This document shows, piece by piece, positions 1 to 64,000 of a stretch of DNA of 64,000 bases; within the stretch, counting starts at the first letter, position 1; each line of letters opens with the position of its first letter. A program made the position numbers and the translations under genes. The notes beneath the pieces were generated by a model. It saw only the letters and a program-made list of their open reading frames with translations, was not told the DNA's origin and made no database searches. Source of the stretch: Desulfamplus sp. (GTDB lineage: Bacteria > Desulfobacterota > Desulfobacteria > Desulfobacterales > Desulfobacteraceae); assembly GCA_015232455.1 (NCBI GenBank), contig JADFZQ010000017.1:1-64000 (forward strand), read 5' to 3'.

Positions 1-138
1 AAAACTGCTATTTCAGATTGCTTAAAACAAACCCATTCAACCTACAAATTGGAATTGGATTCGCTTTTATCCTGCAATTTTCAGAACTTTGAAAAAGCTC
101 AATTACTGACCGTTTAGAGTATATAATCTCCAACGTAG

Positions 139-236
139 GCATAACGCCCAGGGTAACCTGCCGCCGCCACTGAACTTGCCGCGACTAGTGCAATGCTGCT
201 CTGCTCTCGGCGGTCAGGTTGACCCACTTGTTAGCT
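139..236 (-). repeat. attC-like recombination site (integron cassette boundary)
   Basis: Read on the minus strand, the site starts with a simple core AGCTAAC (230-236). It ends with GTTATGC (139-145), close to the GTTRRRY consensus. Inside are long imperfect complementary arms (GGGTCAACCTGACCGCC against GGCGGCAGGTTACCC), as expected for the folded bottom strand of an attC site. It lies directly downstream of the minus-strand ORF ending at 319, where a cassette attC should be. It shares the 15-mer CCGCCACTGAACTTG with the palindromic site at 63678-63735. The assignment rests on pattern only; no integrase is in view. Confidence 0.75.
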
Positions 237-318
237 GCTAAACTACCTGTGTTTCCGCTGGATTCCTGTTTTTTTCATTTTTAACAGTATGGCTCGGCTA
301 ACGATATTGGTTAAAGGG

Positions 319-897
319 TTAATGACAAACTTTTTGAATTATTACTTTATCAGATATGGTTATATCTTCTGGCAAGTTGCTTATAACCACTCCCGAGGAA
401 TAGCGTTGCTTAGTAATTGCAGCAAATATTATATAAAATTTATTTCCGTCGTTTTTATTGCCAATTGTCACATGGGGGAAATATGCAGTCTTGCTAATAA
501 TGTCATCATTTTGAACTGGCTTACTTGACACCCACCATTCATTGCCACCATTCACTTTGACAAATATCGTTATTGATTCATCCTTATTTAGGCTGGCATT
601 TACTTTCACTAAAGCATCAAAGCTTACTTGTATATCTGTGTTATCAGTATCTATTTCGCTGCAGTTACTTATTACTTCGTCATTGGTCGGTCTTATTATT
701 GTTAATGACTGAGTTTTCATAATAGAAAATCCCAATACAATGAGCGATATTGTTAGCAGCAACAAAGATGTTTTTGCTAACGTTGATATATTTAGTTTAT
801 TTTCTTTAACTTGGAATCTTGCCCATACGACAACAATAATAGACAGGACAACTCCAATTAAACTAATAATCAGTGATGAAATTTGTAAAATTTCCAT
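319..897 (-). CDS. cassette-encoded membrane-anchored hypothetical protein
   Basis: A 192-residue protein of no family I recognise. Two hydrophobic segments (about residues 5-27 and 42-62) flank a short charged loop. The remainder is a soluble domain rich in beta-type sequence, probably outside the membrane, with NGGNEWWVSS in its middle. The start codon overlaps the stop of the upstream ORF (TAATG), so the two are translationally coupled. Both lie between attC-like sites at 1258-1351 and 139-236 and so form a two-gene cassette. The pairing with another small membrane protein suggests a complex, but no function can be assigned. Confidence 0.7.
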   Translation of the reverse strand: MEILQISSLIISLIGVVLSIIVVVWARFQVKENKLNISTLAKTSLLLLTISLIVLGFSIMKTQSLTIIRPTNDEVISNCSEIDTDNTDIQVSFDALVKVNASLNKDESITIFVKVNGGNEWWVSSKPVQNDDIISKTAYFPHVTIGNKNDGNKFYIIFAAITKQRYSSGVVISNLPEDITISDKVIIQKVCH

Positions 898-1220
898 TAT
901 ATATTTTTCCCTTCTTTCATGAGTACAGCGATTGAACTAACCCACCCGAAGCCAGCAGTTAGTGCTTCAATCGAATTAGAGGGGTGGAATAAAATGGTCC
1001 CAACGATTGAACCAGTTATTATCACTATGAAGAAGTCTACTCTATAATAGAAAAGATCATTCTTTTGAGGAAAAAATTTCTTAAGAAAGCGGGTTGTTCC
1101 TTGGAACCCCTTTTGATTTGAAAATACATACATCACTACACATCCAAACAATGTAATTGCATAATATAGCAGTGGTTGGAAATATGTATGCTTAACAATC
1201 GCAGATAAGAGATTTTCCAT
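897..1220 (-). CDS. cassette-encoded small integral membrane protein
   Basis: A 107-residue hydrophobic protein with about three predicted membrane helices (residues 15-33, 60-80 and 84-102), separated by a basic stretch around RFLKKFFPQK. No family is recognised. It is the first gene of a two-gene cassette and overlaps the next start by one base. The attC-like site at 1258-1351 ends 38 bases upstream of its ATG, the usual short spacing in cassettes. Small multi-helix proteins of this kind occur as toxins, holin-like proteins or defence subunits, but nothing here decides between them. Confidence 0.65.
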   Translation of the reverse strand: MENLLSAIVKHTYFQPLLYYAITLFGCVVMYVFSNQKGFQGTTRFLKKFFPQKNDLFYYRVDFFIVIITGSIVGTILFHPSNSIEALTAGFGWVSSIAVLMKEGKNI

Positions 1221-1257
1221 TATTCATCCGAATAAGCTTAATTATTGATCCGATAAA

Positions 1258-1351
1258 GCTAACCGGCGAGCAACCACGCCGTCTATGAACCACAAAAATG
1301 GTAAAAAATAAGTTGGCGTGGTTGCTCGTCGGGTTGAGTGCTGGGTTAGAT
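1258..1351 (-). repeat. attC-like recombination site
   Basis: On the minus strand the site opens with ATCTAAC (1345-1351, a perfect RYYYAAC core) and closes with GTTAGCT (1258-1264). The arms CGAGCAACCACGCC and GGCGTGGTTGCTCG are perfectly complementary and enclose an AT-rich loop of about 40 bases. Its length of 94 bp lies within the known attC range. It touches the stop codon of the ORF at 1351-2493 and precedes the ORF at 897-1220, exactly between two cassettes. Confidence 0.8.
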
Positions 1352-2493
1352 TATTTATTCCATGTATCCTTAGCTTTCCATAAATATCCTGCATCATTAT
1401 TAAGAAGAATTTCATTCTCTTTTAAATCATTTGTACCTTGACTAAGTAGTGCATTTCCTAAAACACATAATATTGACATTGGGTTTTCAATAGCTGACAA
1501 AATTGAAGCCACAGTTCCTTTTTTAGCACTTTCAAATATCGGTTCTGATGCTCTTTTTAACCAATTGAATTGATTATTTCTCCTGTGTAATAATATTTCA
1601 TTGTTTATACCTTTGAAGTCTTTAGCTATTTTTGAAGAGTGTTTTGTAAGTATTTTATTTTGATCAGAAGGATCCATCTGAAGTTCTACAAGAAATTCTC
1701 TATAACTCATAAGAAAGTTATCAAGGAGATCCTTATTGTTTTTCCTGAAATTAATTATTTCACTTATTGGCACTGTTGAAATATTAAAAATTTTCAAATT
1801 AAATATCTCATGCAGTAAACCACCTCCTGCTAACCTTCGTATAATCGGCGACTCTTTTACTGGGATAAACTTCTTTTCATTGGCATGAATGACATACTTA
1901 GAATACATGCTATACAGAAATTTATCGTTGCTATCAGACCATATCATAGATGAATTACTTTGTTTGCAAGTCTTTAGAACCTCTATTAATCGATACATAT
2001 TGATATATAAATGAAATAATGTGATGAAATATTTTTCATGTTCTGGAAATTTTTGTATCAACTCATCAAACCGAGTAAACAACGTACCCACATTTCCAGA
2101 AAATTTTACATTTAGTGTTTTAAATATTTTATCTACTTCAGAATAGTAATTATCATAGTATTCTTTATCCTTTGCTTTTGCTACTGAATTAAGTTTATAG
2201 TGAACAGGTTCACAGGAATCAATTATTTCTTTAAACTCATCTGTAATTACAGCATCCAGGAAAATTAGATTTTGAATCTCATGATTTATATTTGTGAATA
2301 CTTTCTTTCCTTTCTTTAAACCTTCTATGCTCTCTTGGGAAAGATAGTCTAAATTGTTTGTGCTTAATATAGCTAGGGGCTTCTCAATAAATAATAAAAT
2401 AAATTTCATTTCCAGCATAAATTGCAAAATGTCTTTTTGCAAAGTTACTGTCATAGAATTAGGAATAAGAGGAATCGTGCCTTCAAGTGTCAT
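1351..2493 (-). CDS. cassette-encoded hypothetical protein
   Basis: A 380-residue, probably soluble and largely helical protein with no motif I recognise. Landmarks are a glycine patch IRRLAGGGLLHEIF near residue 220 and a mildly hydrophobic C-terminal segment (about 330-350, SILSAIENPMSILCVLGNALL) that might contact membrane. Its ATG lies 27 bases from a GTTAGAT core (2520-2526), with GGGAGG 14 bases upstream as a somewhat distant ribosome site. Its stop abuts the attC-like site at 1258-1351. It is read as the second cassette of the left array. Function unknown. Confidence 0.65.
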   Translation of the reverse strand: MTLEGTIPLIPNSMTVTLQKDILQFMLEMKFILLFIEKPLAILSTNNLDYLSQESIEGLKKGKKVFTNINHEIQNLIFLDAVITDEFKEIIDSCEPVHYKLNSVAKAKDKEYYDNYYSEVDKIFKTLNVKFSGNVGTLFTRFDELIQKFPEHEKYFITLFHLYINMYRLIEVLKTCKQSNSSMIWSDSNDKFLYSMYSKYVIHANEKKFIPVKESPIIRRLAGGGLLHEIFNLKIFNISTVPISEIINFRKNNKDLLDNFLMSYREFLVELQMDPSDQNKILTKHSSKIAKDFKGINNEILLHRRNNQFNWLKRASEPIFESAKKGTVASILSAIENPMSILCVLGNALLSQGTNDLKENEILLNNDAGYLWKAKDTWNK

Positions 2494-2519
2494 AAATACT
2501 TACAATACCTCCCTTAGTA

Positions 2520-2550
2520 ATCTAACGACCGGCTTGCACGGCGGCGGCTT
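2520..2550 (-). repeat. partial attC-like site (3' half)
   Basis: Read on the minus strand, this is a GC-rich half-site, GCCGCCGCCGTGCAAGCCGG, followed by TCGTTAGAT, which ends in a perfect GTTRRRY core. The matching RYYYAAC half is not seen. The stop codon of the preceding ORF (2552-2554) falls just before the half-site. Either the 5' half was deleted, or the ORF now runs into the former site. The GC content contrasts sharply with the AT-rich ORFs on both sides, as is usual for attC sites. Confidence 0.5.
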
Positions 2551-2551
2551 T

Positions 2552-3529
2552 TTATCTTATGAATTTTCTCTCAATGACATAAAATAGGGCATTTACTATT
2601 TGTTGATACAATGTTTCATAATTTGCCGATGTGTTAAAAATGTTGTCCCAGACAAGATTATGCCCTGTGGTGTTTCTTAACCGTGCTGTTGCTGTAAATG
2701 CGGTGATAAATGAATCGTCATTAATTGCATCCAAAATATCTTGGAGTGATTCAGCATGGGTTTGGATTCCTTGGCTAAAATCATTTCTAAAAGATGTTGT
2801 AAAAAAAACATTTCCCAAAACATTTACGGGAGTTCCATCATCTTTTGTAGGATATCTATTTTTCAATAGTGACTCAAAAATCAACCCACCGCCAAACAAA
2901 TGGGAGATAATTGGACCAAGGGAACTACCTTCTGTGCTACGAAGGTTTAATTCAATGACTCTCTCAGTTTTTTCCAATAAAAATATATAGAATGCGGAAA
3001 CAATAGTCCGTGTTTGTGGATCTTGAATTAATGTTGAAACAAATTTGTCAATGAAGCCTGCTATGGTAATTGGAGCTAAGCCAGAAATTTGGTTAAACCG
3101 ATTAATCTCATGCTCAAGCAAGTCTCTTATTGTTGAAATAATTCTTCCCGCGACATGTTGCTGTTGTGTTAATGTCAAAAATTGAGCGCCAGGCAAATTA
3201 ATCCAATTTCCGCCAGCATTTTTAACATCTTCTGAGATTGCAGCGTCTAAATAATATAGGGCTTTTTCGTAATTTCTTAAATCAAAAGCCAGCCATGATA
3301 AAAAGAAAAATGGAGTTCCTTTATGAACTTGCTCATACTTTTGTTGATTCCTTTGCCGCAATCGTTGAAGTAACTCCTCATAATCATTAAAGCGCTCATG
3401 AGGCTTGTTTGTGGCATTAATAAGATTGCCTGGACCAAAGGTGGAAAAGAAATTATCCCCTTGTGCCAACGGGAGATGATCAAAATGTTGTAATGCCAAA
3501 TCCACTAGTGGAGTAGTGAGAAAGTACAT
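2552..3529 (-). CDS. first cassette ORF of left array, hypothetical protein
   Basis: A 325-residue protein, apparently soluble and helical, of no family I recognise. A tryptophan/tyrosine-rich stretch (LSWLAFDLRNYEKALYYLDA, about residues 77-96) resembles one tetratricopeptide-like helix pair. A later GPIISHLFGGGLIFESLL is loosely like the GGGLLHEIF patch in the neighbouring ORF at 1351-2493; both read GGGL(I/L)xE. The ATG follows AGGAGAT at a good distance and lies 23 bases after the hairpin leader ending at 3552. It is therefore the promoter-proximal gene of the array. Function unknown. Confidence 0.65.
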   Translation of the reverse strand: MYFLTTPLVDLALQHFDHLPLAQGDNFFSTFGPGNLINATNKPHERFNDYEELLQRLRQRNQQKYEQVHKGTPFFFLSWLAFDLRNYEKALYYLDAAISEDVKNAGGNWINLPGAQFLTLTQQQHVAGRIISTIRDLLEHEINRFNQISGLAPITIAGFIDKFVSTLIQDPQTRTIVSAFYIFLLEKTERVIELNLRSTEGSSLGPIISHLFGGGLIFESLLKNRYPTKDDGTPVNVLGNVFFTTSFRNDFSQGIQTHAESLQDILDAINDDSFITAFTATARLRNTTGHNLVWDNIFNTSANYETLYQQIVNALFYVIERKFIR

Positions 3530-3551
3530 TTTATCTCCTAATTTATACAGT

Positions 3552-3669
3552 TAACCATTTATTATCAGGTCATTCTTACCTGATAATACCTTACATTCCA
3601 TATTATCAAGGAAACATTTCCTTGATAACACCCTAAATCACAACTTATCAGGTCAATCTGCCCTGATAA
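3552..3669 (-). repeat. array leader, copy 1: three hairpins ending in a GTTA core
   Basis: A block with three perfect or near-perfect palindromes at 3562-3586 (TTATCAGGT arms), 3603-3628 (TTATCAAGGAAA arms) and 3645-3669 (TTATCAGG arms). Aligned by eye with 59982-60099 in inverse orientation, about 105 of 118 bases match. Similarity ends at ATGGTTA on the cassette side, where GTTAACT/GTTAGGC resembles an integron core. The block precedes the first cassette gene in both arrays. Possible roles are an attI-like site, an operator cluster or a structured mRNA leader. Confidence 0.8.
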
Positions 3670-3683
3670 TAACTACAACAGGC

Positions 3684-3713
3684 TGTTATCAGGGCAATAT
3701 ATAATCTGATAAC
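3684..3713. repeat. fourth palindrome next to leader copy 1
   Basis: GTTATCAG and CTGATAAC form 8-bp arms around a 14-base AT-rich spacer. The arm has the same TTATCAG word as the three leader hairpins, but this element has no counterpart in the right-hand copy. It may be an extra operator half-site pair or an older duplication of the unit. The bases from 3714 to 3793 are AT-rich and contain the inverted repeat AGAGCCT/AGGCTCT (3768-3795) at the end of the efflux operon, without a T-tract. Confidence 0.5.
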
Positions 3714-3793
3714 ATACCTCATTAAATATTAAATAAATTCCGACAACTCCACAATTCCATAATCCTCAGAGCCTTTGAATATTTAAACAGGCT

Positions 3794-5071
3794 CTAAAAA
3801 TTCTCTCCAATCAAAGATTGAACCTCAATAGCTATTACATTCTCAAGATAATATAGTTGCAGAAGATTAAATCTTGCTTCAGCATAGAGAAGGTTAAAAT
3901 CTCCAACTCGTGTTAAAGTTATTGTTCCATTAAGGTAAAGCCCCCTTGCATCTTCATAGTTGTCATTTGATAAAACAACGGTCTCTTCTTGGAGTTTAAT
4001 TCTTTTATTTAAACTATCAACTTCAGTTCTAAGTTTGTTTAATATGCCTGAGATAGATTTTTCAGCTTGACGCAAAGTTGCTTCACGGCTCTTTTTATCT
4101 GCTCTTGCAGATGCAATGTTTGCATCAATGGTACCGCCATCATAGAAATTCCAACTCATTTGTGCTCCTACATTCCATGATGCCTCCATATCTTCGGCTT
4201 TTTCTCCGATATACTCTGTTCCAGCAATTAGAGATAATGCTGGCTTTGATTCATCTTTTGCAATACTTAGGCTCTTTTCTGCAACACTTACGGCTTGTTG
4301 AGCTTTTTTTATGTCAATTTGTTGCTTCTCTTTATAAAGAATCTCAAGTTTTGTCAGCTTTTCATTAAGAGTCTGAGGACGTATAAGACCTCCTTCTGGA
4401 ACTAAAAGTGTTTGAGTCTCTTCGCCTGTTTCGCCAATAGCCAAGTTAAAGTCAACAAGTGCTGTATGAAATTCACTCTGACCAGAACTTAAGGCATCTT
4501 CTGCAACATGAAACTGAAGTTTTGCCTCTCTTACATCTAAGTTTGTAACCATTCCAGCTTCAAAAAGGTCTGTTGCATCGTTTAACTCATCAGTTCTTTG
4601 TTTTACCCTATCTTTTAGGACAGTTATTCTTGCCTGTTGATAAAGAACAGCAAGAAAAGCATTAGCTACTTGTTTTGAAAGATCGCGTTTCATTGAGCTT
4701 TCTTGTGTTTGTGCAAGTTTTATTAGGTTCTCTTTTAACGCACGGCTTTCACTTATTCTATCTCCTGCCCACAAAAGTTTACTTGCAGTTAATTCAGTTG
4801 ACATCTGACGATCTGGTGTTGCAATAAATGGATTATCTTCGGCAGTAGTTCCAAGTTCATAATACTTAACTGAGGTATCTACCCTTGGCTTTGTAAAGGC
4901 ATCAACTTTTTTAGCTTCAGCATCTGAGTATTTACGACTCTCTTCAATTACTCTTGCCTGATCAGAAGATGACAGAGCCTTTTTAATAGCATCTTCAAGC
5001 GTTATTGCATTAGCGTAACTGCTGCAAAATAGAGTAAATATTAATATTGTGAATTTAATATTGTTCATCAT
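3794..5071 (-). CDS. TolC-family outer membrane efflux protein
   Basis: Outer-membrane channel of a tripartite RND pump. The start is placed at the ATG at 5071 because TAGGAG lies 10 bases upstream and a typical signal peptide follows (NNIKFTILIFTLFCSSYANA, cleaved before ITLEDAI). The upstream in-frame ATG at 5134 lies within a dispersed palindrome. ITLEDAIKKAL is the usual TolC-family opening. Two long helical repeats follow, with the characteristic glycine/asparagine turns (LFEAGMVTNLDVREAKL and YLNGTITLTRVGDFN). Its length of 425 residues suits the family. It is the last gene of an operon with the adaptor and the pump. The substrate cannot be predicted. Confidence 0.93.
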   Translation of the reverse strand: MMNNIKFTILIFTLFCSSYANAITLEDAIKKALSSSDQARVIEESRKYSDAEAKKVDAFTKPRVDTSVKYYELGTTAEDNPFIATPDRQMSTELTASKLLWAGDRISESRALKENLIKLAQTQESSMKRDLSKQVANAFLAVLYQQARITVLKDRVKQRTDELNDATDLFEAGMVTNLDVREAKLQFHVAEDALSSGQSEFHTALVDFNLAIGETGEETQTLLVPEGGLIRPQTLNEKLTKLEILYKEKQQIDIKKAQQAVSVAEKSLSIAKDESKPALSLIAGTEYIGEKAEDMEASWNVGAQMSWNFYDGGTIDANIASARADKKSREATLRQAEKSISGILNKLRTEVDSLNKRIKLQEETVVLSNDNYEDARGLYLNGTITLTRVGDFNLLYAEARFNLLQLYYLENVIAIEVQSLIGENF

Positions 5072-5122
5072 AACTATTTTTCTCCTAAAAAAATTATTAA
5101 TTTTCCTGTTTTTGGAACATAA

Positions 5123-5150
5123 GTAAAGATGCACAACCGTTCGTCTTTAC
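5123..5150. repeat. dispersed GTAGAGAC-type palindrome (degenerate copy)
   Basis: GTAAAGATGCAC and the partner TCGTCTTTAC form an imperfect hairpin around AACCGT. It sits in the 120-base gap between the pump and channel genes. It belongs to the family also found at 11497, 18805, 22202 and 48840. With no strong T-tract it is more likely a REP-like element than a terminator. Confidence 0.6.
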
Positions 5151-5191
5151 AGTTTAAGATTTGATTCAAATTACTGAGTAATAAAATATTT

Positions 5192-8100
5192 TTAAATAAA
5201 ACGAGATGTTACCCACGCTTTAATTTTTTCTGTTATCTCGTACTCAACTGGAACAAAAAGAAGTATTAATGTTGTTGCACTGGACAGTCCTGTTACAAAA
5301 GCTGTTGCCATAGGTGCCCAAGCTACTGATTTTTGAGGAATTCCAATGACCATTGGCAACATTCCCAATATGGTAGTAAAAGTTGTAATTAAAACAGGTC
5401 TCATACGTGCCTTAGATGCACTAATTACAGCTTCACGCAATGACAACCCTCTTTTTCTCTCTTGATTCATAAAGTCAATCAACACAATCGCATCATTTAC
5501 AGCAACTCCAGCCAACCCCACAACTGCAAGAAAACTGCCTATTGTAAACACAGAGCGGGTAAAAAACATTCCAAACACTACGCCGATAAATGCAAATGGA
5601 ATTGCTGACAGAATAATGAGAGGCTGTAGATAATCGTTAAATTGGGAGGAAAGCACAAGATAGATTCCCATGACAGCAATCAAGAATGCAAACATCAAAG
5701 ACTTATACGCTCTTGATGTGCTTTCAAACTCTCCGCCAAAATTTAAAGTAACCCCGGGATACATTGGAGCAATTTTTTCAAAGTAGTCTGATGCAAGAAC
5801 AGTAACTCTGCCTGCTGATAACTTTGAACCCTCTTTAATATCTGCGGTAATTGTAAGAGTCGGTTTTCCATTATAACGGTTTCGTATATCTGGCTCTTGA
5901 ACATAGTTTGCTGTGGCAATATCACCAATATAAATTGGAGTGGAGCTATGTTCAATTATTGGAACTTCAAGAATATCAGTAGGTGCTGTAATACCCGATT
6001 TTTTTATATATTGCTCTGAGCTTGAAATTGTGGAGATGTTTTGCTCTTTAGCATCAATTAGTTTGCTTGTTGGATTTATACTTTTCTCTGAATTATCCTC
6101 AACTCTTGCAAGGCGGACTAAAATTGGAATCTCTTCGCCATCAACTCTAAAATTACCACCGCTCATTCCATTTAAAGTGCCTGCAATCAAGCCTGTTGCC
6201 ATTCTTGTGTCCAATCCATAAACAAGAGCCTTTTTCTGATCAACTGTGTGGCGAACAACTGTCTGGTTATCTGCACGGTTATCATCAAGGTTTACAAGGT
6301 CTGCAAAAGATGGGTCTTTTTTTAGATATTCAAGCATCTTGTCAGATAGAAGTTGAGCCTCCTCAATTGTGCCTGCTGAAATTCTAATATTTACAGCTTT
6401 TCCAACTGGAGGTCCTGTATTTTCGCCAAACACATCCATTACAGGACGACCTCCCCACTCTTTATGGTGAATCTCTGCAAACTTTGCAAGTCTATCTCTT
6501 ACAATATCAAGATAGGCATTTACATCATTATCTTTTACATCAGGAAGGTTCATATCTTCTTGCGACGGCATCTCAACGACAATATTGCCGTAATGCTGAG
6601 ATCTATGCTGCTCATAATCTTTAGTCTCCATCATACCAGCAACACCGTTGACACTTCCAACTTCATCTTTCCCAAAAGAGAGAAGATAGTTAGACATATC
6701 ACGAATAACCTTGTCTGTCCCTTCAACAGAGATTCCAGGGGGCATTTTAAATGCAATGTGATAACGCAGATAGCTGTCTTCAAAGAATTTAACTTTAATC
6801 AATGGAACAAGTCCAGTTACAGATAAAAGCATCATTGCTAACGAAACCAAAAACAGAGCTGTAACTAAAAATATGCCAGTGATTTTATGGTTAAGAAGAA
6901 ATGCGAGAATTGAATTGTAGATTTTCCACATCAAACTAAAAAGATTGGCTCTAATGCTATTATTTTTTAAATTTTCTATATTGTTTTCTGATAAATCCTT
7001 TTCTATCAATTTTTTTTCTAAGACATCCGTTTTTATAGTAACAGCCTCATCCCTTTTTGGTCCCCAGTCAATAATATGAATAGGCAGACAGAAAACAGCT
7101 TCTGTCAATGACGCACACAAAGCAAAGGTTACAGCTTTGGGGATAACGCTGAAAAAATCTCCTGTTGTGCCTGTCATAATAAGCATTGGTAAAAATGCGA
7201 GAATTGTAGTCAAAGCTGAACTTGAAACAGGAAGGATAACTTCTGATGCACCGTCAACTACAGAATCATGAAGTGTTTTTCCCATCTCAAAATGGCGATA
7301 GACATTCTCCACAATGATAATTGCATCATCAACAATAATTCCAGAGACAAGCACAAATGAGAAAAGGCTGATTGTATTGATAGATTGCCCTGAATATTTG
7401 ACAATAATCAAAGTTACAAGAAACGAAAACGGAATGCCGATAGCTGTGAGCATGGCATTCCTAAATCCAAGTGTAACCCATAAAATCAAAGTAACTAAGA
7501 TCATTCCAAGAATTAAATTGCCGCCAAGAGTATTTACAGATTCGTTTATCTCAACTGTGGAATCATAGGTTGTGATAATAGAGAGTCCATCTGTTTTGTG
7601 CTTTTCTTCATAAGATTTGACCATCTCTTTAACTCTCTCTGCAATGGTTACAGAGTTTCCGCTATCCTCTTTTTGAACTAACAATTTTATAGTGCTGATG
7701 CCATTCACAGAAGGTATGGTGTCAGGGTCTCTGTGTCTAACTCCTGACGAGGTTGTTAAATCCCGAACATGGATAAAGTTGCCGTCTCCATCTTTTCTTA
7801 CCACAACGTCAAGAACCTCCTCTTGAGAATCAAGAGTGCTGCCAGTATCAAGCATCATATTTTGATTGCCCTTTTTAAAGCGACCAGTTGGAATGCGTGT
7901 GTTGTATGATTTGATTGCGTTGGCAACTTCATTAAAAGAGACTCCTATATCACGTAACTTTACAGGGTCAATATTTACATGAAACTCTTTTTCATATTCT
8001 CCAGAAATATCAACAGATTGAACTCCGTCAATTTTAATAAGATTACTTTTAAGCTCATCAGCCAAAAGTTTGAGAGTTCTATTTTCAAGCTCACCAATAA

Positions 8101-8533
8101 GGTTGACCACAATTACAGGTATCCACATCTTTGTATCAACATAAAAAAAGAGCGGATCGTCCACTCCTTCTGGCAGTTGATTCTTGATATTCAATACGCG
8201 AAATCTAAGTTCATCGTAGAGGGTTTCGTAGTCTGTATCATCTAAAAATTTAACCTCAACCGTTGATGCGTTACGCCGAGAACGGGACTGGATATATTCA
8301 ACATTTTCAAGACCATCTAACGCATCTTCAATCTCATTGGTTACTAAATTTTCCACATCATCAGCAGAAGCACCATAATATATTGTTGTGATAAAGACTT
8401 TTCCCATATCAACAGGCGGCATATTTTCAACAGGCGTTGTTAAAAGGCTGAATACTCCGGCAACTGTTAAGATAATAAAGATAACATTAATAAATACAGT
8501 CTGTTTAAGTGTAAAACGGACAAAGGATTTCAT
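5192..8533 (-). CDS. RND-family efflux pump, inner membrane subunit
   Basis: Proton-driven exporter of the AcrB/HAE superfamily, about 1113 residues. The start at 8533 is favoured by AAGGAATAACCCC just before ATG and by the opening MKSFVRFTLKQTVFINVIF, which begins the first membrane helix. Helix 4 carries VSGIIVDDAIIIVEN with the aspartate pair at about residues 402-403, matching the AcrB proton-relay pair. Helix 10 has GLAGVAVNDAIVLIDF. A hydrophilic insertion follows helix 6 (around DEAVTIKTDVLEKK), and the periplasmic loops are somewhat long. The gene starts four bases after the adaptor stop, so it is cotranscribed. Confidence 0.95.
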   Translation of the reverse strand: MKSFVRFTLKQTVFINVIFIILTVAGVFSLLTTPVENMPPVDMGKVFITTIYYGASADDVENLVTNEIEDALDGLENVEYIQSRSRRNASTVEVKFLDDTDYETLYDELRFRVLNIKNQLPEGVDDPLFFYVDTKMWIPVIVVNLIGELENRTLKLLADELKSNLIKIDGVQSVDISGEYEKEFHVNIDPVKLRDIGVSFNEVANAIKSYNTRIPTGRFKKGNQNMMLDTGSTLDSQEEVLDVVVRKDGDGNFIHVRDLTTSSGVRHRDPDTIPSVNGISTIKLLVQKEDSGNSVTIAERVKEMVKSYEEKHKTDGLSIITTYDSTVEINESVNTLGGNLILGMILVTLILWVTLGFRNAMLTAIGIPFSFLVTLIIVKYSGQSINTISLFSFVLVSGIIVDDAIIIVENVYRHFEMGKTLHDSVVDGASEVILPVSSSALTTILAFLPMLIMTGTTGDFFSVIPKAVTFALCASLTEAVFCLPIHIIDWGPKRDEAVTIKTDVLEKKLIEKDLSENNIENLKNNSIRANLFSLMWKIYNSILAFLLNHKITGIFLVTALFLVSLAMMLLSVTGLVPLIKVKFFEDSYLRYHIAFKMPPGISVEGTDKVIRDMSNYLLSFGKDEVGSVNGVAGMMETKDYEQHRSQHYGNIVVEMPSQEDMNLPDVKDNDVNAYLDIVRDRLAKFAEIHHKEWGGRPVMDVFGENTGPPVGKAVNIRISAGTIEEAQLLSDKMLEYLKKDPSFADLVNLDDNRADNQTVVRHTVDQKKALVYGLDTRMATGLIAGTLNGMSGGNFRVDGEEIPILVRLARVEDNSEKSINPTSKLIDAKEQNISTISSSEQYIKKSGITAPTDILEVPIIEHSSTPIYIGDIATANYVQEPDIRNRYNGKPTLTITADIKEGSKLSAGRVTVLASDYFEKIAPMYPGVTLNFGGEFESTSRAYKSLMFAFLIAVMGIYLVLSSQFNDYLQPLIILSAIPFAFIGVVFGMFFTRSVFTIGSFLAVVGLAGVAVNDAIVLIDFMNQERKRGLSLREAVISASKARMRPVLITTFTTILGMLPMVIGIPQKSVAWAPMATAFVTGLSSATTLILLFVPVEYEITEKIKAWVTSRFI

Positions 8534-8537
8534 GGGG

Positions 8538-9713
8538 TTATTCCTTTTTAGCAGGCGGTTCAATCAATATCATATTTGGCAAAAGGTCGGGCTGCTCTGC
8601 AACTATTAGATATTCACCAGCTTTATCGAGAATATTTATACTCAATGGCTCTGTCTTTCCCTTTACATAGATTTTTGGATTTTCATACCGATTTTGAACA
8701 GCTTTTGCAGGAATTTTTAACCCTTCTGTTTTAACAGAAAGCGGTAAAATAAAGCTCAAACCTCCACGATGTTCAAAATCTGAACCGTTACCACCTTCAA
8801 TTTGGTTATTATCTGCAATTGGGTTATCCTTCTCTTTTGGCTTACTTTTTTCACTATTGTGGTTAATCAAGAGTTTTATCTCTGTTTTACGAGTCTGTTC
8901 GTTAAAGTCCGGGTTAATATAATAGATTGAAGCCTTAACTGTTTGGTTATCAAGTGCTGCCTTAAAAGTTCTGCCCAATCCTTTTATAGCATCAAGTTCT
9001 TCATTAGATAGAGAAAGTGGCACAACAAGCTCTCTAAAATCATGAATGACACCAATAGGAATACCAGCCTGAATCATCTCTCCAGCTTCAACTTTTTTAG
9101 CTGTAACTATCCAGCCAGCATTACCCCAAATAGTGTGCCTTTTTTTTCTCTCTATCAACTGATTTAAGCTCACATCAAGAGTCTCTTCTGACTGTTTAAC
9201 TGTTTCTCTTTCTAAAACCGCCTGTTCCAACTCTTGAGAAGCAGCATCACGGATAACTTCAGTTGCTCTTCCTTTTGTAAAAAGCTCCTCTTTGCGTCTA
9301 AACTCTTTTCGTAAGTATGCAATTCGAGAATCTATCTGTTTTAATTGGGTTTTTATCTTCGAAATGGCAATTTTAGTGCTTTGAATTTCAAAATCAACAA
9401 ATGTGGTGTCAATTTCAGCAAATGGGGCAAAGTTATTGTTAGATTCTAATTTTGGAGCAGCTTTTATAGTATCTCCAATCTCATAGTTCACTTTAACAAC
9501 TCTGCCGTTCACTTCAGATGAAATAGTAGCTGACTTTATGCTTCTTGTATAACCTCTGATTTCAACCTCTTTGGTTGCATTCTCAACTTGCCACTCTTGT
9601 TCAAGTGCAATTGCTTCTGATGTAACTGTAAAAGGTGAAAGGGCTATTGATAGGAAAGATACTATTATAAGGTATGGTTTTATAGCGTTTCTAATAGATA
9701 TGATGCTTTTCAT
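8538..9713 (-). CDS. RND efflux periplasmic adaptor (membrane fusion protein)
   Basis: HlyD/AcrA-type adaptor linking the pump to the outer-membrane channel. The start at 9713 uses GGAGGG upstream and gives a signal-like helix (IKPYLIIVSFLSIALSPF). The alternative ATG at 9734 overlaps that ribosome site. A barrel-sandwich half (VNGRVVKVNYEIGDTIK, about residues 52-68) precedes a long helical hairpin (about 95-180) and a return lipoyl half (GWIVTAKKVEAGEMIQAG). A low-complexity acidic/basic linker (KSKPKEKDNPIADNNQ) interrupts the beta-barrel region. First gene of the operon adaptor-pump-channel. No regulator gene is adjacent. Confidence 0.9.
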   Translation of the reverse strand: MKSIISIRNAIKPYLIIVSFLSIALSPFTVTSEAIALEQEWQVENATKEVEIRGYTRSIKSATISSEVNGRVVKVNYEIGDTIKAAPKLESNNNFAPFAEIDTTFVDFEIQSTKIAISKIKTQLKQIDSRIAYLRKEFRRKEELFTKGRATEVIRDAASQELEQAVLERETVKQSEETLDVSLNQLIERKKRHTIWGNAGWIVTAKKVEAGEMIQAGIPIGVIHDFRELVVPLSLSNEELDAIKGLGRTFKAALDNQTVKASIYYINPDFNEQTRKTEIKLLINHNSEKSKPKEKDNPIADNNQIEGGNGSDFEHRGGLSFILPLSVKTEGLKIPAKAVQNRYENPKIYVKGKTEPLSINILDKAGEYLIVAEQPDLLPNMILIEPPAKKE

Positions 9714-9775
9714 ATATAATGTTTTACCCTCCATTTAATCTGTTTAAGGGCTTTGCATAACACATCTATTTTTGG

Positions 9776-9803
9776 TTGACAAACAAGAATTTATTGTTAA
9801 TGC
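9776..9803 (+). promoter_or_regulatory. candidate sigma-70-type promoter
   Basis: A perfect TTGACA (9776-9781) is followed after 16 bases by TAATGC (9798-9803). It lies in the divergent gap between the efflux operon and the solute-binding protein genes, about 90 bases before the ATG at 9893. It is a visual match only. Confidence 0.35.
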
Positions 9804-9892
9804 TCGTAAACACAATTCATACATCAATAGGTATGTCGCCTTAAAGTGTATGAATAAGTTAGAATTATTAATAATTAATAAGGAGAAGCAGT

Positions 9893-10651
9893 ATGAAAAA
9901 AGTGAACTTGATTAGCATTGTTGTTGCCATTATTTTGCAATGCTCAGCAGTAGTTTGTATTGCAGGAGAAAAAATTGTTCTGGTAACTGGTGAGTGGGCA
10001 CCTTACACATCTGAAAAAATGAAAGGTCAGGGTTTTTTCACTGAAGTTGTATCTGCTGTTTTCAAAGAAGCTGGACTTGAAGTTGAGTATAAATTTTATC
10101 CATGGTTGAGATGTGAGGATATGATTCAAAAAGGTAAGGCATACGCAGCATTTCCTTATATGATTAATGATGAGAGAAAAAAGATATATGATTTTAGTGA
10201 GCCTTTAGCTAAATCAACAGGCAGATTATTTTATCTAAAAAGCAACGTGAAATCAGAGGTTGTTTGGGAGAAATATGAAGACCTCAAGAAATATAAAGTA
10301 GGTGGAACTGCGGGCTACTGGTATGAAAAACCCTTTGCAGATGCTGGAGTCAAACTTGATTTGGCTGTCAGTGATGAGCTTGGTATGAAGAAACTTCATG
10401 GCGGTAGGTTTGATCTTCTTGCTACTGATGAGTTAGTGGGCTGGGATTTAGTAAACACATTTTTTTCCACAGATAAACATAACTTTGCTGTTGTAAAAAA
10501 GCCTCTTAACAATGATAATCTTCGATTAATGGTCTCTCGCACTTATCCAGATTCTCAAGCTATTACAAAAAAAGTTAATGAAGCACTGCAAAGGATAAAA
10601 GATAAAGGGATTTATTCAAAGATTCTTAAAAAATATAATATCAGCGAATAA
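9893..10651 (+). CDS. family-3 periplasmic solute-binding protein
   Basis: A 252-residue protein with a signal peptide (KKVNLISIVVAIILQCSAVV, cut near CIAGEK). It then has the two-lobed SBP_bac_3 pattern: VLVTGEWAPYTSEKMKGQGF, FYPWLRCEDMIQKGKAYAAF and LGMKKLHGGRFDLLATDE. Family members bind amino acids or other small polar ligands in the periplasm. The segments GQGFFTEV and YPWLRCEDM are typical of a subgroup often found without permease genes. A good ribosome site (AAGGAG) precedes the ATG. The next two genes are paralogues and no ABC permease is nearby. The protein may feed a distant transporter or act as a sensory receptor. Ligand unknown. Confidence 0.88.
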   Translation: MKKVNLISIVVAIILQCSAVVCIAGEKIVLVTGEWAPYTSEKMKGQGFFTEVVSAVFKEAGLEVEYKFYPWLRCEDMIQKGKAYAAFPYMINDERKKIYDFSEPLAKSTGRLFYLKSNVKSEVVWEKYEDLKKYKVGGTAGYWYEKPFADAGVKLDLAVSDELGMKKLHGGRFDLLATDELVGWDLVNTFFSTDKHNFAVVKKPLNNDNLRLMVSRTYPDSQAITKKVNEALQRIKDKGIYSKILKKYNISE

Positions 10652-10703
10652 ATCTAATACCGAGTGCTATTTAACTTAATCAGATATTAAAGGGAGGGGG
10701 GGG

Positions 10704-11444
10704 ATGTCCCAAAAAATATTGATTATAGCATTAATAGTGTTTCTACCCATAGTTACTATAGCGGAGCAGAAAAAAATTGTCATTTCAGGGACTGATTGGG
10801 AGCCATACACGGGTTCAAACTTGCCAGAAAATGGTTTCTTTACAGAAATAGCAGTGAACTCTCTTGAAAAAACAGGATATAATGTCGAAATTAAGATTGT
10901 TCCATGGAAAAGAGCTCTTGAGACAACTAAATTGGGTAATAGTGATGGGCTTTTAGGCGCATCATTTACAGAAGAGAGAACTCAGTTTTTTCACTATCCC
11001 AAATATTACTGGGAAAGTGCTTCTCATTTTTTTATGAAAAGAGGAAAACAAAAGACCTTTACCACTATTGAGGGATTATGTCCTGCAACCATAGGTATTC
11101 TTGCGGGGTCATTTTATGAAGAGAGGTTTAAAAAAATTGAATGTATCAAACTTGATTCAGCACCTGCTGTTAATCTAAATATCAAAAAGTTAATTGGTGG
11201 AAGATTTGATTATCTTATTGAATCAAAAGATTCAGTAAATTATATAATGAAAAAAGAGTTTCCAAATGATATTGATTCAATTCAATCGTTATTACCTCCT
11301 TATGAAATAGATCGCATTTTTTTGGTTTTCTCAAAAAAAAACCCTAACTATCAACAAATTTCAGATGATTTTGATAAAGGTGTAAAAATGATTCAAGATG
11401 CTGGATTATATGAAGAAATATTAAAAAAACATGGTATCCACTAA
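10704..11444 (+). CDS. family-3 periplasmic solute-binding protein
   Basis: A 246-residue paralogue of the preceding gene: short signal peptide (about residues 1-20), then ISGTDWEPYTGSNLPENGFF, IVPWKRALETTKLGNSDGLL and IKKLIGGRFDYLIES. The ribosome site is an unusual run of seven guanines in AGGGAGGGGGGG, directly before ATG. It lies 52 bases after the upstream gene. Ligand-pocket positions differ from its neighbours (WEPY in place of WAPY), so the three proteins may bind different ligands. No permease is present in the cluster. Confidence 0.88.
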   Translation: MSQKILIIALIVFLPIVTIAEQKKIVISGTDWEPYTGSNLPENGFFTEIAVNSLEKTGYNVEIKIVPWKRALETTKLGNSDGLLGASFTEERTQFFHYPKYYWESASHFFMKRGKQKTFTTIEGLCPATIGILAGSFYEERFKKIECIKLDSAPAVNLNIKKLIGGRFDYLIESKDSVNYIMKKEFPNDIDSIQSLLPPYEIDRIFLVFSKKNPNYQQISDDFDKGVKMIQDAGLYEEILKKHGIH

Positions 11445-11496
11445 GAAATGAGAATTTAATTAATCCCTAAAAGTCTAATCGCAAAAAAAAACTGAT

Positions 11497-11526
11497 AGTA
11501 GAGATGCACGGCCGTGCATCTCTACT
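11497..11526. repeat. dispersed GTAGAGAC-type palindrome (perfect copy)
   Basis: A perfect 30-bp palindrome with 15-base arms AGTAGAGATGCACGG and their exact complement. It lies between two solute-binding protein genes, 36 bases before the ATG at 11562. It is the most symmetrical of the five copies in the window. Confidence 0.85.
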
Positions 11527-11561
11527 TTTATAAAAAACCAAAAAAGCATAGGAGAATTATT

Positions 11562-12335
11562 ATGAAAAAAGTGAGTATGTTTATTGTTTGTATGATTATG
11601 CTATCTGCAACTTTATCTGCAACAATATTTAAAGCACCTTGTTTAGCAGATGAAAAGGTAATTCAAGCAGCAGCAGACCCATATCCACCCTTTGTTGATC
11701 CAGAAGATCCAAAAGAGGGGCTTTCTCTTGTAATTATCCGGGCAGCATACAAGACTCAAGGATACACTGTTAAAATGGAATATGTGCCTTGGGCAAGAGC
11801 AGAAGCTCTTACAATTCAGGGAAAATATGACATTCTTCCAGATGTATGGATGAATGAAGATAATAAAAAATCTATGCTATTTAGCGAACCTTATGCAGTT
11901 AATACAGTAAAATTCATAAAAAGAGCGGATGACCCTTTTGAGTATAACGGACTTGAAAGCCTTAAAGGAAAAAAGGTTGGAACAGTAAGAGCTTATAATT
12001 ATAGTGATGAATTTCAAGCATCAAAAGATTTCATACGTGAAGATGTTGCTGATGTTATGACAAATATCAAAAAACTTATTGCCAAAAGAGTCGATCTTAC
12101 ACTGGAAGATGATATTGTAGCCAGAGTAATTATTGCAAAAGTTGACCCATCTATGCTTCAAAAGATCAAATTTACAGAAAACTCTATTACAAGCAATAAT
12201 TTATATGTCTCATCAGGTATTGCAAATCCTCGACATAAAGAAATTATTGAAGCCTTTAACAAAGGGCTGGCAGAGATCAAGGCAAACGGCGAATTTAATA
12301 AAATTTTTGAAAGTTATGGAATAAAAACCAACTAA
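11562..12335 (+). CDS. family-3 periplasmic solute-binding protein
   Basis: Third tandem paralogue, 257 residues from the ATG at 11562. That start is favoured by AGGAGAATTATT upstream and a clean signal peptide (KKVSMFIVCMIMLSATLSA). Starting at 11514 would run through the palindrome. The mature protein has AAADPYPPFVDPEDPKEGLS, YVPWARAEALTIQGKYDILP and SLKGKKVGTVRAYNYSDEF. The D-Y-PPFV pocket differs from the W-xPY of the two upstream proteins. It is followed by a strong palindrome and then a lipoprotein gene. Binding of a polar organic solute is inferred; the ligand is unknown. Confidence 0.88.
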   Translation: MKKVSMFIVCMIMLSATLSATIFKAPCLADEKVIQAAADPYPPFVDPEDPKEGLSLVIIRAAYKTQGYTVKMEYVPWARAEALTIQGKYDILPDVWMNEDNKKSMLFSEPYAVNTVKFIKRADDPFEYNGLESLKGKKVGTVRAYNYSDEFQASKDFIREDVADVMTNIKKLIAKRVDLTLEDDIVARVIIAKVDPSMLQKIKFTENSITSNNLYVSSGIANPRHKEIIEAFNKGLAEIKANGEFNKIFESYGIKTN

Positions 12336-12378
12336 TTTATTAAAGGGGTCTTTGGGTAAAAATTTTATAATTGAATTA

Positions 12379-12411
12379 AGATTTGACAACTTTTTAAAAG
12401 TTGTCAAATCT
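12379..12411. repeat. dispersed GATTTGACAAC-type palindrome (perfect copy)
   Basis: Perfect 16-base arms, AGATTTGACAACTTTT and its complement, surround a single T. Related palindromes lie at 21813, 29214 and, more loosely, 30581, all intergenic. A 3' T-tract is lacking, so I call it a dispersed repeat that may also stop transcription. Confidence 0.8.
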
Positions 12412-12466
12412 AATTACATCACCAAATTACCTATTTGACTATAAACTACCATTTAAGGAAGCAACT

Positions 12467-12670
12467 ATGAGGGTTTTATCCATTTTATTTATCCTATTTT
12501 GCCTTACAATAGGTTGCACAAGCAGAGGGTGGTATGACGGTATGCAGCAATCAGCAAGTAAAGAGTGTGAAAAGTATCCCTATCAAAGTTTAGAGTATGA
12601 AAAATGTATTGATAATGCAAACATCAGCTATGACCAGTATAATCAAGAGATTTCAGTTAAAAAAAACTGA
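12467..12670 (+). CDS. small lipoprotein
   Basis: A 67-residue protein starting at 12467 (AAGGAAGCAACT before ATG) with a type II signal peptide. The lipobox is LTIGC, and lipidation is expected at the cysteine near residue 17. The mature part has two further cysteines (SKECEKYPYQ and YEKCIDN) that could form a disulfide. It is predicted to sit as a lipid-anchored periplasmic protein. An in-frame ATG at 12401 is rejected because it lies in the palindrome. The family is not identified beyond a general likeness to short proteobacterial lipoproteins. Confidence 0.7.
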   Translation: MRVLSILFILFCLTIGCTSRGWYDGMQQSASKECEKYPYQSLEYEKCIDNANISYDQYNQEISVKKN

Positions 12671-12727
12671 TGAGTTAAAAATGGATTAAATGAGGAGGTT
12701 GGCAGGATACTCTGCTCAAAATTTAAT

Positions 12728-14863
12728 ATGGCAAATAACATATATATCACAGCAACAGGACCAAGAAGTGGTAAAACAGTTATAACACTTGGGGTTATGG
12801 AGCTTCTTTTAAGAAAGATGAATAAAGTTGGATTTTTCCGTCCAATTGTCCATGAAAGTGATGATGTTGATAAAGATATTGCCTTAATATCAACATATTT
12901 TGATCTTAAAATTCCAATTAATCAGATGTATGGATTTACAACTGAAGAGGCAACTGAACTTGCATCTCGTGGAAGACAGGGAGAGGTTATTGAGGGGATT
13001 ATAAATAAATATAATCAACTTAAAGAAAAGTGCGACTTTGTTGTGTGTGAAGGGACAGATTCAATGAGTGCCTCTGCATCATTTGAATTTGATATTAATG
13101 CTGAGATAAGTAAAAACCTCTCAAGCTCAGTGTTGCTTGTTGCAAGCGGGCAACGCAAAACAGTTGATGAGACTGTTCAATCTATTGAAACTGCATTGGC
13201 TTCTTTAAAAAGGAGAAAAGGCAGGTGTATTGGAATTATAATCACAAGAACTGATTCATTAAGCGGTAAAGAGATTATAAAGCGTATTTCAGAAGCTCAT
13301 CGTCTTGGAGAGGCTCAAAGTGAAGATGATTTTCTTTTATACGCAATACCTGAGGATAATTCACTTCGCCGCCCAACAATTATTGAGATTGTTAAAGAGC
13401 TTGATGGCACTGTTCTTTGGGGCAAAAATCACCTTAACCGCCATGTTCACAATTTTAATGTTGCTGCAATGCAGTTAAGGAATCTGCTGCCAAGAATTGA
13501 GCATGGTGATTTAATTATAACACCAGGTGATAGAGCTGACGTTATTGTTGCCTGTCTTGCATCTGTCTCATCAACCTCTCGCAAGAACATTGCAGGACTT
13601 CTCTTAACTGGCGGATTAGTTCCATGCCCTGCTATATCAGAACTTATAAATGGATTCCCAGATGTTCCGCCAATAGTAAGTGTTCAAGATAACACCTTTC
13701 CAGCGGCTACAAAAGTGAACTCTATTCAAGCTGGCATTTCCCCATTTGATAAACGTAAAATTACAAGAATCCTTGCCGCATTTGAAAAACATGTAAATAC
13801 AAAAAAACTCTCCCAGATAGTTATAAAAACTAAGACAACAATCAGAACACCCAAGATGTTTGAACTTGAATTGGTACAAAGAGCAAGAGAAAATCGCCAG
13901 CATATTGTCCTTCCAGAGGGAGAAGAAGATAGAATTTTGCGTGCTGCTGAAATTCTAATTAGACGTGAAGTTGTTGATATTACACTTCTTGGTAATCAAG
14001 ATAGAATTTATAAAAAAATAAAAAATTTAGGTCTTCGTATGGACTCTGTTAATATTATTGATCCACCTAAATCTGAATTTTTTGAAGAGTATATCCAGAG
14101 CTACTACGCTTTAAGGGAACATAAAGGTATAACTCCAGAATATGCCCACGATATGATGAAAGCAGTAAATGAATATGCAACAATGATGGTTTTTGCAGGT
14201 CATGCTGATGGAATGGTATCAGGTTCGGTTCACAGCACAGCAGCCACAATAAGACCAGCTTTGCAGATTTTAAGCACAAAGCCTGACTGTTCAATAGTCT
14301 CAAGCGTTATGTTTATGTGTCTTGAAGATCGGGTTCTGGTTTATGGTGATTGTGCCATAAATCCAGACCCAAATGCTAAAGAGCTTGCTGAAATCGCAAT
14401 AAGTTCAGCTCAGACCGCCCTTGTATTTGGAGTTGAGCCAGTTGTGGCAATGCTCTCTTATTCAACAGGAGCATCAGGCACAGGGGAGGGGGTTGACAAA
14501 GTGCGTCAAGCTACAGAGATAGCTATTCAAAAAGCCGCAAAGATTTTACCCAATCTTAAAATTGAGGGACCAATTCAATATGATGCAGCAGTTGATGCTT
14601 CAGTTGCAAAGACCAAACTTCCTAACAGCGAAGTTGCAGGGGCAGCCACTGTATTTATCTTTCCTGATCTTAATACTGGAAATAACACCTACAAAGCTGT
14701 TCAGCGTTCGTCAGGTGCGGTTGCAGTGGGTCCAGTGCTTCAAGGTCTTCGTTATCCTGTAAATGATTTGAGTCGTGGCTGCACAGTTACAGATATTGTG
14801 AATACAGTTGCAATTACAGCGATACAGGCACAGTCTCAAAAAGGTGTTAGGTATGATGATTAA
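12728..14863 (+). CDS. pta: phosphate acetyltransferase, long form
   Basis: Converts acetyl-CoA and phosphate to acetyl phosphate and CoA. At 711 residues it matches the three-domain form typified by E. coli Pta. There is an N-terminal BioD-like P-loop domain (TATGPRSGKT, residues 7-16), a DRTGG-type middle domain (about 220-340), and the C-terminal catalytic PTA/PTB domain (about 385-705). The last contains VLPEGEEDRILRAAE, ADGMVSGSVHSTAAT and SYSTGASGTGEG. An acetate kinase gene is not adjacent. In anaerobes this enzyme links acetyl-CoA to ATP formation or acetate activation. Only a weak ribosome site precedes the ATG; an AGGAGG lies too far upstream (about 12692). Confidence 0.95.
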   Translation: MANNIYITATGPRSGKTVITLGVMELLLRKMNKVGFFRPIVHESDDVDKDIALISTYFDLKIPINQMYGFTTEEATELASRGRQGEVIEGIINKYNQLKEKCDFVVCEGTDSMSASASFEFDINAEISKNLSSSVLLVASGQRKTVDETVQSIETALASLKRRKGRCIGIIITRTDSLSGKEIIKRISEAHRLGEAQSEDDFLLYAIPEDNSLRRPTIIEIVKELDGTVLWGKNHLNRHVHNFNVAAMQLRNLLPRIEHGDLIITPGDRADVIVACLASVSSTSRKNIAGLLLTGGLVPCPAISELINGFPDVPPIVSVQDNTFPAATKVNSIQAGISPFDKRKITRILAAFEKHVNTKKLSQIVIKTKTTIRTPKMFELELVQRARENRQHIVLPEGEEDRILRAAEILIRREVVDITLLGNQDRIYKKIKNLGLRMDSVNIIDPPKSEFFEEYIQSYYALREHKGITPEYAHDMMKAVNEYATMMVFAGHADGMVSGSVHSTAATIRPALQILSTKPDCSIVSSVMFMCLEDRVLVYGDCAINPDPNAKELAEIAISSAQTALVFGVEPVVAMLSYSTGASGTGEGVDKVRQATEIAIQKAAKILPNLKIEGPIQYDAAVDASVAKTKLPNSEVAGAATVFIFPDLNTGNNTYKAVQRSSGAVAVGPVLQGLRYPVNDLSRGCTVTDIVNTVAITAIQAQSQKGVRYDD

Positions 14864-14879
14864 CTGGAAATAAAAGACA

Positions 14880-17012
14880 TTGAAACAATCTGAAAAAAGC
14901 ACTTTATCAATCGTTAATACGGACAATATTGATATAACTCGTAACGATATTGTCCACAATTTTTTGCTTACCAAGAAAGAGAGTGAGCAATTTGGATATA
15001 TTGCTATAAAGCGAGGATATGCAACAGTTCAAGAGGTTAAATATGCACTTGAGCAACAACGGCAGCTCTTTCGTGAGAAAAAGATCAAAAAAATGATAGG
15101 AGATGTACTTGTTGGCTCTGGTGTTCTAACAAATGAACAACATCAAAATATTCTAAAAGTTCAGCGGCTTATCAAAATAAAAAGAGAGGAAAAAGATGTA
15201 GCAAACAATGAAAATAAGGAGAATAAAGAGGTTGGCTCTCAAAGCTATGATAAAGATAAAATAGATAACAGAATAGACAGACAAATAGATAACAGAATAG
15301 ACAAGCAAATAGACAACAGAGTTGAGGTAACAATATCTGCAAATGGAATGGAAGCATGGGTGAAAATCGTTATTCCCCAAGATACTTCAGATTCAAACAT
15401 TTCGGACTTCAATACTGCAGAATTAACCACAGATGCTCTAAATTCTAATGTGCCAGATACAAATTCTCCTGATTCCAATATGTCAAATGCAAGTTCTCCA
15501 GAAAAAGAGAAGCCCATTACACTCACATCAATTAAATCAGCACTTGCAAACAAAGGGGTTAAGAATGGTATCTTAAGTGATGCTATTCTACAATCTCACC
15601 TTGACCGAAAAGATGATTTTTTTCCAGCAGCAGTTGGAAGCTATGACTACAGCTCTTTACCTGAATTTCAATTTTTTGCAAATAATAACAAAACTAATAT
15701 TGTCGATACAGATAACAATACTTCAATTGAGGATTTTATTATCGATAGCCCCATTATAGGTTCGGATATTGTCAAAAAAGGTAAAGCACTTGCAGTAATA
15801 AGCTCTGAAAAGGTTCAAAACAAAGTTCAAGATGTTTTTGGAAAAATCGTCAATATAGATAATTTTCAGTTAAATCCAAATATTGATTCCTCTTTAAAAT
15901 CACAAGAGATAGATAACCCAAAAGAGATAAACAGCATAAAAGAGATAGACTGCAATTATAGTAAGGCATCTCTAATGTTTCGTTGTGGAAAGTGGGTAAG
16001 CATTTCGGAATTTTCTGAAGATAAGTTAAGTATAACCGCAGAACAAAGCGGCTATCCAGCACTCTCAATTGAGGGTAAATTCTACATTTTTCCAGTTGTA
16101 AATGTGCTTGGAGATGCTGATTTGCGTTTTGGGCAAATCGATCAATATGCAAGTTTAAACGTGTCAGGAATACTAACTGGTGCATACCCCGTGAATGTAG
16201 GTCAAGTTAAAGCAAACGAAATACGCGGGGCTAATGTCTTATCAATTGGAGATGTCTCAGTTGAGATAGGCATTATTAACAGCCGAATTAAAACACAAGG
16301 AAATGTTAGGGCAAAATATATTCATAATTCACGCATTGAAGCATTTGGCGATGTGGTTGTTGACCATGAAATAATTGATTCAACAATTATTATCAGTGGA
16401 AAATGCAATGTCTCTAAAGGAAGAGTCATTGCCTCAAGAATATATGCTAAGATGGGAATTGCAGCTATTCGTGTAGGAAGCAATATTACAGAACCATGCG
16501 TCATAAGCGTAGGGTGTGAAGAGCATATTGCTATTCACTCACTTGAGATTAATCAACAGATCAACAACATAAGAAAAGAACTTGATGAGCTTATTAAACA
16601 GAGAGAGAGTCTTGATAGTCAGATAAAAGAGATATTTGAAAAGATGGTAGAGCTTAAAGTTGGTTATGACAAAGAAAGTGCTAATCTAAAAGAGATGGTA
16701 GAGCTTAAAGCTGATTATGATAAAGCAAATGCTAATCTAAAGCAGATGGTTGAGATTCTCAAACAGCACAATAAACAGAAAAAAACTCTCGAACTTAGTT
16801 TAGAAAAAATTGAAACTAATATAAATAAGGTTAAGCCAAAGGTTAAAAGGGATATAGCCCAGCTTGAATTAGATAGAAATATTTTGTTGAGATGGGCAGA
16901 ATCAAAATCGCCTCTCCCTGAAATTAAAGTTTCTGGCAGGTTATCTGATGAGACTGTTGTTAAAGGCTTTATAAATACGGATTTACTAACGCTCCATAAC
17001 CACACTATTTAG
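14880..17012 (+). CDS. DUF342 / FapA-family protein with N-terminal adaptor domain
   Basis: A 710-residue cytoplasmic protein. Residues about 35-95 form a helical domain (GYIAIKRGYATVQEVKYALE, IGDVLVGSGVLTNEQHQNIL) like those at the N-termini of type II secretion/pilus ATPases. A low-complexity linker follows, with tandem DNRIDRQ/DNRIDKQ repeats (about 122-145). The DUF342 beta-helix lies about 395-560 (GDVSVEIGIINSRIKTQG, ASRIYAKMGIAAIRVG). A C-terminal coiled coil contains a duplicated MVELK-YDK-ANLK unit (about 590-625). Members are called FapA and are linked to flagellar or surface assembly. The start is an apparent TTG, 16 bases after the pta stop, so the two are probably cotranscribed. 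Confidence 0.82.
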   Translation: MKQSEKSTLSIVNTDNIDITRNDIVHNFLLTKKESEQFGYIAIKRGYATVQEVKYALEQQRQLFREKKIKKMIGDVLVGSGVLTNEQHQNILKVQRLIKIKREEKDVANNENKENKEVGSQSYDKDKIDNRIDRQIDNRIDKQIDNRVEVTISANGMEAWVKIVIPQDTSDSNISDFNTAELTTDALNSNVPDTNSPDSNMSNASSPEKEKPITLTSIKSALANKGVKNGILSDAILQSHLDRKDDFFPAAVGSYDYSSLPEFQFFANNNKTNIVDTDNNTSIEDFIIDSPIIGSDIVKKGKALAVISSEKVQNKVQDVFGKIVNIDNFQLNPNIDSSLKSQEIDNPKEINSIKEIDCNYSKASLMFRCGKWVSISEFSEDKLSITAEQSGYPALSIEGKFYIFPVVNVLGDADLRFGQIDQYASLNVSGILTGAYPVNVGQVKANEIRGANVLSIGDVSVEIGIINSRIKTQGNVRAKYIHNSRIEAFGDVVVDHEIIDSTIIISGKCNVSKGRVIASRIYAKMGIAAIRVGSNITEPCVISVGCEEHIAIHSLEINQQINNIRKELDELIKQRESLDSQIKEIFEKMVELKVGYDKESANLKEMVELKADYDKANANLKQMVEILKQHNKQKKTLELSLEKIETNINKVKPKVKRDIAQLELDRNILLRWAESKSPLPEIKVSGRLSDETVVKGFINTDLLTLHNHTI

Positions 17013-17031
17013 AGAAAAAAAGGAGTAAAAT

Positions 17032-18708
17032 ATGCAAAGAGAAAATCTATTAAAGCGATTAACAGATGCCCCTGAAAAAATATGGGATATTGTGATTATT
17101 GGGGGCGGTGCCACAGGACTTGGAATCGCTGTAGATGCTGCTTCAAGAGGCTATTCAACGGTTCTTTTAGAACAGTCTGATTTTGCAAAAGGAACATCAA
17201 GTAGAAGTACAAAATTGGTTCACGGTGGTGTTCGTTATCTTGCTCAAGGAGATATTTCTCTTGTGTTTGAGGCTTTGCATGAACGAGGACTTTTACGTCA
17301 GAACGCACCACATCTTGTTAAAAATCAAGAATTTATCATTCCAAGTTATGATTGGTGGGAAGGACCATTCTACAATATAGGCATGAAGGTCTATGATATT
17401 ATGGCTGGCAAACTTGGTCTTGGTCCATCTGAGAAGATTTCTCGCGATGAGACTATGAAGGCAATCCCTAATCTTGATGAAAATTGTTTGAACGGCGGCG
17501 TTATTTACCATGATGGTCAGTTTGATGATTCTCGTCTTGCAATTAATCTTGCTCAGACTGCTGTTGAAAATGGTGCTGTTGTCCTTAACTACATGGCTGT
17601 AACAGAACTAATCTATGATGAAGATAGATTTGTAGCTGGTGTTGGAGTAGTGGATAAAGAGAGCGGTCTAAGCCATAAGGTTTCATCTCGCGTGGTTATA
17701 AATGCCACTGGGGTATTTGCTGATGGCATAATGCAGATGGACGATAGAACTTTGCCAAACATGATACGTCCAAGTCAAGGAATTCACATTGTTCTTGATA
17801 AATCTTTTTTGCAGGGAAATTCTGCTATTATGATTCCAAAAACTTCTGATGGCAGAGTTCTTTTTGCTGTTCCTTGGCACGGAAAGGTGGTGGTTGGCAC
17901 TACAGATACGCCTCTTAATTTAGATGAAACATCTCTTGAACCGCGTGCGTTAGAACATGAAATTGAGTTTGTTCTAACTACTGCTGCACAATATTTAAAA
18001 AAAGATCCAAAAAGAGAAGATGTTTTAAGTATTTTTGCGGGGCTGCGTCCTCTTGCAGCACAAGAAAATGATTTTAAACGAACAGAGAAAAGTGGTAAGG
18101 GAGAGACGGAGCATGGTGGCAAAAAAAAGGCGGATCAAGGTGGTAAAGATAATAAAATAGTAAATGAAACTTCTGAAGAGCCAAAAACCAAAGAGTTATC
18201 AAGAAGCCACAAACTTATAGTTTCGCTCTCTGGCTTAATTACCATCACTGGTGGTAAATGGACAACATATCGCAAGATGGCAGAAGATACAGTCAATAAA
18301 GCATGGATGATAGGTGGATTGCCTGAAAAAAAATGTGTAACTCACAATATGCCAATTCACGGCTATGTAAAAAATACAGATTTTGAAGCACCTTGCTATT
18401 TTTATGGTTCAGATAAAGCACAGATAGAAGATATGGTTCACCAAAATCCAACTCTTGGAAAAAGACTACACCCAGATTACGAATACACCAAAGCTCATGT
18501 GGTATGGGCAGCACGGCATGAAATGGCACGAACTGTTGAGGATTTTCTATCTCGCAGGGTACGAATGCTTCTCTTAGATGCGAGGGTTAGTGTGAAAATG
18601 GCACCAGAAGTTGCTCAAATTATGGCTCAAGAGCTTGGACGAAATGGCGAATGGGTAGAGTCCCAAAGTAAAGAATATATGGAGCTTGCAAAGGGGTATA
18701 TTTTATAA
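17032..18708 (+). CDS. glpD: FAD-dependent glycerol-3-phosphate dehydrogenase
   Basis: Oxidises sn-glycerol 3-phosphate to dihydroxyacetone phosphate at the inner membrane. It has the FAD dinucleotide motif VIIGGGATGLG (residues 21-31), GTSSRSTKLVHGGVRYL (55-71), a mid-domain IRPSQGIHIVLD, ITGGKWTTYRKMAEDT before the C-terminal DAO_C domain, and a C-terminal helical region. Length 558. A charged Gly/Lys-rich stretch (about 349-392, for example GKGETEHGGKKKADQGGKDN) interrupts the catalytic domain between GLRPLAA and GLITITGG and looks like a disordered insertion. AGGAG precedes ATG. It follows the DUF342 gene by 19 bases. Whether it pairs with GlpBC-like partners cannot be seen. Confidence 0.93.
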   Translation: MQRENLLKRLTDAPEKIWDIVIIGGGATGLGIAVDAASRGYSTVLLEQSDFAKGTSSRSTKLVHGGVRYLAQGDISLVFEALHERGLLRQNAPHLVKNQEFIIPSYDWWEGPFYNIGMKVYDIMAGKLGLGPSEKISRDETMKAIPNLDENCLNGGVIYHDGQFDDSRLAINLAQTAVENGAVVLNYMAVTELIYDEDRFVAGVGVVDKESGLSHKVSSRVVINATGVFADGIMQMDDRTLPNMIRPSQGIHIVLDKSFLQGNSAIMIPKTSDGRVLFAVPWHGKVVVGTTDTPLNLDETSLEPRALEHEIEFVLTTAAQYLKKDPKREDVLSIFAGLRPLAAQENDFKRTEKSGKGETEHGGKKKADQGGKDNKIVNETSEEPKTKELSRSHKLIVSLSGLITITGGKWTTYRKMAEDTVNKAWMIGGLPEKKCVTHNMPIHGYVKNTDFEAPCYFYGSDKAQIEDMVHQNPTLGKRLHPDYEYTKAHVVWAARHEMARTVEDFLSRRVRMLLLDARVSVKMAPEVAQIMAQELGRNGEWVESQSKEYMELAKGYIL

Positions 18709-18804
18709 CAGTAATTTATTGTTTTTGAGCATCTCCATCTTCATAGTATGGAGATTTAAACATGATTCGGTCAACAATAATTGCAGCGAAGCTGCTTATG
18801 TTCT

Positions 18805-18829
18805 TAGAGACGAACGCCGTGCGTCTCTA
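18805..18829. repeat. dispersed GTAGAGAC-type palindrome (imperfect copy)
   Basis: TAGAGACG and CGTCTCTA arms flank AACGCCGTG. The element lies between convergent genes (ends at 18708 and 18876). A second small hairpin (ATCTCCAT/ATGGAGAT) lies at about 18732-18753. Neither has a long T-tract, but both could slow transcription between the convergent units. Confidence 0.65.
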
Positions 18830-18875
18830 CTCGTCAACAACAATAGAGCAAAGATAAACAAATAAAATAGTAGTG

Positions 18876-20861
18876 TTATAGCTTCATAAACTTTAGAATA
18901 GTTTCAAGAAGTTTTTCTCGGTTAATTGGCTTTGTTATATAGTCATCCATACCACTTTGAATAAATATCTCTCTATCTTCTTTCATGGCGTGGGCAGTAA
19001 GGGCAATAATAGGGATTCTGCTGAACCCTTTGTTTTTTTCATATTCTCTTATCTCTTTTGTTGCCTCAATACCAGTCATTATAGGCATCTGTCCATCCAT
19101 TAAAATCAGATGAAAATTGCCGCCTATAAATTGTGCTACCGCTTCCTCACCATTTCTTGCGACAGAAACATTATCAACACCAAAATGTTTTAAAATACTT
19201 ATAACAACTTTTTGATTTACAATATTGTCTTCTGCAATCAATATTTTTAATTTTTTGAGAAACTTTTGGTTAATTTTGTTTAGATTGCCTAAGGTAATTC
19301 CATAGGAGGTAGATGAGTTGGTTTCGTTAACATTACGATCTAAATCTCTATTTTCAGTAAGAGTAGCTGTCTGCTTCTGAAAAGTAATTGCGAACCAAAA
19401 TGTTGACCCTTTTCCTTCATCTGAAACTACCCCGATAGTTCCCCCCATAAGCTCTGTAAGTTGTTTTGAAATTGCAAGTCCAAGTCCTGTCCCTCCATAG
19501 TTACGTGTCATAGATGCATCAACTTGAGAGAACGACCTAAATAGTCGATTCATCCGATCGTGAGGAATTCCAATACCTGTATCTATAATATCAAATCTTA
19601 TAGTAACATTTTCTTGTATTTGATCAACAGAATTACCATTTTCTGAAATCAGATTAATAAGAATAGGATTTTCTGAAGGGATATTAACAGATATGTTATT
19701 CTCTAAAACTTTATTATGAATATTATCTTTAATAAGATATATATGTAGTATAACCTTACCTTTTTCAGTAAACTTGATTGCATTTCCGCACAAATTCAGA
19801 AGTATCTGACGAATTCGACCCGGGTCTCCCTTTAAAAACTGAGGAACATCTCCATCTACTATCAAAGAATACTCAAGCCCTTTGTTTGTGGCGTGGATAC
19901 GCATAATATCAGAAACAATGCCAGTAATTTTTCTTAAATCAAAATCAATAATTTCAATGTCAAGTTTGCCAGCCTCAATTTTGGAGTAGTCCAAAATATC
20001 GTTTATAATCTCTATCAAGGCATCTGCACTATATTTGACAGATTCAGCATAATGTTTTTGTTCTTCTGTCAAAGTAGTCTGGAGCAAAAGGTCAGCCATT
20101 CCAATTACGCCGTTCATTGGAGTTCTTATTTCATGGCTCATATTTGCAAGAAATTCGCTTTTAGCAATACTTGCAGATTCTGCCTTTTCCCTTGCAACTA
20201 TAAGGTCTCTATTTACCTGCTCAAGTTCAGAACTTTTCTTTTGCAGTTCTGATGTGTTCTTTTCAAGTTCTAATGTCTTTTTTTGAAGCTCTAAAGTTTT
20301 CTTTTGAAGCTCTGATGTTCTGCTTTCAATTTCACTGTTGAGGCGTGTGGCATATTCTAAGCTATGCCTATGGTTCTCCATCAATATCTCTTCATATTTT
20401 TTCTTAAATACGCTTATCTGGCGTTTGAGCTGCTCTTTTTGGGTTTTAAGCAAAGATTGAGTATCTAAAACCTTGCTTTGGCTTAAACAGAGTTTTTCAC
20501 ACAGCTCAAAGATATTTCGTAAAGGTGTTAATAACACAATATTATCTTTATCAATTTCTTGACAGGAGGAGTCTATAGATTGTGTAACTAAAGGAGAAAA
20601 GAAATTATAGAAAAGAGTGCTTTTAAGTGATGGAAAATAAATTGATGAAGAGGCTATATAATTTTCAGATTTTGGAGATTTTATATAATTTTTAGATAAT
20701 GTTGAAGATAAAGGCAGAGAAACGCCGCTATCTGTTATGATTTTAAAGGAAAATTTTTCTAGCTCGCTGCATGGAATATACTGCTCTAATAGATTAAGAA
20801 ATTGTCTGTTTATTTCAGAAGAATCTTCAAACTCATCAAAAAGGTTATCAATATCAACCAT
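18876..20861 (-). CDS. cytoplasmic hybrid histidine kinase
   Basis: A 661-residue sensor kinase without membrane helices. Residues 1-135 are an unrecognised input region. A coiled coil (136-232) includes near-identical heptads (ELQKKT, ELQKKT, ELEKNT, ELQKKS). HisKA follows with the phosphoacceptor in [13 protein letters not shown] (His243). HATPase_c has the N box at Asn360, DTGIGIP and GGTGLGL. The C-terminal receiver has its phosphorylatable aspartate in LILMDGQMP (Asp589) and the conserved lysine in TKP (Lys644). The domain order resembles BarA-type kinases lacking an HPt module. The HDOD gene lies just upstream, so the two may work in one signalling path. Ligand unknown. Confidence 0.92.
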
Positions 20862-20915
20862 ACCGCCACTTTACTTTTAGTTTAATTTTAATTATTTTTA
20901 TAAGAAACACAAAAG

Positions 20916-21782
20916 CTACATTGAGTATATATCTTCTGCTTTGGAAAGCTCCTCTGGCAAATCTTCTGTAAGAGCTTTATATTCTTTTATATTATCTCGT
21001 ATATGAATCATCAAAGATGGCGAAAGCTCTCCTTTCATCTGATGAAGAACTGTATAGTTAAGTCTTGCTACTAAATAATCAGATATCTGAACAATTGCTG
21101 GAAAGCTTTTATTTTCCTGTTCGCTGCTTAATACGTCGTGATGTTGCTTAACACCGTTTTGAACGCTAATCGGTAATTTCCAATCACCTGTAATAATATG
21201 ACCTATTATAGTGTGGTCTGTATGTAGAATATCATTTTCATATTGAGTTATATTCTTGTTATCTTTTGGATTCCAAGCCATACATACTTTTAAAAATTCA
21301 TCTGGCATAACTTGATCAGCAATAATTAGCCCTATATCATGGACAATACCGCACAAAAAGGCATCTTCACCTTTTTGACCAAATATTCTCTCCATAATCA
21401 TCTGGCTACAAATTGCAACAGCAACACAGTGCATCCAGAGCCTTTTTCTCGAAAGATATTGTTCATCAATTTTATCTTTAAAGAGATTTTTTAGAGCGTC
21501 AACTACAATAAGATTGCGAAGATTATCAAGACCAATAAATGCAATAGCTTCAGAGATACTTGTTACACGTGTTCTTAAAGCATAAAAAGGACTATTAACC
21601 AATCTGAGTAATCTTAATACAAGAGTTGGGTCCATCTTGATAACATGTTCAAATTCTTCTAATGTTGTTTTATCATCAGATATCATCTTTATAAGGCGAG
21701 TTGCTACACTTGGGAGAGTTTTCATCTCTTTAAGTTTGTTTAGCATCAATTGAGCATTTTTTATGCTATCGCCTTTGAACAT
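20916..21782 (-). CDS. HDOD-domain signalling protein
   Basis: A 288-residue protein consisting almost wholly of one HDOD domain: LKEMKTLPSVATRLIKMISD, MDPTLVLRLLRLVNSPFYAL, ISEAIAFIGLDNLRNLIVV, and CGIVHDIGLIIADQ around residue 145. HDOD domains are catalytically inactive relatives of HD hydrolases used in signalling, often in chemotaxis or biofilm regulation. Here an HD pair remains in VHDIG, but the full metal-binding set was not verified. The gene lies 54 bases upstream of the hybrid kinase on the same strand, suggesting a shared operon. Confidence 0.88.
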   Translation of the reverse strand: MFKGDSIKNAQLMLNKLKEMKTLPSVATRLIKMISDDKTTLEEFEHVIKMDPTLVLRLLRLVNSPFYALRTRVTSISEAIAFIGLDNLRNLIVVDALKNLFKDKIDEQYLSRKRLWMHCVAVAICSQMIMERIFGQKGEDAFLCGIVHDIGLIIADQVMPDEFLKVCMAWNPKDNKNITQYENDILHTDHTIIGHIITGDWKLPISVQNGVKQHHDVLSSEQENKSFPAIVQISDYLVARLNYTVLHQMKGELSPSLMIHIRDNIKEYKALTEDLPEELSKAEDIYSM

Positions 21783-21812
21783 CTATATCTCCCTGTAAAA
21801 AATAACATTTAA

Positions 21813-21845
21813 AGATTTGACAGCTTTTATAAAGTTGTCAAATCT
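21813..21845. repeat. dispersed GATTTGACAAC-type palindrome
   Basis: AGATTTGACAGCTTT pairs with AAAGTTGTCAAATCT, with one mismatch in the arms and a short TATA-type centre. It lies between the ACBP gene and the HDOD gene. It matches the perfect copy at 12379-12411 at most positions. Confidence 0.75.
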
Positions 21846-21866
21846 CATGGTTACCCTTATAAATTT

Positions 21867-22124
21867 CTATCCTTTTAGCTTTGCCACAAGGTCTATATAA
21901 TCTTGCTTTGCTTTATCCTGTGGAGTTCCCTGCAATTTAGCCCAAGCATCATATTTTGCACGACCTTTAAAATCAGTCAATCCTGGACGTTTGCCTGTAA
22001 CATCACCTACGCTTCCTTGTTTAAATAGAGAATAGAGTTTAAGCAGTGTATCATTATCAGGTTTCTTTGATAGTGTATGAACATCTTTGCCAGCTTGCTC
22101 GAATTTTGCAATCAAATCGCTCAT
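21867..22124 (-). CDS. acyl-CoA-binding protein (ACBP)
   Basis: An 85-residue protein with the whole ACBP fold signature: four-helix length, LLKLYSLFKQGSVGDVTGKRPGLTD is the family core (shown only partly here as KLYSLFKQGSVGD), then KGRAKYDAWAKLQG and DYIDLVAKLKG. Conserved ligand contacts, the tyrosine of LYxxFKQ and the lysine of the FKQ motif, are present. ACBPs bind long-chain acyl-CoA esters in the cytoplasm. The family is mainly eukaryotic with a patchy bacterial distribution. AAGGAG precedes the ATG. It stands alone between palindromic repeats, with no fatty-acid gene next to it. Confidence 0.93.
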   Translation of the reverse strand: MSDLIAKFEQAGKDVHTLSKKPDNDTLLKLYSLFKQGSVGDVTGKRPGLTDFKGRAKYDAWAKLQGTPQDKAKQDYIDLVAKLKG

Positions 22125-22201
22125 TTGTTTCTCCTTAAGTTTAGTAATTTGGAATGGTTTATTATAACAATCATGCCTTGAGGCACAACAAATATTAAAA
22201 C

Positions 22202-22243
22202 TGTAGAGACAAAGATTCGTGGCTGTGAATCTTTGTCTCTACA
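22202..22243. repeat. dispersed GTAGAGAC-type palindrome (long arms)
   Basis: Perfect 17-base arms, TGTAGAGACAAAGATTC and its complement, enclose GTGGCTGT. The outer bases match the family; the inner part differs from the GCACGG type. Just beyond it a further partial repeat, GATCTCTATCTCTACA, is visible up to about 22265. Confidence 0.8.
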
Positions 22244-22304
22244 ATCGTTGATCTCTATCTCTACAAATTCGAATTTCTAAATTTTGATATATGAAAAGGA
22301 ATGA

Positions 22305-23111
22305 TTAAAAGACATTTTGTGCTGATTTAACAGTTTTTCTATTTTTAGTCTCTCTTTCTAAAACCTCTGCTTGAAGCAAATCTTCAAGCCTCTTTGCAAA
22401 GCATATAAAAAGCTCATAAACAGGTTTACCAAACTGATCTGGAACAAATGATAAAATAAGAAGATCTCCACTATTTTCCCAGCACAAAGATTTACCATTA
22501 CTATTTTTCCAAGGTATTTCGCGAGGCGTTCCATACTTTTGTTTTAAAGTATCGACTATATTTAAGTCATCTTTTTTAAAATTTACCTTTATTAAAAGTG
22601 GTGTGCTGTTAAATTCAGAAAATAAAAACTCTACATAGTTAAATGGAAGACTCTTTTTTGTTGCATATCTATATGCAAGTTTTACTGTGTTATGCTCAAC
22701 ACGCTCTCCAATTAAGGATATTTTACCCTCTCCTCCAACTGTAGATGGATTAATTTTTCCTGTTGGCGAGTTTAATCTTTGGTTAAGCTCTTCAAAGTAA
22801 GGGAAGTTATCTTTAAGAAATAGCTTTTCATAAAGATTTAAGTTGATTGTATTACGACTCTCTGTTGAGTGATCACCAAGTATGCTGTCAAGGTGGCTTT
22901 TCAGATTATGAGATAAAGTGGTATTAACATCAACATCAAAAAAGGTGTAGGTTATTGGATAGTTTTCTATTTTATCAGATAAAGTATTATTGCTATTTTC
23001 ACTGCAAGAGACGCATAGAAAAAATAAGCTAAAAAAGATAAACACTCTTGCACTAATTAGAATTGGATTGAAATTTTTAATGGGAAATATATCTGACAAT
23101 ATAGTAGTCAT
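22305..23111 (-). CDS. hypothetical lipoprotein
   Basis: A 268-residue protein with an N-terminal hydrophobic segment (about residues 20-35, RVFIFFSLFFLCV) ending in a lipobox VSC at Cys36. The extra ~18 residues before the hydrophobic core are long for a signal peptide, so a later start is possible. The mature domain is mixed alpha/beta and not recognised (EFLFSEFNSTPLLIKVNFKK, YGTPREIPWKNSNGKSLCW). The gene follows clpA by 24 bases on the same strand. It is probably anchored in the periplasm. Function unknown. Confidence 0.6.
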   Translation of the reverse strand: MTTILSDIFPIKNFNPILISARVFIFFSLFFLCVSCSENSNNTLSDKIENYPITYTFFDVDVNTTLSHNLKSHLDSILGDHSTESRNTINLNLYEKLFLKDNFPYFEELNQRLNSPTGKINPSTVGGEGKISLIGERVEHNTVKLAYRYATKKSLPFNYVEFLFSEFNSTPLLIKVNFKKDDLNIVDTLKQKYGTPREIPWKNSNGKSLCWENSGDLLILSFVPDQFGKPVYELFICFAKRLEDLLQAEVLERETKNRKTVKSAQNVF

Positions 23112-23135
23112 AATTATCCTAATCTAAAATGAGGA

Positions 23136-25409
23136 TCAATCTTTAAACTTAAATGTCAACTCATCGTCTTTGACTGCAATCGAAACATTCCCACCTTTTT
23201 CAAGGTTACCAAAAAGAATCTCATCAGTTAAGACATCTTTTATTTTTGTCTGAATCAGGCGATCTAATGGTCTTGCACCAAATTTAGGATTATGACCTTT
23301 TTCAGCAAGCCATGAACGAACTTTTGGAGTATATTTTAAAGAGACATTTTTATTAGCAAGAAGCTCTTTTAACTCCTTCATGCCCTTATCAACAATAAGC
23401 TCCATAACCTCTTGCGATAACGGATTAAATTGCACAACAGAATCAAGACGATTTCTAAATTCAGGGCTGAAAAGTTTTTCTACAGCTTTAATGCCTTTAG
23501 AGTTTACATCAGAGGGTTGTTGCTCTCCAAAACCAATTTTATTGGAACTCATCTCTCTTGCACCTGCATTTGAGGTCATAATTAGAACCACATTTCTAAA
23601 ATCAGCAGCTTTACCATTGTTGTCGGTCAAAGTCGCATAATCCATAACTTGAAGCAAAATATTAAAAAGGTCTTGGTGTGCTTTTTCTATCTCATCTAAC
23701 AGAAGGACGCAGTGTGGATTTTTTCTTATGCTATCAGTTAAAATTCCGCCTTGCTCAAAGCCGATATATCCGGGAGGTGCCCCAATAAGCCTTGAAACAG
23801 CGTGCTTTTCCATATATTCGCTCATATCAAATCTAAGAAATTTCACCCCCATATTAAGAGCAAGCTGTTTTGCAACTTCAGTTTTCCCAACACCTGTAGG
23901 ACCCGTGAACAAAAAAGATCCAATTGGACGACCCGGTGCTGATAACCCTGCTCTTGACCGCTTTATGCAAGTTGACAATGTGGATATGGCACTATCTTGA
24001 CCAAAAATCACCTGAGAAAGTTTTTTATCTAAATTTTCAAGGTTTGTTTTATCTGATGCTGTAATTGTAGTTGCTGGGATTTTTGCCATCTTTGCAACTG
24101 TCTTCTCAATATCTCCAGCAAGAACATTTTTGCGTCTTGTATCACCTGAAAGGCGGATAAGTGAGCCTGTTTCGTCAATTACATCAATTGCTTTATCTGG
24201 CAGAAATCTGTCATTAATATGTTTGGCTGATAATTTTGCAGCAGCTTCAAGAGCTTCATTTGTGTAGTTTAACTGGTGGTGGTCTTCGTAGCAGCTTTTC
24301 AACCCTTTGAGTATTTCAATTGTCTCTTCAACAGATGGTTCTGGAACCTCTATCTTTTCAAAACGTCTTGTAAGTGCACGATCTTTTTCAAAATAATTTT
24401 TATACTCTTCATAAGTTGTAGAACCAACGCATCTTAAATTTCCAGATGCAAGAGCCGGCTTTAAAATATTTGAAGCATCTAAAGAGCCGCTGCTTGTTGC
24501 TCCAGCCCCAACAACTGTGTGAATCTCATCTATGAACAACAGTGCATTTTTCTTTGCCTCAAGTGCGTCAATTACATCTTTAAGCCTCTGCTCAAAATCG
24601 CCTCTGTATTTAGTGCCAGCAAGCAAAGCCCCCATATCAAGAGCAAACATCTCAGATGTTTGCAAAAATTCAGGCACTTCACCTTGAACAGATTTTAAGG
24701 CAATACCTTCTGCTATTGCGGTTTTGCCAACACCAGGGTCTCCTACAAATACTGGATTATTTTTGCGTCTTCTGCATAAAACCTGCATAGCCCGTTCAAT
24801 TTCATTAACTCGACCAATAAGAGGATCAATCTTTCCATTACGAGCTTTTTCAAGAAGATCAGTTGTAAACATTGCAAGTGGGTCTTGCTGATTCTCTTGT
24901 TCTTGGTTTTGTCCTTTATCTCCTTGCTGAGGTTGGGATTGCGGCTGATTAGAACCTGCTTTCTTGTTTTGGGTTGATGTTGAACGTTCGTTGTGGGAGA
25001 TATATTTTAAAAGTGCGAGACGGGTAAGTCCCTCTGATTCAAGGTAGTATGCAGCATGAGAATCTTTTTCCTGAAAAATTGATGCAAGCACATCTCCAAG
25101 TGTTATGTGACTTTTTGATGCTGATTTTGCATGGTTCACAGCTCTTTGAATTGTCCGTTGAAATCCAATGGTTTGCTGAAGAACATAATCGCTTCCTTCT
25201 TTAACGCTCTCCATTTTATCTTTGAAAAAGAGATCAAGATGTTTCTTTATTGCTTCAGGGCTTCCTCCACAATTTTTGACTGTTTTATAACCTTCTCCGC
25301 TATGCAAAATAGCATAAAGCATATGCTCCACAGATACATATTCATGCCGTCTTCTTTTTGCCTCTTTTACAGCAAAACCAAGTGTAGAACTCAACTCTTT
25401 GCTTATCAT
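23136..25409 (-). CDS. clpA: ATP-dependent Clp protease ATP-binding subunit ClpA
   Basis: AAA+ unfoldase that feeds substrates to ClpP. The start at 25409 is preferred because AAGGAG lies six bases upstream; the ATG six bases earlier overlaps that site. There are two N-terminal Clp repeats (residues 1-150, [18 protein letters not shown]). D1 has Walker [10 protein letters not shown] and [15 protein letters not shown]2 has [25 protein letters not shown] and an IGFG-type ClpP-docking loop (NKIGFGEQQ). Between the N domain and D1 lies a Gln/Asn-rich linker ([20 protein letters not shown]). clpS sits directly upstream, as in many proteobacteria. Confidence 0.96.
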
Positions 25410-25418
25410 AACCATCTC

Positions 25419-25464
25419 CTTGAACTATTCCTTTTCAATTTTCTTGAACTATTCTTTTTCAATT
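25419..25464. repeat. short tandem duplication at the clpS-clpA junction
   Basis: Two 22-base copies of CTTGAACTATT(C/T) followed by CTTTTCAATT-type sequence lie 24 bases apart, with one mismatch. The right copy contains the clpS stop codon; the left lies just before the clpA ribosome site. This is a local duplication of the clpS 3' end, probably neutral, which spaces the two genes. Confidence 0.75.
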
Positions 25465-25763
25465 GTGCTTTTAAGAGGAAACTCTCTCTCTCTTGCAAGT
25501 GTGTGAACCGTATTGACCTTGGTTTCAGCAACATCTCTTGTATAGATACCACAGATACCTCTTCCCTTTTCATGCACATTTAGCATAATCTGAGTCGCAA
25601 TTTCAAATGATTTACCAAAAACCTTCATCAGAATCTCAACAACAAAATCCATAGTTGTATAGTCGTCGTTGTGTAAAATAACCTTATACATAGGAGGCTG
25701 TCCATCTTTAGAATCTGAATCTGATGATATTTTCTTTTTTGTTTCAGCATCTATAGTTGCCAT
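25449..25763 (-). CDS. clpS: ClpS adaptor for ClpA
   Basis: A 104-residue adaptor that brings N-end-rule substrates to ClpAP. The hallmark [20 protein letters not shown] (residues 26-45) holds the N-degron pocket Asn-Asp-Asp. [20 protein letters not shown] and [14 protein letters not shown] complete the fold. The N-terminal 24 residues are a polar flexible extension, as usual. It is transcribed just ahead of clpA. Confidence 0.96.
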
Positions 25764-25784
25764 TTAGAACACTCCTCTTTCAGG

Positions 25785-26192
25785 TTATAAATCATTACTA
25801 TCCCATATAGTAGATAAATGTCTTGAATTTGTAATCACGGGGTCATTGGTTAATAATGTTAATCCTATATTTGCAGCAGTTCCAGCAATTAATCGATCAT
25901 GCAGCTCAGGAATATCATCAATATCAAAGCTCTTAATGATAATCTCGTAAGTAAGTGGCATAATTTCTATTGTTTTATGGATTAAACAATAATCTATTAC
26001 AGTGTTTAAATTTATATCAATACGATTACGTTGAGATAAATAGCCAATTTCTGCTAAAGCTATAGCTGGTATGTATAAATAGGTATTACCACGCTCTGCT
26101 TCTTCAAAAATCTGACGAATGCGTTTTGGCAGCTTACGTTGTTCAAGCATTAAAACAATAGCCATCGTGTCAGCAACAAATCCATCACTCAT
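25785..26192 (-). CDS. PIN-domain ribonuclease toxin (VapC-like)
   Basis: About 135 residues from the ATG at 26192, chosen because it follows the antitoxin stop by four bases. A longer frame to 26234 would overlap the antitoxin by about 38 bases. The PIN acidic residues are visible: Asp in FVADTMAIV near the N-terminus, Glu in ALAEIGYL, Asp in ELHDRLIAGTA, and Asp in LLTNDPVI at the C-terminal end. These bind the metal ions used to cut RNA. Together with the small upstream gene this forms a type II toxin-antitoxin pair, inserted between clpS and secA. Confidence 0.88.
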   Translation of the reverse strand: MSDGFVADTMAIVLMLEQRKLPKRIRQIFEEAERGNTYLYIPAIALAEIGYLSQRNRIDINLNTVIDYCLIHKTIEIMPLTYEIIIKSFDIDDIPELHDRLIAGTAANIGLTLLTNDPVITNSRHLSTIWDSNDL

Positions 26193-26196
26193 AAAG

Positions 26197-26460
26197 TTAT
26201 ATCTCTTTGGGATATATTTTTTTATAATCAGCAAATTCCTCTTCTAAATGGATTAAAGATGTTGTCTCTAAAACAGATAGCTCTTTTTCCATAGTTTGGT
26301 CTGTTAGATCATTTTTGGATGTTATTGAATTTTGCTCTCTGGATTTAATAAATCTTATAAAATCCAATACTGTCTGCAAAGAGTTCCATGACAAACCATT
26401 AGTCTCTTTTAATATAGTCTGTTCTAACTCCATTGAGTGTTTCAAATTTGCTGTAATCAT
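26197..26460 (-). CDS. putative antitoxin of the PIN toxin
   Basis: An 87-residue, mostly helical and acidic protein (LSWNSLQTVLDFIRFIKSRE, then a flexible C-terminus with MEKELSVLETTSLIHLEEEF). The layout resembles DUF2281-type or similar antitoxins: an N-terminal dimerising/DNA-binding part and a C-terminal tail that wraps the toxin. The gene lies directly upstream of the PIN toxin, the usual order, and would autoregulate the pair if the analogy holds. The exact family is uncertain. Confidence 0.7.
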   Translation of the reverse strand: MITANLKHSMELEQTILKETNGLSWNSLQTVLDFIRFIKSREQNSITSKNDLTDQTMEKELSVLETTSLIHLEEEFADYKKIYPKEI

Positions 26461-26534
26461 ATATCCACCTTGTTTCTATTCTTTAAACCTCACACATCTT
26501 TTTAATCTTTAAGCCCAACACTTATTTCTATTTT

Positions 26535-29138
26535 TTAAGCCCCGCAACATCTCTTATACTTCTTGCCACTACCGCATGGACATGGATCGTTTCTTCCTGT
26601 TTTAGGCTCGCTTCGTTTTACAGGCTCTTTTACCTGTGAGCCATCTGAATGTGAAAGGATTAGGTTTTCATTTTTGGGTCTTTGCATTCTCTGAATCTCG
26701 TCAGGCTGAACCATCTGAACCCTAAAGATGATCTGCAAGGTCTCCTCTTTTATCCTATCAATTAGACCTTGAAACATCTCATATCCCTCTTTTTTGTAGA
26801 TAACTAAGGGATTTTGTTGAGCATAGCTTCTAAGTCCAATACCCTCTTTTAGGTGATCCATATTAAGAAGATGCTCTTTCCAAAGAGTGTCAACAGTTCT
26901 GAGCATAATATATTTTTCAAGCTGTCTTAGTTCATTCTCACCAATGAGAGATTCTTGCTCTTGATATTTGTCCATAACTTTATCAAGTATAAAATTACCC
27001 GTACTTGCAGCGTCAAGATAAGATTTAGAATAGTCAGACTTTGAAGGGTTAGATTGTAAAATGTCAGATTCTGATTTTTGACTTTCGGAATCTGAACCTG
27101 ACTGTTGTGAAAAAATTGAAACATCAATGTTTGTGTTAAACTGGCGGTTAATTGAATCGCAAAGCCCCTGCAAATCCCACTCTGAAACAGGAATCTTCTC
27201 CTCTTCAAACTCTTCAAAAATTGCCCAACAACGCTCTTCAATCATGTCTGTAAAAATCTCTTTAAGATTCTCACCTTGCAGTAGCTCTCTTCTTTGACGA
27301 TAGATAACTTCACGCTGCTGATTCATAACATCGTCATACTCAATGAGCTGCTTTCTTATCTCAAAGTTATGTCCCTCTACTTTTGATTGAGCGTTTTCAA
27401 TTGCTCGGCTTATAAGTGGGTGTTCAATCGGCTCACCTTCATCAATTCCTAAACGATCCATAATTTTTGTGATACGCTCTCCACCAAAAATTCTTAAAAG
27501 ATCGTCTTCAAGCGATAGATAGAACCTTGAAGAGCCTTCATCTCCTTGACGACCAGAACGACCTCTAAGCTGATTATCAATTCGCCTTGATTCATGGCGT
27601 GATGTGCCAAGTATATGAAGCCCGCCAAGCTCTTTTACACCCTCTCCAAGCACAATATCAGTTCCACGACCAGCCATGTTGGTCGATATTGTTACAGCTC
27701 CTTTTTGACCAGCAGCAGCAACAATTTCAGCCTCTGCTTTGTGATGTTTTGCATTCAAAACCGTGTGCTTTATTCCACGCTTTTCAAGCTGTTTGCTTAA
27801 ATCCTCTGACACATCAATTGATATTGTTCCAACAAGAACTGGCTGACCTTTTTTGTGAAGCTGAATAATCTCTTTGATTGCTGCCTCATATTTCTCTTTT
27901 TTGGTCTTATAGATAACATCAGGAAAATCTTTCCTGATCATTGTTCTATGTGTTGGAATTACAAGAACATCTAAGTTATAGATTTTTTTAAATTCAGCAG
28001 CTTCAGTCTCAGCAGTTCCTGTCATGCCGCTTAATTTATTATACATTCTAAAATAGTTCTGGAATGTTATAGATGCAAGTGTCTGGTTTTCGTTGGCAAT
28101 TTTAACATTTTCTTTTGCTTCAAGTGCCTGATGAAGCCCATCGCTGTAACGTCTTCCCTCCATGAGTCTGCCTGTAAATTCGTCAACAATCACAACCTCA
28201 TTATCTTTTACAATATAGTCAACGTCTCGCTTAAACATTGTGTGAGCTTTAAGTGCCTGATTAAGGTGATGTAGAACCTCAATGTTGTTTGGATCGTAAA
28301 GATTTTCAACTCCAAGAAATTTCTCACCCTTTGCAACACCAGCTTCAGTTAGAGTAACGCTCTTTGCCTCTTCATCAACATTATAATCAATCTCATTTTT
28401 AAAAGCTGGAATAATTGTGTTGACCTGCTGATAAAGGTTTGTTGATTTTTCTGCTGCCCCTGAAATTATAAGAGGAGTTCTTGCCTCATCAATCAAAATA
28501 CTGTCAACCTCGTCAACAATTGCAAAGTTAAGTTCTCCTTGGGCAAGAGACTCTTTGTCAAACTTCATGTTATCTCGAAGATAGTCAAAACCAAATTCGT
28601 TATTTGTGCCGTAGGTTATATCAGCACTGTATGCCTCTTTTCTTTCAGAATCGTTTAGATTATGAAGAATAACACCAACACGAAGACCTAAAAAACCATA
28701 AATGGCATTCATCCACTCTGCATCGCGTTTTGCCAAATAGTCATTGACAGTAACTATATGAACGCCTTTGCCAGACAAGGAGTTAAGATAGGCTGGAAGG
28801 GTTGCCATCAAGGTTTTTCCTTCACCTGTTTTCATTTCAGCAATCATGCCTTTGTGAAGAGCAATACCGCCAATAAGCTGAACATCAAAATGACGCATTT
28901 TAAGTGTTCTAAGAGACGCTTCACGAACAAGAGCAAATGCTTCTGGCAAAATATCGTCAAGAGTCTCACCTTGTGAAATACGGCTCTTGAACTCCAAAGT
29001 CTTATCTGACATTTGTTGGTCAGTTAGCTTCTGCATTTCTGGTTCAAGTGTGTTAATCAGCTCTATTGTGGGCATGATCTTTTTTATAGCCCTGTCATTA
29101 TTTGATCCAAATATCTTTGTAAGTAGTTTGAATACCAT
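26535..29138 (-). CDS. secA: preprotein translocase ATPase SecA
   Basis: Motor that drives unfolded proteins through SecYEG. At 867 residues it has a full domain set. NBD1 has Walker A MKTGEGKT with the DEAD-like [20 protein letters not shown]. The preprotein-binding domain, NBD2 ([33 protein letters not shown]) and the helical scaffold follow, and a C-terminal SEC-C zinc motif ([13 protein letters not shown]) ends the protein. Low-complexity Ser/Asp/Gln sequence ([20 protein letters not shown]) is inserted in the C-terminal half near residues 690-715. The gene stands between the toxin-antitoxin pair and argC, with a palindrome upstream. Confidence 0.97.
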
Positions 29139-29213
29139 AGGATTTTTTTATGCCTTTATTTTATTTGGTGATTATACAAAACATTTTGAAGATTGCTGAC
29201 CATATTAACCATG

Positions 29214-29246
29214 AGATTTGACAAATTCTAAAAAGTTGTCAAATCT
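29214..29246. repeat. dispersed GATTTGACAAC-type palindrome
   Basis: AGATTTGACAA and TTGTCAAATCT form perfect 11-base outer arms around an imperfect centre. It lies in the gap between secA and argC (both minus strand), 32 bases after the argC stop, where it could act as a transcription pause. Confidence 0.75.
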
Positions 29247-29277
29247 GAATTTTTCAATCTGCTTTGCATAGCATTAT

Positions 29278-30522
29278 TTATATTGCACCCGGGATAAGTT
29301 GCAGTCCTGCCTTCTCATCAATGCCAAACATTATATTCATATTCTGCACAGCCTGACCCGATGCACCTTTAAGAATGTTATCAATGGCAGAGACTATAAT
29401 TACTCTTGAAGATTTGTCATCAACCCAAAATCCAATATCACAGAAATTTGTTCCTCTGACATGAGCTGTATCAGGGAATTTGCCTTTTGGAAGAACTCTT
29501 ACAAAAAATTTATCTTTATAGTATCTTTCAAAAATCTTTAAAATATTTTCATGGATTGAAATATCTTTGCCATTGCAGCTGCAACTCTTTTTAAATTCGT
29601 CCGATATTTCAGCATAAATCGTAGTCAACATGCCTCTGCTCATTGGCAGAAGGTGAGGCACAAAGGTTATTTTTATTTTTTCTTCTGCATTATTTGATAA
29701 AATAGCTGAGTCATTGGCATTGTGAACTGTTAAATTTGCTTGATTGGACAAACGTGCATGATAAGAGAGAATCTCCTCCATCTCTGGAACATGGCGATGG
29801 TTTCCAACTTTGTATGGCTTAAAAGATTCTGCAACTTCGCAATAATGTGAGGTTAGGGATAAAGAACGACCTGCTCCGCTTACTCCAGACTTTGAGTCTG
29901 AAATAATACCCTCTTTTTTAATTACCCCTTCGCTTATAAGTGGGATTGTAGGCAGAAGAAAACTTGTTGGATAGCAACCAGGGTTTCCAATAAGATTAGC
30001 ACTTTTTGCTATATCAAACTTTTCTCTTGCTGACTTTCCACCTATTTCTGTCTGTTTTGTTCCAGCAATTTCATCTTTGTATATCTCACTCAAACCATAA
30101 ACAGCATGTTTAAGAAGCTCTGGGCAAGAGTGTTTTTGGTAGGTCTCTTGATACGCTGCAAGATTTTTGAATCTGAAATCTGCTGAAAGATCAATAACTT
30201 TTATGTTGTTTTCTAAGAAAATTGGTGCATACTGCATTGAAATTTTATGAGGAAGTGCAAGAAATATGCAGTCAACTCTACCAAATAGATTTTCTGGCTT
30301 CATCTCTTCGCACTTAATATTTACAATATTTCTAAGCGATGGAAAGATATTTTCCAAAGATTCCCCAGCGTAAGACCTTGAAGTAACTGCAACAAGTTCA
30401 CAATACGGGTGTCCAACAATCAATTTAACAAGTTCAGCTCCTGTATAACCAGTTGCACCAGCAATCGCTACTCTAACTTTTTTATATTCTGAATTTGTTG
30501 TTTTGCATTCTATATTTATCAT
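29278..30522 (-). CDS. argC: N-acetyl-gamma-glutamyl-phosphate reductase
   Basis: Third step of arginine synthesis: NADPH-dependent reduction of N-acetylglutamyl phosphate to the semialdehyde. The NADP-binding start VRVAIAGATGYTGAELVKL (residues 16-34) and the catalytic cysteine in LIGNPGCYPTS (Cys183) are clear. VRGTNFCDIGFWVD and a C-terminal KGASGQAVQNMN complete the signature. At 414 residues it is longer than the usual ~345. The extra length is in polar insertions near 154-172 (AGTKQTEIGGKSAREKF) and about 260-275 (NANDSAILSNNAEEK). No other arg gene is adjacent. Confidence 0.95.
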   Translation of the reverse strand: MINIECKTTNSEYKKVRVAIAGATGYTGAELVKLIVGHPYCELVAVTSRSYAGESLENIFPSLRNIVNIKCEEMKPENLFGRVDCIFLALPHKISMQYAPIFLENNIKVIDLSADFRFKNLAAYQETYQKHSCPELLKHAVYGLSEIYKDEIAGTKQTEIGGKSAREKFDIAKSANLIGNPGCYPTSFLLPTIPLISEGVIKKEGIISDSKSGVSGAGRSLSLTSHYCEVAESFKPYKVGNHRHVPEMEEILSYHARLSNQANLTVHNANDSAILSNNAEEKIKITFVPHLLPMSRGMLTTIYAEISDEFKKSCSCNGKDISIHENILKIFERYYKDKFFVRVLPKGKFPDTAHVRGTNFCDIGFWVDDKSSRVIIVSAIDNILKGASGQAVQNMNIMFGIDEKAGLQLIPGAI

Positions 30523-30580
30523 GTTATATCCTAAATTAAATTTGTTATTTTGTAAAAAAGAGAGAAATTACCTTAACAGA

Positions 30581-30628
30581 TATCTTAATGTTTGACAACT
30601 TTCTAAGGAGTTCTCAAACATTTAAGAT
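30581..30628. repeat. imperfect palindrome related to the GATTTGACAAC family
   Basis: TATCTTAA...TGTTTGA pairs with TCAAACATTTAAGATA around the centre CAACTTTCTAAGGAGTTC. The core TTTGACAACTT recalls the 12379-12411 repeat, while the outer arms differ. It lies between divergent argC and the radical SAM gene and could overlap their promoters. Confidence 0.55.
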
Positions 30629-30680
30629 AATCAAACTTACTACTATATAGGCTTAATAGTTAAATATAAATTTGGGTAAA

Positions 30681-32294
30681 ATGCTTTTAATATATCCCCC
30701 AGTTGCTAAAATATCTGAACCCCCGCCAGGAGTTGCACTCTTAGCAGGCTCACTTGAAGCTAATAATATACATTGTAAAGTAGTTGATGCAAATATTCAA
30801 GCAATGCTATGGCTTGCCAAAAGTGCCTCCTACAACGACAATTGGAGCAAAAGAGCTATTACCAACCTTGATCGAAACATCTTTGAACTTAAAGATATTG
30901 CCCTTTACAAGAACATGGAACGATACCGTCAAAGAGTTATAGATTTTAATAGAGCCATAAATATAGCACCTAATAGACGTTTCAACATCTCTCTTTCTGA
31001 CTACACCGATTATAAACTTACTCCTCTAAAAAGTGAGGATCTGCTTATATCTGCCCAAAGCTACCGAGAAAATCCTTTTTATCCATTTTTTGAAAGCCAA
31101 CTTTCTAAAATAATTGAAAATTATTCAAATAACCTTAAAGAGTTCCCAACTCAAGACAAACAGTACTCAAATGAAGTTAAAAGATACTCGCCTGATTATA
31201 TTGGAATATCTTTGTGTTATCTAAGTCAAGCCCTGACAGCTTTTGCCCTTGTAGGCTGGATAAAAAAACAGTTCCCTAAGAGTAAAATCATAATGGGTGG
31301 AGGGCTTGTAACATCATGGATGAGTATGCCTACATGGAGTAACCCGTTCAAGGGTCTTATTGACTACATGGTGAAGGGTAGGGGAGAAGAGGCAGTTGTT
31401 AATTTGTGTAGACAAGGAACTGAAAAAAATAAGATATACCAACCCGAATATACACCAAACTTTGATTTTTCTGAGTGGGAACAATATATTGCACCTGGTC
31501 GAATTCTTCCACTAAGAACATCAAGCGGATGCTACTGGAATAGATGTCGCTTCTGCCCTGAAAAAGCTGAGGGCAATCTTTACAAACCAGAAAAAAGCAG
31601 CAAACTTTTAGATAATATTCAATATCTTGTTAATAAATACCACCCAAGTTATATCCATTTTATTGATGATGCTATCTCTCCATCTTTTTTGAAATCTCTT
31701 ATTAATCAAGGTGCTGCTAATCAAGGTGCTGACTCAAGCTTACAAGAGCCTAAGTTTGAATGGTATGGTTTTCTAAGATTTACAAAAGAGCTTGCTGACC
31801 CTGATTTTTGCAACGCTCTTTATCGTTCGGGGTGTAGGTTGCTCAAACTTGGACTTGAATCAGGAGAGCAGGCTGTTCTTGATAGAATGGAAAAAGGAAC
31901 TGATTTAAATTTAGCTTCTAATATCTTGAAATGCCTTAAAAAGGCTGGAATTCATACATATATTTATCTACTTTTTGGCACGCAGTTTGAAGATGAAACA
32001 GATGCTGAAGAAACTCTTGATTATGTTGCTACTCACAGTAACGAAATATCCTTTATTAACATTGCGATATTTAACTTGCCAAGGTTTAGTGAAGATGCAG
32101 CAACTCTTGAGACATCCCTATTTTCTGAAGGTGATCTTTCACTCTATCTAAACTTTAAACACCCTAAGGGTTGGGATAGAAAGAAAGTAAGACTTTTTAT
32201 TGAGAGGAAATTCAAAAAACACTCTGAAATTAGGAAAATTTTAAAAAATGATCCTCCATTTTTCACATCTAACCATGCAATGTTTATGATATGA
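30681..32294 (+). CDS. cobalamin-binding radical SAM enzyme
   Basis: A B12-dependent radical SAM protein of about 537 residues. The N-terminus has the cobalamin-domain pattern (LLIYPPVAKISEPPPGVALL, then IIMGGGLVTSWM). The central radical SAM cluster motif GCYWNRCRFCPE has Cys spacing x4-x2, a form known in this class in place of the classical x3-x2. GLESGEQAVLDRMEKGT and LFGTQFEDETDAEETL follow. Substrates of such enzymes include methylations and ring rearrangements of secondary metabolites and cofactors; none can be named here. A TTG at 30672 is an alternative start, and the ATG is used since neither has a clear ribosome site. A short repeat, NQGAANQGADS, lies near residue 345. Confidence 0.87.
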   Translation: MLLIYPPVAKISEPPPGVALLAGSLEANNIHCKVVDANIQAMLWLAKSASYNDNWSKRAITNLDRNIFELKDIALYKNMERYRQRVIDFNRAINIAPNRRFNISLSDYTDYKLTPLKSEDLLISAQSYRENPFYPFFESQLSKIIENYSNNLKEFPTQDKQYSNEVKRYSPDYIGISLCYLSQALTAFALVGWIKKQFPKSKIIMGGGLVTSWMSMPTWSNPFKGLIDYMVKGRGEEAVVNLCRQGTEKNKIYQPEYTPNFDFSEWEQYIAPGRILPLRTSSGCYWNRCRFCPEKAEGNLYKPEKSSKLLDNIQYLVNKYHPSYIHFIDDAISPSFLKSLINQGAANQGADSSLQEPKFEWYGFLRFTKELADPDFCNALYRSGCRLLKLGLESGEQAVLDRMEKGTDLNLASNILKCLKKAGIHTYIYLLFGTQFEDETDAEETLDYVATHSNEISFINIAIFNLPRFSEDAATLETSLFSEGDLSLYLNFKHPKGWDRKKVRLFIERKFKKHSEIRKILKNDPPFFTSNHAMFMI

Positions 32295-32567
32295 TTTTAT
32301 ACCACAGATAATATTACACCTAAATATTTTATAATTACAGAAGCTATACATTGTAGAATAATGTGCCATGACTATCTAATCTCCAAAATTAGAGTTGCTG
32401 ATTTTGTTATTGACAATGATTAGGAGTTTTGATAGCAAATATCATTAATAATCTTATAATTACAAAAATGAGCAAAAGTATATATTGATTTTTATTGTCC
32501 ATAGCGTTCCTTTCGATCATTATATAGTAAATATATTTTATAGAAAATTAAGTTAGGAGATAGAGGT
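32295..32567. other. AT-rich non-coding gap
   Basis: I see no convincing reading frame of useful length here. The gap holds a repeated word, TTATAATTACA (near 32330 and 32454). TTAGGAGATAGAGGT directly before the ATG at 32568 is the ribosome site of the sensor gene. Promoters for the downstream locus probably lie here but none is clear. Confidence 0.4.
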
Positions 32568-33566
32568 ATGATTAGTATTTCATGTGGCTCATGTGGAAAG
32601 AATTATAGACTTGATCCAAAGATAATAAAATCGGGGAATGCGAAATTTACCTGCAAAAATTGTGGCTATATTACCCCTATTGATCCACATATTAATATAC
32701 AAGATCAAGGTAAAGGGTTATCTAAAACAGAGGCTATTACTCAAAAGACAGAAATTTCGACATCAAATCCTAATGTTTCTACATCCCAATCATCAACTCT
32801 AAAGCCAACAGTAGAATCAATTTCTAAGGCACAGACAGGTCAGTTCAGCCGTGATATACTTCAAGTAACATGGACAAATCGTCTTCAGATCAAGGTAAAT
32901 GCTGTGTTAATACCATTGATTATAGTTATTATGAGTATATTTGCTACAATTACATATATCACAGAAAAGCAAAAAATGGAGAGCGAGCTTCAAAAATCAT
33001 CTAAGGTTGTTGCTAAAAGGCTTTCAGTTTATCTTGTCGAAGCATTTTGGTCTCTTGATGATGAGATACTGCAAGAATCACTTAAATCGGAGATGATGGA
33101 TAATAACATCTATTCTATTAATTTAATTGACCGTAGCGGTAAAGTTGTTTATCTCGGCTACAAAAGGGATAAAGATTGGAATTTGACATCAAATAACTCT
33201 TCAATTGAAGGTAGTTATATAAAAGCAGAGGAGGGCATTATTAAAGATTCCAATAAGATAGGTAGTGTTGAGGTCTATTTGTCATCGGCTTTCTTCTTAG
33301 AGCAGTTTAATAAATCAATGTATAAACTTATAATTACGGCTTTGCTTCTTATTGTTGCTGTATCCCTCACTGCATCTGTAGTTCTTAACCAGATGATTCT
33401 TGCACCAATTCGTAGATTGACAGATATTGCGAACAAAATAAGTATTGGTAACCTTGAGCTTGAAATTCCCATAGAATCAAAAGATGAAATTGGCGTCTTA
33501 GCAGATGCCTTTGCAAGAATGAAGGTTAGTATGGCATTTGCGATAAAACAGTTAAGAAAGAGATAA
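32568..33566 (+). CDS. zinc-ribbon / HAMP membrane sensor without output domain
   Basis: A 332-residue membrane protein. Residues 1-40 are a MJ0042-type zinc ribbon (CGSCGKNYRL, CKNCGYI; Cys 6, 9, 29, 32) and must be cytoplasmic. A polar linker follows, then helix 1 (about 112-132), an extracytoplasmic domain of about 120 residues with QKSSKVVAKRLSVYLVEAFW, helix 2 (about 253-275), and a HAMP domain (APIRRLTDIANKISIGNLEL). It ends right after HAMP, with no kinase, cyclase or methyl-accepting domain. First gene of the GTPase locus. It may hand its signal to the GTPase module by protein contact. That last step is inference. Confidence 0.85.
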   Translation: MISISCGSCGKNYRLDPKIIKSGNAKFTCKNCGYITPIDPHINIQDQGKGLSKTEAITQKTEISTSNPNVSTSQSSTLKPTVESISKAQTGQFSRDILQVTWTNRLQIKVNAVLIPLIIVIMSIFATITYITEKQKMESELQKSSKVVAKRLSVYLVEAFWSLDDEILQESLKSEMMDNNIYSINLIDRSGKVVYLGYKRDKDWNLTSNNSSIEGSYIKAEEGIIKDSNKIGSVEVYLSSAFFLEQFNKSMYKLIITALLLIVAVSLTASVVLNQMILAPIRRLTDIANKISIGNLELEIPIESKDEIGVLADAFARMKVSMAFAIKQLRKR

Positions 33567-33666
33567 TTTTTATTGATTGATTATTTTTAAATATATTTTT
33601 ACACATTTATTTTTTGTATTGTTTTTTTTTATTGTTGTTTTACTTGATAGACTATAGAGGATCGAC

Positions 33667-34053
33667 ATGAATACTGTAATAAGAGAAGATACTGTAACTA
33701 AAGTTGAGAAAATTCTGCAGGATTTTATTGAGGAGTCCGGTGCGACCTATGCATTGATAACTGATATGGGAGGCAATCCCCTTTTTACAGCTGGTGAAGA
33801 GGATTTTGATGTCGATACTCTTGCAGCACTTTCTGCTGCAAATTACGCAACCACAAAAGAGATCGCTAACCTTATAAAGGAAGATAACTTTTCTTTACTT
33901 TTTCACAGGGGAAATAACGAAAACGTCCATTTCGCAAAAATAACACAAGATATTCTTATGATTGTTCTTTTCAAACCTTTTCTTTCGTTAGGGCTTCTAA
34001 GGCTTAAAATAAATAGTTTGCAGCAAAAAATCGTCTCTATCATTGGAAATTAA
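33667..34053 (+). CDS. roadblock/LC7 domain protein (MglB-like)
   Basis: A 128-residue single-domain protein: VEKILQDFIEESGATYALIT, DMGGNPLFTAG, then a hydrophobic strand pair with TQDILMIVLFKPFLSLGLLRL. The pattern matches the roadblock/LC7 (MglB) fold, whose members act as GTPase-activating or scaffolding partners of MglA-type Ras-like GTPases. It is encoded 106 bases before such a GTPase, the conserved mglB-mglA order. It is therefore very likely the cognate partner. AGAGGATCGAC precedes ATG. Confidence 0.88.
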   Translation: MNTVIREDTVTKVEKILQDFIEESGATYALITDMGGNPLFTAGEEDFDVDTLAALSAANYATTKEIANLIKEDNFSLLFHRGNNENVHFAKITQDILMIVLFKPFLSLGLLRLKINSLQQKIVSIIGN

Positions 34054-34159
34054 AAAGATAGGAGAGACGTTTATCTTTTCTCCCGTTCGCCTGACAATAG
34101 AATAATCATGTTGAAAGGGCTGAAAAATATTTAAGAACCGCTTGCATTGGATTTTTATA

Positions 34160-34798
34160 ATGGCTATCGTAAATTTGAAAGACAAAACAATACAGATTAA
34201 AATTGTTTATTATGGTCCAGGCAGAAGTGGAAAAACCACCAACCTTGAATTTATTCATAACAAGCTGCAGCAAAATAGAAATCAACAAATAAGTAATTTG
34301 GTATCAATAGACACCAAGGGTGATAGAACGCTGTTCTTTGACTTTTTTCCAGTAAGCCTCGGAAAAATAAATGGATTTGACTTAAAACTCAAGTTATATA
34401 CAACACCAGGGCAGGTAAAATATGAGGCAACTCGCAGATTAGTACTCAAAGGCGTTGATGGTCTTGTGTTTGTTGCAGATTCCCTAACATCACGACAAGA
34501 TGCTAATCTTGAATCGTTTGAAAACCTTAAAAGCAACCTGCTATATCATAAGCAGAGCCTTTCTGATGTTAAGTTAATTTTTCAATGGAATAAACGAGAT
34601 ATTGATGAAAAAATGATACCTCTTTCACCAATAGAAGAGATGGAGCGACTTTTAAATTCAGAGCTAAAAGTACAATCTTTTCCAGCAAGTGCTACAAGTG
34701 GAATGAATGTACTTAAAACTGTAAACTATATCTCCAAAGAGACTGTAAAATCCGTTATTGAGAAGACAATTTTAAATAAACATAAAATGGGCAACTAA
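34160..34798 (+). CDS. mglA: MglA-like small Ras-family GTPase
   Basis: A 212-residue GTPase from the ATG at 34160; the upstream ATG at 34142 adds six residues absent from homologues. The P-loop VYYGPGRSGKTTNLEFIH (residues 16-33) is nearly the MglA consensus. DRTLFFDFFP (55-64), switch II TTPGQVKYEATRRLVLKGVDG (81-101) with the catalytic-type Gln85, and QWNKRD (142-147, base recognition) follow. Bacterial MglA proteins set cell polarity and direct type IV pili or gliding machinery. Here the gene sits between a roadblock partner and a CheW-like protein, upstream of a PilB-type ATPase. Confidence 0.94.
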   Translation: MAIVNLKDKTIQIKIVYYGPGRSGKTTNLEFIHNKLQQNRNQQISNLVSIDTKGDRTLFFDFFPVSLGKINGFDLKLKLYTTPGQVKYEATRRLVLKGVDGLVFVADSLTSRQDANLESFENLKSNLLYHKQSLSDVKLIFQWNKRDIDEKMIPLSPIEEMERLLNSELKVQSFPASATSGMNVLKTVNYISKETVKSVIEKTILNKHKMGN

Positions 34799-34878
34799 CA
34801 AATATTGTGAGCTACCTTTTTTTGATTGACAGATATAAAATAGTTTAATTTAACAATTAAACATTTATAGAGATTTAT

Positions 34879-34890
34879 TATAATTAATTA
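34879..34890 (+). promoter_or_regulatory. shared TATAATTAATTA motif upstream of CheW-like gene
   Basis: TATAATTAATTA occurs here and again at 36219-36230. Each lies upstream of the next gene in the GTPase locus (83 and 34 bases from the respective ends to the start codons). It contains a perfect -10 hexamer, but no matching -35 is visible, so this is a weak promoter candidate. The surrounding 34799-34972 gap is AT-rich and otherwise empty. Confidence 0.3.
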
Positions 34891-34972
34891 CGTTAAAATT
34901 CCTGCTATAAAATTACAGACCTAATTTATTAATGGTCTTATTATTTCATTTCTAAAGAGATTACGGTGATGT

Positions 34973-36145
34973 ATGGATTATCAATTATTTCGTAATATTC
35001 TCTCCCCTTATCTTGTTGATAATATGTCGGGCATTCAGGAAGTAAAAAAATATGCGGATTCAATTTCAGTTGAAGATGCATTTGATAAAAAATTTCTGAC
35101 AGTTTTAAATAATATTATCAGTTGCTTTGAAACTAATGAAGCGATTAAAAGTTTAGCTTTGGCCATTCTTGAAGAGGCAGACTTTTTTTCTGATACATCA
35201 ATTCATAAGACAACCAAAAGCAAATATTTAGATAAAATTCTCTCTGACAGTGACTATATTGAACATACTAAATCATTCAGTTTGAGTGTTATTCAAACTT
35301 ATGTCGAAAAAATTATCCATAAGCAACTTTACGAGATAAATATAAAAATAGAAGAGAACCAGAGAAGTTTAAATAAAATTGAAGCGTCCTCTGGAAGGAT
35401 GAGAGAAGAGGTTCAACAAACAAATTTAGCTCAACAGGCAAATCAAGTCCAGCAAGCCAATTTAGCTCAACAGGTAAATCAAATTAGACAATCAAATCAA
35501 TCTTTAGCAAACCTACAGCATAACCGTGCTTTGCAGAGTAGAATCATACAAACTGATAAGATGCCCCAGTCTGATCAATCGCAGCGTAATGTAGCACCAC
35601 CACCTCCTCGTCAAATAGAATCACCGTCTTCCCATAAGATGGTTCAAGCTGTGGCGTCTGAATTTCAAGAGGCAGGTCATGCTTCAAACCAACAACAAGT
35701 TCGACGGGTTGAAAAAAACCATAATTCCTCTGATGAAGTCCCGCTTGCAAGTGAAACATCGTCTTTTCTACTTGTTGAGATAGATCAACAGCAATGTGCT
35801 ATAGTATATGATAATGTTGCTGAGATTCTTAAAAGTGATAAGCCTGTGCCTGAAAAGATTTTGAAACTGCCAACTATTCCATACAATAAACTTGTAGGAT
35901 TTGCGAGAGGATTCTCTGTATTGAGAAAGGTTAGTAATACTCAGATTGACAAGAAACGATTTTTTAATAACCTTAATGCTACAATGACAAATCAAGAGGA
36001 TAAACATTTTGCTGTAATAGTAGCTAAGGAGGATGACTATAAAATTATTTTTGTTGATTATATTGTTTATGCCGAACCAGTATATGGTCAGGAATTAGGA
36101 GAATATGCAAAAACTGTTGAGGGGCAATATAAAATTATTAAATAA
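34973..36145 (+). CDS. putative CheW-like scaffold protein with Q/N-rich linker
   Basis: A 390-residue cytoplasmic protein. Residues 1-140 are helical and unrecognised. Residues about 146-190 form a Gln/Asn-rich linker of near repeats (QQTNLAQQANQVQQANLAQQ), then a Pro stretch APPPPRQ. The C-terminal ~130 residues fit a divergent CheW pattern: FLLVEIDQQQCAIVYDNVAE, LPTIPYNKLVGFARGF and HFAVIVAKEDDYKIIFVDYI. CheW proteins scaffold receptors and kinases. The usual RG(x)3PV turn is missing, so the assignment is tentative. The position behind the GTPase supports an adaptor role between sensor and GTPase. Confidence 0.6.
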   Translation: MDYQLFRNILSPYLVDNMSGIQEVKKYADSISVEDAFDKKFLTVLNNIISCFETNEAIKSLALAILEEADFFSDTSIHKTTKSKYLDKILSDSDYIEHTKSFSLSVIQTYVEKIIHKQLYEINIKIEENQRSLNKIEASSGRMREEVQQTNLAQQANQVQQANLAQQVNQIRQSNQSLANLQHNRALQSRIIQTDKMPQSDQSQRNVAPPPPRQIESPSSHKMVQAVASEFQEAGHASNQQQVRRVEKNHNSSDEVPLASETSSFLLVEIDQQQCAIVYDNVAEILKSDKPVPEKILKLPTIPYNKLVGFARGFSVLRKVSNTQIDKKRFFNNLNATMTNQEDKHFAVIVAKEDDYKIIFVDYIVYAEPVYGQELGEYAKTVEGQYKIIK

Positions 36146-36218
36146 AACTAAATAGCTTATATTATCCCGTTATTTTGAAGGCAATAATTTATGATTAAAG
36201 TTTTTAGTATTTGTTAAC

Positions 36219-36230
36219 TATAATTAATTA
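36219..36230 (+). promoter_or_regulatory. second TATAATTAATTA motif
   Basis: Same 12-base motif as at 34879-34890, 34 bases before the ATG at 36265. The repeat of an identical -10-like word in two gaps of one locus hints at internal promoters, but no -35 box is clear. Confidence 0.3.
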
Positions 36231-36264
36231 AAGTAATATATTAAGAATAAGGTGTTGAATATTT

Positions 36265-36831
36265 ATGTTGAATGGAACCCTTAAAACTTTTTCGCTTGGC
36301 AGTCTGCTTCAAATCTGCTCCAATGAAAATAATACAGGTGCATTGGAATTTTCTATGAAAGGCAGTCTGTGTGGAAGAATAGGATTTGAGAATGGTGATG
36401 TGGTTTATTCAGATTTCCTTGGAATGAAAGGGGTTGATGCCGTTAGACAAATTTCTCTTCTTAAGGAAATTGACTTTCAATATAATAATTCTATAGAAAT
36501 TTATGAAAAAAATATTGATATTGATATAAATTTTCTTACAATTGACTGCACAAGGTATACTGATGAAAGTATTGCATACCTTGATGAATTAAAAGAGAGT
36601 ATATTAAATAAGTATAAAATAGAATCACTAAAATTTTTTGAATATGATAATGTTGTATTTACATCTCTAAACCTTCACGGGGTACACTATTTTGAAAGTG
36701 GCGAGGACGAAAAATTTAATATTATATATTTAGATAGAAATATTAATGCAAGAATTCAGATCGTTTTTAACCAGAAAATTCTTACGGATTATCTCTTAAT
36801 ATACATGCGTGAAAAAGGGATTCTTAAATGA
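36265..36831 (+). CDS. DUF4388 (PATAN-like) domain protein
   Basis: A 188-residue protein opening with a clear DUF4388 domain: LNGTLKTFSLGSLLQICSNE, NTGALEFSMKGSLCGRIGFE and NGDVVYSDFLGMKGVDAVRQ (residues 2-80). The remaining ~100 residues are acidic and unrecognised. DUF4388/PATAN domains are signalling adaptors found in response regulators and in GTPase/pilus loci of deltaproteobacteria and cyanobacteria. The next gene overlaps its stop by four bases (ATGA), so the two are coupled. Confidence 0.85.
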   Translation: MLNGTLKTFSLGSLLQICSNENNTGALEFSMKGSLCGRIGFENGDVVYSDFLGMKGVDAVRQISLLKEIDFQYNNSIEIYEKNIDIDINFLTIDCTRYTDESIAYLDELKESILNKYKIESLKFFEYDNVVFTSLNLHGVHYFESGEDEKFNIIYLDRNINARIQIVFNQKILTDYLLIYMREKGILK

Positions 36832-37832
36832 TTCCAAAATTTGATGTTTATCATTCTGACCTTCATTCTAGTTATATCTCTTTTGAAAGATATAGACTTT
36901 TTTTACAAGCCCAGAGATTTAGTGGCTACATTCAATTGGAAGATGGTCAAAAAAACTATCTCTTTTTTTTGAAAGAGGGAAAAGATGTTGCATATTTAAA
37001 GGTAGTTGATCACAAATTAAAATTATTTGATTTATCAGAAATAGAATCAATATTAAAAAATTCTTTTTCTGTATCATCTTACAGATCGCCCCATCAAATA
37101 GTAGATTTTTTTGCAAGGTGTCATGCAACACAGTTGATTCTTGATAACCTTTTGTTTGATTCAGTTGAGTTTGATAAGTTCTTTAATCAAATTGAGTCAA
37201 AAAGAATTACAGGATTCCTCCAAGCCTCAAAATCTGGAGAACCTGAAAGATATATCTATTTCTATAGTGGTAAAATATTTGGATACATGAACATAAAAGG
37301 TAAAGATGGGCTATTTGAGAAAAATTTAGATAAAAATCAGATACAAGCAGCACTTAAAAATTCAACTGTTAAAGTGTATTCAATTGCAGTTGCTTCTGTA
37401 ACTGATATAACTAAAAGGCGTTCAACTTCAGATAGTGGTAATAAATTAGATAATATTAAAACAACTCATAACCAAAATATAACTAATAAAAGTAATAATG
37501 ATGAAGATAGGCTCTCTGTTATTGAATGTTATGAGAAAATCTTTCAACTTCTTGAAACAAATACAGAATCAGTCGAGTTTACTTCGATATGGCGAATGTG
37601 TGCTCTTGAGTTGAGTAATAAATATATATTTCTCAATCCATTTGCGGGAGAATTCAACTATGATAACAGTAAAATCGATCTGTGGGAAAAAATTGATCTA
37701 AAAATAGCAACTAATGCCTTAGATGAGTTAATCAACGCTATTGCTAAAAAAGCAAATCTTCCTAAAGATGGAATTAAAGCGATAAAAGATAACTACTTAA
37801 ATATACTGGCTGCCTATGAAATCAGAAGCTAA
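36828..37832 (+). CDS. tandem DUF4388-like adaptor protein
   Basis: A 334-residue protein with two divergent copies of a DUF4388-like unit. The first lies about residues 25-85 (RFSGYIQLEDGQKNYLFFLKEG), the second about 115-185 (RITGFLQASKSGEPERYIYF followed by SGKIFGYMNIKGKDG). Each keeps the 'TG-x-L ... F-x-x-G-x-x' outline of the family. A polar linker (about 197-230) leads to an unrecognised helical C-terminal part (SVIECYEKIFQLLETNTESV, TNALDELINAIAKK). It overlaps both neighbours. With two copies it could bridge two partners; that is inference. Confidence 0.65.
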   Translation: MIPKFDVYHSDLHSSYISFERYRLFLQAQRFSGYIQLEDGQKNYLFFLKEGKDVAYLKVVDHKLKLFDLSEIESILKNSFSVSSYRSPHQIVDFFARCHATQLILDNLLFDSVEFDKFFNQIESKRITGFLQASKSGEPERYIYFYSGKIFGYMNIKGKDGLFEKNLDKNQIQAALKNSTVKVYSIAVASVTDITKRRSTSDSGNKLDNIKTTHNQNITNKSNNDEDRLSVIECYEKIFQLLETNTESVEFTSIWRMCALELSNKYIFLNPFAGEFNYDNSKIDLWEKIDLKIATNALDELINAIAKKANLPKDGIKAIKDNYLNILAAYEIRS

Positions 37833-38196
37833 AAATGATCCAGAACTATTTATCAAAAAACACAACTATATAATAAATCTTATTATATCTATTAAGAATA
37901 AAATATCTTTTTTTCCTGATCTTAGAAAACAAGAGCAGGGCTATTACAGAGAACTCTATTATAACGATCTTATTGCAAAGATTAAAGAGCAATACCCCTC
38001 TGATATACAACTTATTGTAATAAAAGAGAATCAGAGTATTATGTATGTGGTAAAAAAAGATATATTAATCTTTATTTGCGAATGTTCAGGTAAAGTAAGT
38101 GTCTCCCAAATAAAAATGGAGTGTAATGAATTTATTGAGGAGTTTCAAAAACAGGGAAAATATAAGAAATTCTTTTCGTCCATTTTTAACTGGTAG
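37816..38196 (+). CDS. small protein of the GTPase locus
   Basis: A 126-residue protein starting 17 bases inside the preceding gene. Pattern: basic helical N-terminus, then two hydrophobic strands (IQLIVIKENQSIMYVVKK and ILIFICECSG) and a C-terminal amphipathic helix (ISQIKMECNEFIEEFQ-like). The strand-strand-helix outline is reminiscent of half a roadblock/longin-type fold, but I cannot claim homology. The overlap makes co-translation with the tandem DUF4388-like protein likely. Confidence 0.65.
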   Translation: MKSEAKNDPELFIKKHNYIINLIISIKNKISFFPDLRKQEQGYYRELYYNDLIAKIKEQYPSDIQLIVIKENQSIMYVVKKDILIFICECSGKVSVSQIKMECNEFIEEFQKQGKYKKFFSSIFNW

Positions 38197-38297
38197 CTAT
38201 CTAATTCACCTTATATTTTTTTGAAATAACTTATTTGATTTTCAGTCAAACCGTCTCTTCTCGTTAGCCACTTAGAGTCATTAAGGAGTAATCTTAT

Positions 38298-38798
38298 ATG
38301 CTTAAATATATTATCGAACTAATCCCTACAACAGATAATAGCGTAACCCTCTCTTCTTCAGAGTGGGTAATTATTGTGATGCTTACAAAATATCCTGACT
38401 TTAATAGGCTTATTGCTGAACTCAAGAAAAACCACAATATGACTATAGAAGAGATAAAAGCTTTGCTTGGCAATCTTCAGAAGAGAAAGATTTTGAAACT
38501 CTTTCAAACCGAGGTTTCTGAAGATGTATCTGTTATACCTTCAGCACAGACTGCTGTATCAATGCCTGAGACCCCTTCTATATTCTGGGAAAGGCTTGAA
38601 AATGAATTGTCTCGAGCAATAGGCCCCATCGCGTCTATTGTAATTGACGATTCGGTTTCAGAATTTAATATGCCTCGAGAAAAATTTCCCATAAAGTTTC
38701 TCTACAGCTTAGTTGAGAAAGTTGCGGCTGAGATAAATTCAAGTGTTGAGAAGACTCAGTTCCAAAAAGCGATGCTTGAAGTAATTAAAAAAATTTAA
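38298..38798 (+). CDS. two-domain adaptor protein of the GTPase locus
   Basis: A 166-residue protein. Residues 18-75 look like a small winged-helix-type unit (SEWVIIVMLTKYPDFNRLIA, LLGNLQKRKILKLF), as at the C-terminal ends of some DUF4388 proteins. Residues about 97-166 carry FWERLENELSRAIGPIASIV followed by IDDSV. That 'L-x-x-L...IGPIA-x-I-(I/V)-x-D' pattern is a small helical module I have seen in bacterial signalling proteins, but I cannot name it with confidence. AAGGAG precedes ATG. Probably an interaction module; not an enzyme. Confidence 0.65.
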   Translation: MLKYIIELIPTTDNSVTLSSSEWVIIVMLTKYPDFNRLIAELKKNHNMTIEEIKALLGNLQKRKILKLFQTEVSEDVSVIPSAQTAVSMPETPSIFWERLENELSRAIGPIASIVIDDSVSEFNMPREKFPIKFLYSLVEKVAAEINSSVEKTQFQKAMLEVIKKI

Positions 38799-38965
38799 TA
38801 CCTTTTAATTGATATAAACCTCAATTTGATATGACTATCTAAATTTCTATCAAATATCTTAATCGAGCTATATATCTAAAATAGTGTAGTTGCATAGTAA
38901 TGTGTGCTGAGTTAAAAAGGTAAGGCAGACTTTTACTGACCCTAAATCTGAATTGAGTGATTGAT

Positions 38966-40960
38966 ATGACAGAAGATATAGATATTAAAAAATTGACAGA
39001 CGATGCTTTTATGGCTATAGACGCTCTTTTTACTGATGAAGATAACGATATATTTTCAGAAGAGAAGGATAAAGAGCCTGATGATTTTGATTTGATCCAA
39101 GAGTATATGCTTGCTATTGAGTGGGAATGTTCTGACAAAAATATCAAGAAATTTGGTGATTTCATAAATAAACTTACTCCTAAATATAATGGAAAGCATA
39201 ATCAAGATATTCTTAAAATGCTTTCAAGCATTTTAAAGTATCTTGAGAAAGCAAAAGACAAAGCTATTCCAGAGACTCATCAGGTAATGGAGTTCATTGT
39301 CAAAACTTTTAAACATATCAACCAGCACGGGATTGATGAAGCCACAATCAAACAAGAAAAAAATAACGCATACAACAAAGTTTTAGACCTAAAGAGCAAA
39401 ATAGCAAAACTAAAAGCTGAAACCACATATTCACAAGAAGTTTATGGAGCAGTAGAGAGCCGACAGAGCAAAGAACAAAAAGCACAATTAAAATCATCTG
39501 CAATAACAATGCAGTCAGATCAAACAGCAAACTTACAGCCCGCAACTAATTTATCATCAATACACTCTGTAACACATCAACATTATCCACCAATACCTGC
39601 TGAGCCAATTGAAAATTCACCAATAATAGTCAGCATTCTTACAAGGCTTGATTTTTGTGAGAATAGACTATCGGCTATTGATGCACAAAATACTAAATTA
39701 CAGCAGCAGATTTATGAACTTACTAATCTAAATAGGCAGCTAAATGATCAGATAAGCGATATTGAATTGAAGTTTTCTGAGCAGATTAATGATTTATCTC
39801 AAATTATAGACTCTCTATCTATTTCTACAAATTCGCTAACCAAACCTTCTGGTTTAGTTGCGGACTTTGAGCAAAATATAGATACAGATAATCCATCCTT
39901 TGCTAATGTATATGATGATCCAAAGCAATATGAGGAGGTAAGTTTTGATGGGCTTGATTTTGACGATATGGACTCAGATATTAATCAGCAATCTTACTAC
40001 GTGGAAAATAACAAGGGAAGAGAACAAAGTGGTGTTGAAATCAACGAAGTTGGATTAGACGAGATAGATATTGGAGATATAGGGTTAGAAGAGACAGAGT
40101 TTGATAATGCAATTAGTGATGAGAAGAAAGATTCTCGCTTTGAAATTGATTTTGATAACCTCAATACAGATTCAATGAATCTTGACTCAATTGAGATTGA
40201 GAACAACATATTTGAGAGTGATGAGTTTAACGAAGTTGAAGATTTTGAAACTATTACTTCTGATGACATTGAGTACGATGAGATCACAGAAGACTTAATT
40301 GAATATAGTGAAGATAATATAAAATCTCAAAATATTGAAGTTGATAATTCAAGTTTTGATGTTAAAGCTAAAGACTCAATTGAGCTTGAGAAAGAGCCTG
40401 AAAAGCTGAAAGAGAGCGGCTTTGATGATAGTAATAAAGAACAATCTAAAGATAATATTCTTGATGATAATGAGTTACCGAAATCAAAAGAGATATTTAC
40501 AAATGATCTACTAAAAGAGGTTCCTCACTTCGTAAGGTGTTTTAAAATAGAAAAACAGCCAATTGCTCTGCCTGATGACAAAATTTATAATATATATAAA
40601 ATTCCATCTAAACTTACTAAAAATATTAGCCAAATGCCAATTCTTAGCTTAGGAGAGTTCTCTTCACTGTTTCAAAATTTGTCTAAAAATATGAAAGGGC
40701 ATTTGAAAGATGTAAGTAACTCTACTTTGAAAAAAATGAATGTTGATATTCATTTATTAACTGATAAAAGCGTTCAGTATAAGATTGCCGTTCTCTGTTC
40801 TGTTGAAGATAAAGTTTCTATCATCCCATTTACTGATATATATGATAATCTAAATCACCCAATGACAGATATAAAAAATGAGCACAACGATTTTTCTGAA
40901 TATAATGTTAATATTGTTGATATAGGTCTAATACCTTTTGTGCATCTTAGTAAAAAATAA
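38966..40960 (+). CDS. long acidic coiled-coil protein of the GTPase locus
   Basis: About 664 residues from the ATG at 38966 (GAGTG six bases upstream; a GTG at 38957 is an alternative). It has a helical N-terminal domain (about 30-150, LAIEWECSDKNIKKFGDFIN), a short Gln-rich linker, and a coiled coil (about 225-275, LDFCENRLSAIDAQNTKLQQ). A very acidic disordered stretch follows (about 295-525, many DFDDMD/DEIDIGDIG runs). It ends in a folded C-terminal ~140 residues (FKIEKQPIALPDDKIYNIYK) that may be another divergent CheW-like unit. The downstream ATPase start shares one base with its stop (TAATG), implying a tight functional link. Confidence 0.65.
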   Translation: MTEDIDIKKLTDDAFMAIDALFTDEDNDIFSEEKDKEPDDFDLIQEYMLAIEWECSDKNIKKFGDFINKLTPKYNGKHNQDILKMLSSILKYLEKAKDKAIPETHQVMEFIVKTFKHINQHGIDEATIKQEKNNAYNKVLDLKSKIAKLKAETTYSQEVYGAVESRQSKEQKAQLKSSAITMQSDQTANLQPATNLSSIHSVTHQHYPPIPAEPIENSPIIVSILTRLDFCENRLSAIDAQNTKLQQQIYELTNLNRQLNDQISDIELKFSEQINDLSQIIDSLSISTNSLTKPSGLVADFEQNIDTDNPSFANVYDDPKQYEEVSFDGLDFDDMDSDINQQSYYVENNKGREQSGVEINEVGLDEIDIGDIGLEETEFDNAISDEKKDSRFEIDFDNLNTDSMNLDSIEIENNIFESDEFNEVEDFETITSDDIEYDEITEDLIEYSEDNIKSQNIEVDNSSFDVKAKDSIELEKEPEKLKESGFDDSNKEQSKDNILDDNELPKSKEIFTNDLLKEVPHFVRCFKIEKQPIALPDDKIYNIYKIPSKLTKNISQMPILSLGEFSSLFQNLSKNMKGHLKDVSNSTLKKMNVDIHLLTDKSVQYKIAVLCSVEDKVSIIPFTDIYDNLNHPMTDIKNEHNDFSEYNVNIVDIGLIPFVHLSKK

Positions 40961-42771
40961 TGGAAAAGAATAACCCTATTATTGATCAAACTCTGTTTGA
41001 CTTAAAATTGAATGAAGCCCAATTTTATTTGGAGCAGGGTCTTTATGATGAAGCTGATAAAATATATGTTAGTCTTATTAATGAGCTTAAACAACTGCCT
41101 GAAACTAAAAGCTCTGATATTCAAATAAGACAGTTGGAAGCAATTCGTCAGGAGTATCAAACAGAGACAAAAAAAGATAAGGTTGTTGTAAAAGTATTAT
41201 CTGACGTTGATAAAAGAAGTGATGAAGTTGGATTAAAGAAATCTAAAATTCACCAAAATGACCAAGATAAATTTACTCAGCATCATAAAGCAATATCCAA
41301 AGATGAGGATTATAATATTGGAGAACTTAACAACGATGATATTAACAGTGATATAGATAGTCAAATAGTTGCTTTCATTAACCAGATGATTATTGAAGCA
41401 TTTAATAAAAATGCTTCAGACATATACATTGAACCAACTATAAATTATAATAACCTTTCTGCCAATTTTGTAGGCAGAGAACAATCAGGATTTAAACATT
41501 ATCCTGATAAATCTTCTGACTCCAATATTGCCAAAATTCGTTTTAGAATTGACGGAATATGTCAAGCCTACACTGGAATCCCAAATAAGTTCGCTTTGCA
41601 TGTTATATTTAAAATAAAAGTTATGGCAAAAATGGATATTACTGTAAGGGCTACACCTCTTTACGGTAAAATCAAATTTAAAAGTGAACCGACAGGAGCT
41701 ATAGAGCTAAAGGCTATAACTATTCCAACCTCAGGTGGTAAAGAAGATATTGTTCTTAAATTCTTTCCAGCTGCAAAATCAATGGAGTTACAAACCCTTG
41801 GGTTTCTTGAACACAATCTTAAAAAATTTGTTGAAGTTATAAATAGACCCTTTGGTTTGATTCTTGTTAGTGGTTTATCTGGTTCTGGTAAAACAACTAC
41901 TCTCCACTCCGCATTAAAACTAATAAATAGACCTGAAAAAAAAATATGGTGTGCAGAACATCCTATCGAAATTACCCAAAGAGGAATATCCCAAGTAGAA
42001 GTTCAACCTCAAAAAGGTCTTAACTATCCTGAACTTATCAAAGCATTTATAAAGTCAGGAGCAGATGTAATAATGTTGGGCGAAATAATTGATTTTAGTG
42101 ATAAAAAAATAAGCTATGAGACTACATCTCTTGCCATCAAAGCCTCTCTGACAGGGCATCTTATTTTTGCAGGAGTAAATGCCTCAAGTATATCTGATAC
42201 CATCAGCGAGTTGTTGGAGATCGGTGTAAACCCAATCCATTTCTCAAATGCACTTTTGTGTATCCTTAACCAGAAACTTATAAGGCGTTTATGTGAAAAG
42301 TGTAGAGAGCCTGTATCTGAAGAAAACTCTAAGAATATCTTAGATATGGCATTTGATGAATTTGGAAAAGGAGAATCCTTATTGGTTGATAGTAGTAGAG
42401 ATACTCTTGGGCTATTTAATCAAATTGATAAAGATAAAATTAGAATTTATAACCATTCGCCTGATGGTTGCGAAGATTGTGGCTATACTGGATACAAAGG
42501 TAGAGTGGCACTTCACGAACTCCTCATAAACAATGACCTCATAAAATCTTTGATTAAAGAGACTTCACTTAAAGAAACTAACTTTATTGAAAAAGCAGAA
42601 GAGGGTTCTATGAATAGAGTAAGCTATTTTGAAAGAGTAAATTGTGCTATTAATAGATTAGATAATAGTAACATATTTGCCGCTGGGAGTTATACCTTAA
42701 AACAAGATGGCATACTTAAAGTTATTGCTGGCATTACTGATATTGATGAGATAAGACGTAACACCGTATAA
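40960..42771 (+). CDS. GspE/PilB-type secretion ATPase with altered catalytic boxes
   Basis: A 603-residue ATPase of the type II secretion/type IV pilus family. It has an N-terminal TPR-like helix pair (residues 15-50), SDIYIEPT (153-160) and RFRIDG, typical of the N2 domain. Walker A is GLSGSGKTT (305-313) and Walker B is DVIMLGEII (369-377, Glu375 kept). A zinc site has C445xxC448 and C504xxC507, then TGYKGRVALHELL. Oddities: the Asp box reads EHPIE (His for Asp at 334), the arginine of GEIRD is Ile376, and the His box reads FAGVNASS (Asn for His at 407). ATP binding is likely; motor activity is doubtful. It may be a regulatory target of the GTPase. Confidence 0.88.
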   Translation: MEKNNPIIDQTLFDLKLNEAQFYLEQGLYDEADKIYVSLINELKQLPETKSSDIQIRQLEAIRQEYQTETKKDKVVVKVLSDVDKRSDEVGLKKSKIHQNDQDKFTQHHKAISKDEDYNIGELNNDDINSDIDSQIVAFINQMIIEAFNKNASDIYIEPTINYNNLSANFVGREQSGFKHYPDKSSDSNIAKIRFRIDGICQAYTGIPNKFALHVIFKIKVMAKMDITVRATPLYGKIKFKSEPTGAIELKAITIPTSGGKEDIVLKFFPAAKSMELQTLGFLEHNLKKFVEVINRPFGLILVSGLSGSGKTTTLHSALKLINRPEKKIWCAEHPIEITQRGISQVEVQPQKGLNYPELIKAFIKSGADVIMLGEIIDFSDKKISYETTSLAIKASLTGHLIFAGVNASSISDTISELLEIGVNPIHFSNALLCILNQKLIRRLCEKCREPVSEENSKNILDMAFDEFGKGESLLVDSSRDTLGLFNQIDKDKIRIYNHSPDGCEDCGYTGYKGRVALHELLINNDLIKSLIKETSLKETNFIEKAEEGSMNRVSYFERVNCAINRLDNSNIFAAGSYTLKQDGILKVIAGITDIDEIRRNTV

Positions 42772-42780
42772 AAACGCATA

Positions 42781-42818
42781 AAAGAGGGATAAGCCAAAAT
42801 GATAACCTATCCCTCTTT
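42781..42818. terminator. bidirectional hairpin between convergent genes
   Basis: Perfect 11-bp arms AAAGAGGGATA (42781-42791) and TATCCCTCTTT (42808-42818) sit exactly between the plus-strand ATPase stop (42771) and the minus-strand dctP stop (42836). Short A- and T-rich flanks on both sides suit an intrinsic terminator used from both directions. Confidence 0.75.
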
Positions 42819-42835
42819 AATATTAGATATTAGAT

Positions 42836-43915
42836 TTAGATATATTTAAACTGCTGATATGGCTCTTCGCTCGTTTTATTCCACTCGTAAATCTTTGATC
42901 TGAAACTCTTAAAAGATTCATAGACCTTTTTGCTCATAGGGTCTTTTGCTGCCATCTCCTCAAGAACTTCATTTGCATATACTTTAAGCTGCTTTAAAAC
43001 ATCGTCTGGAAATTTTTTAAGTTGAACCTTATGTTTTGTTACAAGTTCGTTTAAATCGTCATTATTTCTTGCCTCAAATTGTGCCAACATCAAGCTATTA
43101 GCCCTTGCAATTGCTGTATCTAAGATTGCTTTAAATTCAGGAGATAGTTTTTCATAGGCGTTGATATTTACCATAGCCTCAAGGGTAGTACCAGGTTCGT
43201 GCCACCCTGGATAGTAGTAAAATTTTGCAACCTTATGAAGGCCTATTGTTAAATCGTGGAAAGGTCCTACCCACTCTGTGGCATCAATTACACCTCTTTC
43301 AAGATTTGTGTATATTTCGCCAGCAGCAACAAGAATCGCATTTCCACCAGCTTTAGCAAGCACCTGTCCACCAAGACCCGGAATTCGCATTTTTAAACCT
43401 TTAAGATCATCGACACTTTTGATCTCTTTATTGAACCATCCACCCATTTGAACACCAGTATTACCACCAAGATATGGTTTTAAGTTGAATGGTTTATAAA
43501 TTTCTTCCCAAAGTTCAAGTCCTCCACCTGACGTAACCCACGAGTTTTGGGATTGAGCATTAAATCCAAATGGAACTGCTGCAAAAAATTGTGCGGCTGG
43601 AGCTTTTCCTGACCAGTAGTATGCTGCACCATGTCCCATTTCAACTGTTCCCTGACTTACGGCATCAAACACACCCATAGCTGGAACTAACTCACCAGCT
43701 CCATAAACAGAGATTTTAAATTTTCCACCGCTCATCTCTTCTACTAATTTTGCAATATAGTCAGCACCTTCTCCAAGTATTGGAAAATGAGGAGGCCAAG
43801 TGGTTACCATTTTCCACATAACTGGTTTATCAGCCATTGCTGGAACCGCTCCCATTGCTGCTCCAGCAGCTAATGCTCCTACTCCTGCTTTTTTGATAAA
43901 ATCGCGTCTTTTCAC
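42836..43915 (-). CDS. dctP: TRAP transporter substrate-binding protein (DctP family), Tat-exported
   Basis: Periplasmic ligand-binding subunit of a TRAP transporter, about 359 residues. The start is put at a GTG (43913-43915) preceded by GGGAG at eight bases. This gives a twin-arginine signal KRRDFIKKAGVGALAAGAA; the ATG 63 bases further up would add a non-signal leader. KMRIPGLGGQVLAKAGG and IDATEWVGPFHDLTIGLHK followed by YYYPGWHEPGTT are family hallmarks. The arginine in MRIPG is the usual carboxylate-binding residue. The EWVGP/PGWHEP motifs recall the 2-oxo-acid-binding TakP group. No membrane subunits (DctQM) are adjacent, so it is an orphan here. Confidence 0.92.
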   Translation of the reverse strand: MKRRDFIKKAGVGALAAGAAMGAVPAMADKPVMWKMVTTWPPHFPILGEGADYIAKLVEEMSGGKFKISVYGAGELVPAMGVFDAVSQGTVEMGHGAAYYWSGKAPAAQFFAAVPFGFNAQSQNSWVTSGGGLELWEEIYKPFNLKPYLGGNTGVQMGGWFNKEIKSVDDLKGLKMRIPGLGGQVLAKAGGNAILVAAGEIYTNLERGVIDATEWVGPFHDLTIGLHKVAKFYYYPGWHEPGTTLEAMVNINAYEKLSPEFKAILDTAIARANSLMLAQFEARNNDDLNELVTKHKVQLKKFPDDVLKQLKVYANEVLEEMAAKDPMSKKVYESFKSFRSKIYEWNKTSEEPYQQFKYI

Positions 43916-44142
43916 TGATTTTTCTCCCTTAGATTTATGTTGGTTTGATGTAAAAAGATTTAAATGGAGTTCTTGCAAAACTATAACTACACCGTTGATT
44001 TCGCTGGATAGAAAATTAGTTTTACATTAGGTCAAATAAATAACTCTATTTAAACCTCAATGACTTGATTTTCTTAAATGGACGTTATAGGAGTTTGTTA
44101 TTGATTGTCAAGATTTGATAATTTTATATTTATGGATACAAA

Positions 44143-45048
44143 ATGGCGAAAATACGCTCTATTGAAAACAGAAAATTCAGAGCATCAATTCTATTCACAA
44201 TTGCTGTCTTGAGCTGGGCATTGAATACTGTTCTTGCTAAAGTAATGACAAACGATATAAACCCAATCTCTCTATCATTTTTCAGGTGGTTCACAGCACT
44301 ATGTTTTATCTTACCATTTGGTTTAAAGCGAATGCTACAACAAAAGGAGCTACTTAAAAATAACTCTATAAAAATAACTATTCTATCAATTTTCAGCATA
44401 TCTCTTTACAACTCTCTTATCTACAGTTCAGCAAAGTTTACTACAGCCACCAATATGTCGTTTGTCATTGCATCAACCCCCGCAGTAACTTTTATATTTT
44501 CGTGGATTTTTCTTCGCCAGCAGGAGAGCTTTATTAGAGTTAGCAGCATGTTAATTTCGCTTTGTGGTATGATTCTCATCATTTTTAAAGGAAGTTTGAA
44601 TAACCTCTTTTCTCTTGTCGTCAATACTGGAGACTTACTCACCTTTGCAGCGGTAGTAAGCTGGTCTATATATTCGGTTCTTTTTAAATACATGAAATTA
44701 AATATCGATCCAGTCGCATTTCTAACAATAACCATTATTGTTGGAATTCCATTTATATTCCCATTTTATATTTGGGAACTATGGAAGTTTGGTTCATTTG
44801 CAATTACAATAAATAATATGTTGATAATCTTGTTTCTTGGAATATTTCCATCAATTATCTCATATCTTTGCTGGAACGAAGGTATAAAACTGGCTGGACC
44901 AAATATGGCTTCAATATTTTTATATCTGATTCCTGTATTTGCCTCTTTTATCGCATTTGTATTTTTGGAGGAGAGACTATATTTTTACCATATTGCAGGT
45001 GGAATAATTACTCTTTGTGGGTTGGTATTATACATAAAACGGGCATAA
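44143..45048 (+). CDS. DMT-superfamily EamA-type transporter
   Basis: A 301-residue inner-membrane protein with ten predicted helices in two repeats of an EamA domain: about 17-150 (TIAVLSWALNTVLAKVM, SFFRWFTALCFILPF) and about 165-300 (AAVVSWSIYSVLFKYMK, LGIFPSIISYLCWNEGIKLA). Members export metabolites or amino acids; the substrate cannot be told. It is divergent from dctP, with 227 bases between the start codons. TTGTCA near 44106 could be a -35 box, but no clear -10 follows. Confidence 0.9.
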   Translation: MAKIRSIENRKFRASILFTIAVLSWALNTVLAKVMTNDINPISLSFFRWFTALCFILPFGLKRMLQQKELLKNNSIKITILSIFSISLYNSLIYSSAKFTTATNMSFVIASTPAVTFIFSWIFLRQQESFIRVSSMLISLCGMILIIFKGSLNNLFSLVVNTGDLLTFAAVVSWSIYSVLFKYMKLNIDPVAFLTITIIVGIPFIFPFYIWELWKFGSFAITINNMLIILFLGIFPSIISYLCWNEGIKLAGPNMASIFLYLIPVFASFIAFVFLEERLYFYHIAGGIITLCGLVLYIKRA

Positions 45049-45122
45049 CATTATTTTACTTCTTCCAAAACTCATTTTTTATCCAGTAACATCAAGGCGT
45101 TAATTTAAGTTGTGCAGGAGTC

Positions 45123-45572
45123 CTATTTTATTGTCCATCTCTTTGCTGTAATCAAAGTAAAAATAGAGTAGAATAAAAGAGCCATACAGAGAATCAGATG
45201 AGAAAGATCAAGAATTGAAATAGCAATCGGATAGTATAATATTCCAGAAAGATTTTTAAATACCATTAGCCCACCTGTTATAATCAATCCTAAAATCATA
45301 ACTCCTTTTACATAGCCTGTTGGGGTAACTTTCCTCTCTTTTCTACCAATAAAGATGTGATCAAAAAATAGATAAACAGAAAGTGCGATAAGAAAAGATG
45401 CAAAAATATAGTGCATGGCATGGGTTATATAAAACTCGGCAAGCCACCCTAATCCTGGAATATCAGCAATACGATACCGCTTGAATATTGGCATTTGTCC
45501 AAATCCAGTCAAAGTTAAAAAAGTTATTATTACAATATAAAAATATTTGATTACTCTTTCATAGAATCTCAT
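45123..45572 (-). CDS. di-heme cytochrome b-type membrane subunit
   Basis: A 149-residue, four-helix membrane protein. Histidines within or next to helices (His51 and His54 in FYITHAMHYIFASF, His71 in YLFFDHIF, His125 in LDLSHLILC) fit heme b ligands of formate dehydrogenase gamma-type cytochromes. It would pass electrons between quinones and the ferredoxin-type partner encoded 30 bases upstream. It is shorter than most FdnI/FdoI proteins (about 210). The exact family is uncertain, and no catalytic subunit is present. Confidence 0.7.
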   Translation of the reverse strand: MRFYERVIKYFYIVIITFLTLTGFGQMPIFKRYRIADIPGLGWLAEFYITHAMHYIFASFLIALSVYLFFDHIFIGRKERKVTPTGYVKGVMILGLIITGGLMVFKNLSGILYYPIAISILDLSHLILCMALLFYSIFTLITAKRWTIK

Positions 45573-45602
45573 CTAATTACCATCCCGATTTAATTGGTAA
45601 AA

Positions 45603-46562
45603 TTAATCATCATTTTTATTAATACTATAAAACTTCATAGCAGCTCCAACCACTCCCGCAACAGGTGCAAGTATCATTGCCATAGCAAGTTTATTTCCAG
45701 TTTCCATGCTATCTTTAACTGCTGCAAGATGGGGTTTTCCCTTTCCTTTTTCTATTACACTGTTTAATTTATCAAAAGGAACTGGTGAGACATATATAGT
45801 ATTGGTTCCACCATTTTCATTCTCTCCGTATATATAACCGTTCATACTTTTAGCAAGTTCGTGTGCCTGCTTCAAAATTTCGTCTCTTGGTCCGATTGTC
45901 TGAACATCCTCAGGGCAGGCTTCAATACACGCTGGAATTTCACCTTTAGTAATTCTGCTATAACATCGATCGCATTTATACATAACGCCATTTCCAGCAA
46001 AAGCTGGGAGAATATCAAGATATAGTCCTACGCCAGTTTGACGCTGAGGTATAAGCCAAGGGCACACTGTCTGGCATTTTGCTCCACCAAGGCAAATATC
46101 AGCTTCTATCCTTGAAATTCCATTATCAAGCTGAACCGCCGCACCCCAAGGGCAAAGTTTCACACAAGGAGGATTTGAGCAGTGCATACACCGTCTTGGA
46201 ATGGTCAACTCTTTTTGTTCGCCATCTATTTCAACAGTTGCAGATTGAATATAAAGCCAGTTGTAAGGGGTGAGTCTATCTATCACATCGGTTTTATCTG
46301 ACCAATCCTCAGCCTTTACGCCATTTGGATACATCTTAGGAAATGGTTTCTGAGGTTTTGGGTATTTAGTTGCATTTACATCTCTACAGGCATAGACACA
46401 CTCTTGACAACCAACACACTTGCTAATATCAAGCAGTGTAGCAATGGGTTGACCATTTTCTAATCCTGCTGCTGCCTTTGCAATAGAAGAGCTTGTAGCA
46501 ATTGAACAGGCTGCGGTTATTGTCCCTTTAAGAAAAGATCGTCTTGTAATTGTTGGTTGCAT
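45603..46562 (-). CDS. Tat-exported 4Fe-4S ferredoxin-type oxidoreductase subunit
   Basis: A 319-residue electron-transfer subunit of the FdhB/HybA/NrfC type. It has a twin-arginine signal TRRSFLKGTITAACS, then four cluster motifs: CVGCQECVYACR (residues 49-60), CMHCSNPPCVKLCP, CLGGAKCQTVCP (unusual spacing) and CDRC...CIEACP. A C-terminal hydrophobic helix (about 290-312, LAMAMILAPVAGVVGAAM) would anchor it to the membrane from the periplasmic side. It is encoded directly upstream of a cytochrome b subunit. The molybdopterin or other catalytic subunit is missing here. Confidence 0.88.
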   Translation of the reverse strand: MQPTITRRSFLKGTITAACSIATSSSIAKAAAGLENGQPIATLLDISKCVGCQECVYACRDVNATKYPKPQKPFPKMYPNGVKAEDWSDKTDVIDRLTPYNWLYIQSATVEIDGEQKELTIPRRCMHCSNPPCVKLCPWGAAVQLDNGISRIEADICLGGAKCQTVCPWLIPQRQTGVGLYLDILPAFAGNGVMYKCDRCYSRITKGEIPACIEACPEDVQTIGPRDEILKQAHELAKSMNGYIYGENENGGTNTIYVSPVPFDKLNSVIEKGKGKPHLAAVKDSMETGNKLAMAMILAPVAGVVGAAMKFYSINKNDD

Positions 46563-46617
46563 GTTATCTATTTTTTTAACTCCTTTTTTAAAAAAACACC
46601 CTTATAATTTTAACAAG

Positions 46618-48792
46618 CTATTCAGTTGTGTCAATTCTTTTAACATCATTTACATGCTTAACTCTTCTAAGCTCATTCATAACCTTTTCAAGCTGTTCTA
46701 TGCTGCTTACGGAGATTGTAAAATAACTTTTCACAGCCCCAAATTCAGAAGTCTCAGTTTGTGCATTTATTATATTTGCTCCGCTTTTATTGATTGTCAT
46801 TGCCACATCAGCAAGAAACCCAGTTCTATCAGTTGCACGAATCCTTATTCTTGCTGGATATGAATCTTTGTAATCATCGCTCCATTCAACATCAATTTTG
46901 CGTTCAGAAGCCATCTGCAAGGTGTTTATACATCCCTTTCTATGCACTGTAACGCCCTGACCTTGGGTAATAAAGCCTGTAATCTCATCTCCGGGGAGAG
47001 GGTTGCAACATTTAGAAAATTTAACCAAAATATCATCAATACCTTTGACAACAATACCACCGCTATTTTTTTTGCGTTTTCTATTTTTTCCAATAAGTTT
47101 ATCAAGAATCGCTGATAACTTATCTCCCTTTTTTTCCTGCTCTCTATCTTTTTCGTCATCAGGGACAACCTTGTGAAAAAGTTGAAGAGGGGTAATTTGA
47201 CCAAATCCGACATGGGCAATAAGATCGTCAACAACCTTAAAACTAAACGAATCTGCAATACTATCAAGCTCTCCAGATTTTACCATTGCATTGAAATTAT
47301 AGCCTTTTTTTCGGAAAAGTTTTTCACACATCTCTCTACCAAGAGAGATACTTCTCTCCTTTTCCTGAGCGTTAATCCAGTGCCTTATTTTACTCCTTGC
47401 CTTGACTGTTACTACAAAGTTGAGCCAATCAGGTGTGGGGTGGTGATCTTTTGCTGTGATGATACTAACACTATTGCCTGTCTCTAATTTATAGTTAAGA
47501 GGTACCATCTTATCATTAACTTTTGCTCCAACGCATTGATCACCAATTTTTGTATGAATCATATATGCAAAATCAACTGGAGTTGCACCTTTTGGAAGTG
47601 TCTTAATTTCACCATCAGGTGTAAAAACATAAATTTCATCAGGGTAGAGATCAATTCTAACATTTTCTAAAAATTCATCAGGGTCAGTGGACTCTTTTTG
47701 GTTATCAACAAGATTTCTAAGCCAAGCAAATGTTTTACCTGTCTTTTCGTCAATTCTTGCACCCTCTTTATAGCTCCAATGTGCTGCAATGCCAGATTCA
47801 GCTATCTCGTCCATATCTTTTGTTCTAAGCTGAATCTCAACACGCTCTCCATGTGGACCAATAACTGTAGTGTGAAGGGATTGGTAACCATTTTGTTTTG
47901 GCACCCCAATATAATCTTTGAACTTGTAATGGATAGGTTTCCACATATCATGGATAATACCCATAACTTCATAGCATTGAGCTTTTTTTTCCAAAATGAT
48001 TCTAAATGCAATCAAATCATATACTTGATTAAATTCAAGGTTTTGAGAAAGCATTTTATGGTAGATACTGTAATGCTGCTTAAAACGCCCCTTTATGTCA
48101 GCCTCAATTCCCTCTAAAGATAGTTTCTCTTGAAGTTTCTCCATAACCTCTTTAACATAAGCCTCTTTTTCGTCCCTTGCCTTATTCACAAGAGTATCAA
48201 TTTTTTTATACTCTTCAGGCATACTATAAAAAAACGAGACATCTTCAAGCTCCTGTTTAAGCCAAAAAATGCCGAGACGTGCTGCAATTGGGGCATAAAT
48301 ATCAAGAGTTTCTCGAGCTATTGATATTTGTCGTTCTGGGTTATGGTAATTGAGGGTGCGCATGTTATGGAGTCTATCTGCAAGTTTTATTAGAACCACC
48401 CTTATGTCATCTGCCATTGCAAGAATCATCTTTCTCAAACTCTCTGCTTGACGAGCAACCTTATCAGAGAGAGTAAGCTTTGATAGCTTAGTAACTCCCT
48501 CAACAATGTGGGCAATGTTATGACCAAAGAGTCTTTCAATATCTGCTTTTGTGGCGTGAGTATCTTCGATAACATCATGTAAAATACCAGCAGCAATACT
48601 CTCAACATCAAGTTTCATTTTAGCAAGTATAAAGGCAACAGCAAGAGGGTGGGACAGATACGGCTCACCTGATAAACGCATCTGTCCATCATGCACCTGG
48701 GCAGAATAGATGTATGCACGCTCTACAATGTGAAGCTCTGCTTCAGAGTTATATTCAAGAATTGTATCTAAAATGTCGTTGATTCTCACCAT
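46618..48792 (-). CDS. spoT: bifunctional (p)ppGpp synthetase/hydrolase (Rel/SpoT)
   Basis: Controls the stringent response by making and degrading (p)ppGpp. At 724 residues it has the full RSH layout. The HD hydrolase keeps its key motif AAGILHDVIEDT (about residues 68-79), so it is likely active. The synthetase domain has FKDYIGVPKQNGYQSLHTTV and EIQLRTKDMDEIAESG. TGS (EIYVFTPDGEIKTLPKGATP), a conserved-cysteine region (KCCNPLPGDEITGFI) and a C-terminal ACT domain (RIRIRATDRTGFLADVAMTI) follow. A charged insertion (DDEKDREQEKKGDKLSAIL) lies before the cysteine region. It stands alone with no spoT-rpoZ cluster. Confidence 0.96.
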   Translation of the reverse strand: MVRINDILDTILEYNSEAELHIVERAYIYSAQVHDGQMRLSGEPYLSHPLAVAFILAKMKLDVESIAAGILHDVIEDTHATKADIERLFGHNIAHIVEGVTKLSKLTLSDKVARQAESLRKMILAMADDIRVVLIKLADRLHNMRTLNYHNPERQISIARETLDIYAPIAARLGIFWLKQELEDVSFFYSMPEEYKKIDTLVNKARDEKEAYVKEVMEKLQEKLSLEGIEADIKGRFKQHYSIYHKMLSQNLEFNQVYDLIAFRIILEKKAQCYEVMGIIHDMWKPIHYKFKDYIGVPKQNGYQSLHTTVIGPHGERVEIQLRTKDMDEIAESGIAAHWSYKEGARIDEKTGKTFAWLRNLVDNQKESTDPDEFLENVRIDLYPDEIYVFTPDGEIKTLPKGATPVDFAYMIHTKIGDQCVGAKVNDKMVPLNYKLETGNSVSIITAKDHHPTPDWLNFVVTVKARSKIRHWINAQEKERSISLGREMCEKLFRKKGYNFNAMVKSGELDSIADSFSFKVVDDLIAHVGFGQITPLQLFHKVVPDDEKDREQEKKGDKLSAILDKLIGKNRKRKKNSGGIVVKGIDDILVKFSKCCNPLPGDEITGFITQGQGVTVHRKGCINTLQMASERKIDVEWSDDYKDSYPARIRIRATDRTGFLADVAMTINKSGANIINAQTETSEFGAVKSYFTISVSSIEQLEKVMNELRRVKHVNDVKRIDTTE

Positions 48793-48839
48793 TGAAAAAC
48801 AAACCTTATGGGTGTAGCTTTTTAGATTTAATCCAAATT

Positions 48840-48867
48840 GTAGAGACGCACAGCCGTGCGTCTCTAC
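48840..48867. repeat. dispersed GTAGAGAC-type palindrome
   Basis: Perfect 12-base arms GTAGAGACGCAC and GTGCGTCTCTAC enclose AGCC. The element lies upstream of rel, between its start (48792) and the ferritin-like gene. It is the cleanest GCAC-type member after the copy at 11497. Confidence 0.8.
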
Positions 48868-48921
48868 TTAAATATAAAAGCTCAATTAATGCCTGATTAG
48901 AGTATAGCTATTTCTAATAAA

Positions 48922-49371
48922 TTACCATGCCTCTGCATAAGCTACATCAGTATAGCAATTCTCCATCTTTAACTTATGTCCTTGTTCCATAGCCGCAAGC
49001 TCTTGAAATAATTTCTTCATGCTCTCTGATGATGAATCTGCAGCAAGATAGTTATACATTTTCATGGCTCTCTCTTCATTTTTCATGGCAATTGCAAACA
49101 CATCTGCCAATGTCATTTTATCAGAAATAGTTGGTTTTACGACTGTTTCTGATATTTGGTAGTCAACAGTTGGTTGAAAGTGCAACTCTTGATCTTTATT
49201 GTCAAATACACCTTTTAATATCTGCTGATGCTTGTTCTCCTCTTTAGCAAATTCCGAAAACATCTCTTTTAAAATCTGTTTTGACACCTTTGATTCTAAT
49301 TGCTTATAAAATATCTCTGCTTCAATCTCACGATCTATAGCATATTGAATAATATCTTTATATTTTTGCAT
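48922..49371 (-). CDS. ferritin-like / rubrerythrin-type di-iron protein
   Basis: A 149-residue four-helix-bundle protein with two carboxylate-histidine motifs: EIEAEIFYKQLES with EFAKEENKHQQIL in the first half, and NEERAMKMYNYLA with ELAAMEQGHKLKM in the second. These match the di-iron ligands of rubrerythrin. The C-terminal rubredoxin domain of classical rubrerythrin is absent, so it is a ferritin-like-only form. In anaerobes such proteins reduce peroxide or handle iron. The gene is monocistronic in appearance. Confidence 0.88.
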   Translation of the reverse strand: MQKYKDIIQYAIDREIEAEIFYKQLESKVSKQILKEMFSEFAKEENKHQQILKGVFDNKDQELHFQPTVDYQISETVVKPTISDKMTLADVFAIAMKNEERAMKMYNYLAADSSSESMKKLFQELAAMEQGHKLKMENCYTDVAYAEAW

Positions 49372-49502
49372 ATTAAATTAATTCTCCTTTTTTGTGTTAT
49401 GATATGAATATTATGCGTTTATACTTTAAACGGAATAAACCTAACTTTTATATATCCAAAACTCAACTTATGACAGAGGTTAGCAATAAACTATCTTTAT
49501 TC

Positions 49503-51017
49503 TTAATATGCTTTAGCAAACAGAACTCTTTTGCCGCTATCGCTATTGCAATATATACATTTACCTTTTTCATCTTTGCTATCAAATGGAATACAACGAA
49601 TAGTAACTGATAAATCCTCTTTTATCTTTGCTTCGCACTCTCTTGAGCCGCACCAGTGAGCCATGCAAAAGCCTCCATGAATTCTTGTTTCACTTGATGA
49701 TGTGTAGAAATCATAGAAAGCCTTTTTATCGTCAATCTCAACTGTGTTTGCCTTTCTAAACTCTAATGCCCTGCTAAACAGAGTATTTTGAATATCATCA
49801 AGCACATCAACCATACTATTTACAAATTCAGAGCGTTTAATGGCCTTTTTCTCTTTTGGCGATCTGTCGCGTCTGCCCGCAAATACAGAGTCTTTTTCAA
49901 TATCTTTAGGACCAATTTCAGCTCTTATTGGAATTCCTTTTTTAATCCAATCCCAGCCTCTTGCCCCTCCTGTATCTCTATCATCAATCTCAACTACAAT
50001 TTTACGATCATGGTACATAACCTGTCTTAACTCCTTAGCAAGAGAAGTTGTGTATTCCATAACCTTCGATTTTTCTTCATCATTTCTAAATATTGGGAGC
50101 AACACAACATGAGCAGGTGCAACTCTTGGCGGCATTATAACGCCATCGTCATCACCATGAGTCATAATCATGCCGCCAATCATTCTGGTTGAAACTCCCC
50201 ATGATGTTGTCCACGCAAACTGCTCTTGTTTATCTGCATCTTGAAATCTTATATCAGAGCCTTTTGCAAAGTTTTGTCCAAGAAAATGTGATGTCCCAGC
50301 TTGAAGAGCCTTTCTATCTTGCATCATTGCCTCAATGCAAAGAGTGTCAACAGCTCCTGGAAATCTTTCTGACTCTGTTTTAGCTCCTCTAATTACAGGC
50401 ATTGCAAGACACTCTTGAACAAACTTGGTATAAACATCAAGCATCATGTTTGTTCTATCTATTGCCTCTTGTGCTGTAGCATGAGCTGTATGACCTTCCT
50501 GCCATAAAAATTCGCTTGTTCTTAAAAATATACGGGTTCTCATCTCCCAACGCACAACGTTTGCCCATTGATTAATAAGAACTGGTAAATCTCTATAGCT
50601 TGAAACCCATTTTGACATAGATTCGCCAATTATTGTCTCTGATGTTGGTCTCACAATCAAAGGCTCTGCAAGCTCACCTGCTGGAACGAGTTTCCCGTTT
50701 GCACCTTTTTCAAGTTTATGGTGGGTTACAACCGCACACTCTTTTGCAAACCCTTCAACATGCTCTGCCTCTTTCTCAAGATAGCTCAAAGGTATAAATA
50801 GTGGGAAATATGCGTTTTTAACCCCTGTCTCTTTAAACATTATATCAAGAGTAGATGCTATATTTTCCCAGAGAGTATAACCCCAAGGTCTTATCACCAT
50901 ACACCCTCTTACAGAGGATTTTTCAGCCATTTCTGAGGCTTTTACAACCTCTTGATACCACTGTGGATAATCTTCTTCTCTGGTTGGTGTGATTGCTGTT
51001 TGAACTTTGTTTGTCAT
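49503..51017 (-). CDS. proS: prolyl-tRNA synthetase, archaeal/eukaryotic-like short form
   Basis: Charges tRNA-Pro. The 504-residue class II enzyme lacks the editing insertion of the long bacterial type. It opens with ITPTREEDYPQWYQEVVKAS and has GCMVIRPWGYTLWENI and LIVRPTSETIIGESMSKW (motif 2 region). RTSEFLWQEGHTAHAT and a C-terminal zinc-type region (CGSRECEAKIKEDL, CIYCNSDS) precede the terminal tyrosine of FAKAY. Those features are those of the type-3 ProS found in archaea, eukaryotes and a subset of bacteria. Confidence 0.95.
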   Translation of the reverse strand: MTNKVQTAITPTREEDYPQWYQEVVKASEMAEKSSVRGCMVIRPWGYTLWENIASTLDIMFKETGVKNAYFPLFIPLSYLEKEAEHVEGFAKECAVVTHHKLEKGANGKLVPAGELAEPLIVRPTSETIIGESMSKWVSSYRDLPVLINQWANVVRWEMRTRIFLRTSEFLWQEGHTAHATAQEAIDRTNMMLDVYTKFVQECLAMPVIRGAKTESERFPGAVDTLCIEAMMQDRKALQAGTSHFLGQNFAKGSDIRFQDADKQEQFAWTTSWGVSTRMIGGMIMTHGDDDGVIMPPRVAPAHVVLLPIFRNDEEKSKVMEYTTSLAKELRQVMYHDRKIVVEIDDRDTGGARGWDWIKKGIPIRAEIGPKDIEKDSVFAGRRDRSPKEKKAIKRSEFVNSMVDVLDDIQNTLFSRALEFRKANTVEIDDKKAFYDFYTSSSETRIHGGFCMAHWCGSRECEAKIKEDLSVTIRCIPFDSKDEKGKCIYCNSDSGKRVLFAKAY

Positions 51018-51126
51018 TTAATTCCCCTTAAAATTTTGTTTTTAAATTTCCATATTTCTTTTTAAACTATTTTAGTAATAAAATTTTGTTTAATTCCAAG
51101 ACTCATTTCAACCGCTTTCTATAATT

Positions 51127-52026
51127 CTAAGGTCTATCCTCTAACTTTAACCTATTACGATTCTGGATTTCTACACTTTCAGACTTCTGTTCTATATTTT
51201 CCATAGTTTTGATGTAACGTCTATGGTTTGGTATTTCAGGATTTTGTACATTACTGTCTGTATCATTTACATGGCGTTTCTCTTCATGGTCTAAATGTTT
51301 ATGCTCTCTATTGTAATCCATATCCGAGTTAATCCTTTGATGTTCTTTATTATTATGCTCTTCTTGTTCAAGATAACGCCTTTCATAGCTGTTATTGTTA
51401 TCCCTTTCTTTTATAAATTTCTCTTTATGTCTATTGTTATCCTGGTTAGGAGTCATTCTATCATAACGGTCTTTGTTATCTCTCTCTTTGATGAACTTCT
51501 CATTACGTTTACGGCGATCCTGATTAGAGTCAATTCTTTCATAATGCTTGTTATGATGCCGTTTTCCTTCATTCTCCCAATGTCTTGCTCTTTCCCATTC
51601 ACTCCAGTTTCTTTCAACATTTCTGTGAGGTATTCGATGGTAGTCCCATTCTCTTCCTCTCCATCTATGATCTCTGTAGGAATTTCTCCAGTCAGGGGGT
51701 ATATCTCTATAAAAAGATGGGGTGTTCTGATAGTGTATCCAACCAGAAGTGTAGTGCCGCGAACGATACCATTTTCCTTTCCATGGACGCCACCACCAGC
51801 CACTGTAGAAAAAGAGTTCTTCATCTAAGTCAGGGACAACATAAACATACGTCTTAGGAACAACTATCAGTTCTGGCGGTTCATCAAATAAAATTGGAGG
51901 CATTTCTGTGTAGGTTGCATAATAATTATCGTTATATCCCTCTGTAAATTCACGATTATAGTTCTCAGCACAACCTGTAATGAACGCAATCACAATAAGT
52001 CCGATAATGAAATATGTCCTATTCAT
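51127..52026 (-). CDS. lipoprotein with charged repetitive C-terminus
   Basis: A 299-residue protein. It has a type II signal peptide ending in FITGC (lipid on Cys19). An aromatic N-terminal part (PELIVVPKTYVYVVPDLDEE, FFYSGWWWRPWKGKWY) is of a type I have seen in short deltaproteobacterial envelope proteins. The last ~150 residues are a very polar Arg/Asn/His/Glu-rich tail with imperfect repeats (NEKFIKERDN, HKEKFIKERDN) that is probably disordered. It would be anchored in the periplasm or outer membrane. A structural or metal-binding role is possible from the histidines; no family name is offered. Confidence 0.7.
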   Translation of the reverse strand: MNRTYFIIGLIVIAFITGCAENYNREFTEGYNDNYYATYTEMPPILFDEPPELIVVPKTYVYVVPDLDEELFFYSGWWWRPWKGKWYRSRHYTSGWIHYQNTPSFYRDIPPDWRNSYRDHRWRGREWDYHRIPHRNVERNWSEWERARHWENEGKRHHNKHYERIDSNQDRRKRNEKFIKERDNKDRYDRMTPNQDNNRHKEKFIKERDNNNSYERRYLEQEEHNNKEHQRINSDMDYNREHKHLDHEEKRHVNDTDSNVQNPEIPNHRRYIKTMENIEQKSESVEIQNRNRLKLEDRP

Positions 52027-52137
52027 GTTGTCTATCCTAATTTTTATGCTGGTTTTTTTGGAGCAGTTTTTATAAATTTTGGGATTAGTTTGATTCTAAA
52101 TCCTAAAAAACGGTTTATGTTTATTAGAACTTTAAAA

Positions 52138-52156
52138 CCACGTCCTATGGGCGTGG
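52138..52156. repeat. short GC-rich hairpin resembling an IS200/IS605-type end
   Basis: CCACGTCC pairs with GGGCGTGG (one G-T wobble) around TAT. Hairpins reading 'CCACGCC-ta-GGCGTGG' are usual at ends of IS200/IS605 elements. No transposase gene is near, so at most this is a relic. A plain terminator-like hairpin after the DUF2147 gene is an equal alternative. Confidence 0.35.
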
Positions 52157-52179
52157 ATAGGTCAATTTAAGCGATTTTT

Positions 52180-52641
52180 TTACTTAATTCTAAACCACTT
52201 CTGGGTTCTGTATAAAAAACCGATATATCCCCTTAAAGTCAAAATATCATCTTTTACCCATAACTTGCAGTTGTATGTTTTGCCGTTATCAGGATCCATA
52301 ACTGTCCCACCTACATACTCTTCTCCAAGTTCTTTGTCTATCTTACCTGATTTTTTCATATCTTTAAGGAATATCATGCCAACAACAGGTTTATCTTTTA
52401 ACTCTCCATTGCATTTATCACAAAGGGTATCTTGGGGTTTTAGTAGTAGTTTAGTAACTTTAGCAAAATAGACTCCGCTCTTCTCAAATATCTCAACATA
52501 AGATTTGTCATGTCCCTTGTCATTACCTTCGTCTGAGACAGTTCTCCATCTTCCAGTAACTGTATTATCAGCTTCTACAGAAACGGTGTACCCCATAACA
52601 ACGCAAGTAAAAATGATAATTCCTACAAAAATTTTTTTCAT
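52180..52641 (-). CDS. DUF2147-type secreted protein
   Basis: A 153-residue protein with an N-terminal signal peptide (KKIFVGIIIFTCVVMGYTVS, cut near VEA). The mature domain follows the DUF2147 pattern: TGRWRTVSDEG at the start, GGTVMDPDNGKTYNCKLWVK in the middle and LTLRGYIGFLYRTQKWFRI at the end. Two cysteines in LCDKCNG could form a disulfide. The family is periplasmic, beta-rich and lipocalin-like in outline; its role is not known. The gene looks monocistronic. Confidence 0.85.
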   Translation of the reverse strand: MKKIFVGIIIFTCVVMGYTVSVEADNTVTGRWRTVSDEGNDKGHDKSYVEIFEKSGVYFAKVTKLLLKPQDTLCDKCNGELKDKPVVGMIFLKDMKKSGKIDKELGEEYVGGTVMDPDNGKTYNCKLWVKDDILTLRGYIGFLYRTQKWFRIK

Positions 52642-52727
52642 GGTGCTTTCACCTCATAAAGTTCATTAACTGTAAAAAACACTGCCTCTTGCAGTGGATA
52701 GTCTGAATCAAGCAATTTTTTACTTGC

Positions 52728-53858
52728 TCAATGTACTAATTTTCTTATCTCTTCAAGTAATGTCTCCACAAGTTTATCCTGCGGTATTTTTTGCACAACC
52801 TCTCCCTTTTTAAATAATATACCTACTCCATCACCGCCAGCTATTCCAATATCAGCCTCTTTTGCTTCACCTGGACCATTTACCACGCAGCCCATAATAG
52901 CAACTTTTATTGTAAGTGGGCATCTTAAGAGAGCCTCTTCAACTTTAGTAGCAATATCAAATAGATTAATTTTACATCTTCCGCAAGTTGGACAGGAGAT
53001 TATCTCAGGTCCTCGTTTTCTTAAACCAAGTGAGCGTAAAATCTCCCAACCAACTCTTACCTCTTCAACTGGATCGCGTGTTAAAGAGACGCGAATAGTA
53101 TCGCCGATTCCGTCAGCTAAAATCATTCCAATTCCAATCGCAGATTTTGTTATGCCAGCAAAAAGACCGCCTGCCTCTGTAACGCCGACATGAAGTGGCA
53201 CATCAGTCATGGTTGAGATTAATCTGTATGCCTCAACAGTTCGCTCCACATCAGATGCTTTTAAAGATATTTTAATATCACTAAATCCCAAATCTTCAAG
53301 TATAGCTATATTTCGCATGGCACTTTCTGTCATTGCTTGAGCTGTGTTGCCCATTTTTTCTAAAATATCTTTTTCCAAAGAGCCAGAATTTACACCAACT
53401 CTTATCGGAAGATTAAGAGATTTTGCACAATCTGCCACAGCTTTTATTTTCCACTTTTCGCCAATATTTCCCGGGTTAATCCTTAAACCGTCTGCCCCTG
53501 ACTCTGCTGACGCAATTGCAAGTCTGTAGTCAAAGTGAATATCTGCAATGATTGGGATATCAATACCAGAGTTTTCTTTGTAAATCTCATCGCCTTCATC
53601 ACCAATTTCATTATCGTTAATCTTTTTTAATCTATTCTTTATTTTTCTGATAGCATTGGCAGATTCCATATCTGGCACAGCAACCCTTACAACCTCGCAG
53701 CCAGCGTCATAAAGTCTCTTAATTTGAGACACTGTTGCATCAACATCTTGAGTGTAAGTGTTTGTCATAGATTGGACAGCAATCGGAGCATCTCCTCCGA
53801 TTTTAATGTTACCAAGCTTTATTTGACGAGTTACACATCTTTTTTTTAAAAGAGCCAT
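52728..53858 (-). CDS. ispG: 4-hydroxy-3-methylbut-2-enyl diphosphate synthase
   Basis: A late step of the MEP isoprenoid pathway: reductive ring opening of methylerythritol cyclodiphosphate using a 4Fe-4S cluster. The TIM-barrel start RQIKLGNIKIGGDAPIAVQS and INPGNIG are typical. The cluster cysteines lie in ISCPTCGRCKINL and IMGCVVNGPGEA (the latter also holds the conserved glutamate). Length 376 fits the short bacterial form. A charged insertion (NDNEIGDEGDEIYKENS) lies near residue 82. The gene starts five bases after the OleA/FabH-like gene and is probably cotranscribed with it. Confidence 0.95.
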   Translation of the reverse strand: MALLKKRCVTRQIKLGNIKIGGDAPIAVQSMTNTYTQDVDATVSQIKRLYDAGCEVVRVAVPDMESANAIRKIKNRLKKINDNEIGDEGDEIYKENSGIDIPIIADIHFDYRLAIASAESGADGLRINPGNIGEKWKIKAVADCAKSLNLPIRVGVNSGSLEKDILEKMGNTAQAMTESAMRNIAILEDLGFSDIKISLKASDVERTVEAYRLISTMTDVPLHVGVTEAGGLFAGITKSAIGIGMILADGIGDTIRVSLTRDPVEEVRVGWEILRSLGLRKRGPEIISCPTCGRCKINLFDIATKVEEALLRCPLTIKVAIMGCVVNGPGEAKEADIGIAGGDGVGILFKKGEVVQKIPQDKLVETLLEEIRKLVH

Positions 53859-53862
53859 TCTA

Positions 53863-54903
53863 TTACCACCGCACTCCCATCATAAGACAATTAAGACCTG
53901 AGCCAATACCCATAAATCCAACATAATCATTATGGACAAGAAAACCACACTCAGAAGCAATTGCAGCAGTCAGAGGAAGAGATACTGTTCCCATATTTCC
54001 AAGATATTGATATGTTGAAAAATCAGTTGTTGGATCGATTCCCAATGTTTGTTGAACCATCTGCTGGTGTGTTGATCCAACTTGATGGCAGATAAATTTA
54101 TTAGGTCTATTTATTTTCTTTATAAACTCATCATAAGTTGCTTTAGCAAGCGATAAACCATTCTCAAGCACACCGTGTGCATCTGTTCTCATAACTATTT
54201 TTGAGGTTGTTGGCATACCATTTTCGGCAAATGTCCATTTACAAAGATTATGAAATTTAGTTGCCTGTTTCACAACTCCGCCAGTAATTGCATGTCTTCT
54301 TACTCCATTATTTCCAAGCGTTCCATCAGTCATAAGAACTCCAACAGCACCAGAACCACCTGTCATTGTTGCGATTGTCTTTTTGTAGAACTCAACACTT
54401 TTTGCCTGATTTATCTCATCTATAGTTGAATCCACAATCTGCCGAGCAGTTTCACACGATACAACAAGACCTGCCTTTATCTGACCAAGCTCTATTGCAT
54501 TTGCAACATGCACCATACCAGTAATAACCCCAAGACAGGCATTAGAGACATCGTAAACATGAGCATTTGGGCTGACATTTAGAGCATCTGCTACAGCACA
54601 AGCAGTAGCTGGCTCAAAACCATCACGACCCACGCCACAAAAAACCACACACTCAATTTTGTCAGAGCTTAACCCTGCTAAGTTAATTGCATTTTTTCCA
54701 GCTTCTGCAGCACCTTGAGCAAGTGTGTGATCAATATCCCAGTAACGCCTCTCTTTTATTCCTGTCAAAACCAAAAGCTGCCCTTTTTTAAATCCTACAG
54801 CATCATAAAATGGTTTAAGTTTATCCTCAATCTGTTCTGTTGTAACTACATGAGGGGCAAGTTGATAACCTATTGAATCTATAAAAACTTTTGAATATTT
54901 CAT
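53863..54903 (-). CDS. thiolase-fold synthase, OleA/FabH-like (3-oxoacyl-ACP synthase III family)
   Basis: A 346-residue condensing enzyme. The triad is visible: Cys123 in VSNACLGVITG, His273 in FICHQVGSTH, and Asn303 in YLGNMGTVSLP. A glutamate in GRDGFEPAT (Glu97) lies 26 residues before the cysteine. As I recall, X. campestris OleA has Glu117/Cys143, the same spacing, and His285/Asn315, also 30 apart as here. GIKERRYW near residue 48 is likewise OleA-like. Such enzymes condense acyl-CoAs head to head, while plain FabH starts fatty-acid synthesis. oleBCD partners are not adjacent, so the substrate remains open. Confidence 0.82.
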   Translation of the reverse strand: MKYSKVFIDSIGYQLAPHVVTTEQIEDKLKPFYDAVGFKKGQLLVLTGIKERRYWDIDHTLAQGAAEAGKNAINLAGLSSDKIECVVFCGVGRDGFEPATACAVADALNVSPNAHVYDVSNACLGVITGMVHVANAIELGQIKAGLVVSCETARQIVDSTIDEINQAKSVEFYKKTIATMTGGSGAVGVLMTDGTLGNNGVRRHAITGGVVKQATKFHNLCKWTFAENGMPTTSKIVMRTDAHGVLENGLSLAKATYDEFIKKINRPNKFICHQVGSTHQQMVQQTLGIDPTTDFSTYQYLGNMGTVSLPLTAAIASECGFLVHNDYVGFMGIGSGLNCLMMGVRW

Positions 54904-54970
54904 CTTTATTATTCCTAAAGTTAAGTTTATCTGTCTATCGTATTATCCGTTTTTTTGAATACTTAATCTG

Positions 54971-55023
54971 GTGAACTCAGGCTTCCGAAGAAGACGCTAC
55001 TCTTCAAGGTAGTGGTAGTTCAC
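54971..55023 (+). ncRNA. omega-RNA-like / IS200-IS605 right-end structure without tnpB
   Basis: A 53-base structured element. The outer stem GTGAACT/AGTTCAC encloses two inner hairpins, CTTC-CGAA-GAAG and CTAC-TCTTCAAG-GTAG. 'GTGAACTCAGGCTTCC...GGTAGTTCAC' is the look of right ends of IS200/IS605-family elements, where the 3' end of tnpB overlaps the omega-RNA scaffold. No tnpB or tnpA lies nearby, so this may be a solitary remnant or a non-autonomous element. Recognised by pattern memory only. Strand assigned so that GGTAGTTCAC is at the 3' end. Confidence 0.45.
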
Positions 55024-55067
55024 AGCCAGCACTACCTAAACATAGTGTGTATCATTGAGAGAGATAT

Positions 55068-55112
55068 AAGAAAAATAAAAAAAGACAAAGCCTTAATAAA
55101 AAACTTTGTCTC
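55068..55112 (-). terminator. intrinsic terminator of the spoVR-prkA operon
   Basis: On the minus strand AGACAAAG (55104-55111) and CTTTGTCT (55083-55090) form an 8-bp stem around an AT-rich loop. A run of seven T and more T-rich sequence follows immediately. It lies about 85 bases after the stop of the PrkA-like gene, the last gene of the pair. It is the clearest intrinsic terminator in the window. Confidence 0.85.
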
Positions 55113-55193
55113 TTCATTACCACTTTGTTTAAATTTACTTGTCTCTTTAACTTCTGCTCATTACGAACAAAGATAATAGAAATTAATTCATAT

Positions 55194-57599
55194 TTACTTA
55201 TATTTTGTAGCAAGATTGCTGTCAATTACATAAATACAGACCTCTTTTGCACCTTGCTGGGTATATCCAAATTTTGAAACCATATTGTTTATCAAAAATT
55301 CAATATCAGTTTTAATTCGTTTATCATAGCTCTTAAAGTTTGATGTATCCAAATCTTTAATTGCACGGCTAAAGTTTTCATTTCCAAGAAAAGGCTCAAG
55401 AACTCTTTTTTTCAAACTATGAACATACCGCTCATGCAAAGAGTCAAAGAGCTTTGTTTCAGAAATATCTTTGCCTTCAATCATTATTTCGCGAGTCAAG
55501 GTATTTGATGTGTACTCTTTTAAAACATCACGACGCATCTCATGGCGTTTGATAGGGCTAAAGTTTTCAGCAGAGAGCCTATTTTCAATGCTATCAAGAA
55601 ATCCGTTAGTTACATGTAAAACCTCTTTTGTAAAGAAACACTTGCCTGATGAGCCAATCTCAAAATTGATAGCAGAGATATAGTTCTTTATATCTTTTGC
55701 AATCTGCTCTTCATTATAATAGTAGAGAGACTCTTTAACCTGCTGCAACACATTATAGTCATACATTCGCAGCAAAGATTCAAGAAAACCGTCTGGTATC
55801 ATTTTAGGCATCTCTGTCATCAAATTTCTAAAAAATGAGCAGAGTGCTGGCATATTTATGAGCCTGTCTTCTCTTGCAAATCTTGAATAAAATTGATCAA
55901 ATATTCTTATTGAATCCCTGCCTGAAAATCCGCTGTTGCCTTCTGTCTCTGATTCAGCAAGAATCTTTCTCCACATTTTAGCTGTTAATGCTTTTCTATC
56001 ATCACTGTCAAGCCACTCAGGGAGATTGCCTGAATATATCTCCATTTTAAGAAGCATAAGCTGCTCATCACAGTATAGCCTATATTTTGAGCTATTTCTT
56101 ATCCACTCCATTAAACTTTCAGACCTTGCCTTTAAACGAGAAGAGACAATTATTCTTGCAAAATTTTGCATAACCATTGGAAGAAAGCTCTCTTCAATAT
56201 GTCTGCCAAAAATATCGTTATAAATTTTCACTTCTGTATTAATATCAAGAACATAGGGGATATTTATATATTGAATCCTATCTGAGAAAGATGGGAAATC
56301 TTTAATATGGTTCTTATCTTCAGGATTCATAAGTGCAAGAAACAGCGAATTAACACTCTCTTCAATATCTTCTACTTTATGAACACCTTCGCTGATTATA
56401 TTATGAAGTTCTACCATTCTCTCAATATTATGAGATTTTATATCCATCAGTGCATATATGCCGTTATTTGTTTTTGCAAACCTTGAATATAGGTAGTGGA
56501 TAACATTACTATCTCTGAATAGGTTGTTAATTCTGTTTTGCACCATCTGGTTGGTAATGACATTTTGCTGAACAGGACGATCTCCCGGGTTAAATACGCT
56601 GATTCCAGCACCAAGGCGGCGATTAAAGTAATATTGACGTGCATAGAGCATCTCAAAAACCCTTGAAGGTTCTCCAAGCCTCTCAAGCAAAGATTGATAA
56701 ATAGATTCGCATATTGTACAGCATGATGCACTAAATACCCAATCGTACTGCTTTTCAGTAAAAAGCCTCCATTTAAACTCATCATTTTTGATAAGTTTAT
56801 CAAGCACTTTGCGTCTATGACTCTTTGGAATTACAAGTATTGGGTTGTCATGAGATATACATGGAATTTCAATATGTGAGGCATTAAAACCAGAACCAAT
56901 ACACTGCTCAGTAAATATCTGATTATCAGTTTTATCACCTCTCTTTAAATTAAGGTCTAAATTTTGATCATTGTAACCATCAGCTTTATTTTCAGTAGAG
57001 TTTTCTAACCTATGGTCAGCTCTCTCAATAAGTTGGACAAGTTTTTCAATGGCAGTAATTGTCTCTGCTTTTCCATGACCTCCGCCTAAATTTTCAATAT
57101 CAAGTCTCCACACAACTTCATAACGCATACCCTCTTCTGTGTTTGCATAGGCTTCAAATTTATTAAGGAGATTATTTAAAAATGTGCTTTTACCGCAACC
57201 GTGCGGACCATGAAAAATATAGATTCTGTTCTGTTGAGTGCCGTGCCTTAAACCCTCCATGTGTTTCATAAGGCGGTTTGCAAAGAGCCTGTCCGTAAAA
57301 TAGGGATTTTCTGAACCTTCAACAAAAAGCCGTGTGCAGTCGTAATCTATCAAAGAGAACTCATCAGGATCATTTAAGATAGAGTCATCAGAGACATCTA
57401 CATGAGTTTGCATCATATCGTGGAAAACTTGAAATACATTACGAAGCATCTCAGATGGTCTTGATTCAACAAGGGTAAGGAAATTTTTAAACGTAATAGG
57501 TTTGAGCTTTTCGTAATCTCCAATTTCACTATTTAAAAGAGAAATTGCCTGTTCAGCCCGTGTCTTATCATATTCTATACCAAGGGATTTGTTTGTCAT
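55194..57599 (-). CDS. prkA: PrkA-like AAA+ serine protein kinase, enlarged
   Basis: An 801-residue protein. The PrkA AAA domain has Walker A FHGPHGCGKSTFLNNLL (Gly131 onward). A conserved cysteine pair lies in FSASCCTICESIYQSLLER. The C-terminal kinase-like region (about 560-800) holds ERYVHSLKKRV and NMVSKFGYTQQGAKEV. E. coli YeaG is about 644 residues. The extra length includes a polar Asn/Asp/Lys-rich insertion (about 198-245, with ENSTENKADGYNDQNLDLN). Upstream by two bases lies spoVR, and in many bacteria prkA-DUF444-spoVR act together in starvation or stationary-phase stress. The DUF444 gene is absent here. Confidence 0.88.
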   Translation of the reverse strand: MTNKSLGIEYDKTRAEQAISLLNSEIGDYEKLKPITFKNFLTLVESRPSEMLRNVFQVFHDMMQTHVDVSDDSILNDPDEFSLIDYDCTRLFVEGSENPYFTDRLFANRLMKHMEGLRHGTQQNRIYIFHGPHGCGKSTFLNNLLNKFEAYANTEEGMRYEVVWRLDIENLGGGHGKAETITAIEKLVQLIERADHRLENSTENKADGYNDQNLDLNLKRGDKTDNQIFTEQCIGSGFNASHIEIPCISHDNPILVIPKSHRRKVLDKLIKNDEFKWRLFTEKQYDWVFSASCCTICESIYQSLLERLGEPSRVFEMLYARQYYFNRRLGAGISVFNPGDRPVQQNVITNQMVQNRINNLFRDSNVIHYLYSRFAKTNNGIYALMDIKSHNIERMVELHNIISEGVHKVEDIEESVNSLFLALMNPEDKNHIKDFPSFSDRIQYINIPYVLDINTEVKIYNDIFGRHIEESFLPMVMQNFARIIVSSRLKARSESLMEWIRNSSKYRLYCDEQLMLLKMEIYSGNLPEWLDSDDRKALTAKMWRKILAESETEGNSGFSGRDSIRIFDQFYSRFAREDRLINMPALCSFFRNLMTEMPKMIPDGFLESLLRMYDYNVLQQVKESLYYYNEEQIAKDIKNYISAINFEIGSSGKCFFTKEVLHVTNGFLDSIENRLSAENFSPIKRHEMRRDVLKEYTSNTLTREIMIEGKDISETKLFDSLHERYVHSLKKRVLEPFLGNENFSRAIKDLDTSNFKSYDKRIKTDIEFLINNMVSKFGYTQQGAKEVCIYVIDSNLATKYK

Positions 57600-57601
57600 G
57601 A

Positions 57602-59377
57602 TCAGTTTATCTCCCTTTTAATCAGCTTTCGGTTTTCCATTACATACAACATTCTTTTCCATGCAATGGGCTTTTTCTCCTCTTTTGCCTTAGGTGCTGC
57701 ACCAGCAGCAGGAGCAGGTGTTGGCGGATTCCAATAATTGACAAAACGCTGTTGAGCTGTTTCGTTAGGTGTGTATGGTTCGCTGGTCTCAAGCCGAACT
57801 GAGCGTCCCCACAAATATTCAAGTCCAATCATGGTGTTTTCAATATAATCAACTTTAAGGGGTTTACCTTCAAACTTATGAACTAAATAGAGAGGTCCTT
57901 GTTGAGTCTTTTCATGGCTAACATGAATTACTGGTGGGTGGTAGAGTGTATCTATCAACATCTGTTTATATGCTTCTGCTTTGCGAGATTTTATGTAGTA
58001 TTGCCACGACATCCGCTCTTTATTTAGACGTTTACCTGATACAAAGAGTTTGTGTTTATCCATAAACTCTTGATCTATATAGCTGTTTAGAAAGGTAAAA
58101 TCACATAAATTTTCTCGTATCGCAAAGATGCGATCAAACCCTTTTTTACTGTAGCTTCCCTCAGAAGGGGTATAACCAGAAGAGTTGTATTTCTTACGTT
58201 TAAACTCTTGATGCGTATTGATGTAATCCCAAGAGTAGCAACCACGATCTTCCATATCAGCTATATGGTAAAAAAGACGCATTCCCAAGGCATAAGGATT
58301 AAGACCTACCTTTGGCATGGCTGTAACCCCAGCATTTACTTTAGCAAAGTCAACCTCATGTCCTTTTATTCTATCATCTCTCATAAATAGCATTTCATGC
58401 CAAATACTTGCCCACCCTTCATTCATTATTTTTGTTCGTATCTGGGGCTGAAAAAAGATAGATGTGTTTCTGACGATCTCAATAACAGATTTCATCCACT
58501 CATTTTCCTCTTTTTCAAGAAATGCAGAGTGCTTGATGATATATTCCATTACATCCATTCGGACAGTCTCTTTTTTTTCGATATGTCTTGAATAAAAGGC
58601 ATCAAATTCAGGGTATTTGATTCTGACATCAATTAAAAAATAATCTTCATCAACTACAAACTTTGAATCAGCCTCTTCTGTCTCTCCACCCCCTGCATTG
58701 ATATTGATGAGATTAGCTTTTTGACCACTATTTTTGCCCATCTGGTTATAGCGGGAAATCTCTTTTAAATATTCATTTTGAGTAACCTTTTTCTCTTTTT
58801 GAAGAAAAACATCAAAATAGTAGTCAATTTTTCCAATGACTTTCTTTTCATCCGGCATTACTGCATTTGATACAGCTTCATGGTATCCCACAAGGTTGTC
58901 AATACCTCTTGCAAACTCAATCACATAGTCAACCCATCTTCCCTTTTCAGAGCGATATTTTGCTATGAGGCGTTTGTCTGCAAGAGCCTGACCGTTAAAG
59001 TCGTAATCCCAAGTATGCTTAAAAAAGAGGTTGTTCTGGAAAAAATCAATGTGAGCTAAAACGTGGTAAAAGATCATCACGTTTAGCCAGTCAGGGTTGT
59101 TGTCATTATAAAATGAGATAGGAGGTCTTGTATTGATAACGGTTTCATAAGGGTTACTTGGGTAAAGTTCATACAGACCTTTACCCGAAATAACCCTTAC
59201 ATCATGTACCCAATAGTCATAAAGCGTTGGCATCATAACCTTTGGGCTTAACTCAATCATATCTCGGTTAGTAACAATGTATTCAAGAGATTCATCTTCA
59301 AAAGAGAGTCCAGCATCTCTTGCCCTCTGTTTGCAGCCTTCCATAATCCCTTTTACATGCTGATCAATTATTTCCAT
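57602..59377 (-). CDS. spoVR: SpoVR family protein
   Basis: A 591-residue cytoplasmic protein of the SpoVR/YcgB family. Recognised segments include MPTLYDYWVHDVRVISGKGLY-type start regions, MIFYHVLAHIDFFQNNLFF, NEGWASIWHEMLFM (the conserved EGWA-x-x-WH motif) and LNPYALGMRLFYHIADMEDR. Near the C-terminus is a Pro/Ala-rich stretch (PPTPAPAAGAAPKAKEEKK). First gene of a two-gene operon with the PrkA-like kinase. YcgB and YeaG are linked to nitrogen starvation and stationary-phase survival in enterobacteria. Its biochemical activity is unknown. Confidence 0.93.
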   Translation of the reverse strand: MEIIDQHVKGIMEGCKQRARDAGLSFEDESLEYIVTNRDMIELSPKVMMPTLYDYWVHDVRVISGKGLYELYPSNPYETVINTRPPISFYNDNNPDWLNVMIFYHVLAHIDFFQNNLFFKHTWDYDFNGQALADKRLIAKYRSEKGRWVDYVIEFARGIDNLVGYHEAVSNAVMPDEKKVIGKIDYYFDVFLQKEKKVTQNEYLKEISRYNQMGKNSGQKANLININAGGGETEEADSKFVVDEDYFLIDVRIKYPEFDAFYSRHIEKKETVRMDVMEYIIKHSAFLEKEENEWMKSVIEIVRNTSIFFQPQIRTKIMNEGWASIWHEMLFMRDDRIKGHEVDFAKVNAGVTAMPKVGLNPYALGMRLFYHIADMEDRGCYSWDYINTHQEFKRKKYNSSGYTPSEGSYSKKGFDRIFAIRENLCDFTFLNSYIDQEFMDKHKLFVSGKRLNKERMSWQYYIKSRKAEAYKQMLIDTLYHPPVIHVSHEKTQQGPLYLVHKFEGKPLKVDYIENTMIGLEYLWGRSVRLETSEPYTPNETAQQRFVNYWNPPTPAPAAGAAPKAKEEKKPIAWKRMLYVMENRKLIKREIN

Positions 59378-59546
59378 GACACCCCCCGTTTATGTTTCTG
59401 CTATAACTTGTAGGAATTTGATATATACCGCATGTTATTTTGACCTGCAAACCTGATAACTTTTTTATGTGGTAAATGTCAAGAAAGTTGTCGCCTAACT
59501 TCGGGAAAGTATTGATTCGGAAATATTAATAATGGGTAGTATTTTC

Positions 59547-59738
59547 CTAACCAACATTTAAGACGTTTGAAGTTTCATAGGCTATAGCTTTTCTATGGCT
59601 TGCATCGCCATGAAAATCTAAACGGTTGTATTCGGCATTATATTTAACAGCACAATCATATTGTGTTGCGTAGCTATTCATTATTTTTGCAACTACTTCC
59701 AATGTTCTGTTGTTGTTATTTATTCTTAATGTATCCAT
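59547..59738 (-). CDS. small hypothetical protein
   Basis: A 63-residue reading frame, accepted as real because AGAGGTG lies six bases before the ATG and the composition is protein-like (NNRTLEVVAKIMNSYATQYD, RLDFHGDASHRKAIAYE). No homologue comes to mind. It lies between the spoVR operon and the right cassette array, just outside the array leader, and faces away from it. The gaps on both sides (59378-59546 and 59739-59948) hold no further frame I trust. Confidence 0.5.
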   Translation of the reverse strand: MDTLRINNNNRTLEVVAKIMNSYATQYDCAVKYNAEYNRLDFHGDASHRKAIAYETSNVLNVG

Positions 59739-59948
59739 AATTGCACCTCTGTTTTATATTGTTCTATTACAAGTGGTATTTTTTTCAAAACTCACCGCAT
59801 TATTATGAATTTATGCAGTATTTATGCCACCTTCATTCAATCGACACATCAGCAATTTTCTTAAAGCAAAAAAATAGCATTAAACAACAACTTCATATTA
59901 AAAGTTTGGTCGGATTTTTATATTAAAAATGGTTTTTAATACAATTCT

Positions 59949-59978
59949 TGACAATGGATTCTGTTAGATAATATAGAT
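59949..59978 (+). promoter_or_regulatory. candidate promoter of the right cassette array
   Basis: TTGACA (59949-59954) is followed after 18 bases by TATAGA (59973-59978). It sits immediately upstream of the hairpin leader at 59982 and points into the array. Position and sequence suit a common cassette promoter (Pc-like); no functional proof. Confidence 0.5.
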
Positions 59979-59981
59979 AAC

Positions 59982-60102
59982 TCATCAGGTAAAGTTGACC
60001 TGATAAGTTTGGATTTAGGGTGTTATCAAGGAACTATTTCCTTGATAATAGGGAATTTAAGGTATTATCAGGTAAGAATGACCTGATGATCAATGGTTAG
60101 GC
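59982..60102 (+). repeat. array leader, copy 2: three hairpins ending in GTTAGGC
   Basis: Inverted counterpart of 3552-3669, about 89% identical by hand alignment. Palindromes lie at about 59981-60007, 60023-60048 (TTATCAAGGAA arms) and 60065-60091. The similarity to copy 1 ends at ATGGTTA (60094-60099), inside GTTAGGC (60096-60102), a perfect GTTRRRY core. The first cassette ORF starts 29 bases later. The three hairpins would also form in the transcript from the promoter at 59949. Confidence 0.8.
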
Positions 60103-60130
60103 CAAGAAATATCGAAAAGTAGAGAGAATT

Positions 60131-61204
60131 ATGGAAGAGTACCTTAATGAAGCATTAGTTGATTACAGTGGAATCGCAAAAACTGTAAATGACTTATTAT
60201 CAAGATTTACCATACTCCAATTTTTAGACTTTTGTTCTTTAGTTGAGGGCATCGTCTTATATGATCGGCTTATTATGGTTGGTGGTGTCAACAGCAAAGT
60301 AGGTGTCCCAAATGACAACATTGAAGATAGATGGAATGAAGGATTAAAATTATTTCTGGATGAAAAAGTTATTGTAAAAGAAAGTCAAAGATCAAGTCCG
60401 CTTAACATCGGGCAAAAACCAGATAGAAATCAGATCAATAGAGACTCAAATTATAGTCTTGGATATACTTTAGTTGATGCATGGTATGAAACAGGTAGGT
60501 TATTAGGAGCTGAAAAGTTATACAGAAAAGCATCGCTTCCACTTCTTAGACAGAAGCCTTTTTATGAGAAATCTGCCCATGTTATTGAGGATCATTCTAT
60601 CTGTGATTTGTTTGGAAAATATAAAAACCTCAAGGAGGTTTTATCAACTATTCGTAAATCTTCTATCTTAACAACAATTCAATATATTTCTGTACCAATA
60701 CCGCCTTTACCGCTTCTAGTGATTCAACACAGTAATTCAGTACATGATCTTTTACGCTCAACCCTCGAAATTCGACATGAATATAGTAAATTAAGATTGT
60801 CATTGAGTGCTCTAAGACAGACTCTTGCAGATTTGACCATTCCACCAAACGAAAAATTGAAAGCTATATCGTCATGGACAAAAGCATGGAGCACATTGAG
60901 CAAATATGAAAACCAAGCAAGTTTTTTTGAAATGGCGGCAGCATCTAATAATATGCTTGATGTCACGAAATCACTTGATGGTATTGGCTTGGATTCATTT
61001 AAATGGTCCAAAATAATAGAAATGATGATAGGTAAATTTGAAAAAACATTTTATGAGTGGAAAATCAGACAGCTTCACAAATCTGCTAAACACTATATTT
61101 CAATACCTGAAAGTATGTTTGCATCTGAAATTAAAAGATTGTTTGGATACCAAGTAACTAAAAGCGATATCAATGTATTAAGGCAAGCAGGTATTGAAAT
61201 ATAA
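60131..61204 (+). CDS. first cassette ORF of right array, hypothetical protein
   Basis: A 357-residue soluble, mostly helical protein that I do not recognise. It has IAKTVNDLLSRFTILQFLDF at the N-terminus, a charged middle region with DRWNEGLKLFLDEKVIVKES, and a C-terminal half of long helices (EIRHEYSKLRLSLSALRQTL). It shares no evident similarity with the first ORF of the left array (2552-3529), despite the shared leader. AGAGAGAATT precedes ATG. A defence or stress role is plausible for a cassette gene but nothing in the protein shows it. Confidence 0.65.
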   Translation: MEEYLNEALVDYSGIAKTVNDLLSRFTILQFLDFCSLVEGIVLYDRLIMVGGVNSKVGVPNDNIEDRWNEGLKLFLDEKVIVKESQRSSPLNIGQKPDRNQINRDSNYSLGYTLVDAWYETGRLLGAEKLYRKASLPLLRQKPFYEKSAHVIEDHSICDLFGKYKNLKEVLSTIRKSSILTTIQYISVPIPPLPLLVIQHSNSVHDLLRSTLEIRHEYSKLRLSLSALRQTLADLTIPPNEKLKAISSWTKAWSTLSKYENQASFFEMAAASNNMLDVTKSLDGIGLDSFKWSKIIEMMIGKFEKTFYEWKIRQLHKSAKHYISIPESMFASEIKRLFGYQVTKSDINVLRQAGIEI

Positions 61205-61216
61205 GTTTGGAATTTG

Positions 61217-61248
61217 GACTAACCAAACCGCTGAGCTTATCGTTAGAC
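61217..61248 (+). repeat. short attC-like remnant
   Basis: GACTAAC (61217-61223) and GTTAGAC (61242-61248, a perfect GTTRRRY core) flank only 18 bases, with CCGCTGAGCTTATC resembling an attC right half. At 32 bp it is below the usual attC size of about 57 bp, so the left half is probably deleted. Position between two cassette ORFs supports the reading. Confidence 0.45.
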
Positions 61249-61275
61249 TTTTCATAACAAAATGGGGAATAATAA

Positions 61276-62955
61276 ATGGATTTTGCTTATCAAATATTAA
61301 AAGACGCAATTATTGCTGTTCCTGCGATTAAATACGCTCTTGGTATAGCGGGTATTATTTCAGTTATTGCTATCATCAAAAGTTTTAAAATAGATTGGCG
61401 TATTGCATTTTTTGGCACTGTCATTATGTTGTTTCTGATGGTAGTATTGGTTATTTTTGCCAGATTGACTCAACAACAAGATATGAGTTTTCGATTACCT
61501 ATTCTCGTTTTTATCTGGTTTTCATTGTTACTGATGATGGCAGTTGCAATTATGCTTTTTACATCAGTTTTCTTCGCAAAGCCTCTTGATTTAAGGGCAA
61601 TACTTAATCCAAATCAAAAAGATAATTCGGATAGTAAAAAAAACGATAAAGAGAAAGTGAATAAATCTAACTTATTAACATTAAAGCCAAATATTACAAA
61701 TATTCATGTTCAATGGAAACATAATATACATGAAATAAACGGTATTAATTCGCATAATTGCGTTTTTGAGAATGATAATATCCCTCAGAAAGTCTTTTCT
61801 ATTGAATTGCTTGAAGAGCCTTTAATTCTGAGAAAGGAAAAAGATAAATTAACCGTCAATATAAACAGAAAAAATATAGAGTATGCTGTATATAATAATC
61901 AAGGAAAACGTGAATTATGTAAAAAATGTTTCAATAAACAGGAGCATATTGTAAATTTTGCTAAAGATGTCGATACCAAAGTACACGAATATTTTTTAGG
62001 AAAATCTGACTTTAACGAAATTGAAATAATTCTTAAAGATTTGCCACTGAGATGGTCATCTGGGGGGGTATTTTGCGTAGTAGATTATGATAACCGTGAA
62101 TGGACACCTTTTTTCTTCAGAGATATTGAGCCTTGTGGCTGGAACATACCTTTAGGAGGTTCAGAGAATCTTCAGGAAGTGAATAACCCATGGAATGCCC
62201 TTTGGCGTGAATTTATGGAAGAATTTTTAGTTCTTGCCGAAACACCTAAATCTGATTCAAAAATAAAGGTCAGAAAACCAGTATTTCCAAAAGTTAATGA
62301 ACTCACTTTGTCTTACAAATCAGCATTAAACCTTATGAACAAACATATTGATTTACGAAGAAATTTTGATAACCTTGACCTGATAATAAGTGATGATGAT
62401 TTGATAGATTATGACGTAGTTGAAACAAATACTATTCTGAACATTTCTTCGGATTTCTCTTCTTCTCAGTCAAAAAATATTTTAGTTGCAATCAATCCTT
62501 TTGAATTAGGCATTGAGGCTGTGGCTATCATTAAATGTAAATTCGATAAAAATGACTATCTGCTTGACGGTGAAATTATGGAACCGAAAGGCGGTATCAG
62601 AGAATTAGTCAGAATGCCTGTGGCACTAATATCTCATGATTATCTAAAAAAAGCGTTTGATAAGGATTCATTCAAATTAGAATACCAGGGTTTAAGTCAG
62701 GCTTCAGTAAAAAGGGATGATATTCCTAAAGATGATATTATAATTTTTGGGTGGGATATATCAAACAGATTATCAATTGTTGAAAACAAAAAAACTGGAA
62801 TGAGAACTGAATTTGAAAGATACAGGAAATGGAAAGATGATTTCGGTCTCTTTTTCATGAATAATAATCTTAATCAGTTTAACCAAGCATTAGGATTATT
62901 TACACCTACATCAGCAAAAATTTCAAGTTATTTTTTTGCACAAAAACAAGCCTAA
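61276..62955 (+). CDS. membrane-anchored Nudix-like cassette protein
   Basis: A 559-residue protein with three predicted N-terminal helices (about 17-37, 43-63 and 73-100), then a large cytoplasmic part. Residues 294-317 resemble a Nudix box: G-x5-E, then a nine-residue gap (seven in the standard motif) and REFMEEF, with Leu where the consensus has Gly. The preceding VFCVVDYDNREWTPFFFRD and GWNIPLGGSE are Nudix-like strands. A pair of cysteines (CKKCFN, about 215-218) might bind metal. GGGGAATAATAA precedes ATG. The stop lies within an attC core. It could hydrolyse a nucleotide at the membrane, possibly in defence; this is inference. Confidence 0.6.
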   Translation: MDFAYQILKDAIIAVPAIKYALGIAGIISVIAIIKSFKIDWRIAFFGTVIMLFLMVVLVIFARLTQQQDMSFRLPILVFIWFSLLLMMAVAIMLFTSVFFAKPLDLRAILNPNQKDNSDSKKNDKEKVNKSNLLTLKPNITNIHVQWKHNIHEINGINSHNCVFENDNIPQKVFSIELLEEPLILRKEKDKLTVNINRKNIEYAVYNNQGKRELCKKCFNKQEHIVNFAKDVDTKVHEYFLGKSDFNEIEIILKDLPLRWSSGGVFCVVDYDNREWTPFFFRDIEPCGWNIPLGGSENLQEVNNPWNALWREFMEEFLVLAETPKSDSKIKVRKPVFPKVNELTLSYKSALNLMNKHIDLRRNFDNLDLIISDDDLIDYDVVETNTILNISSDFSSSQSKNILVAINPFELGIEAVAIIKCKFDKNDYLLDGEIMEPKGGIRELVRMPVALISHDYLKKAFDKDSFKLEYQGLSQASVKRDDIPKDDIIIFGWDISNRLSIVENKKTGMRTEFERYRKWKDDFGLFFMNNNLNQFNQALGLFTPTSAKISSYFFAQKQA

Positions 62956-63009
62956 CCAAGCGGTCAAGCGGACACGGCTATCGCCGTGCCGCTTACTTTG
63001 TTGTTAAAC
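62950..63009 (+). repeat. attC site
   Basis: A 60-bp site with perfect consensus cores at both ends, GCCTAAC (RYYYAAC) and GTTAAAC (GTTRRRY). Inner arms AAGCGGTCAAGCGG(A) and CCGCTTACTTTG, and a central CACGGC-TATC-GCCGTG hairpin, complete a canonical attC. The upstream ORF stop codon is inside the left core. This is the best attC in the window and anchors the integron interpretation. Confidence 0.88.
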
Positions 63010-63144
63010 CTTGTTCCCCCAAATCCGTTATAATCAGAAGAAAATAAAATATATCCATATTTATTGAAAGATATAGAAATAAGGGCAAGATACGATGTGA
63101 GAAGCATAAAATTGTATAGTGTTTAATAGGATAGGAGGAAAGAT

Positions 63145-63636
63145 ATGTCCAAAATTCTTGGAATTGCTCAACTTGGTTGTTCAGTATTAAGAGAAAAATC
63201 AAAGCGTGTTGAAAAGTTATCTGAAATTAAGGAATTGATTAATGACTCAATTTCAACTTTGATAGACTCGGGAGGCGTTGGAATAGCTTCACCACAACTT
63301 TATCAACCTTATAGGTTTTTTATAATGAAACCAAATGCAGACGCTAAACCCATTGTGGTAATAAATCCTGAAATAATTAGAACTTCACATGAGGTAATTA
63401 AAAGTTGGGAATCATGTCTAAGCATTCCGGGTATCAGAGGTTTAGTTTCTCGATATCAATCAATATTAGTAAGATATGAAACGGAAGACGAAAATATTGA
63501 AGAAAAGGAAATTTCTGATTTTCAAGCAAGAATTTTTCAACATGAGTATGATCATCTTGATGGTTTGGTTTATTTAGATCGTTTAGACAATGTAAAAGAT
63601 ATTATTACTGAAAAAGAATATCTTAAAATAAGATGA
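63145..63636 (+). CDS. def: peptide deformylase-like protein in a cassette
   Basis: Removes the formyl group from N-terminal methionine of new proteins. All three metal-site motifs are present: GGVGIASPQ (residues 43-51, usually GIGLAAPQ), ESCLS with Cys91 (usually EGCLS), and QHEYDHLDG with His133, Glu134 and His137. Length 163 fits. A strong AGGAGG ribosome site precedes ATG. The replacements (Ser for Ala, Ser for Gly) and the cassette setting mark it as an accessory, divergent copy. The housekeeping def, normally next to fmt, should lie elsewhere. Confidence 0.9.
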   Translation: MSKILGIAQLGCSVLREKSKRVEKLSEIKELINDSISTLIDSGGVGIASPQLYQPYRFFIMKPNADAKPIVVINPEIIRTSHEVIKSWESCLSIPGIRGLVSRYQSILVRYETEDENIEEKEISDFQARIFQHEYDHLDGLVYLDRLDNVKDIITEKEYLKIR

Positions 63637-63677
63637 AATTGCCACTAAAAATGATAGTATTATCAGAATAGTAAAAA

Positions 63678-63735
63678 AAGCTAACATCAAGTTCAGTGGC
63701 GGGCAATAGCCCGCCACTGAACTTGATGTTAGCTT
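63678..63735 (+). repeat. perfectly palindromic attC-like site
   Basis: Twenty-seven-base arms, starting AAGCTAACATCAAGTTCAG, are exactly complementary around AATA. The cores AGCTAAC (63679-63685) and GTTAGCT (63728-63734) are attC-like, and the site lies between two cassette ORFs. True attC sites carry unpaired bases that set strand choice; none exists here. It shares CCGCCACTGAACTTG with the attC at 139-236. Confidence 0.7.
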
Positions 63736-63759
63736 AAAACAAAAACAAAGGGAAAATTT

Positions 63760-64000
63760 ATGAAAAACGTATTCACAATACTATTTATCTTAATAATATC
63801 AATCACTCATGCAAATGCACAAGACTCTTCTATTAAAATGGATAATTTTATTAACCAAACTACAGATGAAAGCAAATATGATTCTGTACTAACTGAACTT
63901 CGAAAGTATGCTGAAATACTTTACTTTTTGACGGGTGGACCTATTGTGGTAATTATTCTATTATACGGATTAAAACAAATTAAAGTTGGAATGCGACAAG
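63760..64000 (+). CDS. cassette-encoded membrane protein, truncated by window edge
   Basis: The frame starts at ATG 63760 after AAGGGAAAATTT and is open for 80 codons to the end of the window. A signal peptide (KNVFTILFILIISITHANA) is followed by a short polar segment and one membrane helix (ILYFLTGGPIVVIILLYGLK). It is expected to be an envelope protein with a helix near residue 60. It follows the palindromic attC-like site by 25 bases, as a further cassette of the right array. The family is not recognised and the C-terminus is not visible. Confidence 0.6.
   Translation, partial: MKNVFTILFILIISITHANAQDSSIKMDNFINQTTDESKYDSVLTELRKYAEILYFLTGGPIVVIILLYGLKQIKVGMRQ

Follow-up and report, generated by a model that had tools for sequence, protein, structure and literature searches.

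What is the block of about 118 bp, built around three palindromes, that heads two gene arrays in inverted orientation on one contig of a relative of the magnetic bacterium Desulfamplus, and how did its two copies come to precede different genes? We analysed the first 64 kb (hereafter the window) of this 69-kb contig, part of a draft genome of 4.35 Mb in 82 contigs with a completeness of 98.5%. The two copies (Table 1) form the longest inverted repeat within the window (3552-3667 and 59984-60099), 116 nt aligned at 90% complementarity and 56 kb apart, which is about what an earlier note on this DNA had reported (roughly 105 of 118 positions). Its three palindromes per block are present in both copies, and the match does stop at ATGGTTA in each, after which the one reads GTTAACT and the other GTTAGGC; the ORFs beyond are unrelated and start soon after each block. 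Searches of the window against Rfam and of plasmid records with the block returned no match.

The identity of the block can be read from related integrons. A matching block lies 55 to 145 bp from an intact, divergently oriented integron integrase gene (intI) at G005:C77, G004:C77, G003:C215 and G017:C2, the last being Desulfospira joergensenii, and beside an intI with one internal stop at G005:C163; shared sequence among the integrons compared stops near the intI stop codon. Of 80 intI loci returned by the search, 50 were scored, and 33 of these carry the 18-base core of the block upstream of intI at 14 or more letters (shuffled, 2 in 1000), the remaining 17, some of them short or distant, falling below that level. 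This marks the last dyad plus AATGGTTR as the predicted attI core of this integrase group, and sequence comparison supports the block as a whole as the putative attI, or primary recombination site, of a Desulfamplus-type chromosomal integron. It lies between divergent intI and cassettes in relatives and, with intI reduced to remnants, at six of the 19 tabulated copies of this genome (C2, C6, C11:37271, C42, C55 and C81:92321, by tblastn with an intact relative), integron-integrase searches likewise finding divergent intI fragments beside several own copies. The attI-like reading of the earlier note is therefore strengthened by intact intI in relatives, as it is by the GTTR end, attC enrichment and RRRY match described below. 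Its remark that no intI is adjacent applies to the window copies, beside which, as elsewhere on their contig, none was found, and holds only locally, given the intact genes of relatives and the six remnants. The integron-integrase search detected no intact intI in this draft genome (best match 210 of 315 positions), for which reason action in trans on these sites is inferred; with 82 contigs at the completeness given above, both a missing gene and a dead system are possible.

The block proved far more numerous than the two copies previously counted. A search with the 18-base core CCTGATAATNAATGGTTR, allowing at most one mismatch, identified 20 sites in this genome and none with the reversed-pattern control. 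The same search found 11 copies in the congener G005, 4 in G008, 3 each in G004 and G007, 2 each in G009 and G003, 1 in G006 and 0 in G001 and G002, numbers that are lower bounds because most congeners are incomplete drafts of varying completeness. In an order-wide sample of 291 genomes searched at two mismatches, the core was present in 31, this genome included, with all controls at zero; this genome had 13 cores and no other sampled genome more than three (G005 lies outside the sample). Similarity was lost right after GTTR in 18 of 18 aligned own copies (L019 and L020, of the 20 loci, were left out as fragments), which is the pattern of many GTTR-ended copies followed by different ORFs that the earlier note had looked for; the right end reads ATGGTTR in 16 of these, ATGGGTA in one and ATGCTTA in one. 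Across 47 tabulated copies from this genome and its relatives, the next 300 bases past the site are shared by two pairs alone: 5C12/9C2, from two genomes and identical past the site, and 4C77/4C79, from one genome and identical over the 71 bases compared. Continuation into identical sequence, which would have spoken against the earlier reading, is hence confined to these pairs. Automatic placement of the crossover was off for C11b, 5C178, 5C12, 9C2, 9C147b and 4C54, and all of these other than C11b were retained as placed in the 300-base comparison. The left side is ragged: among own copies, homology to other copies is shortest at C41b (33 bp) and longest at C2, where intI is truncated (about 0.9 kb), so that the block has a fixed right end and a variable left end rather than the two fixed ends of a MITE or REP element. 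In one attI copy (L041, G000:C81:142275-142462), inserted sequence of about 67 bp separates the two halves.

Cassettes were sought with a directional attC scanner that required R boxes and a stem with one extrahelical base, its thresholds being set on the same data. On the strand of the site, the 235 kb downstream yielded 35 calls and the 268 kb upstream a single one, totals that double-count DNA wherever two copies share one locus, and shuffled downstream sequence gave 9 calls in 469 kb. Opposite-strand calls numbered 12 downstream and 4 upstream, and an earlier stem/bulge version of the scanner made 33 calls downstream and 8 upstream. A simple strict scan had made zero calls in the window and a relaxed one had performed at the level of shuffles; both were replaced. 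In the DNA examined, an attC was called at least once for 13 of the 19 own copies and for 20 among all 47. To this extent the downstream cassettes predicted by the earlier note were found; the other 27 copies, many on short contigs, had no call and in part match what the note had named as evidence against its reading.

When a circular cassette is opened at G^TT and inserted, its RRRY comes to lie at attI and the complementary R'' stays in the attC of that cassette. Of 22 testable arrays, 10 had a junction RRRY that is the exact reverse complement of R'' in their first attC (shuffles: mean 1.3, maximum 7 in 20,000); 12 mismatched, window array 1 among them, and 25 of the 47 tabulated copies gave no attC. 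One of the misses, C22, probably has a false first attC (+163), and its next (+1055) would match; among the misplaced crossovers C11b alone was corrected by hand for this test, the other five being misses or without attC there. Consecutive attC pairs matched in 6 of 17 cases (shuffled mean 0.66, maximum 5 in 10,000). The RRRY match is the signature of IntI inserting a circular cassette and so supports insertion at the copies, whose loading by IntI is well supported. No intact intI stands beside any of the ten matching arrays in the DNA examined; one of them, 17C2b in Desulfospira, has a remnant.

The two window arrays differ in how clearly they bear this signature (Table 1). At copy 2 the RRRY of the cassette is complementary to the R'' of its own attC and at copy 1 it is not; a 5' half matching the partial attC after cassette 1 of array 1 was not found. 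The attC of cassette 2 in array 1, read by eye, has the R'' ATCTAAC, the reverse complement of its own GTTAGAT start, in place of which the scanner picked ACTCAAC at 1339. Array 1, with attC at 1351-1257 and 236-139, has the two or more attC without an integrase nearby that characterise a CALIN; array 2 reaches this number with the attC at 62950-63009 and a doubtful palindrome at 63678-63735. The latter may be an attC of unusual form or a hairpin resembling a terminator; its R'' mismatches the cassette start GTTAAAC, leaving the peptide deformylase cassette unmatched. Accessory deformylase cassettes in integrons, mostly of Vibrio, are reported in one study (PMC12690207). A PADLOC search of seven cassette proteins gave no defence match.

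Table 1. Putative attI copies and cassette features of the window
Feature	Position	Strand	Description
Orphan attI, copy 1	3552..3669	-	Three dyads; crossover G^TTA at the 3552 end; reads towards lower coordinates
Predicted attI core of copy 1	3552..3588	-	Third dyad plus AATGGTTA; portion kept beside intI in related loci
Second dyad of copy 1	3603..3628	-	TTATCAAGG..CCTTGATAA
First dyad of copy 1	3645..3669	-	TTATCAGG..CCTGATAA; changed or absent in a number of other copies
Array 1, cassette 1 ORF	2552..3529	-	325 aa; no Pfam, NCBIfam or PADLOC match
Array 1, apparent attC 3' half after cassette 1	2520..2550	-	Ends GTTAGAT; upper limit approximate
Array 1, cassette 2 ORF	1351..2493	-	380 aa; no family match
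Array 1, attC of cassette 2	1257..1351	-	
Array 1, cassette 3	319..1220	-	ORFs 897-1220 and 319-897; no family match
Array 1, attC of cassette 3	139..236	-	R'' AGCTAAC matches preceding GTTAGCT
Orphan attI, copy 2	59982..60099	+	Crossover G^TTA at the 60099 end
Array 2, cassette 1 first ORF	60131..61204	+	357 aa; no family match
Array 2, cassette 1 second ORF	61276..62955	+	559 aa; weak O-antigen-ligase-like match below Pfam cut-off
Array 2, attC of cassette 1	62950..63009	+	R'' GCCTAAC, exact reverse complement of attI junction GTTAGGC
Array 2, next cassette: peptide deformylase gene	63145..63636	+	NCBIfam and Pfam matches
Array 2, inverted repeat	63678..63735	+	Perfect, 27 bp, AGCTAAC..GTTAGCT; 4-base loop; AAC/GTT ends

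Two further repeats of the window are recorded here in their own right. A 33-bp palindrome, AGATTTGACA-N13-TGTCAAATCT, occurs at 139 places in the genome (two mismatches; reversed-pattern control 0) and is a REP-like family; in the window it is found at 12379-12411, 21813-21845 and 29214-29246, twice between listed ORFs and once overlapping the start of an 89-aa ORF. A 51-bp tandem duplication at 16639-16740, 88% identical and a multiple of three in length, lies within the ORF at 14880-17012.

The dyads are a conserved property of the block. Folded as a single DNA strand, copy 1 forms three hairpins with an energy of -24.4 kcal/mol, far below 200 shuffles (-6.6 kcal/mol, sd 2.0; z = -8.7), and the dyad centres are about 41 bp apart, or roughly four helical turns. 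In 30 aligned copies of the 47, from which the structure itself was also drawn, the named pairs are paired in 87.6% of cells, dyads 2 and 3 being intact in 94-96% and dyad 1 paired in 71%. The covariation score (0.119, against 0.076 shuffled) was reached by 0 of 500 shuffles and exceeds that of all six slid versions of the structure. Pairs changed on both sides numbered 8; 11 of 500 shuffles had as many, and one slid version had more (10 pairs when slid by -2 columns, with an equal number of such cells, 21). As this slid version does as well on double changes, the structure is distinguished only by its fraction of paired cells and its covariation score. Conserved dyad symmetry is consistent with a dimeric protein or with folding of a strand. 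The integron attachment site attI1 has accessory sites and, by analogy, the three dyads are most likely extra integrase-binding repeats of attI, the simplest reading because the last dyad belongs to the attI core. The dyads belong to attI, and an operator role for them is putative. At copy 1 a promoter scan made 0 hits where 2.1 were expected, and the intact integron gave 3 against an expectation of 2.6; transcription from the block, with hits at or below chance, is thus unsupported.

Whether the sites were filled at their present positions can be judged from loci shared between species. No empty site was found for the two window loci, whose left flanks are conserved and followed by different DNA in the relatives compared, and another locus (locus A, C11:196874) was therefore examined. 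A set of RND efflux genes (TolC-like, AcrB family and HlyD-like, 3794-9734) lies directly upstream of window array 1; these genes are conserved in several congeners, and the sequence after the TolC-like gene differs in the four compared. At locus A, block and cassettes separate a substrate-binding-protein-like gene from a permease-like gene, labels that are our reading of the sequence ends and were made without a family-library search. The two flanking genes are adjacent in G003 and about 120 bp apart in G001, in neither case with block or cassettes, a contrast between the empty and the filled state of one locus. In G004 and G009 the left flank is present, and core and right flank are absent from the DNA examined. 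Along 4.1 kb of left flank, ending at GTTR, this genome and G005 are 93.5% identical, and along the right flank 90-91%, whereas the stretch next to the site differs between this genome (about 4.9 kb in all) and G005 (about 2.5 kb). The two stretches are not different throughout: a segment of 0.5 kb close to the right flank recurs in both genomes, twice in this one, and G003 has a portion of it. In G007 the left part of the block can be followed to where the contig stops, and intI is absent from locus A in this genome, G005 and G007 within the DNA examined. Both flanks are also shared at C11a/5C178, with cassette stretches of 3.0 and 1.9 kb that differ, the 5C178 site being only 75% identical to C11a, and at C6/5C44, where the differing stretches measure 8.4 and 3.5 kb; at C11e/5C55 the left flank alone could be followed. 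At C6 (locus B), six other congeners have the left flank, with core and right flank absent from the DNA examined. Three loci thus carry different cassettes at shared positions in two species, differences that could also stem from deletions in a longer ancestral array.

We consider it probable that the block is the attI of this lineage in some twenty scattered copies, loaded by IntI, and that cassettes were most likely exchanged in trans by a recombinase encoded elsewhere. An integron integrase would have cut the copies at G^TT and inserted circular cassettes, and loaded copies would have come to head short arrays of their own. Many copies may descend from integron insertions with later loss of intI, after which the bare attI sites would have kept their competence, and their cassettes would most likely have continued to be exchanged in trans by a recombinase whose gene lies elsewhere in the genome. 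Of these elements, the attI identity, the number of copies, the signature of insertion, the locus in both empty and filled form and the differing cassettes at shared loci rest directly on sequence; action in trans, what the dyads do and the way in which the copies spread are inferences. That a remote IntI still loads the copies is likely, and this draft genome may itself have lost the last working intI. A more specific version, which we put forward tentatively, is a distributed integron in which one IntI acts on ten to twenty attI platforms along the chromosome, the evenly spaced dyads forming an extended attI that is active without intI in cis.

Alternatively, though this appears less likely, the sites could be fossils: about twenty complete intI plus attI insertions would have taken up cassettes in cis, lost intI and become frozen, the bare sites being inert today. 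The six remnants and the failure to find an intact intI here agree with such a history, as do C6 and C11a, where an intI remnant is kept in this genome and none in G005. It fits poorly with locus A, an intI-less site common to this genome, G005 and, as far as its contig end, G007, at which the cassettes of this genome and G005 nevertheless differ, and with the intact IntI that G005 still encodes.

It is improbable that the block is instead the 3' end of a mobile ORF-attI cassette, travelling with its upstream gene like the delta-attI cassettes of class 1 and 2 integrons. Those resemble the present copies in being extra full or truncated attI with a fixed GTTRRRY end, and according to PMC12901181 they are functional with IntI1, which excises and inserts them, an attI1-aadB-attI1 arrangement in mobile integrons showing 100% excision. 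A fixed right end with a variable left end is also what such cassettes would give, as are the tandem block-gene-block cases at C11e/C11f, C41 and G009:C147. However, the upstream DNA at the four loci common with G005 is conserved chromosome (86-94% identity), several left ends run into intI or its upstream region with no unrelated ORF, and delta-attI sites lie inside a mobile integron at the cassette 3' end, whereas those described here head arrays at separate chromosomal loci. Tandem site-gene(s)-site arrangements were recorded at L030, L043 and L111, with spacings of about 3.0, 0.8 and 0.7 kb; they are as expected if a gene between two attI copies is excisable.

The remaining explanations carry very little weight. 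A regulatory or REP/MITE-like repeat dispersed through the genome, with hairpins acting as operators and a chance position upstream of genes, would account for three conserved dyads in about 20 dispersed copies and is highly improbable given that the same sequence adjoins intI in relatives, ends on the right at GTTR, has no consistent left end and is accompanied by downstream attC enrichment and the RRRY match. Misjoining of contigs at a repeated sequence, suggested by the 82-contig draft and by copies near contig ends (C41, C42, C39 and C28), is hardly credible when three loci agree on both flanks with G005, which was assembled separately, junction and attC of the same cassette match, and copies 77-95% identical to copy 1 are not one collapsed repeat.

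The reading of the copies as attI of one lineage, loaded by IntI, makes these multi-attI and largely intI-less cassette platforms, descended from one kind of integron, a variant of a known system. They share with sedentary chromosomal integrons an attI core with a GTTRRRY crossover, divergent intI in relatives, attC cassettes and the typical insertion signature, and differ in that about 20 attI copies occur in one genome, most without intI. CALINs are likewise cassette arrays away from intI and, in PMC12444791, are said to be mobilisable in trans, those of Xanthomonas at relatively conserved loci; unlike them, the arrays here are headed by a recognisable attI and may for that reason be insertion platforms, more than remnants. 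The genomic attG sites used by IntI, as far as the accessible sources describe them, also receive cassettes away from the integron, whereas they are unrelated genomic sequences and the present blocks are homologous to a full attI. In the open-licence literature on CALINs, orphan or duplicated attI, attG and action in trans we found no report of many attI copies in one genome, and in the open-licence literature no paper reporting an integron in Desulfamplus. According to PMC9024848, attI is poorly described outside class 1 and is undetected by IntegronFinder.

The usual picture of an integron is one attI beside one intI. About twenty attI copies in one genome, many heading cassettes of their own and most without intI, imply that some CALINs may be live platforms, not debris, and the conserved core provides a sequence handle for attI in Desulfobacterota and in relatives of this integrase, where it is poorly described. 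The orphan sites also make action in trans directly testable. Were a single IntI to serve these platforms as a distributed integron, cassettes could be placed in many transcriptional contexts, for example between the genes of locus A, instead of in one array. These findings suggest that a single gene-capture system supplied cassettes to many chromosomal sites.
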